The translations under genes were made by a program, and so were the position numbers. Shown here piece by piece: positions 1 through 64,000 of a stretch of DNA of 64,000 bases. Position 1 is the first letter of the stretch; each line of letters begins with the position of its first letter. The DNA lies in the NCBI GenBank assembly GCA_938743325.2, contig OW568876.1, positions 124,001 to 188,000 on the forward strand, written 5' to 3'. This stretch comes from Pycnococcus provasolii. Its lineage: Eukaryota > Chlorophyta > Pseudoscourfieldiophyceae > Pseudoscourfieldiales > Pycnococcaceae. A model generated the notes under the pieces. That model searched no databases. It had not been told where the DNA came from and saw nothing but the letters and a program-made list of their open reading frames with translations.

Positions 1-1118
1 ATTATGCGAGGGATGAGAGTTGCGCCGTTCTTGATGATCTGCTTACCAAGCACGACGAAACCCGCCAAGAATGGAAGCAGGCTGAGCACGGAGCTGAAGC
101 TTGCGCCGAGCGCGGCGACCATCGCGGGAAGTCCCGCCATGGATAGCTGGGGAAGCGTCGCGGCAACGAATGTCGTGAGCATGGGAAGGCGGAACGACCA
201 CGACACGCCTGCACCAATCATGCGCACGCGTGCAAAGTACGGCCGATTCCAGATGAAAAGGCACTTGTCCCACCCATTCATGGGAAGTTCTCTCCAGAAG
301 TCGCGCTCTTTCTCTGTTGGCAGCTTGCCTGTGTTTGGGTCCCGTGGCAGTTCGCCACCGGTGAGAGAATATCCGCTCGGAGGCAGTGGTCCTGTCACCT
401 TGAGGATGTTCAGGACTGCATTGCTTCGCCACCCCGCGGCTGTCTTTCCCATGCGTCCGGTGAGACTTTCTGCCGCGTTCGCGACGGCGCCGCCCGTGGA
501 TGACGACATACCTGTGATGGTAGTCTGGAACACGCTCCCCACGGACGTCTGCTCCTCCAGCATCCTGTCGATGGCTGCCAAGTCAGCCTCCATCTGCATC
601 GACGCCGGAAGCGGTGTGGAAGTTTTCTTGCTCGACGACGCCGTGCGACGCCTCTTCGTTTCGGGAAGGTTTTCGTCGCTGTCGTCGTAGCTTTCGAGCA
701 TCGTGGTATCGTCTTCGTCGAAGCTGGCAGCTGCGAGCTGCACGTCGTTTGGAAATGCGCCAGCAAAGTCGTAGTCGTCCTCGTCATCCTCGCTTAGCAG
801 ACAGTACATGTCGTCGTCCCACGGCGGATCTTCGCCGTTTGGAAAGTGCATCCTCGTTCTGCTTCCGACGGACGTCGTCGCGAACCTGACGACGTTTGAA
901 AATGCGGTGTTCGTTCTGTGTATCAACGTGCTCACCTCGTCGGAGACGGCAGTCAGACGCGAGACGGACTGTTTCTGAGAGGAGGAGGAGGAGGAGGAGG
1001 AGGAGGAGGAAGGCGATGGCGACGACGACGCGTTTTTCGGCGTTTGTGCTCTTGTGAGCACAAGAGCGGCGTGCTTTCTTCTACGGAAGGGTGCTGCTGA
1101 CTTTCTTTGAACGTTCAT
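1..1118 (-). CDS. Unrecognised membrane protein, 3' end cut by window edge
   Basis: An uninterrupted minus-strand frame runs from an ATG at 1118 to the left edge (about 372 codons, no stop seen), so the C-terminus is missing. The N-terminus is basic and rich in Ala/Ser (starts MNVQRKSAAPFRRRKHA), which would suit a plastid or mitochondrial leader. It is followed by a serine run coded by a TCC repeat, then an acidic stretch and a basic KRRR patch. The better-conserved-looking part is C-terminal: PRDPNTGKLPTEKERDFW, then NGWDKCLFIWNRPYF, then at least two hydrophobic segments separated by short loops. I do not recognise the family. The frame is supported by its length and GC-rich codon use, whereas the overlapping plus-strand ORF is its shadow. 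No in-frame stop lies just upstream, so an earlier start is possible. Confidence 0.7.
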   Translation of the reverse strand, partial: MNVQRKSAAPFRRRKHAALVLTRAQTPKNASSSPSPSSSSSSSSSSSQKQSVSRLTAVSDEVSTLIHRTNTAFSNVVRFATTSVGSRTRMHFPNGEDPPWDDDMYCLLSEDDEDDYDFAGAFPNDVQLAAASFDEDDTTMLESYDDSDENLPETKRRRTASSSKKTSTPLPASMQMEADLAAIDRMLEEQTSVGSVFQTTITGMSSSTGGAVANAAESLTGRMGKTAAGWRSNAVLNILKVTGPLPPSGYSLTGGELPRDPNTGKLPTEKERDFWRELPMNGWDKCLFIWNRPYFARVRMIGAGVSWSFRLPMLTTFVAATLPQLSMAGLPAMVAALGASFSSVLSLLPFLAGFVVLGKQIIKNGATLIPRI

Positions 1119-1955
1119 CCACCTCCACTCGCGCAATGTAGATTTCCTCCTGATGCGCTCTAGAGCTCCTCCTGAGGTAGCCCCGCCACAAGCCGCAGAA
1201 GCCCCACAAGAAGCCCCACAAGCCCCTGAGGTGGAGGCACGCAGGTGCGAGCATCTCCGAGACCCACAATGAGAGGACTCCTGGGCACCACCACAAGTGC
1301 CCGCCATATACCCGCCTCCTATACCCGCCATGGGTACCCCCGGACTAGGAACGCGTTAATCTTCGCAGAGGGAGTGAAATAAATGCGCTTCGAACACAAA
1401 TGTCTCGAGACCAAAGCACAGCACAGGTAATAAGGGTATTTGGAATCGCATTACCCTAACCTAATACCGTGGAAGTACTGTAATATTCGGTTGAAGGGGG
1501 AGAATCTACGCTTCCGTGCTCGCCGTCCATTCCGTCTTTTTTTTGTCGGTCAAACCTAGGGTACCACGGTGGATCCCTCCATCTATCCATTCATTCAACG
1601 GCAATGGTGGATCCCCAAACCCGAATCGTTTCAGGTTTCAACTTTCAAGACCTCTTTCTTTCTCCCGTATCTCCGGAGCGTTGATTTCGCTCGATGTGGT
1701 TTTCCTAAATCCTAATGCCCGTTATAACCCTAATAATGCCCTAACCTAACCCTAACCCTAACCCTAACCCTAATGCCCTAATGCCCTAATGCCCTCCTGC
1801 CCTCCCCTGCCCTAATAACCCTCTGCCGCACCGCCGCCGCCATCACATCCGCCATCTTCCGCCATTCTCACCCTTTGAATACACACTACACTTCCTTCTC
1901 CTACAAGTTTGACCTTCTTCATTTCAGTCATTTTGTCAGTCATTTTGTCAGTAAA
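1119..1955. other. Divergent spacer between the edge gene and RIO2, with telomere-like run
   Basis: This spacer of about 840 nt separates two divergent genes. I see no convincing coding sequence. It holds a CCCTAA run at 1741-1772, followed by degenerate copies with the unit atgcccta to about 1792. A direct duplication of tcattttgtcag at 1926-1949 lies just before the RIO2 ATG after a pyrimidine-rich stretch. This could be a pair of tandem 3' splice sites of a 5'-UTR intron (a CAG/GTAATA donor lies near 1425), but that is only a guess. Short repeats of gccccacaag occur near 1190-1225. Confidence 0.5.
1741..1792. repeat. Telomere-like CCCTAA run
   Basis: Five CCCTAA units followed by three copies of the derived unit atgcccta, in the spacer upstream of RIO2. 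Confidence 0.9.
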
Positions 1956-3383
1956 ATGAAACTCGACGTCAGCGCGCTAAGGTACCTGTCCGGTGACGAG
2001 TTTCGCACACTCACCGCCGTGGAGATGGGAATGAAAAACCACGAAATCGTTCCCGCGAATCTTGTCGACTCCATCGCTAAACTGAAAAGAGGAGGTGTCA
2101 GAAAAGCACTCGACATTCTGCTCAAGCATAAGCTCGTGCACCACGAAAACAAAATCTACGACGGATTCAGACTCACGCCGCTCGGGTACGACTATCTCGC
2201 CATCAAGGCTCTCATCAACAGAGGGGCGATACACTCAATAGGACGGCAAGTAGGCGTCGGAAAGGAGGCGGACGTGTTCGAAGTACTCGGTCCCTCAAAC
2301 GAAGTACTCATACTCAAGCTGCACAGGCTCGGACGAACGAGCTTTCGTGCAGTCAAGGCGAAAAGAGACTACCTCAAGAGAGGGAAACACTTCAACTGGC
2401 TCTATCTAAGCCGACTCGCGGCGGCGAAGGAGTTCGCTTTCATGCGCGCTCTGCACGACCACGCGTTCCGAACGCCCGTTGCCGTCGACTGCAATCGCCA
2501 CGTCGTGCTGATGACTGCCGCGCCGGGAATTCCGCTCACGCAAAGCCAGGAACTCGCAGAGCCATACGATGCTCTGCGCGAGGCACTTGCCGTCGTCGCG
2601 CGGCTCGCTAGGCACGGGCTTGTGCACTGCGACCTAAACGAATTCAACCTCATCGTCAACGACGACGAGCAGCTCGCCAAGTCCAGATCACCGCGACTCA
2701 CGGTGATTGACTTTCCGCAGATGGTCAGCACGAGCCACCCGAATGCGCGCATGCTGTTCGAGCGCGACGTGCAGAGCCTGCTTCGGTTTTTTTATCGCCG
2801 ATTTCGCGTGCAGGTTCCTGAGGAGGAGGAGGAGGATGTGATCCCGCAGTACGACGAACAGGTTGGCGAAATGGCTGAGGCGAGAGAGCAGGAGGAGCAG
2901 GAGGGCGAAGATGGAGCCATGCTGAGTCGGCTGGATGCTGAGCTGAGGGCGTCAGGCTTCGACAACTGGGCTGGCGAGGACTTGACTGCTGACAGACTGA
3001 ATGCCAGCGACGATGAGGAGGAAGAGGAGGAGGAGGAGGAGGAGGACGACGACGACGACGACGACGAGAACGAGGGCCGAGTGCGGAGAGAGACGACATC
3101 CGCTCATGCTGAGGATTCTGGCAACAACGAGTGTGAAGAAGAAGAAGAAGAAGAAGAAGAAGAAGATGATGATGATGATGACGTTGATGAAGGCAGCTCA
3201 ACAATGCAACGTCGCCGAACTGGAAAGAAAAAAGTAAAAGATGTGGCGGCTGTTGAAAAGCGTGTTGGGGAGGAAATGCGTGCACGAGCAGCACGAGAGG
3301 CTGCACGCGCAAAGATGAAAGCCGCCATGGCACGTGGACGTGCCAACAAAAAGGGTGGCAAATCCGGCCGCGACGGATTTTAA
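1956..3383 (+). CDS. RIO2: RIO2-type atypical serine/threonine kinase
   Basis: RIO2 is the kinase/ATPase of late 40S ribosomal subunit maturation, acting on cytoplasmic pre-40S particles. The protein has the RIO2 N-terminal winged-helix region (MKLDVSALRYLSGDEFRTL, residues 1-90), then the kinase core. The core has the glycine-poor loop GVGKEADVF, the lysine region LILKLHRLGR, the catalytic loop HCDLNEFN and the metal-binding IDFPQMVS. The tail is highly acidic, with long E and D runs coded by GAG, GAC and GAA/GAT repeats at about 3015-3180, and ends in a Lys/Arg-rich segment. The ORF stays open upstream to 1875, but the family's usual N-terminus matches the ATG at 1956. It converges on the thioesterase-like gene with 69 nt between the stops. 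Confidence 0.95.
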   Translation: MKLDVSALRYLSGDEFRTLTAVEMGMKNHEIVPANLVDSIAKLKRGGVRKALDILLKHKLVHHENKIYDGFRLTPLGYDYLAIKALINRGAIHSIGRQVGVGKEADVFEVLGPSNEVLILKLHRLGRTSFRAVKAKRDYLKRGKHFNWLYLSRLAAAKEFAFMRALHDHAFRTPVAVDCNRHVVLMTAAPGIPLTQSQELAEPYDALREALAVVARLARHGLVHCDLNEFNLIVNDDEQLAKSRSPRLTVIDFPQMVSTSHPNARMLFERDVQSLLRFFYRRFRVQVPEEEEEDVIPQYDEQVGEMAEAREQEEQEGEDGAMLSRLDAELRASGFDNWAGEDLTADRLNASDDEEEEEEEEEEDDDDDDDENEGRVRRETTSAHAEDSGNNECEEEEEEEEEEDDDDDDVDEGSSTMQRRRTGKKKVKDVAAVEKRVGEEMRARAAREAARAKMKAAMARGRANKKGGKSGRDGF

Positions 3384-3452
3384 TGCGAGTTTTGTATCAT
3401 AGTATACTTTTTTTCCTTTTTTCTACAACAATTTACAACATGAGAAGAACGC

Positions 3453-4523
3453 CTACTCGTCGTCGTCGCCGCCGTCGTCATCTTGCATATCTGCGATGAG
3501 CTGAGCAATGTCCGCAACACGCCTAGCGACGCTCTTCGCAACCTTGTGACGCAACTTTTCATCCTGCAGGTAGTAGTGATCTCCGTTCCAGCACTCAATC
3601 TCCATGTGCATGCGCGTGCTCAGGCGAGCCCAAGCCTCGAGGAATTCAGGTGTACCCTTTCTTGGGCCAAACTTAGGGTCGTCCTGGCTGACGTACGCAA
3701 CGATAGGGCAGCTGAGAGGCTCCTCGACGCCGATGGGCTCGTACGTGTCGAAGAAGCGTTGATCCGCTCGTATGCTCGGCTCTATGTAAGGCCAGAAGTC
3801 CTCCCGGAAGATGTGCTCTGGCCATCCCCACAGTCTTCCCTCTCGAATGAGCTCGTCGTTGTCGAGCGCGTCCACCCGCCGCCAAGGCCGCGCGTTCAGC
3901 GGAGTCTGCGGTGCAGGCCAGTTGCTGACCACGAGCAGCACGGGGTCCGCCATACCGTTCCTCCTCATTTCGAGAGCCACCTCGTACGCCATCCATGACC
4001 CGCACCCGTGCCCGAAGAAGGCGACGCGTGCGGAAGCCAGCAGTTCCTTGCAGTCTCTCACGAAGTCACGTGCCGCCTGTTTGAGGTTCTCGCACGGCGC
4101 CTCGTTCGCCCTGTGTTCTCTTCCAGGCATCTGCACGGCGCAGAGCTGAACGTGCTTGGCACCTGTAATTTTTGACGGACCTTCCCCATCAATCTTCTTC
4201 AACCCCGCCTTCCCGTCGTCGAGCTCTCCTGACGTGAATCGGCGCTGCCACACTCCGTACGCGGACGCGCCTGCGCCTGCCCAGGGGAAGCAGAAGAGAC
4301 GCACGAGGGGTGGACGATCGTTTGAGTGGGTGCGCAGGTACGGCAGCCACGGATGATACGAAGGCACGGAGGCGGAGGCGGAGGCGGACGCAGAGGCGAG
4401 GGAGCGGTACATGGAGTCGACGTCCGCGGACGTGTGCAACGTTATGAAAGGCGGCGGAGGCGGAGGCGGCACGCCAGGGGGGGGAGGGGGAGCTTCCGCC
4501 ATTGGCAAAAGTAACGGCGGCAA
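3453..4523 (-). CDS. Type II thioesterase-like alpha/beta hydrolase, catalytic Ser replaced
   Basis: This 356-residue protein has a proline-rich N-terminus and a Ser/Ala repeat, then a domain of the GrsT/oleoyl-ACP-hydrolase thioesterase family. The landmarks are LFCFPWAGAGAS (residues 76-87), QMPGREHR (131-138), the nucleophile elbow region FFGHGCGSW (169-177), the acid region SQDDP and the histidine region NGDHYYL (His316). Such enzymes release acyl chains from carrier proteins of fatty acid, polyketide or peptide synthases. The elbow normally reads GHSxG. Here the serine position is Gly173 and the next residue is Cys174, so ordinary Ser hydrolysis is not expected (see findings). It ends in an acidic DDDGGDDDE tail. 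It could be a carrier-protein-binding pseudoenzyme; its substrate is unknown. Confidence 0.8.
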   Translation of the reverse strand: MPPLLLPMAEAPPPPPGVPPPPPPPFITLHTSADVDSMYRSLASASASASASVPSYHPWLPYLRTHSNDRPPLVRLFCFPWAGAGASAYGVWQRRFTSGELDDGKAGLKKIDGEGPSKITGAKHVQLCAVQMPGREHRANEAPCENLKQAARDFVRDCKELLASARVAFFGHGCGSWMAYEVALEMRRNGMADPVLLVVSNWPAPQTPLNARPWRRVDALDNDELIREGRLWGWPEHIFREDFWPYIEPSIRADQRFFDTYEPIGVEEPLSCPIVAYVSQDDPKFGPRKGTPEFLEAWARLSTRMHMEIECWNGDHYYLQDEKLRHKVAKSVARRVADIAQLIADMQDDDGGDDDE

Positions 4524-4682
4524 TCGAAGCTTCCGAACGGGGAGAGGGAAGGGGGACCCGGGAACTGGGAGGTGGAACTGGGGGGTGGTTTATCAACCCC
4601 TAATCTAATCTAATCTGATCAGGATAACATATCAGAACCACATTTTTGTTGTTGTTGTTACTTTCTACGTACCAAAAACACC

Positions 4683-7589
4683 TTACAACTCGTCGTCTGA
4701 GCCTGGATCGCCGTAGCGGAAAATCCCGCGGTGCGCCTTACGCGCCTCGTCCTCGTGACCCTTCAGCGACCTCACAGCCTCGTCACGGTGCGGTCCCGGG
4801 CGCGAGCCACGCGGGTGCAGAAGAGCAACGCCAGCTTGGAGCAGAGCAGCCTGCGCGCTCACGGGCGCAGAAGACGAACTGCTGCTGCTGCTGCTAGCTT
4901 CGCCGGCATCGCTCTTGGGATACACCGTAACCTTGTGAATCGTCGCGCTGAGCCTCGGGCCCTTGCCTTCACCCTTCTCCGTCTCCTCGACGCGGAAGCT
5001 GCACATGCCCTGGAACAGAACCTCGCCGAGCAGTTCCACCGCCTCGCTGCCACCGTCCGCGTTGTAGCTTGGAACGCGAACGTACGCCAGCTGGAAGTGC
5101 TGCGCAAGAGGCGGCGTGCTGAGCAAATCCGGCGTGAGAGGGCGCATGCGGTCCGCGGTGACGCTCTCGCGGTTGCCAAAGTCCACGTAGAAGACGTCGT
5201 AGGAGCTGCCATCCTTAGCGGCACTCTCAACGGATGCACGGTACCACTGCTTGTCGCTGCTGAACTGGCACATCACCATCGTGCCCACAGCGAAGCGGGA
5301 AGCCGGCGGGGCAGCGGAGGCACCAGCCTCCTTCAACGCACCCTGAATGCGCTCGATCGTCGCCTGGTTAGAAGCACGCTGCGCCCAGAATGCACCGCGC
5401 TCTTCAATCTCCGTCACCATGGCGTCGAACGTCTCGCGCGTGTCGGGCCTCGCACCGGCGCCACCCGCGGAGTTTCCCGCACCGTTCTGAGAACCACCAC
5501 CCGCCGCCGCCGCCGCTAGCTCCTCCTCCGTCGGCTCCACGTACGACTCCCAGATGCGAAGCTTTGAGCTCTTCGCGGCGCTTTCTGCATCCTTCAGCTC
5601 TGGTGGGGCGTCGCGACGCATGACGCGAGCGAGACCGTCACGCACGAGCATCACGCTCAGGTCCTCCATCCTCGACGGGTCGTTGCCGATGTACATGCTT
5701 CCAAGGAAGGCGCCGCTCTTGTCGCACGTGACAACTTCCACGTCCACCTCGCGCTGCAGCACGCGGTGGCGGACGCTGCGAAGCGCCTCGTCGCCGTACG
5801 GCTCCGCATCGCGAGGCGCGTCGCCACCTCCGCCTCGACGCGCAGGCGCGGGGGCGCGCACGCCATTCAGCGAGAAGGCGAGCACCGTACTCTGCGCTGG
5901 GATGGTCAGCTTGAGGCGATTCGAGCTGAGCACCGCCTCTACGACGGCGCGCATGCGTCCGCCACGCTGCAGGTGCGGCAGCATCTGCTTCGCCTTGTTC
6001 GCATTCTGAGACGCGTCGTTCGGCTCGCGGCCAACCGGCTCGTCCTTGCCGCTGTGCACACCCTTCTTGCCCTGGATCGCCTTCGCCTCCGCCGCCTGCA
6101 GATCTTCGTACTGCGAGCTGCGCTCGTCGTCCGCGCGATGGCGCTGCACGGTAGCAAGTCCTCGAACTAGCAACATGACAGCGACGTTGTGCTGCTCACC
6201 GCTCGACTTGTCGGGAAGTGACACCGTTGCCATTGTGAGTGACGTCGCGGGGCCCGTCGGGCCCTCGGGGAGCGCGCGCACGTAGTCCACCTCAACGCTC
6301 ACTTTCTTGCCAATGACCGTCTTTCTCAGAAAATCCTTCGACGGCGCCGAGTACGGCTCTCCCTGCCGCCCAGCACGCGCGTTGCCGACACGCGGCGCAC
6401 GCAAGCTCGACAAGCTGATCCGCCTCTCCTGAGCATTCTTTCCCGGCGGGAGGACGACGATAGTGTCGCCTGACACCACCTCGACGACGGTGCCAACGTA
6501 CTTCGTGTCATTCGTCTCGAGGTGCGCGGTGCTGCTCGTGGGAGGCGTCCATCCCGTCCACATGCGAAGACGCTGCTCTTTGGCAGCACGCTCCGTCGCC
6601 CGTAGCTTGGCAGACACCGCAGCCGGGAGCATGCTGGCACTCCAGTCCACCACCTTCGCAAGTCCCTGCGCAAGGAGCGCCTCGGCGAGGTTCACGGAGC
6701 TCGACTGCGCGTGCCCTGCGGCGGCGATGGCTGCCGCGGACCCTCCGCTTGCGTCCGAACCCTCGGGCTTCGTCGTAATCTGCGCGTACAAGTTTCCAAA
6801 TTTGTCCGTGCCGGCGAGCACGAGCTCGCACGTGCGCTGCAGCACATTCATCTCCGTGAAGTGCTTCGCCTCACGCGCGTACGGCTCGGTGGCTGCTGCG
6901 CCGTTGTCTTGACCGCCTGCCTCGCCGCCCTGCGCGGGCTTGCCCAGCTTCGGGCACTGCACACCCGCGGCGTACACGAGCACTGTTTTTGTCGCTCCGT
7001 TCCTCTCGACGGAGACGCGAATGCACGACGCGTTGACAATGCCCTCCGCGAGGCACGTCACGCGCCCTCCGGCGCCTCCTGCATACGACAGCAGTTCTTT
7101 CGGGTCCTCCTTCTGCTCTGGTTGGCGCACCGCCGCGGCGATGGCCGCCTGATCCTTCGTCCACATGCCCAGGCAGTCCGCCTTCGCCTTCTCTTCCGCC
7201 GCCGCCATATCCGCGAGCGCAGGCACCTGCGTTTCCTTTCCTGCAGGCGGCGGCCTGTGCTTGGCCCATCCCGCGCCGATGGCTGCGACTGCGACGTTGG
7301 TTCGCTGGTCGAGGTACACGGTTGCGGATTCCCTGTTTGAGTTGGGAATGGCGTAGTCGATCTTGAAGATGACAGGTTTTCCGATGAGCAGACGTCGCAT
7401 GTACTCGCGTGCGTCTTGTGCGAACGGCTCAGACGGCCTCGATCCGTCGAACGTTCCAAGTCGCGGCGCTGAAACCCCTGAAAGTACGATCTCCTTTTCG
7501 GGGGGTGGTCCCGATCGTACTTTTCCGACGATACAGAGACGATCGCCACTACTTATGGACTTGACGACACCGTTCAGCCAGCCTGACAT
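4683..7589 (-). CDS. TSN: Tudor-SN (staphylococcal nuclease and Tudor domain protein)
   Basis: Tudor-SN/SND1 is a cytoplasmic RNA-binding nuclease and scaffold of stress granules, RNA decay and splicing. The 968-residue protein shows repeated SNase-like domains beginning near residues 5, 170, 365 and 545 (for example VKSISSGDRLCIVGK, GTVVEVVSGDTIVVL and RMRAVVEAVLSSNRL). These are followed by a Tudor domain near 770-825 (FAVGTMVMCQF, WYRASV, YDVFYVDFGN) and a C-terminal partial SNase domain. The length matches the family (about 900-1000). The start MSGWLNGVVKSI fits the first domain directly, so no leader is needed. It is transcribed in the same direction as the thioesterase-like gene and diverges from the SET gene. 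Confidence 0.95.
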   Translation of the reverse strand: MSGWLNGVVKSISSGDRLCIVGKVRSGPPPEKEIVLSGVSAPRLGTFDGSRPSEPFAQDAREYMRRLLIGKPVIFKIDYAIPNSNRESATVYLDQRTNVAVAAIGAGWAKHRPPPAGKETQVPALADMAAAEEKAKADCLGMWTKDQAAIAAAVRQPEQKEDPKELLSYAGGAGGRVTCLAEGIVNASCIRVSVERNGATKTVLVYAAGVQCPKLGKPAQGGEAGGQDNGAAATEPYAREAKHFTEMNVLQRTCELVLAGTDKFGNLYAQITTKPEGSDASGGSAAAIAAAGHAQSSSVNLAEALLAQGLAKVVDWSASMLPAAVSAKLRATERAAKEQRLRMWTGWTPPTSSTAHLETNDTKYVGTVVEVVSGDTIVVLPPGKNAQERRISLSSLRAPRVGNARAGRQGEPYSAPSKDFLRKTVIGKKVSVEVDYVRALPEGPTGPATSLTMATVSLPDKSSGEQHNVAVMLLVRGLATVQRHRADDERSSQYEDLQAAEAKAIQGKKGVHSGKDEPVGREPNDASQNANKAKQMLPHLQRGGRMRAVVEAVLSSNRLKLTIPAQSTVLAFSLNGVRAPAPARRGGGGDAPRDAEPYGDEALRSVRHRVLQREVDVEVVTCDKSGAFLGSMYIGNDPSRMEDLSVMLVRDGLARVMRRDAPPELKDAESAAKSSKLRIWESYVEPTEEELAAAAAGGGSQNGAGNSAGGAGARPDTRETFDAMVTEIEERGAFWAQRASNQATIERIQGALKEAGASAAPPASRFAVGTMVMCQFSSDKQWYRASVESAAKDGSSYDVFYVDFGNRESVTADRMRPLTPDLLSTPPLAQHFQLAYVRVPSYNADGGSEAVELLGEVLFQGMCSFRVEETEKGEGKGPRLSATIHKVTVYPKSDAGEASSSSSSSSSAPVSAQAALLQAGVALLHPRGSRPGPHRDEAVRSLKGHEDEARKAHRGIFRYGDPGSDDEL

Positions 7590-8182
7590 ACTTGTTGAAT
7601 TTTCTTAGATCTAAAAACGAATAGAAGGAAAAACTGAGAAAGAAAGGAGAAAGGAGTGGTAAACTAACAGACAAATAAGCAGGTAGGGAGCCGCCGCCGA
7701 CAAGAATGACACCTAGATTCTTCTTCTTCAGGTGTCAGGGACTTCCAGGAAGTTATTATTAGGGTTCCGGACCCGTACTTCTTTCTCTGCTTCCCAGCTT
7801 CGCATGTCTGCTTCGCAGACCTTCACGGGTAAGAAAGAGAAGGAAATCGCACACCTGACCCTGTTTCTGGTTCGACCCTGTTTCTTCCCCCCGCGGAGAA
7901 AGAAGCTCTCCCCGAGGCTCTCCCCGAGGGGGAACTCCCCCTGATATTTATCTGTCTGTGCCAACTCAACAACCAGGGGCCCTTCTTCCTTCTTCCTCTA
8001 CCCTAACCCTAGCTAGGGTTTGGGTTAGGGTTTTAGCATCTTGGTTCTGGGGTGGTTTGGGGTTTGGGGTTTGTGTGGTTTGGGGTGGGGTTTCGTTTTT
8101 CGTTTCATCTTTATCTTATCCCCAACTACACCTGGTGTGGTGTGGGTTTGGTGTGGTGTCGTGTGGTGTCGTGTGGTGAGTC
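7590..8182. other. Divergent spacer with head-to-head telomere-like repeat and GT-rich tract
   Basis: Spacer between Tudor-SN (-) and the SET gene (+). A CCCTAACCCTA run meets its inverse TAGGG copies at about 8000-8033, making an inverted repeat that could fold. A GT/GGTTTG-rich tract at about 8045-8215 (gtgtggtgtc units) runs into the proposed start of the SET gene. Short ORFs here are low-complexity products of this tract. No RNA gene is recognised. Confidence 0.5.
8000..8033. repeat. Inverted telomere-like repeat
   Basis: CCCTAACCCTAG is joined directly to CTAGGGTTTGGGTTAGGG, so two opposite telomere-like runs meet head to head at a CTAG centre. Confidence 0.85.
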
Positions 8183-9721
8183 ATGTGGTGTGGTGGTGTG
8201 GTTGTGGGCTCAGGCTCTCGCTCAGGCTCAGGCTCGCGTTACCTCCGACATTGTTGTTCTCACCGACCAATTGGAATAAGACCTTGGGAGGGTGCCAGTG
8301 GTGTGTTTTGGTTCTCCTCCGCAAAATCACATAAGCGTCGTTCTCGATCGCAACGTCGTGCAGCTGCCCCCTTTTACGACAACAACGAACAATATGCGTC
8401 GGCCAACGAAACTGAGGCTAGCTTATCCCCATCCTCAGCTTCGATAGAAGCGAGGTGGAGCGATCTCCACGTCTGGCTCAACGACGCAGACGAAAGACAC
8501 AAGGGACTCGGCCGCGCATTCGGCGTGCCGCTGGCGGTCGAAGACTGCGCAATGGGAGACGCGACCGTGAGAGGCGTGACGGCACAAGCTGACGCCGCAG
8601 CTAACACAAGCCTGCTCAGCGTGCCGTTTGCAGCCACCATCGACGAGGCGGGCGCACGTGCGGCGTACGGGCCGGGAGGAGACAGTGTGCCGTGGCCCGT
8701 GGCTTTCGCGCACTTCCTGCTCGTGGAACGTGCACGAGGAAGGCAAAGCGAGTGGGCGCCATATGTCGACACTCTGCACCCTCAGCTTGAAGACGTGGGA
8801 AGCGTGCTCGCCGACGCCGAGGGTGTTGCAACCCTGCTTGACGACGGGCTCGCGTACGCCGCTCGTGCCGTGCGCGAGCTCGACGAGCTGGTGTATGACG
8901 CCGCGCGACGCGATACGCGCTTCGACGCGGATGCATGGCGGTGGGCAATAGCGAGCGTTCTGAGCCGAACTCTGCGCACAAGAGCGGGAGGCGCGCGGCT
9001 GATGATCCCCGCGGTGGATATGCTCAACCACGGAGGGGCTGCGAAGAACATTGCGCTCGCCAAGGAGAGGCGTGAGGGCGAGGGCAACGACATCATCCAC
9101 GTCGTGGCGACTTCCTCCATCGCGAAGGGCGACCAGCTTCTCTTTACGTACGGCGACACGCGCGCGAACGACGACTTCTTCCTCTACTACGGCTTCCTGC
9201 TCCCGAATGCGAGTCATGACATCGCAAGGCTATGGGATGACGTTCACGCGTGCGCCGCGTGGGCAGAACGGTATTTTGGCGCATCCGCCGTATCGGCGGA
9301 AGCAGCGTCGTGCGCGCGTGGCGCAACGCCTCAGGTGGGAGATGCCGTGCCGCGTGTGCCGCTGCTTCCCTTGGATGCACCGCCCGACATGGAGGTGGAC
9401 CGCATTCAGGCGCCTTTCCGCCTGCACTTCGACGAGGCGATTGGCGATGCTGCCGACGTCGTGCCGCTTGCTGACGAGCTCCTCGTGCGCGCGGACGCTT
9501 GCGTGGACACGAGAGCATCCGCGATTCTATCCACGGCAGCGGGCGGCAATGCGCATGCAGTCTCCGGCGCCATCGCCGCACGCTGCGACGAGCTTCTCGC
9601 GTCATTGGGCGATGTGCACGGTCGGCCTGGAACGAGTCATCTGAGCGAGCTCGCGACGTCATTCCGACGCGAGAAGGCGCGCGTGCTTTCGCGTGTTCGC
9701 GACACTTTGCGTGGGATGTGA
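8183..9721 (+). CDS. SET-domain lysine methyltransferase, Rubisco LSMT/SETD3-SETD6 class
   Basis: The protein has the split SET domain typical of plastid Rubisco large-subunit methyltransferase and its relatives: an early LGRAFGVPLAVEDC segment, a long insert, then the core MIPAVDMLNH, KGDQLLFTYGD and the ANDDFFLYYGF motif, which bind S-adenosyl-methionine and the target lysine. A helical Rubisco-LSMT substrate-binding region follows to the end. The first 60 or so residues are basic and Ser/Gly-rich (SHKRRSRSQRRAAAPF) and could be a plastid leader. The very first residues come from a low-complexity GT/CAGGCT tract, so the true start may lie further in or behind an intron. Substrates in this class include Rubisco, fructose-bisphosphate aldolase and actin; sequence alone does not choose among them. 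Confidence 0.85.
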   Translation: MWCGGVVVGSGSRSGSGSRYLRHCCSHRPIGIRPWEGASGVFWFSSAKSHKRRSRSQRRAAAPFYDNNEQYASANETEASLSPSSASIEARWSDLHVWLNDADERHKGLGRAFGVPLAVEDCAMGDATVRGVTAQADAAANTSLLSVPFAATIDEAGARAAYGPGGDSVPWPVAFAHFLLVERARGRQSEWAPYVDTLHPQLEDVGSVLADAEGVATLLDDGLAYAARAVRELDELVYDAARRDTRFDADAWRWAIASVLSRTLRTRAGGARLMIPAVDMLNHGGAAKNIALAKERREGEGNDIIHVVATSSIAKGDQLLFTYGDTRANDDFFLYYGFLLPNASHDIARLWDDVHACAAWAERYFGASAVSAEAASCARGATPQVGDAVPRVPLLPLDAPPDMEVDRIQAPFRLHFDEAIGDAADVVPLADELLVRADACVDTRASAILSTAAGGNAHAVSGAIAARCDELLASLGDVHGRPGTSHLSELATSFRREKARVLSRVRDTLRGM

Positions 9722-9765
9722 ATGAATGAAATGTATATTACAGTTTCTTTTTGCATATTTCTACA

Positions 9766-10437
9766 TCACGACAGTGCCTCTTTCCAGATTGGCGTGCTTA
9801 CGTCAACGATCGCGGCTGTGACGGAGAATAGGTGCCAAAGGCTCTGTCTGACAATGTACTGCTCGGGCGTGACTGCGAGGCGTGCGTACATAATCCAGAA
9901 GACTCCGAACGCGAACTCCGCGATGAGCTGCATAAGGTTGCGATAGTGGCTCGTGTAGTGGTGCGCGAGTATGATGACAACTCCTAGGCACGCCGTGACT
10001 TGGTCAGCTCGCAGCCAGAAGATGGAGTTGGGCGCTACGCTGTCCGCCATGCAGCTGTTGAACGTCACGAGTGTGAAGTAGTACGGCAACAGCGCGTGGT
10101 GGGAAACTGTTCTCAGCAGTGCATAGATTTGTTCGGGCAAGGCTTCATTATTTGTGTCACTGAACGGCTTTCCGCTTGCATGCGTCGTCGTTTGTTCGTG
10201 GAGGAACGCGGCTGCGACAAGCAGGTAGAGCAGCGACGATGCGAATACCAAATACGATCGAGGTAACCGTCCAAAGAGCGGCGGGAAAGATGACGATATT
10301 TTTTGCGCAGACGACGACGAGTGACTACAGTGAGAGGAGGGGCTCGCAGGGACCTGTGAGTCCCTAAAGCCCTCCTGAGGCTTAAGCCGACGTCGAGGAT
10401 GATGCTTTGACAAATCCACACTTTGTGATGACGCCAT
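9766..10437 (-). CDS. Small multi-span membrane protein, possibly CREST-like
   Basis: A 223-residue protein with a polar Ser/His-rich N-terminus (to about residue 50) and five or more hydrophobic helices: near 60-80 (SYLVFASSLLYLLVAAAF), 112-130, 142-160, 165-185 and 200-218. Conserved-looking polar residues sit in or next to helices: VSHHALLPY, a LRADQ loop, AHHYTSHYRN and SLWHLFS. A Ser/His, then Asp, then His pattern at helix ends recalls the CREST superfamily of membrane hydrolases (ceramidases, TMEM8, PAQR), but I cannot assign a family. It converges on the SET gene with only 44 nt between the stops, so the transcripts probably overlap. Confidence 0.6.
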   Translation of the reverse strand: MASSQSVDLSKHHPRRRLKPQEGFRDSQVPASPSSHCSHSSSSAQKISSSFPPLFGRLPRSYLVFASSLLYLLVAAAFLHEQTTTHASGKPFSDTNNEALPEQIYALLRTVSHHALLPYYFTLVTFNSCMADSVAPNSIFWLRADQVTACLGVVIILAHHYTSHYRNLMQLIAEFAFGVFWIMYARLAVTPEQYIVRQSLWHLFSVTAAIVDVSTPIWKEALS

Positions 10438-10807
10438 GACTAGTTACTGTATTAAAATACTTTATGAGTGAGACAAAGCTCAAAGAGAAGAATGGCAAAT
10501 CCAAACCCCCAATTGATCAATCCAATCCCACCCAAACCCCCAAAATCCAATCCAATCCAACCCCGAACTGCCGATTCTTATTCGGGGTTTCCCATCCTCC
10601 TCCATGTTTTCTTCGAGGTTGTTTGCCGTGTGCATTTCTTTCGTTCCTCTTCATCTTCATCTTCATCTTCATCCGTGGTTCCAAGTGGTTCCTTGGGAAA
10701 ATTGGGAATATTCGGCAACCACTTGAGGCGTGAAGGCGTGAACTGATCAAAAACCACTCTCAGATACCAGAGACTGCCATCAGGAGTACTTAGTAGTATT
10801 TAAGAAC
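10438..10807. other. Divergent spacer upstream of PEX16
   Basis: Spacer of 370 nt between the small membrane-protein gene (-) and PEX16 (+). It contains a CCAATCC-rich direct-repeat stretch at about 10510-10565 and a cttcat trinucleotide-type run near 10645-10670. TTACTGTA lies at about 10443, one of the recurrent spacer motifs. The short ORFs in it are low complexity; I see no gene. Confidence 0.45.
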
Positions 10808-12040
10808 ATGTCCTCCTCAGCATCTTCATCTTCTTCATCATCATCTTCATCTCCTCTGTCATCGTTCTGGTCGTCGTACAAGGCGTTCGTGTTCCAAAAC
10901 CGGGCACTTCTGTCAATGCTAGAATCTACCCTCTCAGCTTCCACGTGGCTCCTCCCTGACAACTCGTCGTCGTCGTCGTCATCCTCGTCATCATCCTCCC
11001 CAGAAATTACAATCGAAGTCGTCTCATGCATCCTCGGACTCATCACCATCTCGCACGACGCCATCGCACAAGTCGAAACCAGAAACCAAGCTGCCGCACT
11101 TCTCGCTGCGGCGGGAGGAACGCCAATACAAGCAAGTGCTGATGACACGACGTCCTCGACAAAAAAAGAAGTGCCCTGGCCGTTCGTCATCGCAGCTGTC
11201 AGACAAGTCGAGTACCTCGTCGAACTCGTCGCTGAACGACAACAAGGAAACGGAAACGGAGACGAGAAACTTTACACCGCCATGACGGGAGTCGAGGCGA
11301 TCAAGGCGGCGGCGAGAATCGCCATGCTCATGCAGGGAAACGCGAGACTGCTTGTCGACGGCGGAGGAGAGCTCAACAGCAAACACGGATGCGCGCCTTT
11401 CAGACGCGACCTCGTGTACGAACGCAGAAGAGGTGCAGCCGCCGTGCACGCCGCGCTGCTTCGCTTTGCAACGCATAAGCAGGCGCCTGCACTACCAGAC
11501 AGCAAGGGGGGCTCTTGCGATGTCGCAAATGCACCCGCTGTGGCTGGAGCACCAGCACCCGCGTCGACCACCGAAACACCGATGCAGCACCGTCCCTTGC
11601 AGCCACCCAAGCCACGCCAAGTCGTGAGAGCTCAGCGACTACACGCAGCTGCGGAACTCGTGTACGTTGTGCGACCCGTCGTCTACGCCGCCCTTCTGCG
11701 CAAGTACGGGCGGCGTGCGTGGACGCCGTGGATCACAAGCCTCGGCCTCGATGCCACGAGCCTTGCTCTCCATCGCGCCGCGGACGCCTCTGCCAGCGAG
11801 ACTGCAACATCCGCCGCCACCCGAAGCACGCAGGAGAAGGAGGAGCTGCTGCGTCGTCGTCGTGCGATTGCATTCTATCTTCTCCGCTCGCCGATCTTCG
11901 ACGCCGTCATCGCAGGACCGCTGGGTCGCTTAAAAAGGGGCACGGAGGCATATGTCCCTCTTGTTGGCGGACTCCTCGCACGCGGCATCGACATTGCCGA
12001 AAACATGCAGCAGTCGTATTATTACGTGAACGGAACGTAA
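10808..12040 (+). CDS. PEX16: Peroxin-16 (PEX16), peroxisomal membrane biogenesis
   Basis: PEX16 is an ER/peroxisome membrane protein that recruits PEX3 and starts peroxisomal membrane assembly. The N-terminal match is FWSSYKAFVFQNRALLSMLESTL then WLLPD, interrupted by long Ser runs. The C-terminal match is strongest: AAELVYVVRPVVYAALLRKYGRRAWTPW followed by KEELLRRRRAIAFYLLRSPIFD, the usual PEX16 signature. The middle (about residues 200-270) is a variable Ala/Pro-rich insert. 410 residues is a little longer than typical (340-370), and the inserts account for this. It converges on the Doa10-like gene with 88 nt between. Confidence 0.92.
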   Translation: MSSSASSSSSSSSSSPLSSFWSSYKAFVFQNRALLSMLESTLSASTWLLPDNSSSSSSSSSSSSPEITIEVVSCILGLITISHDAIAQVETRNQAAALLAAAGGTPIQASADDTTSSTKKEVPWPFVIAAVRQVEYLVELVAERQQGNGNGDEKLYTAMTGVEAIKAAARIAMLMQGNARLLVDGGGELNSKHGCAPFRRDLVYERRRGAAAVHAALLRFATHKQAPALPDSKGGSCDVANAPAVAGAPAPASTTETPMQHRPLQPPKPRQVVRAQRLHAAAELVYVVRPVVYAALLRKYGRRAWTPWITSLGLDATSLALHRAADASASETATSAATRSTQEKEELLRRRRAIAFYLLRSPIFDAVIAGPLGRLKRGTEAYVPLVGGLLARGIDIAENMQQSYYYVNGT

Positions 12041-12128
12041 ACAAGCTTGTAAACGAATGTTGATAGATTCTTTTTTAATGAATGAGCAATCTTAGGAATT
12101 TTATTACAAGTACAGTAGTAAAGTGAAA
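12041..12128. terminator. Convergent 3' regions with candidate poly(A) signals
   Basis: Between the stops of PEX16 (+) and the Doa10-like gene (-), the plus strand has TTGTAAACG at about 12047. The minus strand reads TTGTAATAAAA at about 12097-12107. TGTAA is the usual polyadenylation signal of chlorophyte algae. A GTACAGTA element lies at about 12110. The role is inferred from position and motif only. Confidence 0.35.
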
Positions 12129-15100
12129 TTACTCGTGGTTGCACAGCTGGCGACCTACCAAATACAGGTCATTGCGAACCGCGGCGTGCACGGTGCGAGC
12201 GCCGGCAGGCACATGCAATGCCAGAAGACAAATCGCGCACAGCCCAGTCACGCCGGCGTGCGAGTATCTCAGCATACCTGCAATCGTCGGGGGTGACAGG
12301 GCGAACGGCGAGAAGAATTCCGGGTACGTGGACGCGAGCTTCGTCGCGGCTGTTCCAGTGAAATGTGCCGAGGCGTACGGAACAGCAAGTGCGGTGGCCA
12401 TCGTCGCGAGAAGTGGCTTCACGATTTCCGTGAAGACCCACCGAGCCTCGAAACGCTCGAGCCCGTTGCGCTCCAAACGCGCAATCTTGCCGCGCCATAC
12501 TGCCGCCCATGCGGGTAGCGGCGACGTGGGCGCCTCGCGAACGTCCGCATCCGCAGCCAGAAAGACTACCGCACGGTGCGCCAGCTTCAGCAGCACCGCG
12601 CCGACAATCCAGTTGTGTTGGTACGTCATGAGCGCAATTTCATCAAGGCGATAGCGAAGTGGCGTCCAGATGGCGAGGTCGAACAGAATGCCAAGCGCGA
12701 GAGGCGCGGCGCCAACGAGAAGGCCCCACACGCAAACGCAGGCCACCGCCGAAGCGGCCCAGTTACCCGTTGACTTCATCAGCTCGCCGATCGTGCGCCC
12801 CTGAACGCGGCTTGCGCAGCGGTTTACAATCCATAGCACAGCCCAGGTGACGTACGCGCCGATTAGGTACGCGTACGCGTCGTGGAGCACGGGCGAGGGG
12901 ATGGCGGCGGTGCCGCCGGACACGGCGGCTGTTGCATTTGCGGCTGCTGCCGCCGCTGCCGAAGACGCCATCGCCGTCGTCTGCGGTGGTGCCATCGGAC
13001 CGAGCACGGAGAGAAGTCTGTGCACATATCGGCCAACTGCAATGGGCACAGACAGCATTGCCGCATAGCTCAGCACTAGTGAAAGCCAGCTGACTGCAAC
13101 GAATGCTAGGATGCGGCTGTTTAGACGTGTTTCGGGGTTCCCCGCAGCCTCACTCGTCTGCGTCGATGATCCCTGTGCATTCGCCACAGCTGATTCGGCG
13201 GAGTTTGTAGGAGGTGGCGGTGGTGAATCCTCCTCATCGACGACAGGATGCGACTCTGGCGAGGCGTCTGCATCACCAGAACCTACCGGGGCAGCAGGTT
13301 GAGTTGCCGGGCCAGCGTCAATGCCGGCATCGGCGGCGTTGCCGTCAGCTGCGACGACGCCACCACCACCACCGCCACCCGCGGCAGCAGCAGCACCAGC
13401 ACCAGCACCAGCACCAGCAGCACCTTCAGGTAATACCGCATCACGCACGCCAAGTGCACGTGTCACAAGTTCTGTCCACCCACGCACCAGCGCCTCAGAC
13501 CATCGTCGCGGCCTCGCGTGCTCGACGGTGAAGGGAAGTAGCACATGGAGAAGCAGAACGTCGAGGCTGAACGGCGCTTTGTGGAAGAGCCAGAAGCTGC
13601 CTGTCAATCGCAGTGGGAATATCCGAAACGTGTCGAAGCCCTTGGCCACGGATAGAGGAATGTAGAGGAAGAGCACCACGAGGTTCGAATAAAGCATGAG
13701 CGTCGCACTGATACGACAGAGGTGAGGTACCAGGCGGCGCTCCTGCCAGCTTCGCCACAGCTGATTCGGCGTGAATCCGGCATCCGCGTGTGCGTCATCG
13801 TCGACATCGGGCGGCGCATCATTGTTATTGTTGTTGTTATTATTGTTGTTGTTGTTGTTGTCAGCCGCGGGTTCCGCTCGAGCGCCTTCACCATTTCGAG
13901 GAGCATTATTTTCGTTATTGTTGAGGGGCATGTCTTCGTCGTCTGGGAGGAAAATCCACTCCCAGTCCTTCTTCACAACACTCTTCACCACGGATGACAG
14001 AAAGCTCAGATGCATGAGAAATGCGACGCCGACAACCCAACGCCACAGGCTGAATGTCAGCAGGCGCGCGGGCACAGAGTAAAGTCTTCGCACGTGGAAG
14101 CGAAGGCGCTTTCCGATTGGCACCCCGAGGATAGACGGACAGCTGCACAGGTCGATCCAAACGCCGAGTAGGCACGGCATGACGTAGAGCTCAAGAGAGA
14201 GAAAGAGTGTCGCCTTGGCAAACTTTCCCACGCGCGTCAGCGCGGCAGCAATCGCTGCATACGCCGCGGCTCCTGCGCCACCTTGCGCGTCTTCTCCACC
14301 GCGCCACGGCGTGAGAAGAAGCGGCAAACTCCACAGACGTGGAATGTGTCCTCGCGCGTCGTCATTGCCATGCTCGCCGTCGCCATCGACATTCTCGCCG
14401 TCAGCCTCCGCTACTGCTTGGTCAGGTTCCCCGCGTCCTGCGGCGCTGGCGACGCGCAGCGTCATCGCGGTCAGATGCGCCGCGAAGATCACCGCCGCGG
14501 CGTATCCAAGCACGATGTACCCAAGCATGAGCGTGGCCCAGTCATTCAGCGGCGGCAGCTGAAGTCGCTGTTCCAGTTCGAGTAGACCAAGCGCAAGCAT
14601 GTGCGCGGTGTCGAGGTCCGTTTCCACGCGATGCCTTTCGCCGCCCACGGGAAAGACAGCCTCCGTGGCCCTGTTCAGCGACGTGAGTCGAACTGGCGCG
14701 GTGTTGGGGATGGAAACTGACAGTGCTGCGAGCGTCGCGTTCGCGGGAACGGGCATCTCATTCGCCGCCGCGAGAAGCGGCGACGTGTACGGGAAGTGCA
14801 TCCACAGTGTCGCAAAGCCGGGCGAAGACGCGCTCGCTTCCATGGAGGTGCCGTGAGCGACGGCGAGGCGGCCAACCGTGAACGGCACAAGGATCAGCAC
14901 GAGCAGGAAGAATGCATTGCTGAGCAGTGCGAGGCCGACATGGCTGGCGAGCGAGTGCCACGTTCCGTTCCATCCGACGAGCACATCGAAGGGAACGTCG
15001 AAGAGCACGCCAACGCCACCAAGTTCGTCGTCTTCGTCGTCTTCGTCGTCAATCTCGCCGTCGTCGTCGTCGTCGTCGTCGTCATTCTCGTCGTCATTCT

Positions 15101-16022
15101 CGCCGTCGTCGTCGTCTTCTGTGTCGGTGCCTTCGTACCCTGGGTTAGGGTTAGGGTTGGGTCTTGGATCGAAGACGAACCCGTCTTCGTCCTGCTGAAG
15201 TTGCTGCTCCTGCTCTTCACCATCTTCTTCATCCGTATTCTCGACGTGCTGCACCTCTTGGCCCATCACCCTTTGCCCCTCGCCATCACCCACCTCGGCG
15301 TCGTTGGCTCCGTCGTTATCGCCCGCGGCACGCCGCCGCCTCCTCCGCCTTCTCCGCGCGCCGTGCGCTCTGTTGCGCGCCCTTGCTGGCGGCGGCCAAG
15401 CGAGCTCCACCGCCTCGCGGACGGATGCCGACGCGACGGCGGCGACGACGAGGATGGCTGATATGAACGAGCCCCAAACGCAGTCGGCGATGGCTGCCGA
15501 AGGCGTCGTGCGGTCCGCAAATGCGCGCATGGCCTCATCGACGCTCCGCGCCATGGATGCGCGCCACATCCAGCACGTCGCGAGCGGCACGACGACGAGC
15601 CACACGCACGCGACGACGAGGAATCGCAGTGTGCGTGTCGCGACGGAAGTGGTTCGCTTGAGGATTCCTCCAAAGAGTTGTCCGGTGGTGAGTTGCGCGG
15701 GTGCGGAGGGTGCGTAGAGTGGTTTGAAGCGAAACGCGCTGTTGCACACCTCGCACCTCGACGTGTTTGTCGTCTGTCCCGCTTTTCTCTTGGAGTCGAT
15801 CCACGACACGAGGCACGCTTCGTGCACGTACCTTATGGAGCCCGTGCACTTGCACGGGTGGAAGAGCGGCCCTTCCGAAGACCGACATATGCGGCACTCA
15901 TATGCCATATGAGGCGCACCAGCCGCAGACGCCACATTACCACTAGAGCCTAGAGCCTCCTCCTGGTGAGCGGAAGCAGACATCCGAACCAAACCGAGGG
16001 GAATGAATGACGACGCACGCAC
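12129..16022 (-). CDS. Doa10/MARCH6-type RING-CH E3 ubiquitin ligase
   Basis: Doa10/MARCH6 (SUD1/CER9 in plants) is the ER-membrane E3 ligase of one branch of ER-associated degradation. The N-terminus carries a RING-CH (C4HC3) finger: CRICRSSEG, CKCTGSIRYVHEAC, then CEVC, at about residues 45-95. Roughly a dozen or more hydrophobic segments follow to residue 1297, as expected for this family. The ATG at 15983 (MSASAHQEE) is an alternative start. Between membrane segments lie very long low-complexity loops: Arg runs, D/E/N tracts (about residues 230-335), an Asn run coded by AAC/AAT repeats near 13820-13860, and Gly/Ala runs. One loop contains an in-frame telomere-like repeat (15142-15161), read as alternating Asn-Pro. 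Family length is 900-1400. Confidence 0.92.
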   Translation of the reverse strand: MRASSFIPLGLVRMSASAHQEEALGSSGNVASAAGAPHMAYECRICRSSEGPLFHPCKCTGSIRYVHEACLVSWIDSKRKAGQTTNTSRCEVCNSAFRFKPLYAPSAPAQLTTGQLFGGILKRTTSVATRTLRFLVVACVWLVVVPLATCWMWRASMARSVDEAMRAFADRTTPSAAIADCVWGSFISAILVVAAVASASVREAVELAWPPPARARNRAHGARRRRRRRRRAAGDNDGANDAEVGDGEGQRVMGQEVQHVENTDEEDGEEQEQQLQQDEDGFVFDPRPNPNPNPGYEGTDTEDDDDGENDDENDDDDDDDDGEIDDEDDEDDELGGVGVLFDVPFDVLVGWNGTWHSLASHVGLALLSNAFFLLVLILVPFTVGRLAVAHGTSMEASASSPGFATLWMHFPYTSPLLAAANEMPVPANATLAALSVSIPNTAPVRLTSLNRATEAVFPVGGERHRVETDLDTAHMLALGLLELEQRLQLPPLNDWATLMLGYIVLGYAAAVIFAAHLTAMTLRVASAAGRGEPDQAVAEADGENVDGDGEHGNDDARGHIPRLWSLPLLLTPWRGGEDAQGGAGAAAYAAIAAALTRVGKFAKATLFLSLELYVMPCLLGVWIDLCSCPSILGVPIGKRLRFHVRRLYSVPARLLTFSLWRWVVGVAFLMHLSFLSSVVKSVVKKDWEWIFLPDDEDMPLNNNENNAPRNGEGARAEPAADNNNNNNNNNNNNNDAPPDVDDDAHADAGFTPNQLWRSWQERRLVPHLCRISATLMLYSNLVVLFLYIPLSVAKGFDTFRIFPLRLTGSFWLFHKAPFSLDVLLLHVLLPFTVEHARPRRWSEALVRGWTELVTRALGVRDAVLPEGAAGAGAGAGAAAAAGGGGGGGVVAADGNAADAGIDAGPATQPAAPVGSGDADASPESHPVVDEEDSPPPPPTNSAESAVANAQGSSTQTSEAAGNPETRLNSRILAFVAVSWLSLVLSYAAMLSVPIAVGRYVHRLLSVLGPMAPPQTTAMASSAAAAAAANATAAVSGGTAAIPSPVLHDAYAYLIGAYVTWAVLWIVNRCASRVQGRTIGELMKSTGNWAASAVACVCVWGLLVGAAPLALGILFDLAIWTPLRYRLDEIALMTYQHNWIVGAVLLKLAHRAVVFLAADADVREAPTSPLPAWAAVWRGKIARLERNGLERFEARWVFTEIVKPLLATMATALAVPYASAHFTGTAATKLASTYPEFFSPFALSPPTIAGMLRYSHAGVTGLCAICLLALHVPAGARTVHAAVRNDLYLVGRQLCNHE
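15142..15161. repeat. Telomere-like repeat inside the coding region of the Doa10-like gene
   Basis: Three GGGTTA-type units lie on the plus strand, in frame within the minus-strand gene, and encode RPNPNPNPG. All other copies in the window are in spacers. Confidence 0.85.
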
Positions 16023-17024
16023 GCGGCAGGAAACAGAGGAAAGGGGAAAAAAGGGAAAAAACGCCTTGACTGCTTGATGTGATGGAGGGATCCTCGGCCT
16101 CTTCCGCCGTTTACGAAATGCTCGAGCTGAGAATTAAGGTTTTCCTCCCTGGGGGGGGGGGGGGGTCCGTCATGGTACGGCTGGTCGTAGCCTGCGTCCC
16201 CTGGGGATCCCGGTCGAGCACTCTCTCGCAACGGGAGGAGGGTGGAAGGTAGGTGAGCAGGACCCGTGGGAACTGACCTTTAGAACACGGGCACGGAACG
16301 GCAGAGGAAGCGTCACGACTCACGTTCGAAGACTTTGCGACGACCCTAACGCGCGCTTCTACATCGGCGTCGCCGGCCGTCCGGACCCGCCGGTTGGCCA
16401 GTGGCCACCAACCACACTTTGCTCGAGTGCTTGCCTGACACAATCGAGAACGAGGAGTCGCCACGAGGACTCGGTGCCGTATCTGCGGAGGCGGGTCGAT
16501 CTGCCAGCATGACATCCGCAGGAGTGACTGCCGATGCCCGCGGTACGACCCGGAGACCGCGGGCATCGATGTGCTGGCGATCCGCTCGGTATTGTCGCCG
16601 AACGCACATTACTTATTCCGGGCACCGGGAGAAAGTGACTGCAAAAGTCACAACAAAAACAACAGTGGCGCGCATGTGTCATCCGGAACATCGGCGTGAA
16701 CATCGCCAAGTTGAGCGCAATGCCGTGCACTACATACAAGGATGATGTGTACGCCGTCTTTGAGGTATCAGCTACGGCGACGTCAGATTCAAACATCCCA
16801 CCAAATATACTTAGGATAGTTGCGCTTTGGTGCTCATGCGAAGCAGGATTAGGCGGGCAATGCGTGCATGGGTCATCGTTGTTACACGCGGTGATGAATC
16901 ATTCTTGTTGATAATGCTGTAATTATTACAGAGGGAAGTAAAACCACAATAGTCCACCATCATCACCAATTCACACAAACAAAAACAATTTTCTCAAATG
17001 GAATCAAACAAATGGAAGCCACTT
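16023..17024. other. Spacer of about 1 kb without a recognised gene
   Basis: It contains a G homopolymer of about 15 at 16148. A moderately GC-rich stretch at about 16290-16700 has ORFs on both strands but none resembling a known protein; it may be a decayed coding remnant. At about 16914 the pair gctgtaattattacag forms a small inverted repeat whose minus-strand copy TGTAA could serve as poly(A) signal for the glycosyltransferase gene that ends at 17025. Confidence 0.4.
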
Positions 17025-18167
17025 TCAATGGCCTGTCTCTATCGACCACTGGTTCTCGACGCGGTCACCAATCTCAGAAGACGGTGCGGTCGATGAAGGC
17101 GTCGACTCCACGGCCGGTGCGCCAACCTTCTGCGCAATTAGCCCGCGGGTTGTCTCTAAGGCCTCGCGAAATCGCTCGTCGCCGTGAAGCTCCAGCAAGA
17201 GATGCTCGAGCTCAAGCTTTTCAGCCTCGAGCGCCGCGCAGCGCCTCTCCAACTTCTTGATGCGATCCTCCTTAACCTTTAGCGTGCTCCGCAACTCCAT
17301 AACCGTGACGTTTGCTGCCAACGCATCGCCGTGCGCCTCAGCCGCGCTCTTCTCGGGAGACGAGCTGCCTGACGCAGCTTCCGCTGCGATAAGGCTGCCC
17401 ATGTCCTCACCCTCGTGCAGCGTGAATGGCTTGTTCAGCATGTACGTGTACGCAGACCCCAAGCTTCTCACCCTCCGCATCGCTGTGTGCACGACACTCG
17501 TAGACGACGGAATCAAAATCGGCAGGCCGTGCATCGCCTTAAGCGCACCGGAAATGGCAAGGTCTTCGAGCTGTGGCACATTCGGAAATCCTCCCGCCTC
17601 TTCATACGCCTCTCGTCGCACGAACAGACACTGGTGTGCATACGTGATGCCCAGCCCCCTCGTTTTTATCCTCGATATGTGGCTGACAACACCTGTTGTC
17701 ACGTCAAGTGCGTCCGTCTCCACATCAGTCCTCGTCGACCAAGACTCCCAGGCGCCCCACTTGTTGTCCTTGAGCGCCTCGTAAACGTGTTGGCCATAGT
17801 TCGCGGGCAGGAGCGTGTCGGCGTCGACGAACATGAGCACGTCCGCCTTTCCGTGGTTGGGGATAGGTTTACCAGTGGCATCCTCGAAGACGCGCTTGGC
17901 TCCCAGCGCGCACTGCGCGCCTCGTCCTCCGGAGCAGTCTTCAACGATGGTTCCGTTGATGTTTTGGTGCAAGCCCGTCGATCTGACCACACTCAGCGTG
18001 CCGTCTTTCGACCCTGCATCGACGACAATTACGGACTGCACATACCCCTTCGCACCCGCGGAGATGGACTTCAGGCACTCGGCGACGTAGAGAGAGTCGT
18101 TGCAAGTCGGGATCACGATGGCTATGCGCATGTTGAATAGCACGAGATCGAGTGATGCGCTGTGCAA
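17025..18167 (-). CDS. Family 2 glycosyltransferase with C-terminal coiled coil
   Basis: The catalytic half (about residues 13-245) is a GT-A fold glycosyltransferase: MRIAIVIPTCND start, VVDAGSKDGT nucleotide-binding region, FVDADT metal motif (113-118), QCLFVRREAYEEAGGFP and QLEDLAISGAL. The layout resembles bacterial TIGR04283-type GT2 proteins. The start may be Met13 (18131). There is no signal peptide or membrane helix, so action in the cytosol or an organelle is likely; donor and acceptor are unknown. After a Ser/Glu linker, residues 280-344 form a charged heptad-like coiled coil ending in ERFREALETTRGLI. This tail is shared with the neighbouring CBM20 protein (see findings). Such a tail is unusual for the family and probably mediates partner binding. 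Confidence 0.85.
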   Translation of the reverse strand: MHSASLDLVLFNMRIAIVIPTCNDSLYVAECLKSISAGAKGYVQSVIVVDAGSKDGTLSVVRSTGLHQNINGTIVEDCSGGRGAQCALGAKRVFEDATGKPIPNHGKADVLMFVDADTLLPANYGQHVYEALKDNKWGAWESWSTRTDVETDALDVTTGVVSHISRIKTRGLGITYAHQCLFVRREAYEEAGGFPNVPQLEDLAISGALKAMHGLPILIPSSTSVVHTAMRRVRSLGSAYTYMLNKPFTLHEGEDMGSLIAAEAASGSSSPEKSAAEAHGDALAANVTVMELRSTLKVKEDRIKKLERRCAALEAEKLELEHLLLELHGDERFREALETTRGLIAQKVGAPAVESTPSSTAPSSEIGDRVENQWSIETGH

Positions 18168-18644
18168 GGCCGGCCGCGCACCCTATCTGAATGTGCTGCA
18201 ATGAGAATGGGACGCATATCTCCTGGAGCGCGAGCGCGTCAGGGGGGGGCAGCTTGTAAGTTTGCGGTTTGCGGTTGCAAGCCTGCAGGTTGGTTGGTTC
18301 GACAGCCATCAATCAAATCATCGTGGGGCCCACGATCCGTACCGGGTACATACAGCTGATCCATACCGGGTACTACAGATGGGTCCTCCATCGAATACCG
18401 TGCGGGTCAGCGGGTACAGTGGGTAGTAAAAAGCTTTTACCAAAGTTTGGTAGAGTAGACCTGGGTTGCAAATCCGCGCCAATTGTTTTAGAAGGAAAAG
18501 TTGCCTGGAAATAAAAGTGACAGCTTTTTTGTTTTCGGTTTTTACACCTTTCTGAAAAAGTTTTCTAAAACTCTTCGGCAAACACAAATTATGGCAACAG
18601 AGCGGTACCCAAGTTCAATGACTCCTACGTAAGCGGTCTGTCGC
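18168..18644. other. Spacer between GT2 and CBM20 genes
   Basis: Both flanking genes are on the minus strand, so this spacer is the GT2 promoter and the CBM20 3' region. Near 18326-18380 a unit of about 17 nt, gatccRtaccgggtac, occurs twice with a looser third copy. No coding sequence is seen. Confidence 0.4.
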
Positions 18645-20210
18645 CTACCTCCTGCTGCCGCTGTCCGTCTCGCTGACCTCCTCCGACTCGCTGACCTTCT
18701 CCGACTCGATCACGTCGCGTGTCGCCTGCAGCGCCTCGCCGACGGATTTCTTGATCACCTTTTTCTCCGTCATAAAGAGGGCGCGTGTCGCTTGCAGCGC
18801 CTCACGGAAGCGTTCAGCACCATCCAACATCTCCATTTCGAGCCCCTCCTTTTCAACCTCCAGCGAGCGAATGTGCTCGCCCGCCTCCTTCATGTGCTTC
18901 TCCTTTAGCATGAGCGTCTCGCGCAGCTCCGCCTCCTTCTCCTCCGCGCGGAGTGCGCGCTGCTCAGCCTGCGTGAGTTTCATCGACAGATCAGAACTCG
19001 TTGTCTCAGCATCCTCGGCACGCTTCAGTGCCGTGCCCGCGAGATCTTCAAGCTCCCTCCTCGCTTCCTCCTTCGCCGCCTCCACACGCTCGATCGCAAG
19101 TTCCTCCGCCTGACGCGCCTGCTCCTTTGCATCCTTTGCAACCTTCTCGGCTTCAGACACGCGCGTTAGAGCAAGCTTGATCTCCTTCTGATTCACCCTG
19201 TTCACGACTTCCTTCTGAGCGAGCTCAGCCTTCAACGATCGGTTCGCGGCAAGCGCATCCTCCACGCTCTTTCGAGCTTTCTGAAGCGTCTCCGCGAGCT
19301 TGGCACCCGTGCTTGAGATGACGCCGGACGACGTGACGAGCTTCGAGCCCGACGCGTCCTCCCATCGATCGATCACCTCGATGCCAACTTCGACATCCTC
19401 TATGTCCACGGTGAGCATGCGATTCGCGCCTTTCTCCCACATTTGGGATGACGGCGTCGCAAGAGCGTACTTGTAGTCGTACACGTGTCCAGCCGGCAGA
19501 GCGACGTATCCCGTCCAGATGTCCCCCGCTCCCCACGCCATTTGCACACCCGCACGGCTGTCCCAGTTACCCAGGCTGCGGTGCTTGCCCAAGACTACGA
19601 GCGTGTCCCCAGGTTTCGCGCAGTACTTCACCTGAAACTTGACGTTGACGGTTGTCGTTGAGGAGGTTGGCGCGTTTGACGTCGTCGTCGTCATTGTTGT
19701 TGTTTGTGTCGTCGTCGCGGGTGTCGGTATGGGTGGCAGTGTGATGTTGGCATCGGCGGCGGGTGTGGCAGCAGTAGTGGCGGAGACTTTCGGGCTGATG
19801 GTTGGCGACGGTGGAGTCCCGAGCGGGCTGCGGAAAGGCTCGGGTGGAGTGGACGTCGTCGGCGGCGGCGGCGGCGTTGGCGGTAACGTGACCTCGGACG
19901 GCTTTGCGTTTCCTCGACCTCCCGCCTTCATAACTTCCTGTGCGCGTCTGCGTGCCGCCTCGAGCACGTTGTTATTCGCGGGAGACGAGTACGATGGTTT
20001 CTGCTGATTTTGCGCGTTGGTTGTCATGGTGGAGGACCGGTTCCCTGTTGGTTCCGTCGCGGTCATGACGACGATATCACCGCGTTGATGACGATATCCT
20101 CGTGCATGCTGATGACGAGCTCGTGAATTCGGCGGCGGCGGCGGCGGTGATGATCGCACACGACGAACTTGTTGAGAAGTACACTGTGCGGACTTCGACG
20201 AGAACATCAT
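18645..20210 (-). CDS. CBM20 starch-binding protein with long coiled coil (SAGA-like layout)
   Basis: The start is placed at the ATG pair 20210/20207; an in-frame reading to 20396 probably runs into a 5'-UTR intron. The N-terminus (MMFSSKSAQCTSQQVRRVRSS) looks like a plastid leader. A Thr/Pro-rich low-complexity region follows, then a carbohydrate-binding module 20: KFQVKYCAKPGDTLVVLG, SLGNWDSRAGVQM, DIWTGYVALP, YDYKYAL (residues about 188-282 from this start). The rest is an extended Ala/Glu/Lys/Arg coiled coil ending in an acidic Ser/Glu tail. A CBM20 followed by a long coiled coil is the plan of the Chlamydomonas pyrenoid proteins SAGA1/SAGA2, though this one is shorter and I see no Rubisco-binding motif. 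It may organise starch granules or the pyrenoid sheath. The terminal module is shared with the adjacent GT2 protein. Confidence 0.85.
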   Translation of the reverse strand: MMFSSKSAQCTSQQVRRVRSSPPPPPPNSRARHQHARGYRHQRGDIVVMTATEPTGNRSSTMTTNAQNQQKPSYSSPANNNVLEAARRRAQEVMKAGGRGNAKPSEVTLPPTPPPPPTTSTPPEPFRSPLGTPPSPTISPKVSATTAATPAADANITLPPIPTPATTTQTTTMTTTTSNAPTSSTTTVNVKFQVKYCAKPGDTLVVLGKHRSLGNWDSRAGVQMAWGAGDIWTGYVALPAGHVYDYKYALATPSSQMWEKGANRMLTVDIEDVEVGIEVIDRWEDASGSKLVTSSGVISSTGAKLAETLQKARKSVEDALAANRSLKAELAQKEVVNRVNQKEIKLALTRVSEAEKVAKDAKEQARQAEELAIERVEAAKEEARRELEDLAGTALKRAEDAETTSSDLSMKLTQAEQRALRAEEKEAELRETLMLKEKHMKEAGEHIRSLEVEKEGLEMEMLDGAERFREALQATRALFMTEKKVIKKSVGEALQATRDVIESEKVSESEEVSETDSGSRR

Positions 20211-20216
20211 ATCTTT

Positions 20217-20530
20217 CTTTGAAAAGGAAAAGAGGAAAAGAGGAAGGGGAGGAAGAGAAGAGCAAAGATATCTGCTCAGATATGTTGTGCGCGGCTGTAT
20301 TCGGTGAGCCACTATCGTAGTGCTGTAGATACGAAAGGTTTGAGTGATGTGAGCGTCTTCGAAGCGTTGTTGGATGGCAGACGGCGCGAACGACAAAAAG
20401 AAAAAGGGCCTTGGAAAAGTTGTGTTGCTTTATGGGTTCGAGCGAGATTCGGACGTCGGTTTCGCGTTCGAAGTTGATTTGCCAAATTGCCAAGAAACAG
20501 GCGCGAAGGGAAAAAGAAACAGACACTTAC
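20217..20530 (-). other. Candidate 5'-UTR intron of the CBM20 gene
   Basis: On the minus strand a donor ACG/GTAAGTGTC lies at 20530. A long pyrimidine tract (about 20223-20262) ends in an AG at 20217, seven bases before the ATG pair. Length would be 314 nt. It is predicted from splice-site resemblance only. Confidence 0.35.
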
Positions 20531-21429
20531 CGTAAGTACCACCGGGTAAGTAGGGGCAGACCGGTGATGCGAAGAATCAGGTTGAAAGTGATGGAGCTCC
20601 AAGGACCAACACCTGGTCACCACCAACAGCACCTGTACAGTAGTACTAGGTTCAACAGCACCAAGATCAATGACCAACACCAGCACCAAGATCGATGACC
20701 AACACCAAGCAGCCAAGAGCACGACAATTGACGACGAGCAGATGGCCTGAGCAGATGCGAGCCTCTGACCTGATTGATGCGACCAGTCTAGACGGAAGGG
20801 GCCCAAAAACGCGTGTGTGCTGTGGCGGGACCGGGACGGTTCAGATTTCAGAAGTGGTTGAAAAGGTGGACAGAAAAGGTGGTCAGGAAACCACGGTCGT
20901 CACGGATTCAGGTTTGATCCTTCTCCCCCCGGGTCGACGCCTCTCAACCTCTCACTCAGGGAAAGGACGCCGTTAGGGTTTGGGGTTATCGTAGGAGGGG
21001 GGACACCGTCCGTTAGGGTTAGCATAGGGGGTGAGTTTGTCTCCGCCTTTCCTTTCTGCGACACTCCGATCAGCCGATCGGTTCAGGGCAATTTCAGGGG
21101 AGACTAAGGACTACGATACCTTTAGTAGGGTTTTGCGCGATAATGGATTTCGGGGTTTCCCTGATGACGCAAGTCTGCCAAGTCTGCCAAATTCACCCTT
21201 CTTGTGGAGGGAACCCCCCTGCCAATCCCGTCCTTTGGATTGTGTACAACTGTGCGACGACTTGAGAGGTAGTAACTGCAACGAGTCTTACACGAGATGT
21301 GTAATTACAGGTGGGGGCGCCCAACGACGAACGAATCGTTGGCAGGAGGTTGTCGTCGCGGTCGACTTCTCCATTTCCCCATGCCTGGCAGGAACGGCAA
21401 AGCCGAGCGTGCCAGACACAGAGAGGGAG
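20397..21429. other. Gene-poor spacer before the retroelement fossil
   Basis: Contains a CACCAAGATC-type short repeat at about 20640-20710 (accagcaccaagatcgatgacc). Two TTAGGG-like pieces lie near 20970 and 21012, and a TATCGTAGG element near 20988. ORFs in it are short and look random. No gene is recognised. Confidence 0.4.
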
Positions 21430-22330
21430 AACCTCAAGGAGTATCTGCGGCTGCGTAGTACGAGGGTGGGATGGGTGGGAGTTTCGCGGTTATGCGCGTC
21501 GCACCCAGTTCACGCAGTATGGCGTAGTCTCCAGCCAGGGCAGGATCATCCGGATCTCCTCTGCTCGGAATGTCAGCGATGTTTGCATCCGAGTCCAACC
21601 ACTCGAACCAGACTTGTCTGTGCAAGTGGTCAAGGTGCAGTTGGTTCACAATGTCCGCGACGTGAAGCTGTGAGGCGTAGCCTTTGGCTACCCATGCGAA
21701 AGCCACCTGCGAGTCGATGAAGTGGACGATGACGCGGTCAGGCGGCAGCAGATGCGCGAACGTATAGTACGCTGCTGCCGCAGCAAGCAGTTCGAGTACT
21801 TCGATCCGTAAGTGCAGCAGCTCAGGTACTGCCAGCGAAAAGTACCATGTCAGCTCCCCAACAAGCAGCACGCCTCCGACGCCGTAAGACGTCGACGCAT
21901 CAGCGTAGATCCGTACGACGCGAGCCTCTCCATGAGGGAAGAGCCCAGCATGCGCGCGATGGCTTCATCAGGAAGCAGCGGAAGCAAGCGCGCCGCATCA
22001 CGGAGGCGATCGCGGCATTGGAGATCGGCAAGAGTAAGAATCGACGATGCAGTAGGAACAGGGTAAAGACGAGCAACAGCAGAAGGAACGAAGGAAGTCC
22101 AGGAGTTGGACGGGTAACGGGCGGACGGCGCGGCAGAAGGAGGAAGATATAGAGGAGAATTGAGCGGCGCGACGGGTGGTGGAGCGACTGGAATGGAAGG
22201 GAAGACAGCGGCGCGGCGAGGTGGTGCATCGTCAATGGCACGAGCAGCAGACGTCGCGGCATGCAAAAGCATGGTGTTTTCAGGTCGTAGCGTGTCGTCA
22301 CGCAGTTGGTGACTAGCTTCAACGTCAAGA
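21430..22330 (-). mobile_element. Fossil retroelement fragment with RNase H domain (DIRS-like or LTR kin)
   Basis: A minus-strand reading shows a retrotransposon-type RNase H domain. It has an IYADASTSYGVGG-like first strand, a LELLAAAAAYYTF helix, an IDSQVAFAW strand and a terminal NIADIPSR motif. Ending in an AD-x-SR motif is common in DIRS-type and related elements. The conserved part lies at about 21450-21940, with a less conserved upstream portion. No reverse transcriptase core, integrase or terminal repeats were found, so it is an incomplete, broken, probably old copy. The family assignment is tentative. Confidence 0.6.
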
Positions 22331-22471
22331 ATGACTCCGGGACTGGCTGCGTGTAGGGTTCGTATCAATCCAATCCTTGGGGTTCCCAATTGTACTTATG
22401 CCGAGCCCATCCAAACCGTCGACAAGCGTAAATGTATCTCCAAATTTGGTAATTTTTGAAGTTTTTTTTTC

Positions 22472-23491
22472 ATGGCGGCGTCTCAGGGGTATTCGTCAAG
22501 AAGCAGTGGTGGTGGTGGTGGTGGTGGTACTTCTTCTGGCGGGTCGTCGTTCCGCTACCAGGCTCAGTGGAACATGATTTGGGATGCCGCGTCGTCACCA
22601 GTGGCGATGATGGCGGCATCTTCATCATCCGCCGGCGCGTACGACGACGACGATGTCTCATCATCACGACGACGACGAGCCGGAGGAGGAGTCGCGTCGT
22701 CATCCGACGAATCGTCTCCGATGCAGCAGCACATCAATCAACCAGTAGATTTTGTTCCTCCCACAGCATCGTCTCTCGCGCTTGACACTCTGCTCGTAGG
22801 ACCACTGTCGCAGCTCGCACTGGAATTGTCGCTAGAAGAACAACAACAGCACCAAGCAGCAATGAGGATTGCTACTACAAGCCCGAGCCCGCCGGAACAG
22901 GAGGAGACGACAGTTGCTTGGATGTTCGCTGAAGCGTGTAGTAGCGTTTGGCTGAAGGAGGTGGGAAAGTCCATGCAAATGATGATGAAACCTACTATTA
23001 CTACTACGCGTCCAGAGGCTACTGAAACAATAAATCATCAGCCGAAACCAATGCCGCCGCCGCCGCCGCCGCCGCCGCTTGGTGGTGGTGCCAACAAACA
23101 TCCGCTCGTTCGTTTGCGCATGTGGATGAACATTCCTCCTGATCATCTCGCAGATGGTGGATCGTGCTTTGTCCTTATAAAGGCATGTGCGAGTGCGACC
23201 ACGTCGTCACCATATACGCTCACAATCTCTCTACCCACGAATGCAGAGGCTGAGGACCTCTCCTGCAAGCCTCATGCAAAGCGCACGCAGAGACCTGACA
23301 CACCCACAATTATCTTCGACCTTCCTGGCAGTCTTGCCACGTGCGACGGAAACGATAGTAGCCGATGGGTTGCGACATGTCTCGTTCGCTTTCGCGTTTC
23401 CGACGCGCGTCGTTTGCGCGGATATCGGGCCACGGCGCGTCTTCGTCCCGCGACGACGACACCCTTGTTGTCGTCATCACTGAATCATTGA
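22472..23491 (+). CDS. Hypothetical protein, unrecognised
   Basis: A 339-residue reading with low-complexity stretches: Gly run (residues 13-19), Arg run, Ser/Asp runs, Gln/His tract and a Pro run coded by CCG repeats (about 23051-23080). Between them lie two plausible ordered parts: about residues 95-175 (helical, ALDTLLVGPLSQLALELSLEEQ, WMFAEACSSVWLKEVGKSM) and about 210-325 (beta-rich, VRLRMWMNIP, SCFVLIKACAS, TIIFDLPGS, RWVATCLVRFRV). I do not recognise either. Codon use is less GC-biased than in its neighbours, so the gene is less certain. It converges on the carotenoid oxygenase with 104 nt between stops. Confidence 0.55.
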   Translation: MAASQGYSSRSSGGGGGGGTSSGGSSFRYQAQWNMIWDAASSPVAMMAASSSSAGAYDDDDVSSSRRRRAGGGVASSSDESSPMQQHINQPVDFVPPTASSLALDTLLVGPLSQLALELSLEEQQQHQAAMRIATTSPSPPEQEETTVAWMFAEACSSVWLKEVGKSMQMMMKPTITTTRPEATETINHQPKPMPPPPPPPPLGGGANKHPLVRLRMWMNIPPDHLADGGSCFVLIKACASATTSSPYTLTISLPTNAEAEDLSCKPHAKRTQRPDTPTIIFDLPGSLATCDGNDSSRWVATCLVRFRVSDARRLRGYRATARLRPATTTPLLSSSLNH

Positions 23492-23595
23492 ACGAGCGCG
23501 GGAAGCCATCGCGGGTGGTGGTAGGTGGATAGAAAGAAACTGTTGTGTTTAAAAGTCTTCTTCTTCTTTTCAACCATCTTCGATTTTTATCATTA

Positions 23596-25323
23596 TTACA
23601 CAACATAACCGTGAAATCGGAAAGGAACGTGCCTGTCAAAGCGTACCTCGCATATTGCGTCCGCACTGACATTCCGAGCGTCCAGTACACGGACCACAAG
23701 TTCGTGTGACGTTGCATCGTATAGAGGGCAAAGCAAGTATCCGTCATCCTCGCGAGATGCACTGCTAGATGCAACAAAGAGCGGCTCGTTTGCGTACTGA
23801 CCGCTCGGAATGGAGTGAACCTCGCTCGTTCCATGTTCGAGGTCCACCTTTTGTATGCGGTCGAAGTACGACGGAGTCGTTGGGCGCTCGCCACCCACTG
23901 GCGCGTCAGAACGACCAACGGCGTACGCGTAGCGTGCCTTTCGCATCGCGTTCGCCGGATTCACAAACGGAAATTCCAGAGCCAGTGCCCCACTCGCCGA
24001 TCCCTCGCAGACGGCACGCCGGCTGACGAACCGAACCGAATCGTTCGCCGCTGACACGTGAAGTTCGTGCTCCCAAAGGTCCGCGTGATGCCCGGGGTCG
24101 AACTCCGCGTCGTACATGTTCGCAAATTGCCGCTCTAGGCCTGGACGATCTGCATCACGCTGCTGAGCGAGCGTGACGCGAAGCGTCACGCCGTCGCCGG
24201 AAGCTGCCGGCTCCTCGAACGCATTCGCGACGTGGTAGAACGAGAATGCGTTGTCGCACACAGCCTCGCCAACCACCTCGAGCGTGTCCCTCTTCAGCAC
24301 GATGGCTTTCGTTCCGAGGCTTGCGTCGTAGCGAAACCTGTGCCCGAGAGGTCCCTCGAAGAGGATGGACGGCAGAAGCTCTGAGAATGCGCACACCCAC
24401 GGCGGTATGAGGATCACGATGTGATTCTCGGTGACGGCAAAGTCGTGCACAAAGACGATGTTCCCGCCGAGGGAAACCGTCGTCTGTGCCGCCACCCTGC
24501 CGTCGGCGCCGACGCGCACGACGTCGAGCGCCGGTGGGCCGACGAGTCGCGCGCCGAAGGTGAAGTACTCACCCGTCTTCGCGTCGTGCTTTCCGTGGGC
24601 CGAAAGGAAGCACCCTGGCTCGAGGCCAGGAGGCACGGCGTCGAGCGCGACGGTTTCTAGCGTCTGCGGGTCCATCTCCGCGGGTAGTCCGCCCTCGCAC
24701 AGAACGAGCAGCTTGCCGTTCAGAACGGTGACCGCGGTGTTCCTCGGGTTGCTTGGCTGGCGCCCGACGTTTCGCAGCCATCCGCCTCCGGCGTCCGTCC
24801 AGAATCCACGTGTGGCCATACCCTTTCCCTCTCCGAGCGCGTTTTGCTCCTGCAGCCGTTCACCGGCGACCATGCGGTGGCTGACGCTCGCGGCGTCTGG
24901 CCCCTCGAATCGCACAGCCATGACGGACCCGTCGCCATCGAACCAGTGTCCGTACCTTTCGTTGCAGTCGGCGCCCTCGAGTCGTATACGCCCAGGTCCC
25001 GCGGCGTAGATGGCACGCCCGATGAGGTCATCCGGTATGGTTCCCTTGATTTGCACGCTTGCGACGTCGTTGAATTCTCCCGCAGGTTCGAGTCCCATTT
25101 TCCAAGGCTGGGAGCGAGCGGCGGCGCGCACGTATTCTGGCGTAACAGGCGAACGCGAAGTGGACGAGGTGGTGGGGGTGGATGTTGACGTGGAAGGAGA
25201 GGATGAGCACGACACGTGAGGACGAGTGCGCTTGCCCTTCTTGCCATGAGGACGGAGAGGCGCCACAGACATTTTTGCTTTGATCGCCGGCGCCATCATC
25301 ATTTTTTCTTTACCGGAAGTCAC
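23596..25323 (-). CDS. Carotenoid cleavage oxygenase (RPE65/CCD family)
   Basis: Non-heme iron oxygenases of this family cut carotenoids or apocarotenoids (or, in some members, stilbenes) at a double bond. The four iron-binding His regions are visible in order: LSAHGKHD (about 241-247), FVHDFAVTENH (His292/293 region), FYHVANAFEE (His364 region) and the C-terminal FRFHGYVV. Other family marks are HWFDGDGSVMAV, GFWTDAGGGW, NTAVTVLNGKLL and YDAEFDPGHHADLWEHEL. At 575 residues it is slightly longer than the minimal family because of a Ser/Thr-rich N-terminus, which may be a plastid leader though it is not typical. The substrate (beta-carotene, xanthophyll or apocarotenal) cannot be read from the sequence. 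Confidence 0.93.
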   Translation of the reverse strand: MTSGKEKMMMAPAIKAKMSVAPLRPHGKKGKRTRPHVSCSSSPSTSTSTPTTSSTSRSPVTPEYVRAAARSQPWKMGLEPAGEFNDVASVQIKGTIPDDLIGRAIYAAGPGRIRLEGADCNERYGHWFDGDGSVMAVRFEGPDAASVSHRMVAGERLQEQNALGEGKGMATRGFWTDAGGGWLRNVGRQPSNPRNTAVTVLNGKLLVLCEGGLPAEMDPQTLETVALDAVPPGLEPGCFLSAHGKHDAKTGEYFTFGARLVGPPALDVVRVGADGRVAAQTTVSLGGNIVFVHDFAVTENHIVILIPPWVCAFSELLPSILFEGPLGHRFRYDASLGTKAIVLKRDTLEVVGEAVCDNAFSFYHVANAFEEPAASGDGVTLRVTLAQQRDADRPGLERQFANMYDAEFDPGHHADLWEHELHVSAANDSVRFVSRRAVCEGSASGALALEFPFVNPANAMRKARYAYAVGRSDAPVGGERPTTPSYFDRIQKVDLEHGTSEVHSIPSGQYANEPLFVASSSASREDDGYLLCPLYDATSHELVVRVLDARNVSADAICEVRFDRHVPFRFHGYVV

Positions 25324-25510
25324 GGGGGGGAATGATGTGGATATGTGGCGCAGATACTTCTCGGAGGGGGGGGAGATTTCTCACCCGTACCACTCTACCC
25401 GTACCCCGGGCCTTTCCGCCGGCAGTTGCCGGGCCCGGGATCCGTCGTAGAAAATGTACGAACTAATGCCAATCCTTGTGTCCCCACTCCCCACTTCTCC
25501 CCTCGAAAAT

Positions 25511-25825
25511 ATGGCGGCCACGGGCGAGGACGAGCCGCCGAGGAAGGCCCCGACGAAGCGGCAGCTCGAGTTCGCGTACGGGCCGGGGTGCACCACGAAC
25601 CCGGCGGACCACACATTTACGCTGCTCACGAACGCGAGGCTCGACAACGGGCCGCTTACTCTTATAATTACTACATGTCTTGCTTTGCGAGATGCGTTGC
25701 AATCACGGGGGCGACCGCGGAAAGTGGTTCGGGACATGATGTTGAAGGTGAGCGAGCACAAGGACACGAAGGATGATGCCTGTTCTTCAAAGGCAATCTC
25801 ACAGCCGGTATTCTTATTTGCCTAG
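25511..25825 (+). CDS. Small uncertain ORF, possible first exon
   Basis: A reading of 104 residues starts MAATGEDEPPRKAPTK. Its first 50 codons use the GC-rich codons of real genes in this window, while the later part is less so. An AAG/GTGAGC sequence at about 25746-25755 resembles a 5' splice site, so this could be a first exon. No family is recognised. It lies next to a reverse-transcriptase fossil and may have been broken or captured with it. Confidence 0.25.
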   Translation: MAATGEDEPPRKAPTKRQLEFAYGPGCTTNPADHTFTLLTNARLDNGPLTLIITTCLALRDALQSRGRPRKVVRDMMLKVSEHKDTKDDACSSKAISQPVFLFA

Positions 25826-26040
25826 CTAGCAACTTACGTCGATCCGACCCGACACTCGCCGCCGAGATCCGCCACAGCGCCAGCACACTGTGCGCCTACG
25901 CCGATGACTTCATTTGGACGGGGTCCCCCGTCGCGGTGCAGATCATTCACTTCCTGCTTTACATGGAGGCGCATCAGCTGGGCCTGCCAGTTCCTTCTCC
26001 GCATTCGTCATCCCGGCGGCGAAGATCGACTTTGATTTGA
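25780..26040 (+). mobile_element. Fossil reverse-transcriptase fragment
   Basis: A plus-strand stretch reads as part of a reverse transcriptase palm: a GILICLAS segment, then the CAYADDFIWTG catalytic box, then a HFLLYMEAHQLGL helix. The form of the YADD box resembles LINE-type (non-LTR) enzymes more than LTR elements, but the piece is too short for certainty. It is a broken fragment with no ends identified, hence probably old. Confidence 0.55.
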
Positions 26041-26675
26041 TCGGCGTGAGTGTGATCCACTCCTTATCCACCGGAAGAAACGTGCGGCGGTTTGCGGCGA
26101 TAAACAACGGCGAGTCGGGCTTGAGAGGCGTGATGACGTCCCAGATGGTGAGGATGGTGAGCGGTGCACGGCGAGCAAGCGGGTACTTGCTACACCCCAC
26201 ACGCAAAGCACCAGGCGACGAGCGACGACTACCAAATATGACAGAGAGACGTTTGCTTTGATTTTCTTGCCCCGTTCCCTTCCTACCCGTCGGGGAGACC
26301 GAGTTTGAGCGTAGGTTCCGAAGACGTCGCCTGTTTCCCCATATACTTGAACTGTATGTGTTCTCCGTGCGCGCCGAACAATGGTTGTGGCACAGCCCAA
26401 AGTGGCGGCACCGCACGCTCTATGGCGGCGCCTGCCATGGACGCCGCACCCATAGAAGCGAACGACGCCGTCGCACGCGACATTCGAAGGAGTTGTTCGC
26501 GCTCCTTGTCCGAAATGTCACTCCGCGCTGCCGCGCTAAACCCAAACGTCCCATAAGGAAAACGTTCCCGACCGGGATCCCCAAATTAGACGGAATTTGT
26601 GGCTCCTCCCTCGCCCCCTCGTTGGTGTTATCCGTTTCTCTGCACAACACCCCTCCCGCTTCCGATCGCTCACCT
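26041..26675. other. Spacer upstream of leucyl aminopeptidase
   Basis: About 635 nt following the reverse-transcriptase fossil. The leucyl aminopeptidase frame stays open back to 26358, but the residues it encodes there look random and the proposed leader begins at 26676. No separate gene, repeat or RNA is recognised. Confidence 0.35.
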
Positions 26676-28337
26676 ATGATGTCCCGCGCAGCCGTCATGC
26701 GCAGCCTCTTCTCGACTCCTCGTCATCTTCTTCGCATCCCGTCAGTACGGTCAGCGTCGTCAGCGTCGGCGACATCCACACCCTCGGCAGTCACGTCGTC
26801 AGGATTCTCAGTCACATCATCCCCCTCATCACCCACCGCTTTCGTCGGCGATGTCCTCGTCATTGGCGCGTTCGCTGACGCGATCGACGCAGACTCGTTT
26901 GCAGTGTCCGATGCGACTCTCAAAGAAATCTCGTCATCCATGACGGCCGGCGTGCTCGAGGAAATTATTGTCGAAGAGGAGTTCAAGGCGGAGCCCGGAT
27001 CCTCCGTGCGTGCACGAGGGACCGCGGGAACGGCCAAGACGGTGTGCATCGTTGGCATGGGAAAGGCGAGCGACGCAACGCCCGCGGCTTTCCGCAAACT
27101 TGGTGAGGCGGCGGCGGCGGAGGCGAAGAAAGGAAAGCCCGTCTCTGTCGGAGTCGCGGTGGCGAACGCTGCCACGCCTCCGTCGGCAAAAGAGGCGGAC
27201 GCCATCACCACGGGGCTGTCGCTTGGCGCGTTTTCCGACGAACGGTTCAAGGATCCCAAGAAGCGAAAGCCGTTCACCGTCGAAAAAATAGAGCTGCTCG
27301 GACTGGAGGGTGGCGAGCAGACGGACGCCGCCATCGACGTCGCGGAGAAGATCGCCGCGGGTGCGAATCTGACGCGCGAGCTCGTCAACGCGCCGCCGAA
27401 CATGGCTGCGCCGAGGCACCTCGCGGAGACAGCCGCTGATATTGCAGCCAAGACAGATCGCATGACGCTGAAGGTGCTCGAGAAGGATGAGTGCGAGAAG
27501 TGGGGCGAGTGCGGAATGGGACTCTACCTGGGCGTCGCGCAGGCGAGCGACGAGCCGCCGAAATTTATTCACCTCAAGTACACGAATCCCAAAGCTGGCG
27601 CCGACGCGAAGAAGATTGGCATCGTTGGCAAGGGCGTGACGTTCGACGCCGGCGGCCTGAATATCAAGGCTGGACCGGGATCGATGATCGAGCTGATGAA
27701 ATTTGACATGGGCGGTGCCGGCGCGACGCTCGGCGCGGCGGATGCCATTGCTCGCATCTGCCCGGAGAACCCGTCCATCGCGGAGGTGCACTTCTTCGTC
27801 GCGGCATGCGAGAACATGATCTCGGGAAATGCTATGCACCCGGGCGACATTCTCACCGCGGCGAATGGCACGACCGTGGAGGTGAACAACACGGACGCCG
27901 AGGGACGACTGACGCTCGCCGACGCGCTCTTGTACGCGCAGGCGGAGGGGTGCACGGAGATTGTTGACGTCGCGACGCTCACGGGAGCGCAGATCATCGC
28001 CCTCGGTGACACCGTGGCGGCGATGTACGCGGGTCGCGACGACATGGCTGCGTCACTCGAAGCCGCGTCGAAGGAGTGCGGAGAAAAGTTCTGGCGCATG
28101 CCCCTCGAGCAGAGCTACTTTGAACAGCTCAAGTCGAGCTGCGCGGACATGAAGAACACCGGAACACGCGCCGGCGGCTCGATCACCGCGGCACTCTTCC
28201 TGGAGAAGTTCATCGAGGACAAGGAGAAGGTTTCGTGGGCACACCTTGACATTGCCGGGCCTGTGTGGGATGGCAAGAGCAATTCTGCGACGGGATTTGC
28301 CGCGGGAACGCTCGCAAGGTGGGTGCTTAACAAGTAA
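26676..28337 (+). CDS. LAP: Leucyl aminopeptidase (M17)
   Basis: M17 aminopeptidases are two-zinc hexameric enzymes that remove N-terminal residues in cytosol, plastid or mitochondrion. The N-terminal half is the macro-like domain (DVLVIGAFADAIDADSFAV, about residues 50-180). The catalytic half has VGKGVTFDAGGLNIKAG, FDMGGAGATLGAADA and the signature NTDAEGRLTLADAL, which carry the metal ligands (Lys, Asp, Asp, Glu) and the catalytic Arg. The start at 26676 or 26679 gives a leader (MMSRAAVMRSLFSTPRHLLRIPSVRSASS) that looks like a mitochondrial or plastid transit peptide. 553 residues is normal. It converges on the SMARCAL1-like gene with 41 nt between. Confidence 0.95.
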   Translation: MMSRAAVMRSLFSTPRHLLRIPSVRSASSASATSTPSAVTSSGFSVTSSPSSPTAFVGDVLVIGAFADAIDADSFAVSDATLKEISSSMTAGVLEEIIVEEEFKAEPGSSVRARGTAGTAKTVCIVGMGKASDATPAAFRKLGEAAAAEAKKGKPVSVGVAVANAATPPSAKEADAITTGLSLGAFSDERFKDPKKRKPFTVEKIELLGLEGGEQTDAAIDVAEKIAAGANLTRELVNAPPNMAAPRHLAETAADIAAKTDRMTLKVLEKDECEKWGECGMGLYLGVAQASDEPPKFIHLKYTNPKAGADAKKIGIVGKGVTFDAGGLNIKAGPGSMIELMKFDMGGAGATLGAADAIARICPENPSIAEVHFFVAACENMISGNAMHPGDILTAANGTTVEVNNTDAEGRLTLADALLYAQAEGCTEIVDVATLTGAQIIALGDTVAAMYAGRDDMAASLEAASKECGEKFWRMPLEQSYFEQLKSSCADMKNTGTRAGGSITAALFLEKFIEDKEKVSWAHLDIAGPVWDGKSNSATGFAAGTLARWVLNK

Positions 28338-28378
28338 AGAGTAAAGTAATGAGGCAATTACACATCCACATCCCTGAT

Positions 28379-31138
28379 TTAAACACCGATCGACTTCCGG
28401 CGGTTGAAGGCATTGAACATCTCTTGGATGTCAGCACATCCTTCCTCGTCACGTTTGCGTTTACCTGGAGATTCTCCCGACGACGGTCCACCACCACCGC
28501 CCGACGACGGTCCACTACCTCCGGCTCTGCCGCCGCCGCCGCGTGCCGCGCGCTCCTCCATTTTCGCAAGCGTCTCTGTGTCCTGCTGCCCATCGAGCAA
28601 GTTACCGAGCGTGCTCAACTTGAATTGGAGACCACGCCAGATGAGGTCGTCGATGGTGCCCTTGGCGATGAGAAATTGAACATTCACCGGCTCCGACTGC
28701 CCGATGCGGTGCGCTCGTCCCTCCGCCTGCTGAATGTCGCCTGGTGTCCACGACATCTCGGCGAACACCACCGTCGATGCCGCCGTGAGCGTGAGCCCAA
28801 CACCCGCCGCCTTGATTGACATGATCGCCACGCGAACGTTCGTGATATTCTGGAAATCGTTCACCAGGTTCTGCCTTGTGCACGACGGCGTGTTTCCGTC
28901 GATGCGGATGCTCTTGATTTTATTTTTACGGCACATGCTGTCCACGGCGTCAAGCATCGGCCTGTGGTGCCCAAAGACAATCAGCTTCCAGTACGGGTGC
29001 GCCTGGTTGCCCTCCGCCTGCTGAAGGAGCTCCTTGATGTGCTCCTGCACAGCATTGAGCTTGACGATGGCACTCTCGCGGTACAGTTCCATCACCATCG
29101 CCTTGTTGTCAGGCGTGCCATGTCCTCCCGATTCCGCGGAGAGCATCGCCTCGAGAGCCTCACGATTGGAATCCATCGACTTCTTAACGTCCGCCAGCAT
29201 TTTGGTCGAACTTTCGTCGAGCGCTAAGATGTGTCGCATACGCTGGATCTTTGGCAGCTGCGTGAGCACCTCACTCTTAAGGCGACGGATCATCAGGCAG
29301 CCCTTCAGCAGCGCATGCAGCTCCTCGGTGTTGCACGCGCCTCCGTACTGGTCCCACTGAGTCACTCCAGGGCCAGAGCTGCAGTATCGCTCGAGAAAGT
29401 CCCTCTGTGTCTTCACCGCCTTGGGCGCGAGTGCCATCACCTGCGTGAGCAGCTCAGCAGGCTTCGCAAGAGCGGGCGTGCCACTGAGCAGGATCGCACG
29501 ACGGCAAGTCTTGATGACAGGAATGCATGCCTTGGTTCGTTTCGCCTTCGCACTCTTGAGGTAGTGCACCTCATCGCAGATGACAGTGCGGAACTTCGCG
29601 GCCGATATGTCGTCGTTGAGCTTTTGCACCGAGTCGTAGCTCATGATGACGAAATCGAAGCGTGAGAAATTGGCGCCCAGCCACTCCTTCGGTGAATCGA
29701 CGACGCACATGCGCGAGTCCGTCACACCGAGCCACTCGTTGAGCGCGTCAGCCCAGGTGTGCCTCAGGCTGGCTGGACAAAGAATGAGACACGGCCTGTC
29801 CTCGGGGTAGCATGCCACCACGGCGATTGCCTGTATTGTCTTGCCGAGCCCCATCTCGTCGCCAATCAGCGCGCGTCCTCCGCACTTCAGCGCGAACTTC
29901 ACGCCTTCGCGCTGGAAGGCGTACAGCGATCGCTCAAGCTGAGTCGGCAGAGAATCGTACAGTGCCGAGTCGTCGTTGTTTTTCTGCGCCTCCTTGTAAA
30001 GACGGAGCGGGAATTCAGCAAGCGGCTCGACCGTCGCCCTCTTCGTCGCCACCAACCTCTCGGACAGCTCCTCGTGCCGGTCGAGTGGAACGTGCCACTT
30101 TCGCAGCTTCGTCGCGTCGTACAGATTATCAGCCACCTGCTGCACGATGCCGTCGATCCAAGGTTGGTGCCCCGCTGATACGGCGGGGTACACGCGCAGG
30201 CTGCCGTCGACGAAGACAAGCTTTAGCTCCACCTTGGCGAGCGAAGTGGCAGAACCTGCTGTGTTGCCCATGGGTGGCTGTTGTAGGGCGGATGCCCACG
30301 GCTGCTGTTGCTGCACTGCCGTTGTGTGTTGCGGTGGCTGGTTGCGCTGTGGTTGCCACTGCTGCTGCTGTGGAGGTGGTGGACGTATCGGCTGCTGTTG
30401 TTGTCGTTGTTGGTGCAACTGTTGCTGTTGTTGGTCGTGAAGAACGGCGGCTGTTAAGTCGATGATGTCCGTCGTCGTGTTGTTGTTGTTGTTGTTGTAG
30501 GGAAGGTGAAGCTGCTGCTGCTGCTGCTGAGGTGGTGGTGGTTGCGGACGATGGTGTGGTGGTGGCTGCTGCTGCTGAGGTGGAGGTGGTTGCGGACGAT
30601 GGTGTGGCAGCGGCTTCTGCTGCTGCTGAGGTGGTGGTGGTTGCGGACGATGGTGTGGTGGCGGCTGCTGCGGCTGCTGCCAGTGCTGGGGGTTTTGACG
30701 GTTATATTGTGGTGCACCATGGTGCTGGTTCCACTCTTGGCGTTGGTACGGTGCAGCTGGCTGGTTGTGATGTTGGTGCCATTGTTGGTTCACAGGGGCA
30801 GAGGCGGGCTGGTTCTGGTTCGCCACAGCCGGCTGTCTCACTATTGCCTGTGGCTGTTGCTGTTGGTTCATCAAGGTGTGTGCCGAGGTTGGCTGCTGCT
30901 GCTGCACACCGTGGTGCCAGGATTGGTTTCCATGACCATTGGCCCTTTCTTGAGCCCCTCCATGATGACCACCACGGGCAAGTTGACCACCGTGTGTGCC
31001 CGCATGAGGAGCAGCGTGTGGTGCAGGTAGAGCAGATAAGTCGGATCGCTCACGTCTCGAGGATGTGTGTGTCGCCGCCAGCTGCGCATCCACGCTCGCC
31101 CAGAAGTCTCCACCAAAGAAGTCCGCGTAGTCCGCCAT
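28379..31138 (-). CDS. SMARCAL1-like SNF2 annealing helicase
   Basis: SMARCAL1/HARP-type SNF2 ATPases rewind DNA and remodel stalled replication forks in the nucleus. Residues 1-290 are Gln/His/Pro/Asn-rich with three tandem copies of a PPHHRPQPPPPQQQQ-like unit (DNA about 30525-30665). A HARP-like segment follows (about 300-385: KLVFVDGSLRVYP, LRKWHVPLDRHEEL), then the SNF2 ATPase core: FQREGVKFAL, GDEMGLGKT, LILCPASLRHTW, CDEVHYLKS, LLSGTPALAK, and the second lobe KLIVFGHHRPMLD, IRIDGNTPS and QAEGRAHRIGQ. A Gly-rich linker and a short basic tail end the protein. The N-terminal RPA-binding motif of animal SMARCAL1 is not evident. Confidence 0.92.
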   Translation of the reverse strand: MADYADFFGGDFWASVDAQLAATHTSSRRERSDLSALPAPHAAPHAGTHGGQLARGGHHGGAQERANGHGNQSWHHGVQQQQPTSAHTLMNQQQQPQAIVRQPAVANQNQPASAPVNQQWHQHHNQPAAPYQRQEWNQHHGAPQYNRQNPQHWQQPQQPPPHHRPQPPPPQQQQKPLPHHRPQPPPPQQQQPPPHHRPQPPPPQQQQQQLHLPYNNNNNNTTTDIIDLTAAVLHDQQQQQLHQQRQQQQPIRPPPPQQQQWQPQRNQPPQHTTAVQQQQPWASALQQPPMGNTAGSATSLAKVELKLVFVDGSLRVYPAVSAGHQPWIDGIVQQVADNLYDATKLRKWHVPLDRHEELSERLVATKRATVEPLAEFPLRLYKEAQKNNDDSALYDSLPTQLERSLYAFQREGVKFALKCGGRALIGDEMGLGKTIQAIAVVACYPEDRPCLILCPASLRHTWADALNEWLGVTDSRMCVVDSPKEWLGANFSRFDFVIMSYDSVQKLNDDISAAKFRTVICDEVHYLKSAKAKRTKACIPVIKTCRRAILLSGTPALAKPAELLTQVMALAPKAVKTQRDFLERYCSSGPGVTQWDQYGGACNTEELHALLKGCLMIRRLKSEVLTQLPKIQRMRHILALDESSTKMLADVKKSMDSNREALEAMLSAESGGHGTPDNKAMVMELYRESAIVKLNAVQEHIKELLQQAEGNQAHPYWKLIVFGHHRPMLDAVDSMCRKNKIKSIRIDGNTPSCTRQNLVNDFQNITNVRVAIMSIKAAGVGLTLTAASTVVFAEMSWTPGDIQQAEGRAHRIGQSEPVNVQFLIAKGTIDDLIWRGLQFKLSTLGNLLDGQQDTETLAKMEERAARGGGGRAGGSGPSSGGGGGPSSGESPGKRKRDEEGCADIQEMFNAFNRRKSIGV
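30525..30665 (-). repeat. Tandem Pro/His/Gln coding repeat in the SMARCAL1-like gene
   Basis: Three near-identical copies of a unit of about 48 nt, reading PPPHHRPQPPPPQQQQ-like, lie in tandem within the N-terminal coding region. A neighbouring Gln-coding CAG/CAA run extends to about 30520. Confidence 0.8.
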
Positions 31139-31666
31139 AGACTATTCTTATAAAATCAAGCTGTCAAAAAATACGAAATGACGAGCGGAAAAACTCAAAA
31201 CGCAAACCAAAGCAGGACCTCGAAGCAGGCATAAGACTAAAAAACCAAACCCCTGAAAAAGGATTCGTCCTTGAACCATACAGAACCATACATGACGAAA
31301 ACCAAAAGCAACAGGGGACAACAGGGGATCCCCACACACCCACACACAAAGGGGGCCACCAAACCAAACCAAACCCTAACCTGCCCCCTATATTTGATAA
31401 TTCTCAAGCCAATTCACCGTTGCCCTACCCTAATAAAGCCGTTCCCTTGGGGGAAGTCCCGTCCCCTGCAGACTCCCCCGAAGGCAAAGGCAAAGGCGCC
31501 CTCCCTCCCCAGGCTCGTGCTTTTCCTCAAAAATAGGGTAGTTTAGGTGCGTCTTGGGGGATCTCCATCTGCGCGCGCTCATCCTCGGCCTCGGCCTCTC
31601 CCGTCCCTGGTCTGGCCTTGCCCCACCTCTCCCAGTGTTAGCGTTGGTTTTGACGCTCTCTCTCTT
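31139..31666. promoter_or_regulatory. Divergent spacer between helicase and Ca2+ ATPase genes
   Basis: About 530 nt separate the two divergent start codons, so both promoters must lie here. It holds an A-rich stretch, an ACACACCC run at about 31330-31345 and a short AAACCCTAACC telo-box-like element at about 31372. The ATPase frame is open back to 31547, but the family-like start is at 31667. Nothing else is recognised. Confidence 0.4.
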
Positions 31667-34600
31667 ATGGAGATCGACGCGCACGCGCTCCCCGCCGACG
31701 AGGTGCTCGCCGCCCTCGGCGTCGACGCCAACGTCGGCCTGTCAGAATCCGAGGTGATCCGAAGAAGGGCCAAACACGGTCGAAACGAACTCGCGCCGGA
31801 CGAAGGAACGCCGTTCTGGAAACTCGTTCTCAAGCAGTTCGACGACCTGCTCGTGAAGATCCTTCTGCTCGCAGCCGTCGTGTCGTTCGTGCTCGCCATC
31901 GTTGACGGCGCATCCGGATTCGAGGCGTTCGTCGAACCGGGGGTCATCCTGCTCATTTTGGTGCTCAACGCGGTCGTGGGAGTTGTCACCGAGACGAACG
32001 CCGAGAAGGCTATCGAGGAACTCAAGGCTTACGAGGCGGATGTCGCGACGTGCCTGCGCAACGGAAGGCTCGTCATCCTACCCGCGACTGACTTGGTACC
32101 GGGCGACGTCGTCGAGGTGTCCGTGGGCGCCAAGGTTCCCGCTGACCTGCGCATCGTCAAGGTGATGTCGCACCAGCTGCGTGCGGACCAGGCGATCCTC
32201 ACCGGCGAGAGCGACAGCGTCGTCAAGTCCGTCGAGGCGACCACATCCGTCAAGGTGGTGTACCAGGATAAGACGTGCATCCTGTTCAGCGGCACAGTCA
32301 TCACCGTCGGCCGAGCACGCGCGGTGGTTGTGGGAACAGGCTCGAAGACGGCGATGGGCGAGATTCGTGACACGCTCGCGGAGAGCGTGGAGGAGATGAC
32401 GCCTTTGAAAAAGAAGCTCGACGAGTTTGGCGAGCTCCTATCCAAGGTGATTGCGGGCATCTGCGTTCTCGTGTGGCTCGTCAACATCGGGCACTTCCGC
32501 GACCCCGCGCACGGCGGCATCATCCGCGGCGCAATCTACTACTTCAAGATCGCCGTCGCGCTCGCCGTCGCAGCCATCCCAGAGGGCCTTCCCGCCGTGG
32601 TGACCACCTGCCTCGCTCTAGGAACAAAGAAGATGGCGAGGATGAATGCCATCGTGCGCTCGTTGCCCTCGGTCGAGACGCTGGGGTGCACGACCGTCAT
32701 CTGCAGCGACAAGACGGGAACGCTGACCACGAACAACATGAGCGTCGTGCGCGTCTGCGTCGTGGGGAAGATGGGCGGCGACGGCGGCGGCGCGTCGCGC
32801 ATCGACGAGTACGGCGTGACGGGAAATACGTACGCGCCCGAAGGTCTTGTGACCAGCCTGACGGGAGAGGTTGTGGAGAGGCCCGCGGATGCCAGCTGCC
32901 TGCTTCACATGGCCATGTGCGGGTGCCTGTGCAACGAAAGCAGCGTGTACTACAATGGCACCTCGAAGAGCTACAGCAAGATTGGCGAGAGCACCGAGGT
33001 GGCACTGCTTGTGTACGGCGAGAAGGTGGGACTGCCCGGATTCGACTCAATGCCCAGCGCGTTGCAGCGCCTGTCAAAGCAGGAGCGCGCAACGTACTGC
33101 TCGACGTACTGGAGCTCGCAGTTCCACCGCATCGCCACGGTGGACTTCACCCGCGACAGAAAGATCATGAGCGTTCTGTGCACGCGCAAGGGCCAGGAGA
33201 TTATGTTCACCAAGGGCGCGCCGGAGAACGTGCTCGACCGCTGCTCGCACGTGCTCTGCAACGACAACGGCGCATCCGTTCCGCTCACGGAGGCGGCCAA
33301 GGCGCAGATGCGCGCCAAATTTGCGGAGTACGGGGGCCGCCATGCGCTGCGATGCATCGGCTTTGCGCTCAAGCCGCTGCCGAATGGAAAGCGCACGCTC
33401 GCCACGAGCGACGAGACGGGAATGACGTTCGTGGGATTCGTGGGCATCGTCGACCCGCCGCGCGAGGAAGTGAAGCCGGCGCTGGATACGTGCCGGATGG
33501 CGGGCATCCGCGTCATCGTGGTGACTGGGGATAACAAGAACACGGCGGAGTGCGTTTGCTCGCAGATTGGCCTGTTCGACGACGTTGGCGCGGGAGAGGC
33601 AAGTGCGGTGGCACCAAGTCCTATCAAGGCTGCGGGAGCGGGGAAGGCATACACGGGACTGGAATTTGACGAGCTGAATGACAGCGAGAGGGAGGACGCG
33701 GTGGAGAGCATGCAGCTGTTCGCGCGCGTCGAGCCGAGCCACAAGCTGAAGCTCGTGAACCTGCTTCGCAGCCACAATCATGTCGTGGCGATGACGGGCG
33801 ACGGCGTGAACGACGCGCCGGCGCTGAAGCGCTCCGATATTGGCGTGGCGATGGGAAGTGGGACGGCGGTGGCGAAGGGGGCGAGCGACATGGTGCTTGC
33901 GGATGACAACTTCGCAACGATCGTCGCGGCGGTTGCTGAGGGGCGTTCAATATTTAACAACACCAAGGCGTTCATTCGCTACATGGTGAGCAGCAACATT
34001 GGCGAGGTTGTGTGCATCTTCATTGCCGCGGCAATTGGCATGCCGGAGACGCTCGTTCCCGTGCAGCTTCTTTGGGTGAACCTGGTCACAGACGGCCTGC
34101 CCGCCACCGCGCTGGGCTTCAACAAGCCGGATCGCGACATCATGGCGACGCGGCCGCGAAAGGTGACAGATGGTATCGTGGACAGCTGGCTGTTCGTGCG
34201 GTATCTTGTGATCGGCATCTACGTTGGCGTGGTGACGGTTGCTGGATTCGCATGGTGGTACCTGTGGTACGAGCAGGGACCGAAACTCACGTGGACACAG
34301 CTAACGTCGTTCGAGTCGTGCGAGGAGGGCAAGCAGCCTTACAGCTGCGCGGTGTTCCGCAATCGCTCGCCGAGCACAATCTCGATGAGCGTTCTGGTGG
34401 TGGTGGAGATGTTCAACGCGCTGAACGCGCTATCGGAGAATGAGAGTCTTCTCACTCACCCGCCGTGGAGCAACTGGTGGCTGCTCGGTGCCATCGCAAT
34501 CAGCATGGCGCTGCATATCCTCATCCTGTATGTTCCCGCGCTCGCGCACACGTTCACCGTCGCGCCACTGAACTGGGACGAATGGAAGTGCGTGCTCTAC

Positions 34601-34774
34601 TTGAGTGCACCCGTCGTTCTCGTCGACGAGGTGCTCAAGTTCGTGACGCGTGCTTACTTCAAGCGCGGCGGAAGCGGAGGCGCGTACAGGAGGCAGTTTG
34701 GCGCCGCCGTGGCTGCGCTGACAAAGGCTAGCACCGGCGCTGCCAGGAGCGAGGAGGAGGATCGAAGCGTGTAG
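31667..34774 (+). CDS. SERCA/ECA-type P2A calcium-transporting ATPase
   Basis: This pump moves Ca2+ (and often Mn2+) into the ER or a related store. The start METIDAHAL-like ATG at 31667 (MEIDAHALPADEVL) gives 1035 residues, typical for the family. Motifs in order are: cation N-terminal domain (to about 80), LTGESD actuator loop, the transmembrane PEGLP, CSDKTGTLTTN phosphorylation site, KGAPENVL nucleotide domain, MTGDGVNDAPALK hinge, GVAMGSGTAVAK, and the C-terminal helix pair with NLVTDGLPATALGFN. There is a long luminal loop with two Cys (SCEEGKQPYSC), as in animal SERCA. The C-terminus lacks a KKXX retrieval signal. It converges on the secreted Cys-rich gene. Confidence 0.95.
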   Translation: MEIDAHALPADEVLAALGVDANVGLSESEVIRRRAKHGRNELAPDEGTPFWKLVLKQFDDLLVKILLLAAVVSFVLAIVDGASGFEAFVEPGVILLILVLNAVVGVVTETNAEKAIEELKAYEADVATCLRNGRLVILPATDLVPGDVVEVSVGAKVPADLRIVKVMSHQLRADQAILTGESDSVVKSVEATTSVKVVYQDKTCILFSGTVITVGRARAVVVGTGSKTAMGEIRDTLAESVEEMTPLKKKLDEFGELLSKVIAGICVLVWLVNIGHFRDPAHGGIIRGAIYYFKIAVALAVAAIPEGLPAVVTTCLALGTKKMARMNAIVRSLPSVETLGCTTVICSDKTGTLTTNNMSVVRVCVVGKMGGDGGGASRIDEYGVTGNTYAPEGLVTSLTGEVVERPADASCLLHMAMCGCLCNESSVYYNGTSKSYSKIGESTEVALLVYGEKVGLPGFDSMPSALQRLSKQERATYCSTYWSSQFHRIATVDFTRDRKIMSVLCTRKGQEIMFTKGAPENVLDRCSHVLCNDNGASVPLTEAAKAQMRAKFAEYGGRHALRCIGFALKPLPNGKRTLATSDETGMTFVGFVGIVDPPREEVKPALDTCRMAGIRVIVVTGDNKNTAECVCSQIGLFDDVGAGEASAVAPSPIKAAGAGKAYTGLEFDELNDSEREDAVESMQLFARVEPSHKLKLVNLLRSHNHVVAMTGDGVNDAPALKRSDIGVAMGSGTAVAKGASDMVLADDNFATIVAAVAEGRSIFNNTKAFIRYMVSSNIGEVVCIFIAAAIGMPETLVPVQLLWVNLVTDGLPATALGFNKPDRDIMATRPRKVTDGIVDSWLFVRYLVIGIYVGVVTVAGFAWWYLWYEQGPKLTWTQLTSFESCEEGKQPYSCAVFRNRSPSTISMSVLVVVEMFNALNALSENESLLTHPPWSNWWLLGAIAISMALHILILYVPALAHTFTVAPLNWDEWKCVLYLSAPVVLVDEVLKFVTRAYFKRGGSGGAYRRQFGAAVAALTKASTGAARSEEEDRSV

Positions 34775-34980
34775 CTTTTCGAGTCTACGGTGATTTCATT
34801 AACAATCCCTTTCTTTTTCCTCTCTCCCTCTCTCTCTCTCTATTTGGTTTTGCCTGTTTCTTTTGGTCTACTGTTGTATAGAAGGAATGAATTACAGTGC
34901 TAAATCAACAGTCTATTAGTATACAATTTTCTTTCCTTCCTTCCTTCCTTCTTTGAAGAAGAGGAAGAACCACCTTGCTA
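34775..34980. other. Convergent 3' spacer with CT microsatellites
   Basis: Contains a CT-rich run (about 34815-34843) and a CCTT repeat (about 34933-34955) between two convergent stops. No gene is seen. Confidence 0.5.
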
Positions 34981-36012
34981 CTAGGGGTAGCTCGCCATGG
35001 TCACCGCATCAGGGTTCGCGTTGCCACGTACCAGACTGCTAGCTGGCAGCGGCGGCCCGAAGAATGTCGCGCCAGGTCCTGCCTGCGCGTTGGCAAAGCT
35101 CAGCTGCCCATCTCCAGAGTGTAGACTGTGCGTTTTCGTGAAGCCCCCAATCACGCTGAGTCCCTTATTCGGGTCGTATTTCACCTTATTGGAGTTGTAA
35201 ACGTACGTACCATGGTTGGGCGTGAGGCGTCCACTGCCGTTTTCGTACGAATTTGTCAGCGGCGTGTGCGGCCCAGTGTTACGCGCCCAGAGCTTGCAGA
35301 ACATGCAGGGCAGCAGGCTTGTGCCGTGTCCCACCGCACCGGACATTGTTCTGCAGCTCTTGGACGTGTCGTCGTACTTCTTCAGGCACTTCAGGTGAAC
35401 TTCGGAGCAGACGACGAAAGGTGGCTGCCCTGGTGCGAGTCTGCGCGCGTAGCGTGCGGCGCGGTAGAGGTGGTACGTTCCATCGGTGTTTCGGTTGTGT
35501 GGGCTGGTGCCGTTATTCACCGTGGTGTCGTCGCCGAGCGCCCGTTCGTACGTACGTGTGCTAGACTGGTGAGCTTGGCCGTACGTGTACCCGTATCCGC
35601 TCGTCTTCGAGCTCCACGTGCTGAGTGGTTGGCTGAGTCGCGTTCTCGTCGTGAAGACACATGCCTGATTCGCACTCTTGTACGGCTCGTTGGTACCAAT
35701 TCTGGACATGTGCGGCGCCTCCGCGCACATCATGCACGCCTTGCACGCCTCCGACGTCCATCCCGAGGGCGTGGCGCCGCACGTCTTGAGCGCGGTAAGG
35801 TGGCACTGGTGTTTCACCTTAAGCTCTGGACACCACCGATACCACTGGCAGCACTTGCTTTCGTCGAACGTTTGTCCTCTCGCTCGGTGCACGACGAACG
35901 CGGGTTCAAAGCCTGGCGGCGGTGGCGCTTGCGCGGCCGCAAACGTGATTGACGCGTAGAGCAGGGTCGCCACTACGAGCAGGCTGCTTTGCGTGGAGCG
36001 CTGCGGCATCAT
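34981..36012 (-). CDS. Secreted cysteine-rich protein, unrecognised
   Basis: The start at 36012 (MMPQRSTQSS) gives a clear signal peptide (LLVVATLLYASITFAAAQA) followed by a Pro stretch. The mature part of about 315 residues has paired and spaced cysteines (CCQWYRWC, HQCHLTALKTCG, ACKACMMC, VVCSEVHLKC, CMFCKLW), suggesting several disulfides, and several possible N-glycosylation sites (NNGT, ENGS). Repeated Tyr/Thr/Ser segments resemble extracellular matrix or wall proteins. No domain is recognised. The reading is open to 36108, but that extension would hide the signal peptide. Confidence 0.75.
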   Translation of the reverse strand: MMPQRSTQSSLLVVATLLYASITFAAAQAPPPPGFEPAFVVHRARGQTFDESKCCQWYRWCPELKVKHQCHLTALKTCGATPSGWTSEACKACMMCAEAPHMSRIGTNEPYKSANQACVFTTRTRLSQPLSTWSSKTSGYGYTYGQAHQSSTRTYERALGDDTTVNNGTSPHNRNTDGTYHLYRAARYARRLAPGQPPFVVCSEVHLKCLKKYDDTSKSCRTMSGAVGHGTSLLPCMFCKLWARNTGPHTPLTNSYENGSGRLTPNHGTYVYNSNKVKYDPNKGLSVIGGFTKTHSLHSGDGQLSFANAQAGPGATFFGPPLPASSLVRGNANPDAVTMASYP

Positions 36013-36117
36013 ACCGTGTTGGCTAACGCAGTATAAAGCAGGCAAACAGACACAACACAAACACCCGCACGGCCGACGTAAGGTTGTGCTCCTATTGACA
36101 CACGTCAACGCAGCTAT

Positions 36118-36127
36118 CGTTATATAA
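36118..36127 (-). promoter_or_regulatory. Candidate TATA box of the secreted Cys-rich gene
   Basis: The minus strand reads CCTTATATAACG about 110 nt upstream of the ATG at 36012. It is adjoined by an AGCTATCG element like the recurrent CTATCGTA spacer motif. Both are inferred from sequence form and position. Confidence 0.35.
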
Positions 36128-37210
36128 GGCTTGCGAGCGAGAGGAGAGCGACAAATGTCAACGGCAATCAGTGAAGTGTATCAATGAAGGAAGAGGTACT
36201 GGAGCTCGCGGGAACGGAAACCCCGAACATGTGCGTTTGAAAAAACCACCCAATCAATGGTCGCAGAGACCCAGAGAGAAGGGGCGTATGAGCTTGCATT
36301 CTAGCGTGTATCCCCTTAAGAGAGCCTAACTAGTCTACGATAGGGAGGTCTTGTACTTCGGTAAGAATATGGGACAGGCAGACAGGTGACCGGTCCACTC
36401 TGAAAAGGACATTGGGAGCACAACCACAAGGCACAAGCACTGTGTTGGAGTGGTAGAGTCGAGTGCGAGTGGTACATACAGTACTGTAGAGGTCGAGTGA
36501 CGAGTGGTCGTGCACGGAACGGGTTTCCTCTGTGGCCAGTCACCGGTGGCGGTGGGATCCCATCCCGAGAGCACCCGAGCCTCGGCCGAGGGATGCAGAG
36601 AGGGATGCTTGCAAGCGAGTGCCGAGTAGGTGTGCCGAGTAACTTAAAAAAAGGGGTCTCGTAAAGGTTTACGATAGTGCCGCATATAACCCGCTAATAA
36701 TGGTCGCTCCTCGTGAGTCCTCGTGAGAAAACGCAAGCATAAGGTAGCGCCTTCCTTCCCTAGGGTAGACTATCATAGGTAGACTAGTCAGGTCAAGGCC
36801 AAGTCACTCTACGGTAGAAGCCAACTTGCAATTATTACAGTACAGGAATGGGAGCGCCGAACTGCCGAAGCACTTAAGTGGTTGCAAGGAGTGCTACCGT
36901 GCTACCGTAACAAGTGTAGTCTCGCAAGATTGGTCGCGAAGAAAAGAGCCTGGCCTTGTTGCAAGAAAAGAGGAGAAAAAGCGGAACAGGGTTGAAGAAC
37001 GTTCAGTCCCATGCATGCTCGAGTGACTGGAGTGAGTGTCTGAGTGCGTGAAATCAGGTTAGGGTTGAAGAAACACTCCCTGTGCCTCGGGCCTTGGGAG
37101 CGGCCTCGGGGAAAGGGTTCCGCGGTTCCGTCGGGAAACGTCGTGCGTGTCAGCACAGGTTCACCTTAAGGTGTCAGCTATCGTAGGTTGAGTGGTGGTG
37201 TTAAGACTTC
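36128..37210. other. Divergent spacer of about 1.1 kb rich in CTATCGTA copies
   Basis: Lies between the Cys-rich gene (-) and IC97 (+). It contains three copies of CTATCGTA or its complement (about 36335, 36670, 37178) and one near copy (about 36772). There is also a TACAGTACTGTA palindrome (about 36478) and a ttagggttg piece near 37060. Short ORFs show no family resemblance, and no RNA gene is recognised. Confidence 0.45.
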
Positions 37211-39145
37211 ATGGGAAAGAAAGGCGGAGGAAAGGCGGCGAAGAAGGCGGCGGCGGCCGAAGCGGCGCGACTCGCTGCTGAGGCGGAGGCGGCGCGACTC
37301 GAGGAGGAGCGCCTCAAGCGCGAGGAGATCGAAAGAAAGGAGCGCGAGGAACAGGAGCGCATACGCGCGGAGCAGGAGGCTGAGCGCCTTCACATAGAGG
37401 GTGAGCGGTTGGACCAGGAACGCGAGGAACTCGCGGGATGGACGTCCACGTTCCAAGGGTCTCTCGCGACGAGCGAGCGAGCGAGACTTGAGCAGCTGGC
37501 GTGGGAGAGGTACCTGAAGTGCTCGCACCTGCCCAACCCGTCCAGCGAGGCGGAGCTCAGCGGATTTGTGAGTCGCGTGCTCGAGGCTGCAGACGTGGAC
37601 CTCGACTCGGTGCTGGCGGCATGCGAGGAGCACGAGGAGGTGGTCGAGGAGGCGTACCAGCAAATGCTCAACGCGATGCTCGCGGGAGATACAGCCAAGG
37701 TGGCGTTCCTGCTGGAGCAGCAGCGGCGGCTACGCGAGCTCACGCAGACGCGCCTCGACCGCGTGACTGCGCACATCCTGCAGCACAGCGACGAGTACGC
37801 CAACGACAAGGGCGAGTGCCAAGTGTCAAGCATCAGCGACAACGTGCGCTGTGCCATCTGGGTCAACTACACGAAGAACCCGCGAACCAAGGCTGTAGAG
37901 TTCCCCGAGCTCGACTTCTACATCGAGCTTCCGAAGAGCCTTGCGCTCGCGAGCGTGGCGCTGCGGCTCACGCACACCGAGTACGACGCCGTTGGCGAAG
38001 GACGTGAGGCTGACGAGTGGCGAGCCGTCGGCGGCGTGTTCAGCGTGGACCTGCTCTCGCTGCCTCCCGGGCCTAAGAAGGCGCGCGGGTGGACCGTGCG
38101 CCTGCTCACCGCGCTCGCGTTTGCGATCCAGCGCCTGCCGTACCCCATCCCCATCCCTGGCCAGGAGACGCCCGCGGACCCGCCGCCGATGGGCGTCACC
38201 TTCCCCCTGAGAAGGCCGCTCGCGCTCATGGACAAGGAGAACCCCAAAATTGGCTGGTGGGACGCCGAGAAGGGCGCGTGGAGCCAGAGCGGCATCACGG
38301 AGGTGCAGTACGACGAGGACACAAACATGATCAGCTTCTTCACGACGAAGCTGACGAGCCTGGCGCTCATCCAGTCAAGAACGCAGCTCTTCCCGTACCG
38401 AGGGTGGTTCCTGCGTCCCGTCATCAAGAGGTTCGACCCGGACTTCATGGCGGTGGAGCTCAGGCTGCTGTGCGGCTTACCGATGGGCGAGCTCGTCATT
38501 GAAATCCACGAGGATCACGTACTGCTGAAGGAGCCTCAGCTCGACGAGCTAAAGCACCTGCTTGACAAGCCGATTGAGAATCCGCGAGAGCTTCTGCGAT
38601 ACCTGTCCGAGCTTGGCATCTACCTGCTTCCCGAGGAAAGGGACGCGACATTCGCAGGCTGCGTGACAAAGGAGTTGGATGCCGAGGAGGCATTCTGCTT
38701 CGACTTGGGCCTGCTCAGCCTGAACTACCTGCTCGCCAGCTCGAAGTTCAACCAATACCCCGCGCCACGCAACGAGTGCCTTGCACGAGTGAGCGAGATC
38801 TTCGACTTTGGGCGAACAGCGCGTTCGGAGTGCGACAAGGTGTTCACGAAGGAGAAGACTGGCGCGGAAGATCGGCAGACGGTTCAGACGTACGTGAGGT
38901 ATGCCAAGGGTGGCCAGTTGCTGAAGAACACCCTAAACAGGCAGTACAAGGAGCGCAGGGACTCGTACGGCAAGAGACCCGACGAGGAGTGCCTTGTGAC
39001 ACAGGTGCACGCGAATCCCGTGATCTGCTTCAAGGGACAGACGAGACGCGAGGAGACGTTAGAGGAGGTGGAGACGACGAGCCCGCAGCTTGTGGCCAAG
39101 GTGCAGCACACGCTGCTGGCGCTTCGCGTCGCGAGCTTCGGTTAA
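37211..39145 (+). CDS. IC97/CASC1 (DNAI7) axonemal dynein-associated protein
   Basis: IC97 (FAP94 in Chlamydomonas, CASC1/DNAI7 in animals) is a component or assembly factor of inner-arm dynein I1/f in the axoneme. The 644-residue protein starts with a Lys/Ala-rich segment and a highly charged helix (EEERLKREEIERKEREEQERI). The CASC1 N-terminal domain follows (about 75-230: RYLKCSHLPNPSSEAEL, VSSISDNVRCAIWVNYTKNPRTKAVEF). Then come the middle beta-rich region with RPLALMDKENPKIGWWD and SFFTTKLTSLALIQSR, and the C-terminal domain with ELGIYLLPEERDA. It indicates that the organism can build a motile flagellum. It converges on the CCT gene with 28 nt between stops, the tightest pair in the window. 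Confidence 0.9.
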   Translation: MGKKGGGKAAKKAAAAEAARLAAEAEAARLEEERLKREEIERKEREEQERIRAEQEAERLHIEGERLDQEREELAGWTSTFQGSLATSERARLEQLAWERYLKCSHLPNPSSEAELSGFVSRVLEAADVDLDSVLAACEEHEEVVEEAYQQMLNAMLAGDTAKVAFLLEQQRRLRELTQTRLDRVTAHILQHSDEYANDKGECQVSSISDNVRCAIWVNYTKNPRTKAVEFPELDFYIELPKSLALASVALRLTHTEYDAVGEGREADEWRAVGGVFSVDLLSLPPGPKKARGWTVRLLTALAFAIQRLPYPIPIPGQETPADPPPMGVTFPLRRPLALMDKENPKIGWWDAEKGAWSQSGITEVQYDEDTNMISFFTTKLTSLALIQSRTQLFPYRGWFLRPVIKRFDPDFMAVELRLLCGLPMGELVIEIHEDHVLLKEPQLDELKHLLDKPIENPRELLRYLSELGIYLLPEERDATFAGCVTKELDAEEAFCFDLGLLSLNYLLASSKFNQYPAPRNECLARVSEIFDFGRTARSECDKVFTKEKTGAEDRQTVQTYVRYAKGGQLLKNTLNRQYKERRDSYGKRPDEECLVTQVHANPVICFKGQTRREETLEEVETTSPQLVAKVQHTLLALRVASFG

Positions 39146-39173
39146 AATGAAGATGTCACAAAAAGTCCGTTAC

Positions 39174-39575
39174 TTAGAATGGAAGGTTCGGCATTTCGTG
39201 CTGCACTTCGCCCTCCTCCTCCTCCTCTCCTCCAGGTGCGGCGACGGCGTGGTGGTTTGTTGCTGCGCCTTCTCCTGCGGTTGCCTCGGCGGTTGCGTTT
39301 GCGACGTCGGCAGCCTCCGCGGCAATGATCTCCCGCTTCGCGAAACGGCCTCGCACGCGCACACGAGAGTCCGCGAGGGTCTTTCGGCATGCGTACTTGA
39401 TGCCACGATTGTAGTTGCGCAAGTTTCGCTTCTCACGATACTTTAAGACTCGCTGCCACCGTTCCTCGTGTGTGTACGGTGTTGGCAGCTCAGACGAAGG
39501 GATGTCGCCTGTGCTCTGTATGCGGCGCAGTGATGTAGTAGTTTTCTTGTTTAGGTGGTTGCCCAGGTGGTTGCC

Positions 39576-39606
<31 letters not shown>

Positions 39607-40412
39607 GCGGCGGTGGTGGTGAATGTGGCGGAAGCGGCGGCGGCGTTGGGTGGTGATAAGAAGGCTAGGCTCGCAGCAGCAGCAGCAGCGTTGTTGAGGT
39701 CGACGAAGCTGACGGCGTTACGCATAATCCCCATGCCTGATAGAAACCTTGCTTCTTCCGAGGCTAGCATGTTGTTGAAGGTGTCAACAACGGGCGTTGC
39801 AGTTGCAGGTGCAGGTGCAGGTGCAGGAGTTGGTGTTGGTGTTGTGTTTTGCTTAGGTATTGCTGGGTGCGTCGGCGGCCAGAACCCTGAGAGGTGGTGC
39901 GAGGTGGGTGGTGTGTTGTACGGTGCAAATGCTGCCGCTGTGTGTTGTGTTGGAAACGCCGCCTGCTGCTGCTGCTGTTGGAATTGCTGCTGTGTCGGCA
40001 GCGCGCCGAAAAGTTCTGTGAAGAGATCGTGATCCAAATGTTTTGGGATACTATCTTTCTTGGGAGGTGCATTTGTTGCTGTTGCTGTTGCTGTTGCTGT
40101 TGTTGTTGTTGCCGTCGTCGTCGTCTGAGCGTGGTTTAGGATAGGGTACGACGCGAGATGTGAGGAGGGAAGAAGCCCACTCGCGGCCGCAAGTGAGGAG
40201 TGAACATGTTGTCCCTCAAGGTTTGAAGTTTGATTCAAGTTTGCGCCATGCGAGGAGCCACCACGGTGGTGTAAGGAGGCGGAGACATCCCCAGGAGGTT
40301 TTGGGAAGGACATGACCATGAATGGAGTGAGGGAGAGGAAAGATGTTAATGGACGCTGGAACAAAACGGATGTGGGATGTGGGATGTGGGAGAGATAATG
40401 CGACGGGTCCAC
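39174..40412 (-). CDS. CCT-domain transcriptional regulator
   Basis: The C-terminal part holds a full CCT motif (about residues 318-361): RWQRVLKYREKRNLRNYN, then IKYACRKTLADSR, then VRVRGRFAKRE. CCT domains bind CCAAT-type DNA together with NF-YB/NF-YC and act in photoperiod, clock and sugar responses. No B-box or receiver domain is present, so it belongs to the CMF (CCT-only) type. The rest is low complexity, with Gln, Asn, Thr, Ala and Pro-Ala runs coded by trinucleotide repeats. The acidic tail follows directly after the CCT. Met32 or Met34 are alternative starts. Confidence 0.88.
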
Positions 40413-41301
40413 GGGTGGAGTAATCCCTGGGGAGCGAGTGACTACTGACGCGCTCAGACGGCCTCTGAGGAAGACAAGGCGAACAGCAGCAGCCGTGAAC
40501 TCGTGAAGAGGCCAGCTATGTACTCGTGAGACAACAAGTGAGTGCTACAGCACACTCTCTGACAGATATTCCTCCCGTGGACAAATCTACATACTGTAAG
40601 GGTACTTGCGTATTATTACCACCCTGTTGTGTGCGCGTGTGCCCGTGTGCCCGTGTTTGTGGTGCGGTTGTGTTGTGGTGCCGGTGTGTTGTGTTGCCGG
40701 TGGATTGTGGTGCCTGCGTTGTGGGTTGCCGTTGTGGGTTGCCTGCGTTGTGGGTTGCCGTTGCCCGTTGTGGGTTGCCGTTGTGTTGTGGTGCCGGTGT
40801 GTTGTGGGTTGCCGGTGTGTTGTGGGTTGCCGTCGTGTTGCCTCTACCCGTACGGTAATATATTGGGTGGTATTTATGTGTACATACAGCGACTTCGAGC
40901 GAGTATTCGAGTAACTGTAACTGTCGCGCACGAATCGTCCCCACCTGGGGGGGAAGGAAGCAAACCTTGATGACCCTGGCATCGACTTGCACTTGCCATC
41001 ATCAAGTGGTATCAAGGAAAGGAGGACGGGATCGATATACAGTATGTAAGACGGGAACAGCTTTCGGCCGCAAGAACTGCTCAAGGGCTTAGCGCCCTGC
41101 TTGTGGAGGGCTTGCAGTGCTTGGTAGAACTACAAAAAGCTCGCCTCCCCTTGATGTCATGCGGTACACTGCTACTGCGCTTATCGACGTTTTTGGGTAT
41201 GTACTGTACCTTTTAGGCTTTTAGGAATTCGGGTTTCTGTGCGTAACTCGTGATGAAAATACAGTAATAACGCCACCTTAAATAAAGAGCAAGTTAAGTT
41301 A
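40413..41301. other. Spacer between the CCT and small secreted protein genes
   Basis: Holds the minisatellite described separately, and three TACAGTA/TACTGTA elements near 41037, 41205 and 41262. The region 41050-41180 is moderately GC-rich with no convincing ORF. No gene is recognised. Confidence 0.45.
40640..40855. repeat. GT-rich minisatellite
   Basis: Irregular tandem copies of ttgtgggttgccg and ttgtggtgccgg, units of about 12-13 nt, fill this stretch. ORFs crossing it are low-complexity artefacts. Confidence 0.8.
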
Positions 41302-41886
41302 CTAAGTTGATGGCGCAGCCTTCTCCTCCTCGTCGTGCGGTGGCGGCGGCTTCGCACCCGCAATGTGAGCCGTCAGAACCTTGATTTGACAGGTACTCAC
41401 GTAGTTCTTGCACTGGAAAATGAAGTACGCGACGTTCTGCTTGTACTTGTCGTTCAGCGACGCGCTGTCCACCTCGTAGTCGAGGTTCCCGACGAAGTAG
41501 TCGCTGCTTCGGAACACGCAGTGCTCGTCAAAGTCGTCGGGCGTTAGGTTCGGGTAAGCGCACCACGCCGTGTGCACGGTGTACGCGTCGTTGTTGACGC
41601 TTCGAAACGTCGCGCTGAACGACGCCATGTCCGCCCCCGGCTCACCCGGCTCTCCAACGGTGCACGCTCCCGGGCTCCAGTAGTGGTACACGCTTCCCTG
41701 CATCTCCTCGAACTTGCACGGCGCCTTCATGCCGTCTTGCACTTGCACAGCATCTTTGGAATCGTACGACACGACGGTGCCCGCACCTCGCAAAGAAGGG
41801 AGTTTCACGACGGGGAAGGCCGTGGCCAGGCCACCTAGCGCACAGCTAACGAAGATGGCGAGGAGAGCTTCATGTGAGAGCGCCAT
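41302..41886 (-). CDS. Small secreted protein, unrecognised
   Basis: A 194-residue protein with an N-terminal hydrophobic signal (MALSHEALLAIFVSCALGGLATAF). A mature part with six or seven cysteines follows (for example APCKFEEMQG, GACTVGEPG, HCVFRSSDYF, FQCKNYVSTCQIKV), ending in a Pro-rich, acidic tail. The form suggests a small disulfide-bonded beta-rich extracellular or vacuolar protein. No domain is recognised. It could be a tandem-type relative of the upstream Cys-rich protein in lifestyle, but there is no sequence similarity. Confidence 0.7.
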   Translation of the reverse strand: MALSHEALLAIFVSCALGGLATAFPVVKLPSLRGAGTVVSYDSKDAVQVQDGMKAPCKFEEMQGSVYHYWSPGACTVGEPGEPGADMASFSATFRSVNNDAYTVHTAWCAYPNLTPDDFDEHCVFRSSDYFVGNLDYEVDSASLNDKYKQNVAYFIFQCKNYVSTCQIKVLTAHIAGAKPPPPHDEEEKAAPST

Positions 41887-42743
41887 GTGTTAACGTGCAA
41901 GGTGCAAGGAGTGAGTATCTTGCTTTGCTAGTCTATCGTGGTAAGCTTGCTATCAGTTGAGATGAAAGCAGCTTGCTTGTGACGAGTTCGCAAGGGGAAC
42001 AGTCGACTGGGAGACACAAGACAAGGGGAGTGACACGTAATAATAAGAAGAAGAACGGGGCAGCAGATACCAACCTACGGGTAGTAGTAGGAGTGCGAAG
42101 ACCCGAAACCTTTTCCTCATGAGCCTCCCCACGTGCGTACCTTCTGGAAATTATTGGGGAAGGAACTCAGGAAGGGGAAAACAGGGAGGAAACCCCTAGG
42201 AGGAAACCCCGAACTACTTTTCTAAGACTTTTCTATGGGGACCCGACTACGATTCGGGTTTCCAAACCAAAAACAAGCATGCTAACCCTAATAACCTGTG
42301 AGAGAAAGAGCGACCAAGTTTCTTGATTTTCTTCTTCCCTTCTCAAGGCTTCTCCCAACTGGTCTTGTTCTCACGCCTTTCCTGTTCCCTTGTTCTCCCC
42401 CCCCCGCCCCCTGGGGGGACCAAACATACGGTAGGAGGCATCAGAATATCTCACACGCGTTCGTTCCTTGAGAAGGGAGGAAGGGGACCGTGAGAACGAA
42501 AACCAGGGTCCCCGGGGGGAGGGGGAGGCACTTGGAGGAGTCTCTCAGAGGCATGCTATCGTGTGAGGATATCGTTCACAAAATCACCGAAAATCAATCC
42601 TATCTCTAAGGATCTGGCTCTGGGCTGCTGCCTGGGGGTCCCTCCCTTGGGGGACCCCTCCCTTCCCCCCCCCCCCCCCCCCTCCCACAGCTCTGGTGAC
42701 GCCGACGCCTCCGCCTCGCCTCCATCCTCTGTGTTTTCTCACC
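41887..42743. promoter_or_regulatory. Divergent spacer including the psbO promoter
   Basis: About 860 nt between the small secreted gene (-) and psbO (+). It has a C homopolymer of about 18 at 42666-42683, GGGGAC/CCCC inverted pieces around 42405 and 42512, and a CTATCGTG near-copy at about 42558. No coding sequence is seen. A conventional TATA box is not obvious. Confidence 0.4.
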
Positions 42744-43137
42744 ATGCCCGCCATGATCAACGTCAAGTCTGCGCGCGCCTCTGTACGGTATGTTTGTGTT
42801 TCAAGTTTTTGTGTTTTTGGGATGGAGTTATGTGGTCGGTGGTGGGGGTGGGGGTAGTGGTGGGGGTGGTGGTTGGTCTGGTGTTGAGTGTGATTTTTTT
42901 GTAGTTTACTTTTGCAGAGGAGGAGGCTTGTGTTTGAGTTGGTGTACTCTAAATCTGTGATGCTTGAAAGAAGGAGGCTTCGATGCTGCGCTGTCGACAA
43001 GAAAAAAAAACTTGAAGTCGCCTTACTTTGCTTTTGAGAATAAGAAGCAAGCATGCGGCGGTGATGAGCAATCTCTTTTTTTTCTCCTTTTTTTGTTTTC
43101 GCACGGGTCATCAGGCTTGAGAACTACACACACGAAG

Positions 43138-43180
<43 letters not shown>

Positions 43181-44090
43181 CCAAAGAGGAAAACACATAG
43201 CTCACTCACAAAACCACATACCCCCCCCCCCCCCTTTCCTGTTCCTTTTCCTTTTCCTTCTCAACAGCCCCCGCCAGGTGGTGTGCCGCGCCAACATGAA
43301 CAAGGTGCAGCAGGTCGCGAAGGGTGCCGCCGCTGGTGCCGCCGCCGCCGCGCTCATCGCCGGATCGGCGAACGCGCTCACGTTCGACGAGCTCAACCGC
43401 CTCACGTACATGCAGGTGAAGGGTACCGGCATTGCCAACACGTGCTCGGTGATCGAGGGAGGTGACAACAAGATCAACCTCCCCGGCGGAAAGTACACGC
43501 TCGAGAACCTGTGCCTTGAGCCCACGTCCTTCACGGTGAAGGAGGAGAATGCAAACGGCACGGAGGAGTTCGTGAAGACGAAGCTCATGACGCGCCTCAC
43601 GTACACGCTCGACCAGATCTCGGGCGACTTCGACCTGTCCGGAACCTCCGTCACGTTCACGGAGAAGGATGGCATCGACTACGCCGCCACCACCGTGCAG
43701 ATGCCCGGAGGAGAGCGCGTGCCGTTCCTGTTCACCATCAAGGAGTTGGTGGCGAAGGGCGACACCAGCCAGTTCGGCGGAGACTTCACGGTGCCGTCGT
43801 ACCGTGGCTCGTCGTTCCTCGACCCCAAGGGACGAGGTGGCTCGACCGGATACGATAACGCCGTGGCCCTGCCGGCTGCCGCTGACGCGGATGAGCTCGC
43901 GAAGGAGAACACGAAGGACACGACCGCGCTGAAGGGATCGATCGTGTTCTCGGTGGCCAAGGCGAACAACTCCACGGGCGAGATTGCTGGAGTGTTCGAG
44001 TCCATCCAGCCCTCGGACACGGACCTCGGCTCCAAGGCGCCGAAGGATGTGAAGGTCACGGGCCTGTGGTACGGCCAGCTGAAGAAGTAA
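42744..44090 (+). CDS. psbO: PsbO, oxygen-evolving enhancer protein 1 (two exons)
   Basis: PsbO stabilises the manganese cluster of photosystem II on the lumen side of the thylakoid. Exon 1 is 42744-42787 and exon 2 is 43268-44090. Joining them keeps one frame and gives 288 residues. The bipartite leader has a stroma-targeting part ([20 protein letters not shown]) and a lumen-targeting part ([18 protein letters not shown]) cut before LTFDELNRL. The mature protein shows the PsbO signatures [47 protein letters not shown], the [22 protein letters not shown] loop region and [20 protein letters not shown]. Two Cys for the conserved disulfide are present. Exon 2 begins at a GTG-containing stretch, so without the intron the gene would have no ATG leader. 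Confidence 0.97.
42788..43267 (+). other. psbO intron
   Basis: A phase-2 intron of 480 nt with donor ACG/GTATGT and acceptor CTCAACAG after a pyrimidine-rich stretch. It contains a CAA repeat (about 43139-43180) and a C homopolymer (about 43220-43233). It is the only clear coding intron in the window. Confidence 0.9.
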
Positions 44091-44417
44091 GTGGTCCCTT
44101 AAGGGAGTTCTTGCTGGGCCATAGCTTAAAGCTTGCTTCAATTTGTCGTCACATACATGCATGTCGTCGTGGAGTGGAACACAGACTACGGGGGTCGAAA
44201 AAAGATGAAAAAAAAGGGAGTAACTCATATGATGACCATGATGAATCAATCACCACAAGATGATTAGGGTTAGGGTTAGGGTTAGGGTTCGGGTTCGGGC
44301 TCGGGATTTGTTGTTCCAGCACACTCCCTTGGGCTTTCGTTTTCATGGTTTCATTCTCCTCTGGGCCGCGGCCAACACGCAAACACGCACGCACGCTCGC
44401 AGGGGCAGCGTTGAAAC
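44091..44417. other. Spacer between psbO and the sialidase-like gene
   Basis: About 330 nt, both genes on the plus strand. A TTAGGG run with derived ttcggg copies lies at 44263-44300, just upstream of the next gene. A TTAAGGG/CCCTTAA small inverted repeat (about 44096-44106) follows the psbO stop. No gene is seen. Confidence 0.5.
44263..44300. repeat. TTAGGG run with decayed copies
   Basis: Four TTAGGG units are followed by ttcggg and ctcggg variants, upstream of the sialidase-like gene. Confidence 0.9.
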
Positions 44418-47249
44418 ATGCCCCTGGCGAGTATGATGTCGCAGACTCGCGGCCGGCCTGCACAGGCTGCTGCTGGTGGTGGTGCTGGCAATAGTGGCGT
44501 TGGCCCAGGCTTGCTGGTCTCGCACCACTCGTACACGCCGAAGGATAAAAAACACCAAAAAAGAAGTCTTAACGTCTTAAGTTTCCTCTGGCTCAAAGGT
44601 TATGCCTTTGAGCCCTTAAGAAGATCTCCGAAGTTCGTTTTTGCCGCCTTCTTCACCCTCCTTCTTCTCGTTGCAGTCTACAGACTCGCCCTCACAGGTG
44701 CTCCAGGCTTACATGACTCCTCAAGCCACGAAGTCGAAGACGCCTCTCTTATTCCGCTCGACGAAAGCTACGAGGAACCCACAGGGGAGAACAACCCGCC
44801 ATCATCATCATCATCATCCTCCTCAGAAGACGACGACGATCCAGACGACGCGTACGCCACGCCGTGGTCCGCCGACGCTGACGACCTTGACTCTTCCTCG
44901 AAACATCAACTGCCAAAAACAGCACTCCTCCACAAAGTCTCGTCCATTGTGAAAAAGTCAAAGCCAGCGCTCGTGTTTCAGCAGGGATGCCGCGAACTCG
45001 TCGCAGGACAAACACTCATGGACGACGGGAATATCCGCGAACCGCAAATCGCATCCATGACACCGCTCGAATTTCCCGGCCGAAGCAACCACACGTTCCG
45101 ATTTCTCTCCGAACCGCACGTTGTCGCACTGCCGCTGTCGTCAGCTGAGCGAGGCGTCGTTCTCGTCGCCGCCTTCACAGCCACCACCGTCTCGGAGAAA
45201 GCGGCAAAGTTCCTTCCCGCCAACGCGTACGTCGTCGGTCGAAAGTCGCAGGCTGTGTACCTGAGTTTCAGCACCACGTTTGGGCGCAGCTGGTCTCCGC
45301 CCGAACGTCTGAGCTCGCACAGCACGGGTGCGGCATGGACGCCCAAGCTGCTGTACGACGAACACGCGAAGCGGCTGATCGTCTTCTACACCGAAAGCCT
45401 CGTGTGCCTGCGACGTGGCCAGCTCTTCTCGTCGACGCTGATGCACATGGCACGTGCGCAGAACAACAATCAGGAGAACGACAACGAAGATAGCCTTGAC
45501 GCGCAGAGGGACGGTGATGGCGAAGGTCTTGGCGACGCGCCGCTCCTGAATGACGAAGACGACGAAGATTCGTCGTCGCTGGCAGACGAGGTGGATGACG
45601 AGTGGGAGCCTGGAGGCGACGTGCGAATGGTTGCGACGAACTGGCCGTGCCGTGGGACGGGTGAGTCGCTCTCTCAGATGTGCAAGTGGAGCAGCCCATC
45701 CATTCTCCTCGCGCAGAAGGATAATGCGCCGCCCATGCAGCTGAGCGGACGGCCGATCGTAATGGCCAAGGGTGGCGAGTGGGTCCTACCCGTGTGGGCC
45801 GAGTGGACGGCTCGCGCCGGTGTCTACCATCGCACGTGCGTGAATCGCACAGCCTCGAGCTACAGGCTCAGCCATGCCGCGACGCTCGTGAGCACCGACC
45901 GCGGGCGAACGTGGGAGGAACGCGGGTTCGTGGCAGATCCACGCTTTCGGGTCATGGCACCCGCGATCATCGAAATGCCACAGGTGAGAGCTGTTCGGCG
46001 CATGGTGAACCACGGCCGCCTGATGATGGTGGTCAGCAGCAGCCTTGGTTGCCTGTTCCGATCGCAGAGCCACGATCTCGGGCGCACGTGGGCAGGGCTC
46101 AAGCCGCTCGGGATCTGCAATCCGGTAAGCTCCGTGGATCTCTGGCGCATCCCGCTGAAAGACGACGGCGCGGAAAAATCCCGCGCTATGAGCATTGCGG
46201 AGAGCGGCATGGTGGACCGCGGATCGGTGGCCGAGCGCAGCCTCATCGTTCTGGCGTTCAACAACCAGCGTGCCTTCAGGTCGGATGCGGCACAGCGCGA
46301 GCGTGGGGGCAAGATTGGTGGCCTCGGGGAGTCCGCCGGCGGCTCTCTTTGCCACCGCTGCACGGTTCGCCTGTCGATTGCCCTGTCGAGGGACAACGGA
46401 TACCACTTCGTGCAGAGTGCGCACGTCGACGCCGAGGTGATTGATGGCATGCACGCGCTTTCGCCAAGCCTGCTCTACATGCCCCTACCCAAATCTGCCG
46501 GTGGTGCTCGTGTGCTCGTCGCGTACGCGCGCTACTACCTGCGAAGCAAGCTGGGATCACGCAGCGGCTCTCAGGGAATTCGCATGCTGGAGGGTTCGAT
46601 GGGTGAGATTCTTGCTCTGCCGCAATTGAGCGCGCACCGCGTGACGTCTCTCGCCAACTCGAATGCTGCGCGCATCGCAATCGACAAGTTCCTCTCGGAG
46701 ATGGGCCCCGCGTCGCTGATGCGGCTGAATCGCACGACGTGGGACGTTCTTCGACTTCGGCTGGCGAACACATACTCGCTGTACAACGACCAGCCAACCG
46801 AAATCGAGGTGGACGTGCCTGGCATGGTGAAGGTTTCCAAGACGACGTCGACGACGACGTACCGCCAGATTGATCGTCGCGATCTTCCTGACGATCTTGG
46901 CGGCTTTGGCACCGATTCCTCAATGCTGCAGCAGCAGACGGACCTCGACGCTCTCCGCCGGTACTTCCACCAGAGGCTCAGCGAGGTTGTGGAGGAGCGC
47001 GAGATGCTGGGCTTGATTGTCACGAAAAGTGGCAAGAAGCGAGGTGGCAAGCACGGCAGGGGTGGTGAAGCGGACGATGCCGATGGGGCGCCTGTTCCCC
47101 GCCGACGTGGCGTGCCGTCTGGAGAGGAGGAGGAGGACACGTGCGCATCCATGCCCTGCTGTGCCGACTACGGTGCGCAATGCGTGAACTTACCTCGATG
47201 CCCGCAAGGATGCGCAGACGTGCCGTGTTGCGACGCCGTCGACGCTTGA
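44418..47249 (+). CDS. BNR-repeat sialidase-like type II membrane protein
   Basis: A 943-residue protein with a short cytoplasmic N-terminus and one transmembrane anchor (about residues 74-93, FVFAAFFTLLLLVAVYRLAL). An acidic/Ser stem follows, then a six-bladed sialidase-type fold. Asp boxes are visible: STTFGRSWSPP, STDRGRTWEE, SHDLGRTWAG and SRDNGYHF. This topology fits a Golgi or cell-surface glycosidase. Sialic acid is uncommon in green algae, so the substrate may be a related nonulosonic acid (such as Kdn or Kdo) or another sugar. The C-terminus has a Lys/Arg-rich part and then a compact Cys cluster (CASMPCCADYGAQC, CPQGCADVPCC). It converges on the candidate inner-protein gene. Confidence 0.82.
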   Translation: MPLASMMSQTRGRPAQAAAGGGAGNSGVGPGLLVSHHSYTPKDKKHQKRSLNVLSFLWLKGYAFEPLRRSPKFVFAAFFTLLLLVAVYRLALTGAPGLHDSSSHEVEDASLIPLDESYEEPTGENNPPSSSSSSSSEDDDDPDDAYATPWSADADDLDSSSKHQLPKTALLHKVSSIVKKSKPALVFQQGCRELVAGQTLMDDGNIREPQIASMTPLEFPGRSNHTFRFLSEPHVVALPLSSAERGVVLVAAFTATTVSEKAAKFLPANAYVVGRKSQAVYLSFSTTFGRSWSPPERLSSHSTGAAWTPKLLYDEHAKRLIVFYTESLVCLRRGQLFSSTLMHMARAQNNNQENDNEDSLDAQRDGDGEGLGDAPLLNDEDDEDSSSLADEVDDEWEPGGDVRMVATNWPCRGTGESLSQMCKWSSPSILLAQKDNAPPMQLSGRPIVMAKGGEWVLPVWAEWTARAGVYHRTCVNRTASSYRLSHAATLVSTDRGRTWEERGFVADPRFRVMAPAIIEMPQVRAVRRMVNHGRLMMVVSSSLGCLFRSQSHDLGRTWAGLKPLGICNPVSSVDLWRIPLKDDGAEKSRAMSIAESGMVDRGSVAERSLIVLAFNNQRAFRSDAAQRERGGKIGGLGESAGGSLCHRCTVRLSIALSRDNGYHFVQSAHVDAEVIDGMHALSPSLLYMPLPKSAGGARVLVAYARYYLRSKLGSRSGSQGIRMLEGSMGEILALPQLSAHRVTSLANSNAARIAIDKFLSEMGPASLMRLNRTTWDVLRLRLANTYSLYNDQPTEIEVDVPGMVKVSKTTSTTTYRQIDRRDLPDDLGGFGTDSSMLQQQTDLDALRRYFHQRLSEVVEEREMLGLIVTKSGKKRGGKHGRGGEADDADGAPVPRRRGVPSGEEEEDTCASMPCCADYGAQCVNLPRCPQGCADVPCCDAVDA

Positions 47250-47402
47250 AAGAAAAAAAAGTCGTCTGTCTCGCTCGTACCTTTTTTCTTTTGTATATTG
47301 TTTTTCCTAATTTGTTATTTACCGTTCATTCAAATCTGCCGTAAGAACTGCAAGCGCGCCACGTCGTTCCCCCACCTTTTCACCGCCTCTTCCCCCTTTC
47401 AC

Positions 47403-48149
47403 TCACGCGTCGTCGCGGTAGATTTGCACGCCAGGCTTCTGCTCCGGCTTTCTCGAGAACGGGCCCGGCGTACCTGCACGACCCCCTGGGTTACGGGCCC
47501 CCTCGGCGGTTCTGCCAAAGGTGAACGCGCTCTTGTAGTACGCGTTGTTGCTTGTTGAGAATTGGCGTGTGTGCGAGTACACGGGCTGGCTCGGGTTCTG
47601 CGTCGGGATTTTGCATGCCGGAAATCCTCCCATGATGCGCGTGTCGTCGCCCTGTTCGGGTAGGGCGTCGTTCTTGTGGGCCAAGAAGCTCACGGTGTGA
47701 AACGCCGACGAGGTTGTTTCCGCCGTTTCAAATGTGGGCGTCGGCTTCGGCGGCGGAGTCCAGTCCGACTTGGGTATGCGTCGAGCGAGTGTGTCAGATG
47801 CTGCGATGTCCTTGAGAGCGGGTGGCTTGTGCAAGTCCACCTTGGGCCGCAGCGCATCCTGCGTCGTTGTTTCCCAGATGTCCGTTCTCGTGTGCTTGAT
47901 GGCTGTGTCGTGCTGCGGCACGACCCTATCAGACTTCGCGTCTGCGTATCGCACGAGGTGAGGTGCCGCCGCGAGCGGCTGTTCGCAGTTGGACGGCGGT
48001 ACCTGTCGCGTCACTTCCGGCTCGTACGTGCGAACCCCTGACGAGCGCTGCGTGAGTTTGACGTCTTCGGACGCCTGTATGCGGTCTTCCCACCAGTTGT
48101 TCTGGAGCGTCGAGCATTCGAACGAGCGGAGGAGGTACGGCTGCGCCAT
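47403..48149 (-). CDS. Candidate axonemal microtubule inner protein
   Basis: The start at 48149 (MAQPYLLRS) gives 248 residues. The protein is rich in Pro, Thr, Ser, Tyr and charged residues with few hydrophobic runs. It has repeated short aromatic-anchored segments (LQNNWWEDRIQA, GVRTYEPEV, DIWETTTQDA, SSAFHTVSF, YYKSAFTFG). This extended, repeat-like composition and the NWxEDR motif near the N-terminus are typical of small proteins that line the inside of doublet microtubules (the CFAP68/CFAP107 style). I cannot name the orthologue. The presence of IC97 and CEP164 in the same window agrees with a flagellar role but does not prove it. Confidence 0.55.
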   Translation of the reverse strand: MAQPYLLRSFECSTLQNNWWEDRIQASEDVKLTQRSSGVRTYEPEVTRQVPPSNCEQPLAAAPHLVRYADAKSDRVVPQHDTAIKHTRTDIWETTTQDALRPKVDLHKPPALKDIAASDTLARRIPKSDWTPPPKPTPTFETAETTSSAFHTVSFLAHKNDALPEQGDDTRIMGGFPACKIPTQNPSQPVYSHTRQFSTSNNAYYKSAFTFGRTAEGARNPGGRAGTPGPFSRKPEQKPGVQIYRDDA

Positions 48150-48189
48150 ATTGACCAAAAACAAAAATCAGCAAGCAAGCAAGAGACGG

Positions 48190-48228
48190 ATGTGATGTGA
48201 TGTGATGTGATGTGATGTGATGTGATGG
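48190..48228. repeat. GATGT pentanucleotide microsatellite
   Basis: About seven perfect copies of a 5-nt unit, some 40 nt upstream of the candidate inner-protein gene start. Confidence 0.9.
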
Positions 48229-48845
48229 AGGAAAACGATGAAAAAAGGCTCTATTAAAAGCAGTTTTTTTAAGGTAGAACTACGGTACCGCCGATACAGT
48301 CAGGGCCGATAGAATACAGACCTGACAGTACCCTAGTAGTAGTTATCGGCCGATAAAATTACACGTACCGGACTGACGGAACGGAACGAAGAACGACCTA
48401 TCGTAGGAAGGGGGGAACGACAAGACAAGACAAGGGCAAGACAAGGCTGCACCGCTGCAAGGGGGGACGACGGGACGGGACGTTGGCGACCAAACCTACC
48501 CGGTAAACTTTAACTTTACCAGTACAGTACGAGTGCGATGCTTGATTTGCATGTGATTGGCATGTGATTGGCATCCCTCCCCCTGTTCAACAGGTTCGAC
48601 TTGTCCATCAAATACAGTAGTACTACTGTCAAGTCGCGCCTTGCACGCAAGGCATCCCCATCAATGCATCAATTGATTGATTGATCAAGTTCCGAGCATC
48701 ATCAGGACCGTAGTCTACTGTATGATCTCTCGTCCTTCCTACCGTGGTACGTAAACTTTAAGGTTCCATTTTCCACAAAAAAGCCTTACATAAAAAGGGG
48801 TCCCGAGGGATTCCACCGTTAAATAATTCGTTGAGGGTACTGGGG

Positions 48846-48868
48846 ATTAGGGTTAGGGTTAGGGTTAC
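48846..48868. repeat. TTAGGG run
   Basis: Three to four TTAGGG units in the spacer upstream of the FAD gene. Confidence 0.9.
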
Positions 48869-49146
48869 CCTTGAGCAGTAAAGGTTACCGGGATTCTTAG
48901 ACGACAGCTCATCAGAGGTGTCTGAGTGCGATGGCGTCGCCCTTGCGTTGTACCCGGAGCTGTTCTCAGCGGATTCGATGCTGTGGTGTGGGGACACACA
49001 GCAGCGCAGGGGCTGTGGGGCGGCACGGGCGCGGCGGCGCTTACGACCGGTTGGGCGGCGGCTTTGCATGGCGGCCTGAGGCATTTATGCGGCGTGAGGC
49101 ATTGCACGCCACGCGCGCGAATGCGGATTGTGATTATACAAAGTCT

Positions 49147-50547
49147 ATGGCGTCATGCATGGTCATTGGCGCGGGACCCGCGGGAACTTTACTCGTGTCG
49201 CGTCTCCTTGAACAGCGAACGACGTCTGATGATTTGTCTGAGGGTGGTGGACCCATCCTGTGGATCAGCAGAGACGAACAGTTTGGTGCGGGAGCCGTAC
49301 GCTTGTACGAGGATGCGCCGGCGAACACCATTGCCGAACGTGTGAAACAAGTCTTCGTCGGGGAACGGGCACCACTCCTGTCCCGGAGCCTGTACGCGAA
49401 CGGATCGCAAAATATAAAAGACATCTTTGAGCTCGCATACGCGCCAACCGGAGGTGTCGGGAGCGTGAACGTCGGTGGGATGGACCTGCGATCGTTTCAT
49501 CCACTCAAGAGAATTGCTGACGCGCTAGACTTGCTCGGCGACGCAATTCTTGAGCAAGGAGCGGACGTCGTGCAAGCGCGACCACGCACAAACATAACTA
49601 GACTCACGCAAATGCACGGAGGTTTGTGGGCAGCATACGACGACACCGGCGAACGTGTTGGAGTTGCACGAGATGTCGCTCTGGCGGTGGGCGTGCAGCC
49701 AAAGCCACCAAGCGTGCATATTGACGCAGACGTCATACCGCTCACTACCGCCCTCAGCATGAGACAGCTACGGCGCCACGCTGCAGAACGCCCCATTTCA
49801 CATGCCGTGGTTGTGGGAGCGAGTCACAGTGGAGCCCTTGCTGCAATGTATCTTTCAGAGGTTGCTGACCACGTCACCGTGCTTCACCGCTCACCCGTCA
49901 AGATTGCCATCAACCTTGGAGATCAGTACGGGTATTTGCACGAATTTACGGGGTTAAAAGGTGCGGCTGCGGGATTTGCCATAGAGCAAGGCTGGACAAG
50001 CATTGGCGCATCGCTGCGGCTGGTCGACACCACTGCGCAGCACAACGCAATCGATGCGTGCTGCGACAGACTTGCGTGTGAATTCAAGCATGCAAGGTTG
50101 AGCAACGCGGACATGCCGCGTGTTTCGGCAAAGGCGAGGCGCAACGTCCGCCTCATCGCCAGCGCGAATAACAACGGCGACAACATCGGCGACGTGCTGA
50201 GAGCATCTCATCCGGTACCACCCACGCATGTCGTTCACGCATGCGGATTTGGACGATCGACGAACGATCTCCCCGAGCTTGTGGATGTTCACGGCAAGTC
50301 GATGAAGCACCAGGATCTCATCTGGGATGCCGTCGCCGCCGAAGCTGCGGGTGGCTTTCCGCCTTCGCAGTTCCCCGCCCCGCGTGGCTTGCATGGCATT
50401 GGAATCGCGTTTCCCGAGCTGTACCGCAGCTTCTACGCGCGTGATGGCGAGGACGTGATTGGCGTGGGCGGTTTCGACGCGAGGGCCATCGTGCTCGCGC
50501 GTGAGCTTATGAAGGCGAAGGAGTGTACGATAGCTACTGAATTTTAA
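49147..50547 (+). CDS. FAD-dependent monooxygenase-like oxidoreductase
   Basis: The start at 49147 (MASCMVIGAGPAGTLLVSRLL) places the FAD-binding GxGxxG at the N-terminus. A second Rossmann motif (VVVGASHSGALAAMYL, about residues 216-231 from this start) binds NAD(P)H. The C-terminal part has HACGFGR and VIGVGGFDARAIVLARELM, typical of closing FAD contacts. The two-nucleotide-binding layout resembles flavin-containing and N-hydroxylating monooxygenases, but the substrate is unknown. The frame is open to 48931, which would add about 72 residues of basic/Gly-rich sequence that might be an organelle leader. 466 residues is normal for the class. Confidence 0.75.
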   Translation: MASCMVIGAGPAGTLLVSRLLEQRTTSDDLSEGGGPILWISRDEQFGAGAVRLYEDAPANTIAERVKQVFVGERAPLLSRSLYANGSQNIKDIFELAYAPTGGVGSVNVGGMDLRSFHPLKRIADALDLLGDAILEQGADVVQARPRTNITRLTQMHGGLWAAYDDTGERVGVARDVALAVGVQPKPPSVHIDADVIPLTTALSMRQLRRHAAERPISHAVVVGASHSGALAAMYLSEVADHVTVLHRSPVKIAINLGDQYGYLHEFTGLKGAAAGFAIEQGWTSIGASLRLVDTTAQHNAIDACCDRLACEFKHARLSNADMPRVSAKARRNVRLIASANNNGDNIGDVLRASHPVPPTHVVHACGFGRSTNDLPELVDVHGKSMKHQDLIWDAVAAEAAGGFPPSQFPAPRGLHGIGIAFPELYRSFYARDGEDVIGVGGFDARAIVLARELMKAKECTIATEF

Positions 50548-50865
50548 GGTACAAATATAGACTACTACTCAACCTAACTACTGTACTGTAATAACACACA
50601 CACCTTGAAAGACGTGTCACACAAAAGACTGCCTAAGTCCTCCTGTCCTCTTGCGTTGGTAAGGTCAATATGTAATGGACCCGTGGGCGTGGGGTGCGAC
50701 GGCGGGAGACCCGAGTCCCTGGGGTGGTCGAACATCAAGATAACCCTAACCCGAAACCCTAACCGCCCCCGCCCCCTGGTGCTCGCACTCGTCATTGGCG
50801 CGTCCGATCATCACCTCCGCCTCCCTGGGACCCACGACGCGCGCTCGCCATAATACAACATCCAC
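50548..50865. other. Spacer with candidate poly(A) signal and telomere-like elements
   Basis: About 318 nt. TACTGTACTGTAATAAC (about 50579-50595) right after the FAD gene includes a TGTAA poly(A)-type signal. AACCCTAACCCGAAACCCTAACC at about 50740-50763 lies upstream of the GH30 gene. No coding sequence is seen. Confidence 0.45.
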
Positions 50866-53085
50866 ATGGCGCTGTGGCTCCTCCTTTTGTGCTTGTTGGC
50901 TTATGCCTTAACGCCCGCCTTAACTGCTCCTGCTGAAGTCTCCTGTCTCACAACGGCGATCGGAGCCGCACACGTCGCGCCCTCAGTCAAGCAAACGACC
51001 TCTTCCCACGCGTTCGAGCCGGTCGTCGCGCGAGCCGCGCCGCACGTCGACACGGTGCAGAGGAACGTCGTGAAGGTGAACACCACAAGACTGAGGCAGA
51101 AAATTATTGGATTTGGTGGCGCGTTCACCGAGTCGGCTGGCCGGCAATTTGCCAAACTCGACGAGAACGACAAACAAACGCTCCTGCAGCTGTACTTCGG
51201 TGCGAGCGAAGAGAGCGAAGACGGCCACAACTATGTGCTCGGGAGAATCGCAATCAACGCGTGCGACTTCTCGGGAGGCAACTATGCGTTCGACGACGTT
51301 GATGGCGACGAGCAGCTCGTTCACTTCGACACGAACGTGACGCAGGACCAGGAGTTTGTCATACCGTTTGTGCGTGCTGCCCAGGCCTTCCTCGCGAACC
51401 GCGGTGTGGAGCTGCGGCTCATCGCAAGCCCGTGGAGCCCGCCAGCTTGGATGAAGGCGCCAAACCCTGAGAAGAACAACACGCGCGAAATGACCGGCAG
51501 TGCCGATCCCGTCGGGCTTGATACGCGGTACTCCGCCGCGTGGGCGCGGTACGTGAGCAGGTGGGTCACCGCGTACAAGGCGCTCGGCATACCCATGTGG
51601 GCAATGACCGTGCAAAACGAGCCGGAGTTCGCCGCGCCGTGGGAGGCGAACATGATGACTCCCGACTTCCAGGCGTCGTTTGTGCGAGACCACCTCGGAC
51701 CCACGATGCGCGCGGACCACCCGGATTTGCTGATCCTGGCGTACGACCACAACAAGGACCACATGGTCACGTGGGCGGACGCGATGTTCAACGAGACGAG
51801 CGGTGCCAAGCCGTTCGTTGACGGCATCGCCGTGCACTGGTACACCGGCGATTATTTCGACCATGTTGAGACGACGTATCGCAAATACGGCGACGATAAG
51901 CTGCTGATTGCCAGCGAGGCGTGCAACTGCCCTGGCGTGAGCCACGGCATGCAGTCGTGGTTCCGCGCCGAGGATATCGCTCACGACGTTCTCGGAGACC
52001 TCGACCACGGCATTTCGGCGTGGCTCGACTGGAACCTCATGCTTAACCCAAATGGCGGGCCGAACCACCTTGGCAACATGTGCGACGCGAACGTAATTGT
52101 CGACGTGGATCACGTCATCCCCGAAGCGCACGTGTTTGCTCGACGCGGCAATGCGCTTGTGCTGCAACCGAGCTACTTTTTCTTTGGGCATTTCAGCCGC
52201 CATGCCACCGGCAAGCGGGCCGCTGAGGTTGTTGTTGACCTGCACCTGGGCGAGCGCGCGCGAGAGGCATCTGAGGTGCAGAATGGAGAGAAGGTGGCGA
52301 TGTTCAAGTGCGACGGTGGGTCTCGAGAGAGGTGGGTGTACGACGAGGTGAAACAGAATCTAGGGCTGATGCACACGAACATGTGCATGGATGTGCAGGA
52401 CGAGGTTGCAAATGGCGCGTCCATCCAGGTGTGGGAGTGTGTTGAGGGCAACACGCACCAGAAATTCGTCATCGAGAGCCGAACCACGAGTCAAAGCACC
52501 GTTCCGAACGAGGTGAGGTTGCGCGTCGACGGAACCACAAAATGCTTGGATGTGGTGGACAACACGATGCGCCATGGTGCGATGCTGCAGCTGTGGGAGT
52601 GTCACGAAGGTCCAAATCAGGGGTTCACGATTGAGATGAACGCGATCCGCAGTGCGGTTGACCGCGCAACTTCGTGGTGCGTGACCGCGGGCGCGAAGGC
52701 TATCTTCGATGCTGCCGCATTCGTGGACGAATCGAGCGGCGAGGTCGCGGTCATCACGCTTAATCGAGGCGACGAGCCTGTTGTGTTCGATTTATTGGAC
52801 GTCACGAGCGGGCGCCAGGCGACTCAGGTGGTTGGCTTGCCGCACGGCATCCAGACGTGGCTGTACCGTCCACAAGGCGTAAAGCCGCCAAGTCCTCCGC
52901 AGAGAACACCGGTCTTCGGCGGTGGTGACGGCAACGGGGCTATCGTCCGCCCAAGGGGAGGCAGCGTGGCATTGGGAATTATAATACTGGTAGGTGGGGG
53001 CATGAGTAGTCTGCTTATCTGTGGATATGCCTTGCGGCACAAGCCCGTTGGCGGTGCGGCGTATGCAAACTTGCCGCTTGATTGA
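50866..53085 (+). CDS. GH30 glucosylceramidase-like hydrolase with inserted ricin-type lectin domain and membrane anchor
   Basis: It has a signal peptide (MALWLLLLCLLAYALTPALT) and then a GH30 barrel like lysosomal glucocerebrosidase: KIIGFGGAFTES, RIAINACDFSGGNY, ASPWSPPAWMK, acid/base Glu252 in VQNEPEF, GIAVHWYTGDYF and nucleophile Glu351 in IASEACNC. The C-terminal beta-domain begins at SYFFFGHFSRHA (436-447). It is interrupted by a ricin B-type lectin domain (about 470-595; MCMDVQD, GASIQVWECVEG, QKFVIE, KCLDVVDN, AMLQLWECHEG) and resumes at AFVDESSGEVAVITLNRG to TWLYR (about 618-667). A Pro-rich linker and a C-terminal transmembrane helix (VALGIIILVGGGMSSLLICGYAL) follow. It probably removes glucose from glucosylceramide or a related glucoside in a vacuole or at the cell surface while held by the membrane. 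Confidence 0.93.
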   Translation: MALWLLLLCLLAYALTPALTAPAEVSCLTTAIGAAHVAPSVKQTTSSHAFEPVVARAAPHVDTVQRNVVKVNTTRLRQKIIGFGGAFTESAGRQFAKLDENDKQTLLQLYFGASEESEDGHNYVLGRIAINACDFSGGNYAFDDVDGDEQLVHFDTNVTQDQEFVIPFVRAAQAFLANRGVELRLIASPWSPPAWMKAPNPEKNNTREMTGSADPVGLDTRYSAAWARYVSRWVTAYKALGIPMWAMTVQNEPEFAAPWEANMMTPDFQASFVRDHLGPTMRADHPDLLILAYDHNKDHMVTWADAMFNETSGAKPFVDGIAVHWYTGDYFDHVETTYRKYGDDKLLIASEACNCPGVSHGMQSWFRAEDIAHDVLGDLDHGISAWLDWNLMLNPNGGPNHLGNMCDANVIVDVDHVIPEAHVFARRGNALVLQPSYFFFGHFSRHATGKRAAEVVVDLHLGERAREASEVQNGEKVAMFKCDGGSRERWVYDEVKQNLGLMHTNMCMDVQDEVANGASIQVWECVEGNTHQKFVIESRTTSQSTVPNEVRLRVDGTTKCLDVVDNTMRHGAMLQLWECHEGPNQGFTIEMNAIRSAVDRATSWCVTAGAKAIFDAAAFVDESSGEVAVITLNRGDEPVVFDLLDVTSGRQATQVVGLPHGIQTWLYRPQGVKPPSPPQRTPVFGGGDGNGAIVRPRGGSVALGIIILVGGGMSSLLICGYALRHKPVGGAAYANLPLD

Positions 53086-53299
53086 CAGATGCTGAGATCC
53101 CTCATTCAGTAATAGAGTGTGCTTTACTACAGTATGTCCATCGGTCGCCATTCACATTCACCACTCAGCCCATCGGCTCCGGTTGCGACTTGTTGTCGTT
53201 GTTGTCGTCGCCATCGCCACCAACCGTGCATCAACACGATGACTCAAGGGTCACATTTACTTCTATATATAAATCATATGATATTACATGGTCGCAAGG

Positions 53300-56200
53300 T
53301 CAATTCACCTTTGGCTTGTAGATGTCAAAGTCAAGCCCGCCACTCACCGCATATGCGTTGGACGCCATGCGGGCGGTTAGAGCCGCGGCGACCGCGACGG
53401 ATCCCAGCCACACGTAGTGCATCGTGGTCCAACCACGACCGCGCGACTTAGCGTCGGCGGAACGCGAGTGCGCGCACGCAGACGCGTGCAGGCTTGCGTG
53501 CAGCTCGTCAACCGCGCTGAGAAACTTGAGCGTGCGCTCCTCAAGAGGCAGGATGGCACTTGCCGCGGCGGCGTAGTCCAGGTGAAAGAGGTGCGCGAGA
53601 ATGACGTTTTGAGCCTTGACTGTCTCGCTATGCTTTTCTTCCAACTCTACGCTTTGCACGACATGCTTAAGCCGAATGAAAGCGTCATGACGCCCGTCAG
53701 GTGTCAGCGGGGCTACGGATTGCGGCGACTCCGTCGCCAGCGCCCAAATTGCATGATTCGTCGCGAGGATCGCGTCATGCAGCGCGACGAGTGCATACTG
53801 ACGTGCCACAGCGTCGCGGGTGAGTTGGCTGAAGCGCACACCGCCTGCGGACGTGTAACTCAGAGGGTGGTGGCCGGTGCTCCACAAGTAGTCGACGTCG
53901 AAGTGCGCATCGAGCGCGTTCGTCGCACTCGGCACGCTGGGGAAGAAGGCGTCGAATGATTCGGGATCGTCGTCCCACGGAGTTGCGGAATCGACGTCGG
54001 CGCTCGCGCCATCAGCATGAGCGTGTGGGGCTGCCGGAGCACCGCGAGGCGGGCCATACGCGTACGGCAGCAGGCCACTTAACCTCTCAACGACGCGCCG
54101 AAGTGTTGATGCGGTGGTCGCGGACGCATCGATTCGTAGCGACGATTTCGCGCCGCACGCGCCGCACACCATGGAGTCGTCGTGAGCTCCCTCCCACGCG
54201 CCGCGCGTGGCATCTGCGGTCCCGAGTAAACCAGCGGGGTTATGTACAGTGGCCACCATCTCGGCGCAATTTGCGCTAAGCTCGCCGACGTCGATATGAG
54301 TCGGCGAATCGTCCATCGCCGGGGGCAGGATGACAAAAATGGGAACCTCAAGCGGTGCCGACCGTGCAGCAGCAAGGCGCGCGGCGAAGTCGCCACCGGC
54401 TGCAGCACGCGGCGAAGACCCCGCGGGTTGATCGCTGTCTTCGGTGTGAGCGAGTGACTGCAGATGATGGCAGAGAGTCGTCGAGTCATAGTACGAGCGC
54501 GGCATGCCGCGAACCTTAGTCCAGCGAGTGGCTAGCGCGAGCGCCACAGCCACAGATCCATCTGACCTTGACGCGAAGCTTCGGCTCGTGAAAGAGAAGG
54601 TTTGGCTTGGTAGAGCGAGGCTAAGCAGCTCGCGGCGGAGCGCTTCAAGATCGAAGTGAGGCTCGCTCGCGACGGCAATCCCTGCGGCGTCATCCGTGAC
54701 GACATACACATGAAAGTGCACGCGATCTCGAAACGCTGCGGTTCCCGGATGCGGGGAGATGAACGCTGGCGATCGATCGGTGCCGGACGCTGCCGTACCC
54801 TCGGCGAGCATCGCAACGCCGGGTGTGATTACGTGGCGCAGTGCGGCGGATGTGGCGGCTCCAAGGTGAGCTAGGAACTTGTCACGCGATGCCATTGCCA
54901 CCTCGGGCGCATGTTCATGCTCTTGACCGAAAAGCGAGGTCCAGTTGTGGTTGAGAACATTTGTGCTCTGCGAAGCCACCGCGAGCTTTGAAGCGGGAAG
55001 GCTTCTCATCTTCGACTCCGCCTTCTCCAATTCCTTTTCTGCCTGCGCGCACTCCGGCGGCGAGCGAAGGCGTCGCGAGCAGTGGCGCAGCAGCACCTGG
55101 CGCCACAGGATCACCTTCGACTTTAGCAGCGCCGGGTCATTCGTATCGGCGTCCGTGATGATCATGTTGTCGTCCGCGGCGGCGGCTGCTAGAGCCGCCG
55201 CGTGCGGTAGGTCCGCGCTGTCAAAGAGGCTGTCGTGGTTGGCAACGCGCGGGACGCTCGCATTGTGACGCGAGCCCGCGCCGCCATCACGGTGGCCGTA
55301 CTCGAACGGCCCTGCGCTGATGTCGAGCCAGAGCATGCGCCCTTGGCCTACCCAAGCGTCTGTCAGACAACCCACAGCCATTCCCTCCGCGGCACCGCCG
55401 TGCCCGTCTCCACGCATGACTGCGCGAATGTGCGCAGACTCCACGACGTCTCCCTCCATCAGCTTGGTGCGCGCATAGTACAGCGCCGGAACGAGATTGC
55501 GCGGCACGTCTGCGACGTTCGCGAGGCGTCGCAGCGCGTCCTCGTGTGCGTCTAGCGCTGCGTTCGTTTCAGACAGCCAGCCTTTCAGGCGACTGTCGTC
55601 GATGTACTCCTCACTCATCTTGGCGTGGTCGCTGTATGTGCCGCGGAACCGCCCACTGGGCACGCGCGATCGCGTTAAAGCCACCGGTGGGCGCGGCGCC
55701 ACCGGTGCCGCGCCGTGCTCATGTGAGAATAGCTCGGAGGTTCCATGCATGCGCAGTGCACGCACTTCCTCAAGCCCGAGTCCGTGCCGATACCCGTACG
55801 CATTCGCGTTGGCCAGCATCTTCGGGTTAAGCACGACAAGAGTGTACGCGTTCTCCAGCCTGAGGTGCGCTAGCAGGTTTGCGAGTATGCGCTCCATCGC
55901 CTCGGCGTCTACCGCCATGAGCTGCGCCGGATTATCAGGCGTGGAGACAGGTTCGAGCGGATTCTCCGGCCTTGCAAGTGCCTGCACAGCACGTGCGATA
56001 ACTTCCGCCGCCTTTGGGCCCACGCTTACGACGTGAGCTGTGTAGTTGAAGTGCAGCGGCGGCTGCGCGTGCGTTGCACGAACGACGTGCCTCGCTGCTC
56101 GCTTTGGTGCGCGCCGAGCAGCGTGCGGCCCAACGTTGGCGCTCCGCCGCACGACGTGGAACGGCACGACGTGGTCGAGCTCGTGGAACCACGTGTGCAT

Positions 56201-56575
56201 TTCCTCCGCCGTCAGGCTCACGTTCCTGTTCCCGCCCGTCGCAAAACCCACGAAGACGGCATGCAACGGTATGGCAACGCTCACGTGGCTCTGCGGCTGT
56301 ATGTCGAGCCAGTCTGCGACGGAGCGGAACGTCACGAATCGCTCGTGTTGCACGGCCCAAGCTTTGTGGTTTTCCTCGGCTTGCAAGGCTGCGTGTTCGT
56401 GCGGCGTCAGCGAAGGCCGCGTGAGGAGCGCGGAGAGCGAGTCGACGAGTGAGTCGGCCGAGGTCACCACAGGGCAGTAGAGCCATAACAGCAGAGTAAG
56501 CAAGCAGCTTTGAGCCGCGCAGAGAACGACGAAGACCCGGAGTCTGCGTCTGCGTCTGGTTGGTGGCGGCGCCAT
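53300..56575 (-). CDS. Large membrane-anchored protein of plant At5g58100-like type
   Basis: The start at 56575 (MAPPPTRRRRRLRVFVV) gives 1091 residues with an N-terminal signal/anchor (VFVVLCAAQSCLLTLLLWLYC) and a C-terminal transmembrane helix (WLGSVAVAAALTARMASNAYA). The large middle faces the lumen or outside. It includes VAIPLHAVFVGFATGG, a stretch YTLVVLNPKMLANANAYGYRHG, MLWLDISAGPFEYG, and paired cysteines CGACGAK. The YTLVVLNPK and LDISAGPFEYG segments recall a family of plant endomembrane proteins typified by Arabidopsis At5g58100 (linked to pollen wall formation, from memory); I could not verify this. The biochemical role is unknown. It converges on the GH30 gene. Confidence 0.7.
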   Translation of the reverse strand: MAPPPTRRRRRLRVFVVLCAAQSCLLTLLLWLYCPVVTSADSLVDSLSALLTRPSLTPHEHAALQAEENHKAWAVQHERFVTFRSVADWLDIQPQSHVSVAIPLHAVFVGFATGGNRNVSLTAEEMHTWFHELDHVVPFHVVRRSANVGPHAARRAPKRAARHVVRATHAQPPLHFNYTAHVVSVGPKAAEVIARAVQALARPENPLEPVSTPDNPAQLMAVDAEAMERILANLLAHLRLENAYTLVVLNPKMLANANAYGYRHGLGLEEVRALRMHGTSELFSHEHGAAPVAPRPPVALTRSRVPSGRFRGTYSDHAKMSEEYIDDSRLKGWLSETNAALDAHEDALRRLANVADVPRNLVPALYYARTKLMEGDVVESAHIRAVMRGDGHGGAAEGMAVGCLTDAWVGQGRMLWLDISAGPFEYGHRDGGAGSRHNASVPRVANHDSLFDSADLPHAAALAAAAADDNMIITDADTNDPALLKSKVILWRQVLLRHCSRRLRSPPECAQAEKELEKAESKMRSLPASKLAVASQSTNVLNHNWTSLFGQEHEHAPEVAMASRDKFLAHLGAATSAALRHVITPGVAMLAEGTAASGTDRSPAFISPHPGTAAFRDRVHFHVYVVTDDAAGIAVASEPHFDLEALRRELLSLALPSQTFSFTSRSFASRSDGSVAVALALATRWTKVRGMPRSYYDSTTLCHHLQSLAHTEDSDQPAGSSPRAAAGGDFAARLAAARSAPLEVPIFVILPPAMDDSPTHIDVGELSANCAEMVATVHNPAGLLGTADATRGAWEGAHDDSMVCGACGAKSSLRIDASATTASTLRRVVERLSGLLPYAYGPPRGAPAAPHAHADGASADVDSATPWDDDPESFDAFFPSVPSATNALDAHFDVDYLWSTGHHPLSYTSAGGVRFSQLTRDAVARQYALVALHDAILATNHAIWALATESPQSVAPLTPDGRHDAFIRLKHVVQSVELEEKHSETVKAQNVILAHLFHLDYAAAASAILPLEERTLKFLSAVDELHASLHASACAHSRSADAKSRGRGWTTMHYVWLGSVAVAAALTARMASNAYAVSGGLDFDIYKPKVN

Positions 56576-56727
56576 GTTATTTATGTTGACGAAGTTGAGA
56601 ATGATGTCAGGCGATCTGGCCCAAAAACGATACCGAAAACACAAGAAGAGGAAAAAGGAAAGCGCAGGGTTAGGGTTAGGGTTAGGGATTAGGGGTTTTA
56701 TTTTTTAACCTTGCCTCTTGTTTTTAT
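56576..56727. repeat. TTAGGG run upstream of the large membrane protein gene
   Basis: The spacer contains GGTTAGGG units at 56666-56698. It separates two minus-strand genes. Confidence 0.7.
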
Positions 56728-57771
56728 TTAATAGGCGCGGTAGCTGCCTCCGTTGACGATGTCCTCGGCGACGCGGTACCCGCGCGCGCTCTCCACCTTG
56801 CCGTACGGCACACCGTCTCCAGCGAGCAGCGTCGTCGCGAGCTTATTCGCATCCGTGGCACTCTTGGTGACGTGCAAAATCTCGTAGCTCTTATCCTTCG
56901 AAGACACGACGGGACCTGCGATCGTGTTGATAACGCTCGTGCGCTTGTGGAACTCGTCGCTTGGTGTCGACGTGAGGCTCTCGACGCTCGCCGTGGATGC
57001 GCTCGCACTCGCGATGAGAATTCCGCGCGACTTGGCAGGAAATGCGCGAGATGAAAGTCCTGGAGGCGGCGGACCAGGCCGAGCACCGCGGTACAGCGCG
57101 GGCGTGTAGAACGTGTTGTTGAATGTGCCTGTAAGCCAACCAGCGTCGCGCCCACTCTGCCAGAGAGGATTTGCCTTCTGGTCGAAGAAGGCGCTGAGCT
57201 TATCAAGCTCGCTCGTTGGAAATACCGTGACGACGCACAAGCCTCCCCCGTCGCCGGTACAAGCAAGAGTTCGCACGGCACTTGGTATGGCATTTGCTTT
57301 GACTGCGGGAAGAAATACGTCATTCAACCACATGTTGAAGTCTGGCGTATCGTGCGTCGCGACGGACACGGAGTACCTTCCGTCGCCTGGCGTATATCCC
57401 GTGATGATGTCGGGTGCTTTTTCTGTTCCCGGAATAACGTTTCCGTTCCTGTCCTCGAGTGCGAGAGAAGGACGAGAGGGTGCAGCAATGATCGATGCGG
57501 CAAGCGAGGAGCCGAGCACGGCTGCGCGGCGTGATATGCCTGTACTATTGTCATCAGCCGTGATATTCCCATCGAGAGTGGAGTGCTCCGAGGTCAACTG
57601 GATCGATCGATGGGATGACGACGACAGCGACGACTGAACTGTACGACCACCACGACCACGACTAAGGGAATGATGAACACGTGGATGACAGGGACGACGA
57701 CGTCCACCACCACCACGAGGTTCTGAACCTGAACGAACATGGAAGGAGGCTGCCGCTGCTGACGTGGACAT
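56728..57771 (-). CDS. Predicted thylakoid-lumen protein, function unknown
   Basis: The start at 57771 (MSTSAAAASFHVRSG) gives 347 residues with a Ser/Arg-rich stroma leader. A twin-arginine lumen signal follows (SRRAAVLGSSLAASIIAAPSRPSLA), cut before LEDRNGN. The mature part has GDGRYSVSVATHD, CTGDGGGLCVVTVFP with two close cysteines, SELDKLSAFFDQ, a Pro-rich loop and YEILHVTKSATDANKLA. The overall plan (Tat-type lumen protein with a beta-rich body) is reminiscent of PsbP-like proteins, but no signature is clear enough to name it. The reading is open to 57936, which would hide the leader. Confidence 0.75.
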   Translation of the reverse strand: MSTSAAAASFHVRSGSEPRGGGGRRRPCHPRVHHSLSRGRGGRTVQSSLSSSSHRSIQLTSEHSTLDGNITADDNSTGISRRAAVLGSSLAASIIAAPSRPSLALEDRNGNVIPGTEKAPDIITGYTPGDGRYSVSVATHDTPDFNMWLNDVFLPAVKANAIPSAVRTLACTGDGGGLCVVTVFPTSELDKLSAFFDQKANPLWQSGRDAGWLTGTFNNTFYTPALYRGARPGPPPPGLSSRAFPAKSRGILIASASASTASVESLTSTPSDEFHKRTSVINTIAGPVVSSKDKSYEILHVTKSATDANKLATTLLAGDGVPYGKVESARGYRVAEDIVNGGSYRAY

Positions 57772-57987
57772 GGCCAGTACGGTAAAGTTATGTTTTGACT
57801 TTTGGGTTTCCCCAAGCAACAAAAACTCAAAAAGGAAAGGGCGAAGAAACACAACAAAGATAAGAAGAAGATCCAACGCAGCACGCCCTCCTCTTAACCC
57901 CGAATAATCAACCCCCTCGTAACCCCGAATAATCAACCCCCGCTATTTGGTATAGCATTATTACAGTTGGCACTCTCCGATCCTAGT

Positions 57988-57996
57988 CTATCGTAA
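57988..57996 (+). promoter_or_regulatory. CTATCGTA element next to the SDR start
   Basis: CTATCGTAA lies about 10 nt upstream of the SDR ATG at 58004, so it would be in the 5' UTR or core promoter. It is one copy of the recurrent spacer motif described in the findings; the function is unknown. Confidence 0.3.
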
Positions 57997-58003
57997 AGGT
58001 ATC

Positions 58004-59074
58004 ATGTCGGTGGCGCACGCATCTGCATCCATGCACACTTCTACCTCTCGAGGCTTAAGAGGCTCTTCAGGAGGATTCCACTGTACCTTTAGGTGTTCTT
58101 CCTCGCGTGTGTTTACGGCTCGGGTTAAGAGCGCTCGGGCTCTTGCGAGTCGCGACTCACTTCCCTCAGGGAAATCCATCGTACTCACGGGCGGGTCGCG
58201 TGGCCTTGGATTCTGCTTGGCGCGCGAATTCGCATTGAGAGGTGACCATATATTGACGTGCGCGCGTGACCCCTTGAGACTACAGAGAGCTATTCAGGCC
58301 ATCAAAAACGACGTGCCAGACGCAAACATTCAAGGCGTCGTCGCGGACGTGTCGACATCAGAGGGCATACAAGCACTCGAAGACGCTGCGAGAAGTCAGT
58401 TTCAGCACGTCGACATCGTCGTCGCAAACGCGGGGGCAGCAAGTCAAGAAAGAAAGCCGCTTCGTGACTTGGAGATTGACGACATACTCAACACTGTTAA
58501 CGCCAACGTGGCAGGCGGCTTCTTAGTCGCGCGCATGGCGTTAAGGCTATTCGCCGACGCACCGCGAGCGGACGAGCGCGTCTACCACTACTTCTCTTTT
58601 GGATTCTCAGACGCTGGTGCTATGCTCTCACAGTCGGCAATCACGCACAAGGTGACAAAGCTCATGCTTCCAATACTCGACGAACTGCTTCGAAAGGAAC
58701 TTCGTAAAGAGTCGCCTGAGCTCGAACGCTCCGTTGGCCTTCACCAGGTGAGTCCTGGGCTATTGCTCACGGACCTTCTTCTCGCAGACACCGGTGCTGG
58801 TGTGAAGTCCCTCGTGTTCAACGCCATTGCGGAGGAACCACGTGATGTTGCAAGTAAGTTGGCTGACAGACTTCGCGAGGAGACAACCGCGAATGCACGG
58901 ATTGAAATGTTGCCCCTACCGAATGCTGCGATGCGGATGCTCACGACTGTCCCACGTGTGCTGATGAGTGATGAGTCTGCGATGCGCTTCTTCACGCGCG
59001 ATGGAATGCGCGTCCCTCGCGATGGCGCTGTCTTCAAAGACAACGGCGTTGAGGAACTCTTTCCCGGGATGTAA
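58004..59074 (+). CDS. NOL/NYC1-like short-chain dehydrogenase, catalytic dyad not conserved
   Basis: NOL and NYC1 form chlorophyll(ide) b reductase in plastids. The protein has a Ser/Arg-rich plastid-type leader (to about residue 50), the nucleotide-binding TGGSRGLGFCLAREF (62-76), DVSTSEGIQAL, VANAGAAS, the central NTVNANVAGGF, VSPGLLLTDLLL and the NOL-like VFNAIAEEPRDVASKL. These resemble NOL from plants. The catalytic Tyr-x-x-x-Lys expected around residues 210-214 aligns with QSAIT, so the usual proton-relay Tyr and Lys are absent (see findings). It may be inactive, use other residues, or act as a partner subunit. It converges on WDR82 with 171 nt between. Confidence 0.82.
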   Translation: MSVAHASASMHTSTSRGLRGSSGGFHCTFRCSSSRVFTARVKSARALASRDSLPSGKSIVLTGGSRGLGFCLAREFALRGDHILTCARDPLRLQRAIQAIKNDVPDANIQGVVADVSTSEGIQALEDAARSQFQHVDIVVANAGAASQERKPLRDLEIDDILNTVNANVAGGFLVARMALRLFADAPRADERVYHYFSFGFSDAGAMLSQSAITHKVTKLMLPILDELLRKELRKESPELERSVGLHQVSPGLLLTDLLLADTGAGVKSLVFNAIAEEPRDVASKLADRLREETTANARIEMLPLPNAAMRMLTTVPRVLMSDESAMRFFTRDGMRVPRDGAVFKDNGVEELFPGM

Positions 59075-59245
59075 CATACTGTACAGTTTGTGTGTAAATC
59101 ACCAGAGTAGACAAACGCGCTGTGACTCGCGCCTTTTAAAAAATGGGCTAGATATTGATTGTGACTGGTATACCAAAATTGGACGTCCGTTGCGTCGCAA
59201 GTAAATTACATTCCATTAGCTGAATGATCAAAGCACAGTACAGTT
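59075..59245. terminator. Convergent 3' spacer with candidate poly(A) signals
   Basis: TACTGTACAG directly follows the SDR stop, and GTGTAAATC comes about 20 nt later (TGTAA type). Near the WDR82 end, ACAGTACAG lies at about 59233. The roles are inferred. Confidence 0.35.
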
Positions 59246-60298
59246 TCAGGAGTTCGGCACGTGCCACGGAAGCCACAATGCCACCGCACTGCACGCGCTC
59301 GCCATAAGCAAACGCCTCGGTGCCCACTTCACACAACGCGGCACGCCCGCGTGCCCATCAAATGTTGCAAAGGGTTGCAAGGGTTGCATAGGATCCGCGT
59401 TATCGTGTGACCAGGCGCGAATCCTCCTGTCGGCGCATCCTGCGACGACGTATTTCCCGTCTGGGCTGAGGGAAGCTTCTGTGAGCGCAGAGCCTGGCGA
59501 CATGTCATCATTCTCGCCGCGCGTACTTGCCGCCGCCTTCACCTTCCCCTCGTACGCATCCAGCATGACCCACGCGCCGTCGAAAGAAAGGAGCAGCGCC
59601 TTTCCGTCCATGGAGAATTTCACCCTTGTGCACGGCACGTTGTCCGGCGTAACACCCCACGCCATGGCGTTCACCGTCTGCAGTCTGTCTGCGGGCACCT
59701 GAAAAACCGCGAATGGCTTCTTGTACGAACGCACGTCGTACAGTTTCACGTTTCCACCCGGTCCGCCGACGGCGAACACAAGTCCCTGCCTGTCGTACGC
59801 CGCCACGGGGTGCGGACCTGTTGCGATGACGTCCACTGACTTGTTCTTGCGCAGGTCCCACAGGCGAACGCTTCGATCTTCCGAGCTGCTCATGAAAAGG
59901 TCGTTCATCGGCGCCATGTCGAGCGACGTCACTTTCTGGACGTGCCCATAGAAGTACTGCAGGTACTGGTTGTCGTGCAGGCTGAGGTATCTGAGTGCGT
60001 GACTCTTTTCGACGGCTTCGGTGTCCCCACCAACCTCCTTGTTTGACGCGTGGAGCACGGAAGCGTGGTGGTGCGTGAATCTCACGAGCGAACATCCGTA
60101 CTTCTTCAAGCCCAGCTCTGCGACGAAGTTTCCCGTGTTTGTGTTGTAGATGCGTATGGTGTCGTCGTCGCGGGATGCGACGAGAACGTCCGCCGCGGCG
60201 TGAAAGTCGAGCGCGTTCACGACGTATTGTGACGTCGCCGCGAACTGCGGGGAGGAGTGGGAGTGCGCGTGGACGGGTGGCTTGAAGACCTTCGCCAT
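59246..60298 (-). CDS. WDR82/Swd2 WD40-repeat protein
   Basis: WDR82 (Swd2 in yeast) is a nuclear WD40 subunit of the COMPASS histone H3K4 methyltransferase and of the PNUTS-PP1 phosphatase complex, linked to transcription termination. The start at 60298 (MAKVFKPP) gives 350 residues; Met at 60304 is equally possible. WD motifs and family signatures are visible: VVNALDFHAAADVLVAS, DDTIRIYNTNTG, KKYGCSLVRFTHH, ALRYLSLHDNQYLQYFYGH, LFMSSSEDRSVRLWDLR, VGGPGGNVKLYDVRSYKKPF and the last blade DGKYVVAGCADRRIRAW. The YLSLHDNQYLRYF-like segment is a hallmark of WDR82. The C-terminal FDGHAGVPRCVKWAPRRLLMASA fits the last blade. Confidence 0.93.
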   Translation of the reverse strand: MAKVFKPPVHAHSHSSPQFAATSQYVVNALDFHAAADVLVASRDDDTIRIYNTNTGNFVAELGLKKYGCSLVRFTHHHASVLHASNKEVGGDTEAVEKSHALRYLSLHDNQYLQYFYGHVQKVTSLDMAPMNDLFMSSSEDRSVRLWDLRKNKSVDVIATGPHPVAAYDRQGLVFAVGGPGGNVKLYDVRSYKKPFAVFQVPADRLQTVNAMAWGVTPDNVPCTRVKFSMDGKALLLSFDGAWVMLDAYEGKVKAAASTRGENDDMSPGSALTEASLSPDGKYVVAGCADRRIRAWSHDNADPMQPLQPFATFDGHAGVPRCVKWAPRRLLMASACSAVALWLPWHVPNS

Positions 60299-60530
60299 CT
60301 GCATGGACGCCACCAGGTGCGACGTCACGGACACCATGACGAAGATGAACGAGGAGCGAGCACCAAATAAAAACAAAAATAATAGACTAAGAGGCCTCGG
60401 GAGGAGAGGTCAGCGCCGCCGCGAATGAACGGAGAGCTTCGATGAGGAAGATGGATGGGACGGAAGGGAGGGAGCCTCGGGAGGGCCTGAAAGGTTCGCG
60501 AACCCTAATACCCTACTCTTAGTCTAAGAA

Positions 60531-60560
60531 ACCTAACCCTAACCCTAACCCTAACCCTAA
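60531..60560. repeat. CCCTAA run
   Basis: Four to five CCCTAA units, flanked by single decayed copies (about 60501 and 60569), in the WDR82/CEP164 spacer. Confidence 0.9.
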
Positions 60561-60821
60561 GATTCATACCCTAACCTAATCATCCCCTCCCTCCCTCCCC
60601 ACCTTGTCTCACCCACCTTGGTTTTTGCACACACCACCGGCTGACTGGTGTTTTCTCTTGCAAGCGCTGGCAAGCTCCTCTCCTTGTTTCCTTGGATAGT
60701 GAGTGGTAGGAGACTACTCGTAGGAGTCCATTTTGAGATGGAGTTTATTACCGTTGCCAGAACGGGGAAGGGCAGAAGGCGAAGGCGAAAACGTAAAATT
60801 TTCGGTAATAATGGTGGTCAG

Positions 60822-61410
60822 GTAAGTTTAAGGTTATGGGATACATACCACCTTGGGAGTTGGATAACTATTCGGCACACACACAAGCTTGGATTCCGAA
60901 CGTTGAAAGCAGTTGAACGATGAACCCAAACAAGGAGGCAAGGAGGCAAGGAGGGAGAGCCGGAGAGGTGACCCCCCCTATCGTAGACTAATCGAGAGAC
61001 TTTTACATATACCCGTTGAAAAGTCCTCTGAATCATTCCGTAGTACGAATTCAAGCCAGCCATCCTTATCGTAGAGTCGTAGACTATGGCAGGAAGGACT
61101 TCGGCCTCTTCACATGAACATGGAGCCTGGAGGCCGTGGAGGGACACTTGTAAGAGCGTGAAAATGGGTGAAAATGGCCCCTCGCCTCGCCTTCACCTTG
61201 CATTTGGCCTTGCATTTGGCCTTGCATCTCGGCCTTGCATAGTGCATACCGGCCTTGCATTTGGCCATTTTGATTTGACCTCGGGGGACCCCGGGGAGGG
61301 TCTTGTTTTGCATGCGGCCGGGGTAAAATTTAACTTACCGGGTAGACTTCCCTTCCCTGTGGTTGTTTTTCGGTTTGGAAATTGACAGTTTTCCAATTTC
61401 ATTCTCACAG
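60822..61410 (+). other. Candidate 5'-UTR intron of the CEP164 homologue
   Basis: A strong donor CAG/GTAAGT at 60822 and an acceptor TTCTCACAG ending at 61410 frame an intron of 589 nt in the leader of the gene starting at 61461. The upstream exon does not carry an in-frame ATG, so it would be non-coding. Confidence 0.4.
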
Positions 61411-61460
61411 GTACCTCCCTTGACTTTGACTTGTGTGTGTGTGTGTGTGTGTGTGTGGCC

Positions 61461-64000
61461 ATGGCTTCCAATGCACCCGAGTCCGTCGTTCTCGAGGAGG
61501 AAGTCGACGAGAACTACGAACCTACGCGTGACGAAATCGTCGAGTACGCGAAGTGGCTCGGCATGGACATACAGAAAGAAACGGACCTCTTCTGGATCGC
61601 AAGAGAAGGACTCAAGGCGCCACTCCCGAAGCACTGGAAGCCGTGCAAGGCGCCGGAAGGTGGGAAAGACGGTGGAGAAATATACTACTTCAACTTCTCA
61701 TCAGGTGAAAGCACGTGGGAACACCCGTGCGACGAGTACTATCGAAAGGTGTACGCAGAAGAAAAGGCCAAGTGGGAAGCGCGTGGAAAGGTGTCAGGGG
61801 GCAGTAGCAGTGCGGCATCCGCAACCGCGAGCGCGTCCAAGACATCTTCTTCGGCGAACACAACGGCAAAGGCCAAACAAGCTTCGTCCGCGTCGAACAA
61901 GCCGTCAACATCGACAGCGGGCTCGGCGGAACTCGCACCGCTCAAGAAAAAGGCGCCAGCACCCCTCGACGCACCCGCAAGACTTGCAAGCCTCGGCACG
62001 AGCTTGAACGAACCTGCCACCGCTAAAACAACGGCAGGCTCCAATCTTTCAGCCACAAGCTCGTCGGGAGACATCTTGCTTGGGAGCAAAAGCCTTAAGT
62101 CCAAACCGCTTGGTGGCCCCACGGCGACCACGTCGTCAAAGCAAGCACAGGATGCTGCACCGGCTGCAGCCACGGCCACAACCACCAGCACCACCGCATC
62201 CCAAAATAAGCAGCAGCAGGAGGCTTCCGCCGCCGAGCGACGGCGCGTGGAGGCTGAGCATGCCGCATCCATGCGAGCGCTCGAGTCCGAACTGCAGAGG
62301 AAGAAGGAGGCTGCTGAACGCGACTTCGACGAGCGATACCGCAAGTGGGTCGCGGAGGCTGAGGCGTCGGCGGAACAGCGCAAGCGAAACGCGGAGTCGG
62401 AACTCGGCGACAGCATGCGTGCGCATCGCGAAAAGCTGACAAGGCGAGAGGACGAGGAGCGGAACGAGCTGCAGCGAAGCCATCGCCGCATCATGGACGC
62501 GCTTGAAAGGGAGCAGTCAGAGGACGTGGAGCGCGTGCGAGCGACGCATGCTGAGAACTTACGCCGTCGTGAGCGTGAAATCGAGGAGGAGAGCCGCAGG
62601 ACACTCGACAAGCTGGAAAGGGAGCTTCAGGAAAAGGAGAAGGAGGCGCGTGCACGTATCGAAACGGCCAGTAACCTGAGCTCCGCGGAGGCGACGGCCC
62701 GCGCCCAGACGAGCCACGAGGGTGCCGTGAGGGAGCTCGAGGCTGACTTGTCCCGTCGTCGATCGGAGCTTGAGAAAAAGCACGCCCGAGATCTCGCTGA
62801 TCTCGAGTCGGCGAATGCCTCAAAGCTGCTTGCGGCCACAGAGGCGGCGAAGGAGGAGGCGCAGGCTCATGAGCGCAAGCTCCGCGATAGCATGGAGGCG
62901 AAGGCGCGCGCGACGCTGGCGGCGGAGGAGTCATCCATGCTGGAGCGTATGCGCGCCGAGATGCGCTCTCGCGTTCAGGAGCAGGTGCGCCGAGAAGAGC
63001 AGGAGGCGAGTGACGCAGGCAGTCGATCGGCACGAGCGAGCGTGGCAAGCGATCAAGCCTCCCTCGACGCGGAACGCGACCAGATGCGCCGCGAGCATGA
63101 CGCGGCAATGTCTCGCCTGAAATCAGAGATGGAAACCGCGAAGGCGGAGGCGAAGCGTGTCAGAGCGGAAGCGGACGCGGCGGAGGCAGAGGCGAAGGCG
63201 AGGCGGCGTGCGGCGGAGGCGGAGGCGAGGCGTGCTGAAGATGAGGCGGCAGAGGCTGCCCGCCGCGCGGCGCTCACGACGAACACGAACACCGTCACCA
63301 CGGCTGCAGCAGCAACAGCACCACCACCACCTCCAACCGCAGCCGCCACGGCTGCGCAGGCGTCCCCTTCGCTTATGCTGGAGACGGAGCGCACAAAGAT
63401 CATCGAGGAGGCTCGGCGCATGGCACGCCAAGAGGCAGCTGAGGCGGTGGCTCGAGAGAGGAGGCGACAAGGCACGTCGTCTTCTGCGACGGCACGTGCT
63501 CTCGACGACTCCCTGCTCGATACGACCGACGGAGGTCCAGCAGCGGGACAAGCGGAAGGTGCGAGCGTGGAGCTTGTTGGTGACGTTCTCGAGGCGATCG
63601 AACCTGCTTTGGGGGATCTCGTGCACGGGCTCGACGAGGGCGCTGCTTCTGCCGCAGCTCTTGCGAAGGAGGGCACCTTCCAGCGCAACCTAGGCGATTA
63701 CCTGCTCAACCAGAAGAGATTCCTGAGAGAACGCTTTGCCCTCATCCAGCGAAGTCGTGCGGACTGGATGACTAGCATGAAGGCGCTTGCCCGCGAACCC
63801 GATCCCACGGAGCGCGAGAAGCGGTACCGAGTTCAGCTTCTAGTCAAGGACGCACTAGACAACCAGGCGCGCCGCCTCAACGAGGATGTTCGGCAGCTTA
63901 AGGCTTTACGGCGATTTGCGGGCGGAAAGGGTGCCAGCGTGCATTCTTCCTTGGAAACTGAGGGAGTGGACGGCATGGAGGACGACATGGATGGCGGGGT
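61461..64000 (+). CDS. CEP164: CEP164-like basal body transition-fibre protein, 3' end cut by window edge
   Basis: CEP164 sits on distal appendages (transition fibres) of the basal body and is needed for membrane docking and ciliogenesis. The N-terminus is diagnostic: NYEPTRDEIVEYAKWLGMD, then DLFWIAREGLKAPLPKHWKPC, then a WW domain (about residues 54-90) with GEIYYFNFSSGESTWEHPCDEYYRK. A Ser/Thr/Ala linker (about 110-255) is followed by a very long Arg/Glu/Ala coiled coil (about 260-600) with a Thr/Ala/Pro break. A segment follows (ALDDSLLD, then LNQKRFLRERFALIQRSRADWM) also seen in CEP164 proteins. The frame is open at 64000 (846 codons so far). A (GT)n microsatellite abuts the start codon. 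Confidence 0.93.
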   Translation, partial: MASNAPESVVLEEEVDENYEPTRDEIVEYAKWLGMDIQKETDLFWIAREGLKAPLPKHWKPCKAPEGGKDGGEIYYFNFSSGESTWEHPCDEYYRKVYAEEKAKWEARGKVSGGSSSAASATASASKTSSSANTTAKAKQASSASNKPSTSTAGSAELAPLKKKAPAPLDAPARLASLGTSLNEPATAKTTAGSNLSATSSSGDILLGSKSLKSKPLGGPTATTSSKQAQDAAPAAATATTTSTTASQNKQQQEASAAERRRVEAEHAASMRALESELQRKKEAAERDFDERYRKWVAEAEASAEQRKRNAESELGDSMRAHREKLTRREDEERNELQRSHRRIMDALEREQSEDVERVRATHAENLRRREREIEEESRRTLDKLERELQEKEKEARARIETASNLSSAEATARAQTSHEGAVRELEADLSRRRSELEKKHARDLADLESANASKLLAATEAAKEEAQAHERKLRDSMEAKARATLAAEESSMLERMRAEMRSRVQEQVRREEQEASDAGSRSARASVASDQASLDAERDQMRREHDAAMSRLKSEMETAKAEAKRVRAEADAAEAEAKARRRAAEAEARRAEDEAAEAARRAALTTNTNTVTTAAAATAPPPPPTAAATAAQASPSLMLETERTKIIEEARRMARQEAAEAVARERRRQGTSSSATARALDDSLLDTTDGGPAAGQAEGASVELVGDVLEAIEPALGDLVHGLDEGAASAAALAKEGTFQRNLGDYLLNQKRFLRERFALIQRSRADWMTSMKALAREPDPTEREKRYRVQLLVKDALDNQARRLNEDVRQLKALRRFAGGKGASVHSSLETEGVDGMEDDMDGG

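Follow-up and report, generated by a model that had tools for sequence, protein, structure and literature searches.

A C-terminal module shared by adjacent glycosyltransferase and starch-binding protein genes in Pycnococcus provasolii

Two neighbouring genes with unrelated heads

Pycnococcus provasolii is a tiny marine green alga. Within the 64,000-nucleotide stretch of its genome that was analysed (the window), a gene for a CBM20 starch-binding protein and a gene for a GT2-family glycosyltransferase are neighbours on the minus strand, with the CBM20 gene upstream and both frames open (Table 1). The first-pass annotation, which described two adjacent same-strand genes with unrelated heads on one tail, is thereby borne out. 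Its residue numbers refer to the stop-to-stop frame of the GT2 gene; counted from the ATG at 18131, they have to be reduced by 17.

Table 1. Features of the GT2-CBM20 locus (window positions)
Feature	Position	Strand	Basis
GT2-family glycosyltransferase gene with C-terminal shared tail, 368 aa from ATG plus stop	17025..18131	-	open frame; Pfam; TIGR04283
GT2 head; TIGR04283 positions 1-202 of 221 matched, family C-terminus unmatched	17430..18125	-	profile match, alignments
GT2 shared tail, aa 270-331	17139..17324	-	alignment, 29/60 identical
GT2 tail, heptad (coiled-coil-like) part, a/d residues LLKILCLKLLL	17187..17297	-	register shuffle, p 0.009
GT2 tail, best-conserved part, GDERFREALETTRGL	17139..17183	-	11/15 identical
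Spacer from CBM20 stop codon to GT2 ATG, 513 bp	18132..18644
CBM20 starch-binding protein gene, C-terminal half charged and helix-like, 521 aa plus stop	18645..20210	-	open frame; Pfam CBM_20, E 3.9e-16
CBM20 protein N-terminus, transit-peptide-like, no acidic residue before aa 45	20079..20210	-	composition; localisation inferred
CBM20 domain	19404..19652	-
KLxxxLxxARKxVxxAxAxNRxLKxEL stretch, kept in both tail-less CBM20 paralogs	19212..19313	-	alignment
CBM20 protein shared tail, aa 419-478	18777..18956	-	alignment
CBM20 tail, heptad part, a/d residues LLKMAILKLM, register as in GT2 tail	18825..18929	-	register shuffle, p 0.049
CBM20 tail, best-conserved part, GAERFREALQATRAL	18777..18821	-	alignment, 11/15 identical
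Second EALQATR copy, CBM20 protein	18717..18737	-

The CBM20 domain scores 59.1 bits against a Pfam gathering threshold of 23.3. No acidic residue, eight R/K and eight S/T are found among the first 40 residues of the protein, and both of its paralogs likewise have a transit-like N-terminus. The GT2 protein and its paralog on C6 start directly at the catalytic fold, without such an N-terminus. The two window proteins may thus differ in compartment, as far as their N-termini indicate.

The GT2 head belongs to the superfamily described by Pfam Glycos_transf_2 (42.2 bits, gathering threshold 23.3, E 1.1e-10). It also matches TIGR04283, named for arsenosugar biosynthesis by NCBI, with E 1.7e-29, at 102-103 bits under the curated cut-off of 182 bits; no match to this profile in the P. 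provasolii assembly exceeded the cut-off. The profile match ends at position 202 of 221 in the window protein, at 214 in the C6 paralog and at 221 in the C34 paralog. For comparison with bacterial relatives, the best 80 of 121 loci were kept and 31 of them extended; L068, with a long frame, was left out and 30 were aligned. Of the 44 positions conserved in at least 85% of these 30 sequences, the window GT2 keeps 28, the C6 paralog 35 and the C34 paralog 38. D38, the Asp of DxD, ED and RR are retained as in the family, whereas the losses include E12D, H103D, G165A and D166H, so that AHQ stands for GDQ and DAD for HAD, and the tail takes the place of the family C-terminus. Given the bit score and the 28 of 44 conserved residues, we rejected assignment as a TIGR04283 equivalog. 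Because the head has diverged at family-conserved positions, it probably uses a substrate other than that of the bacterial family members, or is less active. Literature retrieved for arsenosugar and glycosyltransferase contained no mention of TIGR04283.

Similarity of the two tails

Local alignment of the GT2 and CBM20 tails gives 29 identities in 60 aligned residues with one 2-residue gap, and two-sequence blastp with composition adjustment yields E 2e-9. The first-pass annotation had counted, by eye, 25 identities in 51 residues with one such gap; between LR.TL and TR.L we find 25 in 50 pairs, in line with that count. The Smith-Waterman score of 107 was reached by none of 20,000 shuffles (4 x 5000; fitted p 4e-7 to 3e-6): shuffling the residues of either side gave maxima of 77 and 71, and shuffling within heptad positions 83 and 85. 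As a background, we translated the window and loci of the same genome in six frames and used the 1449 open stretches of 80 aa or more that lack the tail motif; three rows (81, 76 and 58) were dropped because they represent the GT2 tail itself, truncated at an end. Here, the best unrelated scores were 67 for the GT2 tail and 51 for the CBM20 tail, and 28 helix-rich 60-mers scored at most 44 and 48. The claimed homology of the tails therefore withstood comparison with unrelated coiled coils by composition-adjusted blastp, shuffles and background scan alike.

Identity is distributed unevenly along the alignment. It amounts to 6/10 in a/d columns and 9/26 in other heptad columns, and is highest (11/15) behind the heptads in the stretch GxERFREALxxTRxL. 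Since the best match falls after the heptads, the likeness goes beyond that of generic coiled coils. The two tails coincide in core register and have Lys in common at two a/d positions; the CBM20 register is of marginal significance (p 0.049). In the remaining C-terminal half of the CBM20 protein (aa about 300-425) no single heptad register was detected (p 0.68). Both tails are homologous versions of a single module, in which a short heptad (coiled-coil-like) segment precedes the conserved and probably helical GxERFREALxxTRxL.

The EALxxTR element occurs in three copies across the two proteins. The repeated EALQATR piece that had been noticed in the CBM20 protein is indeed present, and a 46-nt direct repeat (18697-18742 and 18763-18808, 76%) is found in this gene. 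A DALAAN match had likewise been placed before the module in both proteins. It does occur in both, but in the CBM20 protein it precedes the module by about 100 residues and is not collinear with it, and the match is therefore probably a coincidence; as this copy sits in a stretch also carried by the tail-less paralogs (AxNRxLKxEL), we discarded DALAAN as part of the module.

Distribution and origin of the module

Single-protein searches of the 32.3 Mb assembly with the tail returned the two window genes and then noise (E 0.46, 0.9; E 5). The match with E 0.46 is the stretch on C31 (L003) that also gave the best unrelated score of 67. On C34, a stretch with weak similarity to the tail (L004, HGDEGLAEALKVTQAM; E 0.9, score 65) resembles tyrosyl-tRNA synthetase and was judged a chance match. 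Across the genome, the REALxxTR codon pattern is matched 24 times compared to 32 for a reversed control, and a genome-wide family based on this motif was ruled out on these counts. Among the 24, only the two window genes carry the pattern behind this heptad stretch; one further match, in a 717-aa frame on C1, has charged, helix-like flanks that do not match the tail. The tail is absent from the examined paralogs of GT2 (C6, with 50% identity, and C34) and of CBM20 (C42 and C35), as well as from all 30 aligned bacterial GT2 relatives. Scans of viral contigs with the CBM20, GT2 and tail alignments gave 67, 43 and 190 pattern matches, none of which was confirmed, tblastn of plasmid DNA with the GT2 tail gave zero matches, and PDB-wide searches with the tail reached only E 0.63 and 0.15. 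In Pfam, the GT2 tail also matches BST2, likewise a helical protein, below threshold (E 0.048).

Of the 29 codon pairs for identical residues, 11 are identical with 12.1 expected. Synonymous sites are thus saturated, and the common origin of the tails is therefore old. The pair shows pS 0.72 versus pN 0.35, a difference that is biased because the region was chosen by its protein similarity.

We consider it fairly likely that an old local tandem duplication created a GT2-CBM20 chimera whose tail probably serves self-association of its own protein. Of its two breakpoints, one would fall within the 3' part of a GT2 gene. The other would border the tail of the CBM20 gene on its 5' side, this gene immediately preceding GT2 on that strand. 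The CBM20 gene would thereby stay whole, and the junction would unite the 5' part of GT2 with the 3' end of CBM20. A single event of this kind would account for the adjacency, order and shared strand of the genes and for the missing GT2 family C-terminus. The GT2 gene has a 3' module in common with its upstream neighbour and has lost its own 3' end, as expected for such a chimera, but neither a duplicated block nor an intact downstream parent is visible at the locus. The 891 bp downstream of GT2 (16134-17024) show no similarity to GT2 or CBM20 above shuffles, and the nearest intact GT2 paralog is on C6. DNA alignment of the 3' ends with their flanks revealed no remnant of the block: the best match lies inside the tails and scores 29, at noise under strict scoring (shuffle maximum 31) and above a maximum of 16 under looser scoring. 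The event would be old, with the tail apparently retained by constraint at the protein level. In function, each tail would most likely make its own protein self-associate; where the two proteins occur together, mixed GT2/CBM20 oligomers could form, because core residues and register match.

Other explanations fit less well. Chance resemblance between two unrelated coiled coils of similar composition could be argued from the Glu/Lys/Leu-rich tails, the noise-level strict DNA similarity and the BST2 match. We rejected such convergence as extremely improbable on the strength of the shuffles, heptad-preserving ones included, and the background frames; in addition, the best-conserved stretch lies outside the heptads, the PDB-wide searches found nothing better than E 0.63 and 0.15, and gene adjacency would be a second coincidence. 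As to the direction of transfer, the sequences are too diverged to show it, and the tail may have started on GT2. An origin of the module on GT2, or on a third gene since lost, with subsequent copying into the CBM20 gene, would fit the tail-less CBM20 paralogs, as the module could be an add-on in CBM20 too. Nevertheless, we regard this as quite unlikely, since a single event suffices for copying from upstream to downstream and also accounts for the loss of the GT2 C-terminus, and the CBM20 protein family already has a helix-like C-terminal stretch.

The first-pass annotation had suggested a shared docking partner or hetero-oligomer, perhaps in starch or glycan building. The tail would then assemble both proteins together or on a common partner and bring the glycosyltransferase to starch. 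The common heptad register and core Lys positions, the strongly conserved non-heptad stretch, the three EALxxTR copies and the adjacency of the genes are all compatible with this idea, and CBM20 or CBM48 combined with a coiled coil is a known or proposed means of starch placement (BSG1, PTST, SAGA; PMC6374437, PMC13167743). The N-termini speak against it, being transit-like in the CBM20 protein and its two paralogs and lacking in GT2 and its C6 paralog, and an old tandem-duplication chimera accounts for sharing and adjacency without a present interaction. To our knowledge, no GT2 of the TIGR04283 family acts on starch. Overall, docking appears unlikely, if less so than a reversed transfer.

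Implications and comparison with known systems

With an old tandem duplication as the preferred reading, the locus appears to be a case in which an enzyme acquired an assembly tail from the gene next to it and retained this tail until synonymous sites were saturated. This raises the question whether a copied oligomerisation tail leads to a new protein complex or only to a new self-assembling enzyme. Very doubtful, but conceivable, is that the tail represents a lineage-specific assembly tag for starch or the pyrenoid in Pycnococcus: ERFREALxxTRxL, present once in GT2 and twice, with a partial repeat, in the CBM20 protein, would bind a single common partner, which might be Rubisco or a scaffold of the plastid. 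Through the duplication, a GT2 of bacterial type would have become an enzyme working on or near the starch sheath. A pattern for the Chlamydomonas Rubisco-binding motif matched none of five proteins including both window proteins, and a SAGA-type motif of this form was ruled out for them. Our literature search found no description of a Rubisco linker in Pycnococcus.

When tandem duplications disregard gene boundaries, they can unite the 5' end of one gene with the 3' end of another, as described for chimeras of Drosophila yakuba (PMC5460883). The proposed Pycnococcus junction has the same arrangement, one gene's 5' end joined to another's 3' end, but differs in the age of the event, in the duplicated block, which was not found, and in the intact downstream GT2 parent, which is missing from the locus.

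By architecture, the CBM20 protein, with its transit-like N-terminus, CBM20 domain and heptad stretch of marginal register (p 0.049), may be likened to BSG1 of Chlamydomonas, which has a putative transit peptide and one CBM20 with a coiled-coil stretch behind it (PMC6374437). In BSG1, the CBM20 occupies residues 72-150 of 792, and the part of that paper used here mentions no GT partner. SAGA1 and SAGA2 of Chlamydomonas, a pyrenoid-bearing green alga, likewise join a CBM20 to a predicted coiled coil and in addition carry Rubisco-binding motifs; according to that work, SAGA proteins occur in Volvocales but are missing from other algae (PMC13167743). If the two Pycnococcus tails do pair, this would offer a way for scaffolds of algal starch or of the pyrenoid to gain new enzymes outside the Chlamydomonas SAGA system.

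Homologous tails of two adjacent genes

The glycosyltransferase (GT2, 368 aa) and the starch-binding protein (CBM20, 521 aa) had been described in the first-pass annotation as same-strand neighbours with homologous C-terminal tails. Both genes indeed lie on the minus strand, 513 bp apart. The presumed retroelement frame listed with them has no Pfam family at E 0.01.

Genes and frames around the GT2/CBM20 pair
Feature	Coordinates	Strand	Remark
CBM20 gene	20210-18645	minus	upstream of GT2 gene
GT2 gene	18131-17025	minus	downstream of CBM20 gene
MARCHF6-like RING E3 ligase	12132-16133	minus	neighbour
RPE65/carotenoid-oxygenase family protein	23599-25380	minus	neighbour
Pex16	10742-12037	plus	neighbour
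Presumed RNase H part of retroelement	21437-21964	minus	

The aligned tails span aa 270-331 in GT2 and aa 419-478 in CBM20; 29 of 60 residues are identical, there is one 2-residue gap, and blastp scores the pair at E 2e-9. When each side in turn was shuffled, residue-wise or confined to heptad positions, none of 4 x 5000 shuffles reached the score of 107 (maxima 77, 71, 83 and 85). The top unrelated scores against the tails were 67 and 51, obtained from 1449 six-frame open stretches without the tail motif, a background taken from the window and fetched loci of the same genome, many of them found by querying with these proteins; three rows were left out because they repeat the GT2 tail itself in truncated form. 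The proposed homology therefore stands against shuffled and unrelated sequence alike, and the tail is real.

The first part of this module shows a heptad pattern in an identical register in both proteins, with a/d residues LLKILCLKLLL (register shuffle p 0.009) and LLKMAILKLM (p 0.049) and with Lys at two matching core positions; no single heptad register runs through the remaining C-terminal half of the CBM20 protein (p 0.68). Within the heptad part, 6/10 core columns and 9/26 other columns are identical. The subsequent GxERFREALxxTRxL stretch is identical in 11 of 15 columns, and since it follows the heptads, the most conserved part of the tail differs from a generic coiled coil. The EALQATR repeat reported for the CBM20 protein is present as one further copy, 22 residues on. 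The DALAAN match noted in both proteins does not belong to the tail: it is out of line with the module, and in the CBM20 protein it falls within a stretch shared by the tail-less CBM20 paralogs.

Distribution of the tail and of both heads

We searched an assembly of 32,333,900 bases in 46 contigs, in which the window occupies positions 124001-188000 of contig C16; the published one of Pycnococcus provasolii CCAP190/2 is described as 32.2 Mb, comprising 44 chromosomes and the genomes of mitochondrion and plastid (PMC11130579). When either tail was used as a single-protein query, the two window genes came up and everything below them was noise (E 0.46 and 0.9; E 5); because only the best first-look candidates are scored, highly diverged copies could escape. 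The REALxxTR codon pattern occurs 24 times genome-wide, compared with 32 for its reversed control, and only in the two window genes does it follow this heptad stretch. A stretch similar to the GT2 tail end, HGDEGLAEALKVTQAM, occurs in a 571-aa frame on contig C34 (L004, G000:C34:157600-157752), possibly a tyrosyl-tRNA synthetase; this likeness is likely due to chance.

The paralogs compared for both heads lack the tail. One GT2 paralog on contig C6 shows 50% identity over aa 2-235, and another on C34 is more distant. The CBM20 paralogs on C42 and C35 have a transit-like start, the CBM20 domain and an AxNRxLKxEL stretch in common; the remaining CBM20 frames of the genome were covered by the whole-genome tail searches. 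From the best 80 of 121 confirmed bacterial and archaeal GT2 loci, 31 were extended to full frames and 30 aligned, and not one of these 30 carries it; the viral contigs searched gave no confirmed relative.

A CBM20 expansion was also seen: contig C42 holds 12 of the genome's 27 above-cut-off CBM20 domain matches (L006, L008, L017-L022, L026, L027, L034, L036), including four domains in a single 2498-residue open frame adjoining a paralog of the window's CBM20 protein. On C31, 12 light-harvesting-protein matches of equal score and E-value form two groups of six (133072-142609 and 360395-366434), which suggests very recent or gene-converted arrays; the PDB matches of one light-harvesting protein compared from the assembly are chlorophyll a-b binding proteins.

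Origin of the GT2 gene and divergence of its head

Most simply, the GT2 gene may be read as an old chimera built with its neighbour's tail. If a tandem duplication broke within the 3' part of GT2 and just 5' of the tail in CBM20, it would, in one step, keep the CBM20 gene whole and place a GT2-tail chimera behind it, and chimera formation by such duplications is documented in Drosophila (PMC5460883). The head matches positions 1-202 of the 221 in TIGR04283 (C6 paralog 1-214, C34 paralog 1-221), so the normal end of the fold has seemingly been replaced. The event would be old, since codon pairs at the 29 identical residues agree no more often than codon usage predicts (11 vs 12.1 expected) and pS is 0.72. 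With pN at 0.35, pS exceeded pN in 1000/1000 bootstrap resamples, which points to protein-level constraint in a region that was picked for protein similarity. Neither 3' end nor its flanks yielded a remnant of a duplicated block, so that we can only infer the direction of transfer, from CBM20 to GT2. The top DNA alignment of the 3' ends with their flanks sits within the tails; strict scoring puts it at noise level, looser scoring above it. Downstream of GT2, the next 891 bp are unlike either gene (40, 36, 45 vs shuffle maxima 52, 51, 60).

The GT2 head retains D38, the Asp of DxD, ED and RR. It carries the changes E12D, H103D, G165A and D166H, whereas the C6 paralog has the original residue at all four positions, as do no fewer than 29 of 30 bacterial relatives at each. 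Given these four losses, GT2 is probably neofunctionalised, with a substrate or activity that is likely altered, and the arsenosugar name used by NCBI should not be carried over to it.

Possible roles of the tail

We infer that the tail is helical and self-associating, and mixed GT2/CBM20 oligomers would be possible in principle. The earlier proposal that both proteins share a docking partner or form a joint complex through the common tail might also apply, though their N-termini argue against a joint complex. Plastid transit peptides tend to be Ser/Arg-rich without acidic residues. Such a start, with at least 44 positions free of acidic residues, is seen in the CBM20 protein and in both of its paralogs, whereas GT2 and its C6 paralog begin straight at the catalytic fold; a transit exon may lie further upstream of GT2.

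A pyrenoid is readily visible in P. provasolii, a marine green alga (PMC5656628). The Chlamydomonas Rubisco-binding pattern is absent from the GT2 and CBM20 proteins, and titles and abstract beginnings on CBM20-glycosyltransferase fusions in green algae contain no comparable pair. A CBM20 domain combined with a coiled coil is described as an established design of the algal starch proteins BSG1, SAGA1 and SAGA2 (PMC6374437, PMC13167743).
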